A stretch of DNA of 8,660 nucleotides from Lysobacterales bacterium UBA2790 (GTDB taxonomy: Bacteria; Pseudomonadota; Gammaproteobacteria; Xanthomonadales; Xanthomonadaceae), in NCBI GenBank assembly GCA_002352135.1, contig DEHW01000217.1, positions 10,927 to 19,586 of the forward strand, written 5' to 3'. Below, one piece after another: positions 1 through 8,660 of this stretch. Position 1 is the stretch's first letter. The number at the start of each line of letters is the position of its first letter. The position numbers and the translations under genes are program-made. The notes below the pieces were generated by a model, which made no database searches, was not told the origin of the DNA, and saw only the letters and a program-made list of their open reading frames with translations.

Positions 1-692
1 TGATCTGGACACCCGCCGACAAGCAGCGTGCAACGCTGAACCTGGCCTCCGGCTATCGCTTCGCCACGCTGGAAGAACGCTTCTTCAGCGGCGTGACGCC
101 GCAGGGCGAAATCGTCGGCAACGCGAATCTCGGCTCGGAACACTCGCTCGGGCTGGACATTGGCTACGCCATCGACCTGGGCCCATGGCAAGTGCAAGCC
201 AACCTGTGGCGCACCGATGTCGACGACCTGATCCAGTTGCAGGCCCTCGCCGATGGCGTGAACGGCTACGGCAATGTCGGCAAGGCGCGACTGCACGGAC
301 TGGAACTCGGCCTGGGCTGGCAGGCCAGCGAGCAACTGCATCTGCAGGCCAGCAGCGCGGTCGTGCGTAGCAAGGACGAGACCACCGGCAATCCGCTGTA
401 CGGCGCGCCACCGCTGACCCTGACGCTTGATGCGCGCTACCAAATGGAACGCCTGAGCCTCGGCCTGCTCTACCAGCATCGCGCCGCGATGACGCGCCCC
501 GGCTTTGAGGAAGTCGAACGCCCCGCCGTCGACTTCATCGACCTCGACGTCAAGATACCCATGAGTGATGCCTGGACCCTGCAGCTCTACGCCCGCAACG
601 CCCTCAACGAAGACTACTTCGCCACCGCCGACGTGCTGTCCGCACTCGCACCAGAACGCAGTGTCGGGATCAGTTTGCGCTGGGTAAGGTAA
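1..692 (+). CDS. TonB-dependent receptor, C-terminal fragment (5' end outside window)
   Basis: The reading frame is open from the window's left edge (first full codon at 3) to TAA at 690-692, giving about 229 residues. The visible part is the end of an outer-membrane beta-barrel that takes up a ligand using TonB energy. Near the left edge it has the family-like segment GYRFATLEERFF, then GNANLGSEHSLGLDIGY, matching the 'GNpdLkpE' stretch of siderophore or vitamin receptors. Alternating hydrophobic strands follow, with ARNALNEDYF near the end and the final strand RSVGISLRWV. The last residue is Arg rather than the usual Phe or Trp. The plug domain and TonB box lie outside the window, so the substrate cannot be named. 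It converges on the next gene with 9 bp between stop codons and shows no functional link to the CRISPR locus. Confidence 0.88.
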   Translation, partial: IWTPADKQRATLNLASGYRFATLEERFFSGVTPQGEIVGNANLGSEHSLGLDIGYAIDLGPWQVQANLWRTDVDDLIQLQALADGVNGYGNVGKARLHGLELGLGWQASEQLHLQASSAVVRSKDETTGNPLYGAPPLTLTLDARYQMERLSLGLLYQHRAAMTRPGFEEVERPAVDFIDLDVKIPMSDAWTLQLYARNALNEDYFATADVLSALAPERSVGISLRWVR

Positions 693-701
693 TCACCCCG
701 A

Positions 702-1637
702 TCATTGCAGCGCCTCGTCGACAACCACACTCTCGCCTGCGTAGGACACCGGTGCGAACGTCCATTCGTGTCCGCAGGCTGTGGTTGTGTAGGCTGCAAG
801 GCGGATATTGCTGAGCGCGACACCATCCAGCTCGGCGAACTCGATCTTCGGCAAGGCGGTCACCAACACGCTGCGCAATGGCCGACCGCCATCCGGGTCC
901 ATCTCGACCAGATATTCGGAAAAATGCACGGCATCGTGCTTGAGTCGCGCGGACAGGACGCTCGGGCTCTTGCGCGTCGAGCGGCTCGGCTGGGTTGATC
1001 GATGCCAAGCCACGCGTTGGGTCACCCAACCCTCAACGGCGTGTCGCCAGATCCGCATTCGCTCGCTCACCCAGGACTGCATTTCGGCCTCGTCCTTCGG
1101 CGCTGCCGCTGCCCAGGTTCGCAACAGAAGATCGCGATCGTAGCCACTCAAAAAGCGCGGCTTGCCAACCTGAGCCTGCGCGAGCGTGGTGATCTGCGCC
1201 TGCAGTTGCGCCAACACCGCCGCCTCACGGCCTTGTCCCTCACGCAGTTCCAGCTCGGCCCAATCGGACAGTGTTGTCACTGGACAGGTGGCAGACGAAG
1301 CAAGCAGACAACGCCGAAACCACAGCCGCGCCATCTCGGCATCCGCGTTCACCGCACTAGACGGATGCGAGACCCCCACCGCATACAAGGCCCCCAGTAT
1401 CTGCGCCGCGCGTCCACCCGTGTTGCGGGCCAGGTCCTGAACTGTGCGCAGGGCCAAAGCCCGATCCGCGACCGACGTTTGCGGATCAAGTAGTTGCGCG
1501 ACGGTTGACAGTTGGGGACCACACTGCACCCCATCGGGTCCATCCGCTGCCATGGTCGCTGCCGAGCAGATCAGCGAAGAACACCCAAACACCAAACGAT
1601 TTGCGAAGCCCAGACTGACTCGACGAAATGGCCGCAT
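702..1637 (-). CDS. Hypothetical exported protein, 311 aa
   Basis: I do not recognise the family. I chose ATG at 1637 because GGAGG lies 4 nt upstream of it; an in-frame start 8 codons earlier has no such site. Residues 1-31 look like a signal peptide: basic MRPFRR, a hydrophobic stretch (VSLGFANRLVFG), then a small-residue cleavage region near TMA-ADG, so the protein is probably periplasmic or secreted. A Cys at position 19 after VFG makes a lipoprotein possible but the lipobox is poor. The middle (ARNTGGRAAQILGALYAVG...ARLWFRRCLLASS) has the helical feel of Sel1/TPR repeats without a convincing consensus. Mature Cys residues (QCGPQ, FRRC, ATCP, TACGHEW) could form disulfides. The C-terminal end (TACGHEWTFAPVSYAGESVV) looks like a compact beta domain. 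It transcribes away from cas3 and there is no sign of a CRISPR role. Confidence 0.7.
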   Translation of the reverse strand: MRPFRRVSLGFANRLVFGCSSLICSAATMAADGPDGVQCGPQLSTVAQLLDPQTSVADRALALRTVQDLARNTGGRAAQILGALYAVGVSHPSSAVNADAEMARLWFRRCLLASSATCPVTTLSDWAELELREGQGREAAVLAQLQAQITTLAQAQVGKPRFLSGYDRDLLLRTWAAAAPKDEAEMQSWVSERMRIWRHAVEGWVTQRVAWHRSTQPSRSTRKSPSVLSARLKHDAVHFSEYLVEMDPDGGRPLRSVLVTALPKIEFAELDGVALSNIRLAAYTTTACGHEWTFAPVSYAGESVVVDEALQ

Positions 1638-1681
1638 TGATCCTCCATGGTTGGCAGACAAAGAATGCTCTCCTTGCCCCT

Positions 1682-1710
1682 GAATAGGCGCTACTCCAAA
1701 CTCACATCAA
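1682..1710 (-). promoter_or_regulatory. Possible sigma70-like promoter of the exported-protein gene
   Basis: On the minus strand TTGATG (1705-1710) is followed after 17 nt by CTATTC (1682-1687). The -35 agrees with TTGACA at 4 of 6 positions, the -10 only loosely. It lies about 45 bp upstream of the ATG at 1637. The match is weak and rests on position more than on sequence. Confidence 0.25.
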
Positions 1711-1762
1711 GCATGCGACAACTGCCGCATCCCAAGATCGACATGGACGCAAACAACATCAA

Positions 1763-1790
1763 TAACGCAACCACCTTCGCGGTGGAAAAC
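1763..1790 (-). repeat. Degenerate type I-F CRISPR repeat 2 (3' repeat of the guide)
   Basis: Aligned on the hairpin, this copy matches 16 of the 22 visible nt of the array repeat. Its stem is CCACC/GGTGG around loop GCGAA. Two of its six differences, at repeat positions 8 and 18, form a compensatory pair (G-C changed to A-T/U), so the 5-bp stem stays intact, and the loop keeps the GNR(N)A form. The 3' flank (TTGCGTTA) has drifted from the handle sequence, which is expected since it lies beyond the Cas6f cut and would not be in the mature guide. Confidence 0.75.
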
Positions 1791-1816
1791 CAGTCAATAC
1801 ACCAACAGACCTAACA

Positions 1817-1844
1817 CTTCTAAGCCGCCTGCACGGCGGAACAC
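1817..1844 (-). repeat. Degenerate type I-F CRISPR repeat 1 (5' repeat of the guide)
   Basis: Against the 22 visible nt of the array repeat (8639-8660), this minus-strand segment matches at 18 positions; mismatches are at repeat positions 3, 4, 5 and 12. The hairpin is perfect: stem CCGCC/GGCGG, loop GTGCA in place of GCGCA, still a GNR(N)A pentaloop. It ends CTTAGAAG, closely resembling the 8-nt I-F 5' handle (CTAAGAAA type) left on crRNAs after Cas6f cleavage. Changes are concentrated in the unpaired 5' arm, where they should do least harm to processing. Confidence 0.9.
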
Positions 1845-1880
1845 CAGACGCAAATCACCCTTCAGCGCGCAACTCTCTTG

Positions 1881-4763
1881 CTAGTTTCTTGCGACCCTTT
1901 TCACGCCGAACGCCGCGTCGTAAACAAACATCTCCTGCGGGTCGTACCGCGAAAGCTCGGCACTCAGCCCATCACGCTCAGCAATTGACCATCGCCGACA
2001 AGCCGCACGCATAGCGTCAACGTTGACACCGAGCCAGGCATTGGCGACAGATGGCACTTCCGAAATCACATCTGGCAGCCGCTCCTCGACAAGTTTCCCT
2101 CCGCGCGACAGTGCAACAGTTCGATGAAACGTCACAGACAGTGCATCACCGCCAATCTCCCATCGCTCCGAATGCCCGACTTCGCCGCGAAGTGGTGTCT
2201 GCTGATATGGGCTTCCCGGCCCCTGGGTCATCAGCCAGGAATGCGGTGCGTCACCAACCCAAACACCACCACGCCCGAAGTAGGGTTGCACTCGTCGTTG
2301 AATAGCCTCGTCATCTGCTTTCGCCATCCCGCAATTCGGATCAAATCGGATGCCAGCGGTAATCGCCATGTATCCATCTGATGCCCAAGGAAGCAGCTTC
2401 GCGAGGTCATGGTCCCCATAGGCGTTGGCGCGGCGACGCTTCGCAGGACGCGTCAACTCGTAGCCCGGATAGCAAAACGCGGCGCGTTCCGAATCACCCT
2501 GGTTCCTCGCGCAATGTCGCCAGTTGAACTGCGGCACAAGTACATTGGCGAACCCTTCGGTATGCACAAGCCGATGCCGATTGACGCGCCCACTCGCTTG
2601 CACCAACGACTGAGCTGACGAGACATCCACCACAGCCCAATCGAAGTCATGGTCTCGACCGATCTCTTCCACCGGCGTCGCAACCACGATGAACGCAACG
2701 GAGCGAGACTTGGCTTCGTCGAGCAGGGCGCGGATTTCCGCGTCGACAGCAATGTGCTCGTCACCTGCCGCACGCGACAACAGCTTGTCCAGTCGCTGCT
2801 CCTTGAGGAACCGCGCCATTCTGAAGTCACCGGAGTGGTAGCAGGCAACGCGAGCATCGGGCATGGCGTCAGCGAGGCTTCTTGCGGTATCGACCGCCGT
2901 GGCAATGTTGGCAACTCGAACAAGCCCAAACGACACCTTGTGTTCGCCACATGGCCATGCGTGCCAGGCATGCAGCGTCTGGCAGCCTTGGACCACCGCT
3001 GACGTCCAGCCTGCCTCGCTGACATCGGCCACCGGCAGCAACTGCGCAAGTCGATATGGCGGTGCAGAACGCAAGGCGCTCATCAATCGATCAACTCGCG
3101 CGTCAAACCAAGACTGATCAACCTCATCATGCGCATCGAGGCATTGCCACTCTGCCGACAGCTGGTCGTCAATCAAGGCGCAGAGCCAATCGGCCTTCTG
3201 CGACCCCAGCAAGGCCGCACGCAGTCGCACGCCGGTACGAAAGGCTTCCATCACCGCGTAAGCGGTTGCCTTGGAGAGCGTGGCCGACGAACAGACGACT
3301 TGCCTGCCTGCCAGCGCTGCCATTTGCACCACGCGCAAAACCGCGACCAGCGCTTCGGGCTCGTAGCTGTCGACCTCATCAAGAATCAGATCCGTACTGG
3401 CAGTCCGCAACCACGCTTTGACGAAGCGACCTTGTTGCCCCGGTTCACCAGCAGCCACCAGAAAATCGACCGTCGAAACCAACAGCGGTGTTGCCAACAG
3501 TCGCCGTTCGGATTCAGTTGCTACGCAGTTCTGCAACCAAACAGGCAGCTCCTCGCAGCCGCCCGCAATTTCTACCGCCAGCTCGGTCGGATTCTCGTCA
3601 ACGTCAACAGCCTCGGAGTCTTTTCGACTTGCTTGGAACAACTGCAAACTGACTTGGTCGCCGATGACGACCGCCATCTCGCTCTTCAAGGGAAGGATGG
3701 CCTTACGTAGGGCCTCGCCACTTTGCAAGGTGAGGTTGCGAAGGTTCAACGCGATCGACACGCGAGGCTGAACATCTCGCGACAGGACACAGGCCGCACG
3801 CAGGTTCATCCGGGTCTTGCCGCTGCCGGTCCCTGCCATGTTCAACACCAGACTTGGCGTCTCGGCATGCGTCGCCCGCGCCAGGCGCAATGCCTCGGCG
3901 GCACAATCCTGCCAAGCGAATCGCGATGTTGATCCAGCAGATTGCGTAGCGCGCTCTACCGTCGCATTTTGCAGTCCCCGCAGGGTGCCTGAAACCGATC
4001 CCGCTTCAATCCAACGCGCGATTTCCGAGAAGTCCAAAGCAGCCGCCAGACCAACCTCACGGAGGTGCCAATCCAACGGTTGATTCAATACGCGCTTTCC
4101 ATTCATTTCACAGGTATTGGCAAAGACGCCTTCAGCGGCGTCAGACGTCGCCAATACCTTTCTCGACACGCGATGATCAGCAGCCACCAGCGCAACACGC
4201 GCGATCAGCGCCAATGCGTACCAAAATCGCCCGTTGCCATTCTGGTGCGAGGCATCGGATTCGAGGGCTTGTTGCAGGCGGAAATAGTCGTCCCAAATCT
4301 GTGGCGAGATCTCTCCGACCGGCGAGACTTGGTCGTCGCAAGGCTCCCGCCTTACGTGCCTCGGCGCAGCGCTTGGACACATCGGGTTGCCATTTGCCGC
4401 GCTTGAGTTTTGCTGCGCGTGGAAAAGACCATGATGCGAGACGATTAGCCAGTCGATGGCCTCAAGTGCGTCAGTCACCCCCAACGACGAATGGCTGCCG
4501 ATCCGGCGATTTCCCAAAGTCACAGAAGAAAGACCCGCTCGCAAATGCGACCATGCGGCAGACCAGTCGCGACCATTGCCGCGCATCGCCTGAAGCAGCT
4601 TCATGCTCAACCACTCATGACGCACATCATCGCCTGCAACGACCAAGCGCCCACGCAATTTCGCATCAAAATGCCGACTGGCCTTGCCGATGTCATGCAT
4701 CAGACCACTCGCCTCACACAAATCCCTTCCGATGCCAATCCAATCGCGCAAGGTATTCTCCAT
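1881..4763 (-). CDS. cas3: Type I-F Cas3 helicase-nuclease lacking the fused Cas2 domain
   Basis: 960 residues from ATG at 4763; a TTG at 4790 would add nine, and a TGA at 4797-4799 blocks further extension. It unwinds and degrades DNA marked by Cascade. HD nuclease: LMHDIGK (HD at 23-24), RHEW (48-51), SHHG (109-112), ADHR (Asp196). Superfamily 2 helicase: NMAGTGSGKT (308-317), DEVD (462-465), SSAT (492-495), VANIATAVDTA (617-627), YHS (642-644), TPVEEIGRDHDFDW (696-709), QASGRVNRHR (722-731). The Walker A context, NLRNLTLQ, YHS and GRDHDFDW segments are the I-F flavour of Cas3. In I-F1 the protein is Cas2-3 of roughly 1,100 aa with an N-terminal Cas2; here it starts about 22 residues before the HD pair, so only Cas2 is missing. 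It is transcribed divergently from the Csy operon, with the crRNA-like element 36 nt past its stop. Confidence 0.95.
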   Translation of the reverse strand: MENTLRDWIGIGRDLCEASGLMHDIGKASRHFDAKLRGRLVVAGDDVRHEWLSMKLLQAMRGNGRDWSAAWSHLRAGLSSVTLGNRRIGSHSSLGVTDALEAIDWLIVSHHGLFHAQQNSSAANGNPMCPSAAPRHVRREPCDDQVSPVGEISPQIWDDYFRLQQALESDASHQNGNGRFWYALALIARVALVAADHRVSRKVLATSDAAEGVFANTCEMNGKRVLNQPLDWHLREVGLAAALDFSEIARWIEAGSVSGTLRGLQNATVERATQSAGSTSRFAWQDCAAEALRLARATHAETPSLVLNMAGTGSGKTRMNLRAACVLSRDVQPRVSIALNLRNLTLQSGEALRKAILPLKSEMAVVIGDQVSLQLFQASRKDSEAVDVDENPTELAVEIAGGCEELPVWLQNCVATESERRLLATPLLVSTVDFLVAAGEPGQQGRFVKAWLRTASTDLILDEVDSYEPEALVAVLRVVQMAALAGRQVVCSSATLSKATAYAVMEAFRTGVRLRAALLGSQKADWLCALIDDQLSAEWQCLDAHDEVDQSWFDARVDRLMSALRSAPPYRLAQLLPVADVSEAGWTSAVVQGCQTLHAWHAWPCGEHKVSFGLVRVANIATAVDTARSLADAMPDARVACYHSGDFRMARFLKEQRLDKLLSRAAGDEHIAVDAEIRALLDEAKSRSVAFIVVATPVEEIGRDHDFDWAVVDVSSAQSLVQASGRVNRHRLVHTEGFANVLVPQFNWRHCARNQGDSERAAFCYPGYELTRPAKRRRANAYGDHDLAKLLPWASDGYMAITAGIRFDPNCGMAKADDEAIQRRVQPYFGRGGVWVGDAPHSWLMTQGPGSPYQQTPLRGEVGHSERWEIGGDALSVTFHRTVALSRGGKLVEERLPDVISEVPSVANAWLGVNVDAMRAACRRWSIAERDGLSAELSRYDPQEMFVYDAAFGVKRVARN

Positions 4764-4825
4764 TGGCTGTCTCAGGTATTGAGACTGCAATGCCGTTCAC
4801 TACTGACCGCGCACATGCAGACAAC

Positions 4826-4854
4826 TTGACTATCGCCCAGCCAAGACCTACCGT
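4826..4854 (+). promoter_or_regulatory. Possible promoter of the cas8f-cas5f-cas7f-cas6f operon
   Basis: TTGACT (4826-4831, 5 of 6 to the -35 consensus), 17 nt, then TACCGT (4849-4854, only 3 of 6 to TATAAT). A start near 4861 would give a very short leader before the Shine-Dalgarno at 4868-4873. The weak -10 makes this less certain than the opposite cas3 promoter; the two predicted promoters are intertwined in about 30 bp. Confidence 0.4.
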
Positions 4855-4857
4855 CAA
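4829..4857 (-). promoter_or_regulatory. Predicted cas3 promoter
   Basis: On the minus strand TTGACG (4852-4857, 5 of 6 to the -35 consensus) is followed after exactly 17 nt by GATAGT (4829-4834, 4 of 6 to the -10). Predicted transcription starts near 4822, about 60 nt before the ATG. The -35 box overlaps the proposed guide-RNA target at 4855-4868, so a bound Cascade should hide it from RNA polymerase. Confidence 0.55.
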
Positions 4858-4870
4858 CAGACTTAACAGG
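4855..4870 (-). promoter_or_regulatory. Self-target of the guide RNA: seed protospacer with CC PAM in the cas promoter region
   Basis: On the minus strand CC (4870-4869) is followed by TGTTAAGTCTGTTG (4868-4855). This equals nt 1-14 of the spacer at 1816-1803 except at position 6 (A for G, leaving a G-T/U wobble with the target strand). CC next to the spacer 5' end is the canonical I-F PAM. From nt 15 to 26 only four positions agree, so full R-loop formation and cleavage are unlikely. The site overlaps the cas8f Shine-Dalgarno (AGGAGG, 4868-4873), lies at the likely cas8f transcription start, and covers half of the predicted cas3 -35. It reads as an operator bound by guide-loaded Csy complex. 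Confidence 0.87.
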
Positions 4871-4881
4871 AGGCTTCGTAC

Positions 4882-6063
4882 GTGAACACAGCAAGCACGC
4901 TCGACGAAAGCGCCGCCGCCGAGACTGCGACCAGCAGTCCAGACGACACCCCAAGCTGGAAGCCGCTCAGCGCCGATGCTTACGAGCAAGCCGCAGCCCA
5001 GCAGGTCCATTTCAGTTGCAAGACCGTTAACTCGAATGCGCGCGGCGGCGGCGTGCGACTGACACCCGATGCCGCACTGAACTTGCCTTACATCTGCGCG
5101 CGAACGCACCTCGCCACCGGACAGGCACTGGCGACCGATTACACCGTCAACTCGGGCAGCACCGCAACCGCCGTCAAGCAGTTTCGCGCCGTTGCGAAAG
5201 GCGACATCGCGCACGCGCCGCAGCAGGAAGTGACATTGATTCGAGACCTGCTCGCTCAAATCGCGGGCAGCGGGCTGGAGCTGGCACTGGAACCCATTGA
5301 CGCCCGTCTACGCCAGGTGCTGATCCCCCATCCAGATGCACCTCACGGATATGTTTCACTGACTCCCATCACCGCAGGCGGCGTGTGCGAAGCACTGCTG
5401 GGCCGAGAGGGACTGGCCACTCGACACAACGAGCTTGCCTCACTGAAAGAGCCTCGTGCAGCGGCAGACCTGATTCGCATTGGTCGCGTGCAGCTTGGCA
5501 TCGGCGGTGCCAACCCGCAGAACGTCGGCGCCTTGGTGCGCTCGATGCAACGCCCATTGCTGGCACCTGCACCCACGCAACAACAAGGTTTGCGTCAAGC
5601 GTTGCGCGTGTATCACAAGGGCATCGAATTGCCCGACCTCCGCGACTTCGCGAACGAACTTCAAGCGCTGCGTGCCCAGCACACACAAGACGAACAGATC
5701 CACAGTGGCATCGACTATCGCGAGCAAGAGCGCGCACTTCTGCAACGTCTGTTCAATGCCGTCCTGGCCGCAGGCGAAGAGGCTCGCTCGCTCCTGCTGG
5801 CTCATGCACCCCAACTGCCTAGTGCGGCTTCAGAAGACGGCAGCGCAAGCGCCTTGATCAGTATGCAAGTCGCCAGCGAAGTTCGCGGACTGATCCTCCC
5901 CGAATTGCGCAGCGAAGACTGGCCCGAACGCATCGCCGCACGCGTACTGCGCGCGCTTGAGTCCGCATACAGCAAACAGCGGGGCGAGCGCGTAGCAATC
6001 TACGTTCTCGATGCCAGCGCACGCGCCTCAACCCTTCGTCTGTTGGAGGACATCGCCCGATGA
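4882..6063 (+). CDS. csy1: Type I-F Cascade subunit Cas8f (Csy1)
   Basis: 393 residues from GTG at 4882; AGGAGG 8 nt upstream fixes the start. Cas8f caps the 5' end of the crRNA complex, recognises the PAM and starts R-loop opening. Residues 1-28 are a low-complexity acidic/Ser-Thr tail. Resemblance to Csy1: VNSNARGGG (49-57), IPHPDAPHGYVSLTPI (148-163), and above all GIGGANPQNVGALV (206-219), matching the GGTKPQNISQLN region of the Pseudomonas protein. A helical C-terminal bundle follows (about 250-393). In the motif, the position of the PAM-inserting lysine (K247 in P. aeruginosa, from memory) is Asn211, while the following Asn (214) is kept. It is slightly shorter than the roughly 430-residue model protein. 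It heads a four-gene operon and overlaps csy2 by ATGA. The guide-RNA target covers its ribosome-binding region. Confidence 0.88.
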   Translation: MNTASTLDESAAAETATSSPDDTPSWKPLSADAYEQAAAQQVHFSCKTVNSNARGGGVRLTPDAALNLPYICARTHLATGQALATDYTVNSGSTATAVKQFRAVAKGDIAHAPQQEVTLIRDLLAQIAGSGLELALEPIDARLRQVLIPHPDAPHGYVSLTPITAGGVCEALLGREGLATRHNELASLKEPRAAADLIRIGRVQLGIGGANPQNVGALVRSMQRPLLAPAPTQQQGLRQALRVYHKGIELPDLRDFANELQALRAQHTQDEQIHSGIDYREQERALLQRLFNAVLAAGEEARSLLLAHAPQLPSAASEDGSASALISMQVASEVRGLILPELRSEDWPERIAARVLRALESAYSKQRGERVAIYVLDASARASTLRLLEDIAR

Positions 6064-6863
6064 GCGCCCTGCTGCTACGCAATCTGCGTGTTGCCGAAGC
6101 CAATCTCATCAATAGTGGCTTTCTGGTGGGTGGTCCTGCAGTGCTGCCAGCCATGATGTTCGCGCATGCACTGGGACGCAGCCTTGGCGGCAACCCGCCA
6201 ACCGGCGTCGCCTACATTCACCACGACCGCCAGATCAAAGGCGAACGTGTGTATGGCGTCATGCACCCACAACAACGCCGCAGCGCGACCTACGTCTTTG
6301 AGTCCGGCAAGTCCAAGGACTACGCCAGCAGCGCCAAAGGACCCACGCTGTCGCTGCAACCCGTCGCCAACGGCAATCTTCGACTGTCGCTGCTGATCGA
6401 ATTCAATCGCCCCGTCGACGCACCCGACGAAGTCCGGCATTTCGTCTCACAGGCGCGCTTGGCGGGCGGGCGTATCGAGCACTGCGACGCGCCGCAGGTT
6501 TTCCCGGACCTCGATGACGCACTGGACACCATCGAAAGCGGCTTTCTGGTGTTGGACCGGAGTGACCTCATGCCACGACCCAGTGACGGCGACCCCATGG
6601 CAGCGTTGGTGCAACACCTCGGCCAGCGCAGTGATGACCCGCAGAAAAGCTGGCTCAGCGCTACCCATGTGGGCTATGCCCCGATCACCGCCATCGTGCC
6701 GCGTGCCGGCGCCCGCGAAGGCTATACCCATGCCTATGCCGAACCGATTGTCGGCCTCGTGCAGTACCGCTCACTCCGGCAGTTCACTGACCGCGCAACG
6801 CATGCCCTTTGGCGTCCGCAATGGACACCGGAAGGGGTTTTCCTGCTTCAACAATCCCACTGA
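6060..6863 (+). CDS. csy2: Type I-F Cascade subunit Cas5f (Csy2)
   Basis: 267 residues, ATG at 6060 overlapping the csy1 stop by 4 nt (ATGA), implying translational coupling. Cas5f pairs with Cas8f and holds the 8-nt 5' handle of the crRNA at the base of the complex. Csy2-like features: N-terminal LLLRNLRVAEANLIN (4-18) with FLVGGPAVLPAMMFAHALGR (21-40), QARLAGGRI (131-139), which matches the conserved RLAGGSI of Csy2, GYAPITAI (205-212), HAYAEPIVGLVQYRSL (224-239) and the closing segment LWRPQWTPEGVF (250-261). It is about 60 residues shorter than the Pseudomonas protein, mainly in the region after RLAGG, but shows no break in frame. Confidence 0.88.
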   Translation: MSALLLRNLRVAEANLINSGFLVGGPAVLPAMMFAHALGRSLGGNPPTGVAYIHHDRQIKGERVYGVMHPQQRRSATYVFESGKSKDYASSAKGPTLSLQPVANGNLRLSLLIEFNRPVDAPDEVRHFVSQARLAGGRIEHCDAPQVFPDLDDALDTIESGFLVLDRSDLMPRPSDGDPMAALVQHLGQRSDDPQKSWLSATHVGYAPITAIVPRAGAREGYTHAYAEPIVGLVQYRSLRQFTDRATHALWRPQWTPEGVFLLQQSH

Positions 6864-6881
6864 CCCGCAAGGAGCCTCACC

Positions 6882-7955
6882 ATGTCCACCCCGATGAAAA
6901 AGCTGCCCGGCGTTCTCAGTTTCCAACGCGGCACTGTGATCTCCGACGCCGCCTTCTACAACTTGGATGCGCAAGGCAACGTAAGCCCGCTGCACGTCAT
7001 CCGTCATGGCCTGCGCGGCACGCAGAACGTCAACATGGCCGCCGCCTCGGCAGGCGCATCCGCCAAGACCGCACGCCGTGAAGTGTCGAACATCCAGACC
7101 ACCGACAGCGCAAAGCTGTCGGCGGATGCCGTCGCGCTGCGCGTCCACTTCGATCTCAAGTTCATCGATCTCGACCAACTGCTGTTCGCCTGCGCGCCAT
7201 CGGCCAAAGACGCCATCGAAGACATCCAGCGCATGCGCACGGCCTTTCAGAGCTTCGTCAGCCGTGCCAAGCAGAGTCAGGGCATTGAGGATGTCGCCCT
7301 GCGCTATGCGCGCAACATCGCCAATGCGCGCTGGCTCTGGCGCAACCGCGCGGTGGCGGAATCGATCCAGATCGAAGTCCGAAGCGATGCACAGATCGTC
7401 GCCATCATTGATGAAGCGCTCGACGTTCCGCTCAACCAGTTCGATCACTTCAGTGCCGCCGAGCACGCCATCGCCCAGCACCTGCTGGCGGGCATGCGCG
7501 GCGAGCGCAGCGCCAAACTCAGCGTGCGCGCCGATGTCCGCTTTGGCGTCACCGGTGCCGTCGAAGTCTTCCCCTCGCAGAACTATCTGGAAGACAAGCA
7601 CAAAGGCTTTGCCCGACCGCTCTACACCCTGGGCGCACCGCAGTCCGAGCAGGACCCGCACAGCGTGCGCGAAATGGGTCAGGCGGCCCTGCGCGACCAG
7701 AAGGTGGCCAACGCGCTACGCACCTTCGACACCTGGTATCCCGACTTTGCCGAGCGCGGCCAGCCCATCGCCATCGAACCCAACGGGGCCAGCCTCGATG
7801 CCCAGACGTTTTTCCGCAACAGCAAAGACAGCTCCGCCTTCCAGCTGCTGTTGCAACTGGACAGCCTGGACCCCGACAGCCCCGAGGGCCGCTTCCTGCT
7901 CGCCTGCCTGATTCGTGGTGGTGTCTACTCCGGCGACAGCAAGGAAGCCAAGTAA
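6882..7955 (+). CDS. csy3: Type I-F Cascade backbone Cas7f (Csy3)
   Basis: 357 residues, ATG at 6882 with AAGGAG 7 nt upstream, 18 nt after csy2. Cas7f polymerises along the crRNA spacer (six copies on a 32-nt spacer in the studied complex), and its thumb flips out every sixth nucleotide. Strong Csy3 signatures: VLSFQRGTVISDAAFY (11-26), RYARNIANARWLWRNR (141-156), EVFPSQNY (228-235), NALRTFDTWYP (277-287), IAIEPNGAS (296-304) and C-terminal LIRGGVYSGD (343-352). Length is as expected (about 340). Having its own ribosome-binding site fits the need for several copies per complex. Every segment expected of an RNA-binding Cas7f is present; nothing appears broken. Confidence 0.95.
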   Translation: MSTPMKKLPGVLSFQRGTVISDAAFYNLDAQGNVSPLHVIRHGLRGTQNVNMAAASAGASAKTARREVSNIQTTDSAKLSADAVALRVHFDLKFIDLDQLLFACAPSAKDAIEDIQRMRTAFQSFVSRAKQSQGIEDVALRYARNIANARWLWRNRAVAESIQIEVRSDAQIVAIIDEALDVPLNQFDHFSAAEHAIAQHLLAGMRGERSAKLSVRADVRFGVTGAVEVFPSQNYLEDKHKGFARPLYTLGAPQSEQDPHSVREMGQAALRDQKVANALRTFDTWYPDFAERGQPIAIEPNGASLDAQTFFRNSKDSSAFQLLLQLDSLDPDSPEGRFLLACLIRGGVYSGDSKEAK

Positions 7956-8509
7956 TGCACGCCTCGGCCTATCTGGACATCCGCGTCCACGGCGGCGCGG
8001 ATAGCGATTTGCAACCCGCCGTCTTGCGCGGGCGATTACTTGGCATCCTGCACGGCTGCTTCCGTCAACTGCCACAACCTTTCGCCATCGCCCTGCCCAA
8101 CCAACGCAACGGACTGCGTGTCTTCGCCAGCGAGCGAACGCATTTCGATGCGCTGGTCAGCGCACTGCAGGGCCACCGCTGGATTCGCGACTACGCCCAC
8201 ATCGGCTACCCGCTTCAGGTTCCGGTGGATTTTGCCGGACCGTGGATCGGCTATCAGCGCTTCCGCATACCCACGGTCAAGTCGGATCGTCACGCCGAAG
8301 CGGGCCGCAGCGCCCTGCGTGATCGCCGCCTGCAGGAAGCCCAGCAACGCGGTCTGGAGTACTTCCACCTGCACAGCGCCAGCAACCAGCAACGCTTCGT
8401 TCTGGCCGTGGAAGCAAGGGCACACACCGCACCCGGCACGCACTTCAAGCCCAACAGCTACGGATTTGGCAGCACCGATAACCCCTGCGTGTTGCCGCAT
8501 CTACCCTGA
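7955..8509 (+). CDS. csy4: crRNA endonuclease Cas6f (Csy4)
   Basis: 184 residues; the ATG at 7955 overlaps the csy3 TAA by one base. Cas6f cuts the pre-crRNA at the 3' base of each repeat hairpin and stays on the 3' stem-loop as a Cascade subunit. It begins YLDIRVHGG like other Csy4 proteins. Catalytic residues of the Pseudomonas enzyme (His29, Ser148, Tyr176) appear to correspond to His33 in LLGILHGCF, Ser141 (or Ser143) in LHSASNQQRF, and Tyr169 in NSYGFG. The arginine-rich helix that reads the hairpin is visible at 112-125 (RHAEAGRSALRDRR). The last gene of the operon, directly ahead of the leader and array. The intact catalytic set supports processing of both the array and the degenerate repeats at 1763-1844. 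Confidence 0.93.
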   Translation: MHASAYLDIRVHGGADSDLQPAVLRGRLLGILHGCFRQLPQPFAIALPNQRNGLRVFASERTHFDALVSALQGHRWIRDYAHIGYPLQVPVDFAGPWIGYQRFRIPTVKSDRHAEAGRSALRDRRLQEAQQRGLEYFHLHSASNQQRFVLAVEARAHTAPGTHFKPNSYGFGSTDNPCVLPHLP

Positions 8510-8526
8510 CCCTTATTTCCAGACCC

Positions 8527-8559
8527 CTGGCAAGCCATTGATTTTCCGTGGCTTGCCAG
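8527..8559 (+). repeat. Inverted repeat in the leader
   Basis: CTGGCAAGCC (8527-8536) and GGCTTGCCAG (8550-8559) pair perfectly over 10 bp around a 13-nt loop. A second, outer pairing is possible between ACCCC (8523-8527) and GGGGT (8574-8578). No T-run follows the stem on the plus strand, so it is not a standard terminator for the csy operon. It may be a protein-binding palindrome of the leader or attenuate read-through. Confidence 0.6.
8531..8543 (-). promoter_or_regulatory. IHF-binding consensus in the leader
   Basis: The minus strand reads AATCAATGGCTTG, a full match to WATCAANNNNTTR. It ends about 95 bp before the first repeat. IHF bending of leader DNA is known to guide Cas1-Cas2-3 integration in type I-F systems. 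The site shares bases with the left arm and loop of the inverted repeat. Confidence 0.55.
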
Positions 8560-8638
8560 ACCTGCTGAAAAAAGGGGTTCTTTGAAAAATCGCGCACAAC
8601 CTATTGCCAGCAAAGGCAAATCTGCTGACATTGCTCTA

Positions 8639-8660
8639 GTTCACCGCCGCGCAGGCGGCT
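8639..8660 (+). CRISPR. First repeat of a type I-F CRISPR array, cut by the window end
   Basis: The last 22 bases begin GTTCACCGCCGCGCAGG and continue to CGGCT, the I-F repeat form (GTTCACTGCCGTATAGGCAG type in Pseudomonas). The stem is CCGCC/GGCGG with loop GCGCA. Six more bases of a 28-nt repeat, and all spacers, lie beyond the window. Position after cas6f and leader, plus two related degenerate copies at 1763-1844, support the call although only one repeat is seen. Confidence 0.9.

Follow-up and report, generated by a model that had tools for sequence, protein, structure and literature searches.

A putative CreR-type guide RNA behind cas3 of a divergent, Cas2-less type I-F CRISPR-Cas locus

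The type I-F locus analysed here carries directly behind cas3 a mini-array that, judging from its sequence, probably encodes a CreR, an RNA that would guide the Csy complex to positions 4855-4870 in front of cas8f, where binding without cleavage would repress the locus's own cas genes. The window, by which we mean the whole stretch of DNA analysed (8,660 nt, contig positions 10927-19586), ends where the contig ends. As described in excerpts of three reviews, CreR (Liu et al. 2023) is a crRNA-like RNA, partly complementary to a cas promoter, that leads the effector to repress cas genes, generally without a coupled toxin (PMC12737573, PMC12948488, PMC13131331). The element would extend RNA-guided cas self-regulation to a type I-F system that is divergent and lacks Cas2, and the loci compared with it provide an evolutionary test of guide use, in which nt 6 and nt 12, taken as flipped out, drift while their neighbours stay paired.

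The locus and its mini-array

The cas3f gene on the minus strand is divergent to the genes cas8f-cas5f-cas7f-cas6f on the plus strand (4882-8509), beyond which an array begins (8639-8660):

1763..1790, minus: psi-repeat 2, GTTTTCCACCGCGAAGGTGG..., with hairpin CCACC-GCGAA-GGTGG
1791..1816, minus: guide (pseudo-spacer) of 26 nt, nt 1 at 1816; from sequence and match scan
1817..1844, minus: psi-repeat 1, a degenerate I-F repeat GTGTTCCGCCGTGCAGGCGGCTTAGAAG, with hairpin CCGCC-GTGCA-GGCGG; from hairpin scan and sequence
1881..4763, minus: cas3f, 960 aa from ATG 4763, without N-terminal Cas2 domain; TIGR02562 positions 105-975 of 1110
4826..4854, plus: predicted weak promoter-like TTGACT-17-TACCGT towards cas8f; by eye, missed by the scan
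4829..4857, minus: predicted promoter-like TTGACG-17-GATAGT towards cas3; 1 found by the scan, shuffle mean 0.0
4855..4868, minus: target of guide nt 1-14, 13/14 match
4868..4873, plus: Shine-Dalgarno AGGAGG of cas8f; by eye
4869..4870, minus: CC PAM (5'-CC at 4870-4869), complement of the GG inside the Shine-Dalgarno
4882..6063, plus: cas8f/csy1, GTG start; PF09611
6060..6863, plus: cas5f/csy2; family matches
6882..7955, plus: cas7f/csy3; family matches
7955..8509, plus: cas6f/csy4, predicted processing nuclease; family matches
8639..8660, plus: first repeat of the CRISPR array, initial 22 nt only, then contig end; from sequence

The mini-array (1763-1844, minus) lies directly behind cas3 on the same strand and consists of psi-repeat 1, one spacer and psi-repeat 2, with 36 nt between the cas3 stop and the start of psi-repeat 1. 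Compared by eye with the visible array repeat, psi-repeat 1 differs at 4 and psi-repeat 2 at 6 of 22 positions, and the hairpin of psi-repeat 2 has a compensatory A-T in place of a G-C in that of psi-repeat 1. The spacer measures 26 nt against ~32 nt for the array spacers of relatives (repeat spacing 60). This anatomy, a crRNA-like gene between degenerate repeats at a cas locus, is the one expected of a CreR; an ordinary array with a self-targeting spacer would combine near-identical repeats with a full-length spacer match, a combination that the window does not show. The Rfam search returned nothing at the gathering score. No consensus promoter upstream of the guide appeared in the promoter scan, an absence that carries little weight because 16 of the 22 guide-target pairs described below also lack one in the same scan; the position of the guide suggests co-transcription with cas3, a matter that promoter scans cannot decide. 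An array downstream of cas3 was considered as the source of the guide and is unsupported, the arrays near cas3 in L011 and L053 lying 5' of that gene. A 319-aa reading frame (702-1661, minus) adjoins the mini-array; searches of Pfam and NCBIfam gave it no family at E <= 0.001.

Since the TIGR02562 match of the window Cas3 begins at position 105 of 1110, the N-terminal Cas2 domain is absent. Of the 47 loci surveyed, 5 (the window, L026, L037, L040 and L047) have no match to the Cas2 part of the Cas2-3 protein of L005, and the N-termini of their Cas3 proteins agree with a missing Cas2 part. L005, on contig C106, is a second I-F system of the source genome, with Cas1 and a Cas2-bearing Cas3; a further Cas1, on contig C203, is probably of type I-E, and we take the repeat at the start of that contig to be an I-E repeat. 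By Cas3, the nearest relative of the window is P0051 (77%), and by Cas8 it is P0002 (53%). In a listing of 120 of the 287 homologues, type I-F Cas3 proteins without PF21384, presumably the fused Cas2 part of such proteins, fall into at least two groups; among these listed matches the window type has 937-963 aa and the Polaromonas type 980-998 aa, and the proteins concerned are P0050-P0056, P0109, P0129, P0141, P0144, P0150 and P0152, of which P0109, P0129, P0144, P0150 and P0152 stand for clusters of the Polaromonas type. One of the five loci, L047 on a Pseudomonas silesiensis plasmid, bears a cluster of I-F-like repeats, unequal and irregular in spacing, in the interval from cas3 to cas8f (6718-7640), and the locus is without a Cas1 or Cas2 match.

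The guide-target match in the window

Guide nt 1-14 (TGTTAGGTCTGTTG) and the minus-strand target TGTTAAGTCTGTTG at 4868-4855, ~3 kb away, are identical at 13 of 14 positions with the sole mismatch at nt 6; a rescan confirmed this match and its CC PAM, first noticed in a sequence-only reading of the window. Pairing breaks up after nt 14, where that reading had it stop: nt 13, 14 and 17 pair, and mismatches occur at nt 15, 16, 18-21 and 23. On both strands of the window, the guide itself aside, the next-best sites have 4 mismatches and no CC. The target abuts the cas8f Shine-Dalgarno, with one base common to both, and lies 14 bp before the cas8f start codon. The canonical CC claimed for the PAM is present; its GG complement belongs to the Shine-Dalgarno, so that at this single locus it is not independent evidence. 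The -35 element of the predicted cas3 promoter overlaps the target, and a complex loaded with a 26-nt guide would cover ~4843-4870 and hence parts of both predicted promoters. A CreR would likewise be expected to match, in part and next to a PAM, the promoter or leader of the cas operon to which it belongs, as the guide does here.

That such a match should arise by chance is practically negligible as an explanation. It has in its favour that the gap was picked after the match had been seen. The figure of 4 in a million calculated in the sequence-only reading is right under the assumptions made there. When the window's own 14-mers were used as pseudo-guides against the 9 CC sites in 4764-4881 (14-mers overlapping 4755-4890 excluded), the real guide was the only one of 16,994 with <=1 mismatch to a CC site in the gap, and 6 had <=3 mismatches; at a looser cut, 2 of 20,000 dinucleotide shuffles of the cas3-cas8f gap gave CC with <=2 mismatches to the guide. 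The 15-nt pattern CCTGTTANGTCTGTT occurs exactly once in the source genome (2.97 Mb, 76% complete), at the target site, and once more with one mismatch. At CC sites, neither the window guide in L005 nor the L005 guide in the window finds a match with fewer than 5 mismatches. As a control, array spacers from the type I-F loci surveyed below (<=60 each) were tried as guides and gave mean best seed runs of 4.4-6.3 with maxima of 6-12, against 13 matches for the window guide; the seed runs of several relatives (7-10 matches) lie within the array-spacer maxima.

Guide-target pairs across type I-F loci

The comparison covered 47 loci: the window, L005 and 45 relatives. The Cas8f homologues comprised 49 proteins, sampled into an alignment of 23 rows (A1); 36 loci were gathered from genome contigs, 4 from plasmids and 3 from viral contigs. 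Among further genomes a match was found in 5 of 369, the source genome included, of which three were extended as L056-L058; a weak match (G187) was dropped, as was L054, the same locus as L016. Cas8f searches of 40 relatives and 398 genomes of the order returned the source genome only, and 398 genomes of the phylum added three weak partial matches. No relative was found in a first scan of genome contigs with Cas7, in viral contigs searched with the Cas3 alignments A2 and A3, or in phages searched with P0002. Guides were defined blind to targets, by the handle T.[AG]GAA[AG] and a 5-bp hairpin at either psi-repeat place, outside arrays, and targets were sought from -1600 to +30 of cas8f. This yielded 49 candidate guides in 32 loci and none in the remaining 15 of 47.

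Allowing <=2 mismatches in nt 1-11, a CC-flanked target was found in 22 of the 47 loci, compared with 0-6 for each other dinucleotide (0, 0, 0, 0, 0, 0, 1, 1, 3, 3, 3, 3, 4, 5 and 6 for the fifteen). With <=1 mismatch the counts were 13 loci for CC and 0-1 for the others, and with none 4 and 0; under the final definition 25 of 47 loci have no guide-target pair. This definition was the fifth tried. An unfocused scan (any GA[AG][AGT] handle, ~6.5 kb, nt 6 and 12 ignored, >=11/12 matches) gave 38 loci for CC and 25-37 for the others and was discarded as too noisy, so the repeat hairpin was made a requirement, and the CC signal emerges only with it. Intermediate scans gave CC in 14 of 48 loci against 0-2 (<=1 mismatch in nt 1-14, nt 6 and 12 ignored), and for nt 1-11 in 14 of 47 against 0-4 at <=1 mismatch and 33 against 10-22 at <=2. 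Two loci suggested by an earlier scan, L016 and L035, failed the final definition. Within the 22, L013 and L020 look like chance, having no repeat-like sequence before the guide, and the result stands without both.

The guides of the 22 loci form 19 clusters (9 of 11 identical positions join a cluster), and the persistence of matches across them indicates that seed and target change together. Independent drift of the two, which the sequence-only reading had named as evidence against itself, was not found, 22 of 47 loci keeping a CC-flanked match, albeit over a larger evolutionary distance. Type I complexes flip out every sixth base of the guide, with which the guide mutants of PMC8501985 are in accord. 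Over nt 1-24 the 22 pairs have 0, 0, 1, 1, 1, 12, 2, 2, 3, 3, 2, 17, 6, 6, 5, 6, 10, 12, 12, 11, 10, 8, 13 and 19 mismatches. Nt 6 accounts for 12 of the 27 mismatches in nt 1-11 (p = 1.5e-6), which bears out the earlier identification of this position as a flipped-out base; with one row per guide cluster it takes 10 of 25 (p 3.5e-5), and with the window also excluded 9 of 24 (p 1.6e-4). Nt 12, which had no role in selecting pairs, is mismatched in 17 of 22, compared with 23 of 88 at nt 13-16 (p 1.6e-5); nt 18 is no higher than nt 17 and nt 19. The pattern at nt 6 and nt 12 would be the trace of a type I complex; neither antisense RNA nor chance readily accounts for it.

A guide behind cas3 occurs in only two of the 22 pairs, those of the window and of L026, a Polaromonas MAG. 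The L026 layout is that of the window in other letters: psi-repeat 1 runs over the stop codon of cas3, the spacer measures 26 nt, a T-rich, terminator-like tail comes after psi-repeat 2, and the minus-strand target has its CC within GGAG (4089-4092), 6 nt before ATG 4099. This ATG is likely the cas8f start, a chosen one, as the frame is open further upstream. The seed is weaker, with mismatches at nt 6, 9 and 12, and no site like the cas3 promoter of the window was found in L026. A common origin of the two layouts was considered and set aside: neither the Cas3 tree nor the Cas8 tree puts L026 next to the window, so that two origins are likely, with the placement of L026 unsure. In ten Cas3 proteins >=90% identical to that of L026 (itself included) the C-terminal GACT is invariant (A3); its codons in L026 adjoin psi-repeat 1, and the invariance may reflect such an overlap of psi-repeat and cas3 in all ten.

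Similar elements were seen at further loci. L005 (C106, 12050-12330) has its own minus-strand mini-array, with a spacer of 13 nt by the same count; guide nt 1-11 agree with a CC-flanked site at 12169, which lies beside TTGACA, and downstream of this target AGGAGG-ATAGAG-ATGTGTTTAACCAGCACATGA provides a very short frame preceded by a strong Shine-Dalgarno, which makes the element a possible CreTA. L021 (Thiobaca, 3866-4019) combines a mini-array with a 16/17 CC-flanked match directly before cas8f and appears a clean CreR candidate, the space for a toxin being small. In L040 (Modicisalibacter, 9780-9945) psi-repeat 1 is degenerate and a CC-flanked target stands before cas8f; 16 of the 20 leading guide bases match, the mismatches falling at nt 6, 9, 12 and 18.

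Interpretation and comparison with known systems

In a CreTA the guide would serve as an antitoxin RNA, keeping a small toxin gene repressed and the cell dependent on the Csy complex. Such a system is published for type I-F in Acinetobacter, where the excerpted account places creA in the cas3-csy1 gap with a CC PAM and a mismatch at nt 6 (PMC10097628), and 11 of the 22 matched loci leave 399-729 bp between target and cas8f, where a toxin would fit; many guide-target pairs in relatives may be CreTA rather than CreR. In the window, however, the 14 bp between target and cas8f start codon leave room for nothing, and the ATG frames seen by eye in the 118-bp gap (4764-4881), of 4 codons on the plus and 14 on the minus strand, have no Shine-Dalgarno. 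By eye, and bearing in mind that RNA toxins can be tiny, this gap holds no mini-ORF with a Shine-Dalgarno other than that of cas8f, downstream of the target or elsewhere; we consider a CreTA improbable here. A plain antisense RNA, pairing with the cas8f mRNA leader and blocking ribosomes without the Csy complex, is improbable as well. The guide is antisense to the cas8f leader in the window and L026, and at the mismatched nt 6 of the window, where the guide has G and the target A, two RNAs would form a G-U wobble; yet guide and cas8f run in the same sense in 18 of the 22 loci, so that the guide cannot pair with the cas8f mRNA there, the nt 6 difference of L026 is C/T and no wobble, and a CC PAM with nt 6 and nt 12 left free in one locus after another is typical of a type I complex on DNA. 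We give very little credence to a decaying single-spacer remnant of a CRISPR array, acquired from self DNA and now without function. The repeats are degenerate, and the assumed full array repeat has no exact or near copy in the source genome (76% complete, array unassembled), as a remnant might lead one to expect; but a self-derived spacer should match over its full length and the window guide matches over its first 14 nt only, the hairpin of psi-repeat 2 is preserved by a compensatory change, and the agreement of guide and target is kept in relatives.

A CreR acting on its own cas genes by binding without cleavage, as proposed in the sequence-only reading, is the best reading and has the support of relatives as well as of the window. 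Csy4 would cut both hairpins of the mini-array to give a crRNA-like guide with a 26-nt spacer, which would lead the Csy complex to the CC-flanked seed at 4855-4870 in the cas8f leader; there the complex would stop, likely without cleavage, and repress cas8f-csy4 and probably the divergent cas3 too. If the element behaves like a published CreR, cas expression would rise once array crRNAs or anti-CRISPR proteins divert the complex from this site. We infer guide transcription and processing, binding in the cell, repression, relief and co-transcription with cas3. Limited pairing and a short spacer favour binding without cleavage. According to the excerpts, a type I-B spacer cut from 36 to 24 nt gave repression to 10.8% without interference, while a 28-nt spacer still led to cutting (PMC10989794), which counts against the present reading, the spacer here measuring 26 nt. 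In the I-F CreA of Acinetobacter sp. WCHA45, which represses via a CC-flanked partial target, single changes at nt 13-17 abolished function, nt 2-5 and 7-9 were also needed, nt 1 was needed only in part, and nt 10 and 12 were dispensable, as excerpted (PMC10097628); a pairing broken after nt 14 may therefore be too short.

A bolder version, in which the tail of the cas3 message itself is the guide, is possible but rather doubtful when all its parts are taken jointly. Csy4 would cut the CreR out of the cas3 3' end; the loaded Csy complex would sit on the overlapping divergent promoters and the cas8f Shine-Dalgarno; from this single site nuclease, effector and the source of the guide itself would all be shut off at once; and the layout would have arisen at least 2 times, in the window and in Polaromonas, each time with a Cas3 that had lost its Cas2 domain. 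If true, the level of repressor guide would be fixed by how much nuclease message is made, in a simple closed loop, with possible use in self-limiting CRISPR tools.

The principle, a crRNA-like RNA repressing cas or toxin genes, is already published for CreR and CreA (PMC12737573, PMC10097628), and a survey by Shmakov et al. 2023 is devoted, by its title, to CRISPR-derived regulatory elements in CRISPR-Cas systems (cited in PMC10651486). No description of a guide behind cas3 with the PAM in the cas8f Shine-Dalgarno was found in the published excerpts compared, a comparison outside which the texts of Liu 2023 and Shmakov 2023 lie; provisionally, we regard this layout as new. Relief of CreR repression, with cas expression rising, occurs when array crRNAs or anti-CRISPR proteins divert the complex (PMC12737573). 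The excerpts name subtypes I-B, I-E and V-A (PMC13131331), or type I and V-A (PMC12737573), for CreR, whereas the window is I-F; unlike in CreR, its guide stands behind cas3, ~3 kb from the target, and its PAM falls inside the cas8f Shine-Dalgarno, between divergent genes. With the Acinetobacter I-F CreTA, as far as the excerpts go, the window shares psi-repeats with Csy4-type hairpins, the CC PAM, the mismatch at nt 6 and a shortened spacer (20 nt there, 26 nt here); there, however, the guide lies in the cas3-csy1 gap, 17 of 20 nt pair and a toxin mini-ORF is repressed (PMC10097628), whereas in the cas3-cas8f gap of the window no such mini-ORF was seen, pairing is broken after nt 14 and the target is the cas8f leader. 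The haloarchaeal CreA has two psi-repeats; its seed pairs at nt 1-5 and 7-11, and nt 6 and 12 can be changed without loss, according to the excerpt (PMC8501985); that system is type I-B with a toxin target and a TTC PAM, whereas the window is type I-F with a CC PAM and the cas8f leader as its target.
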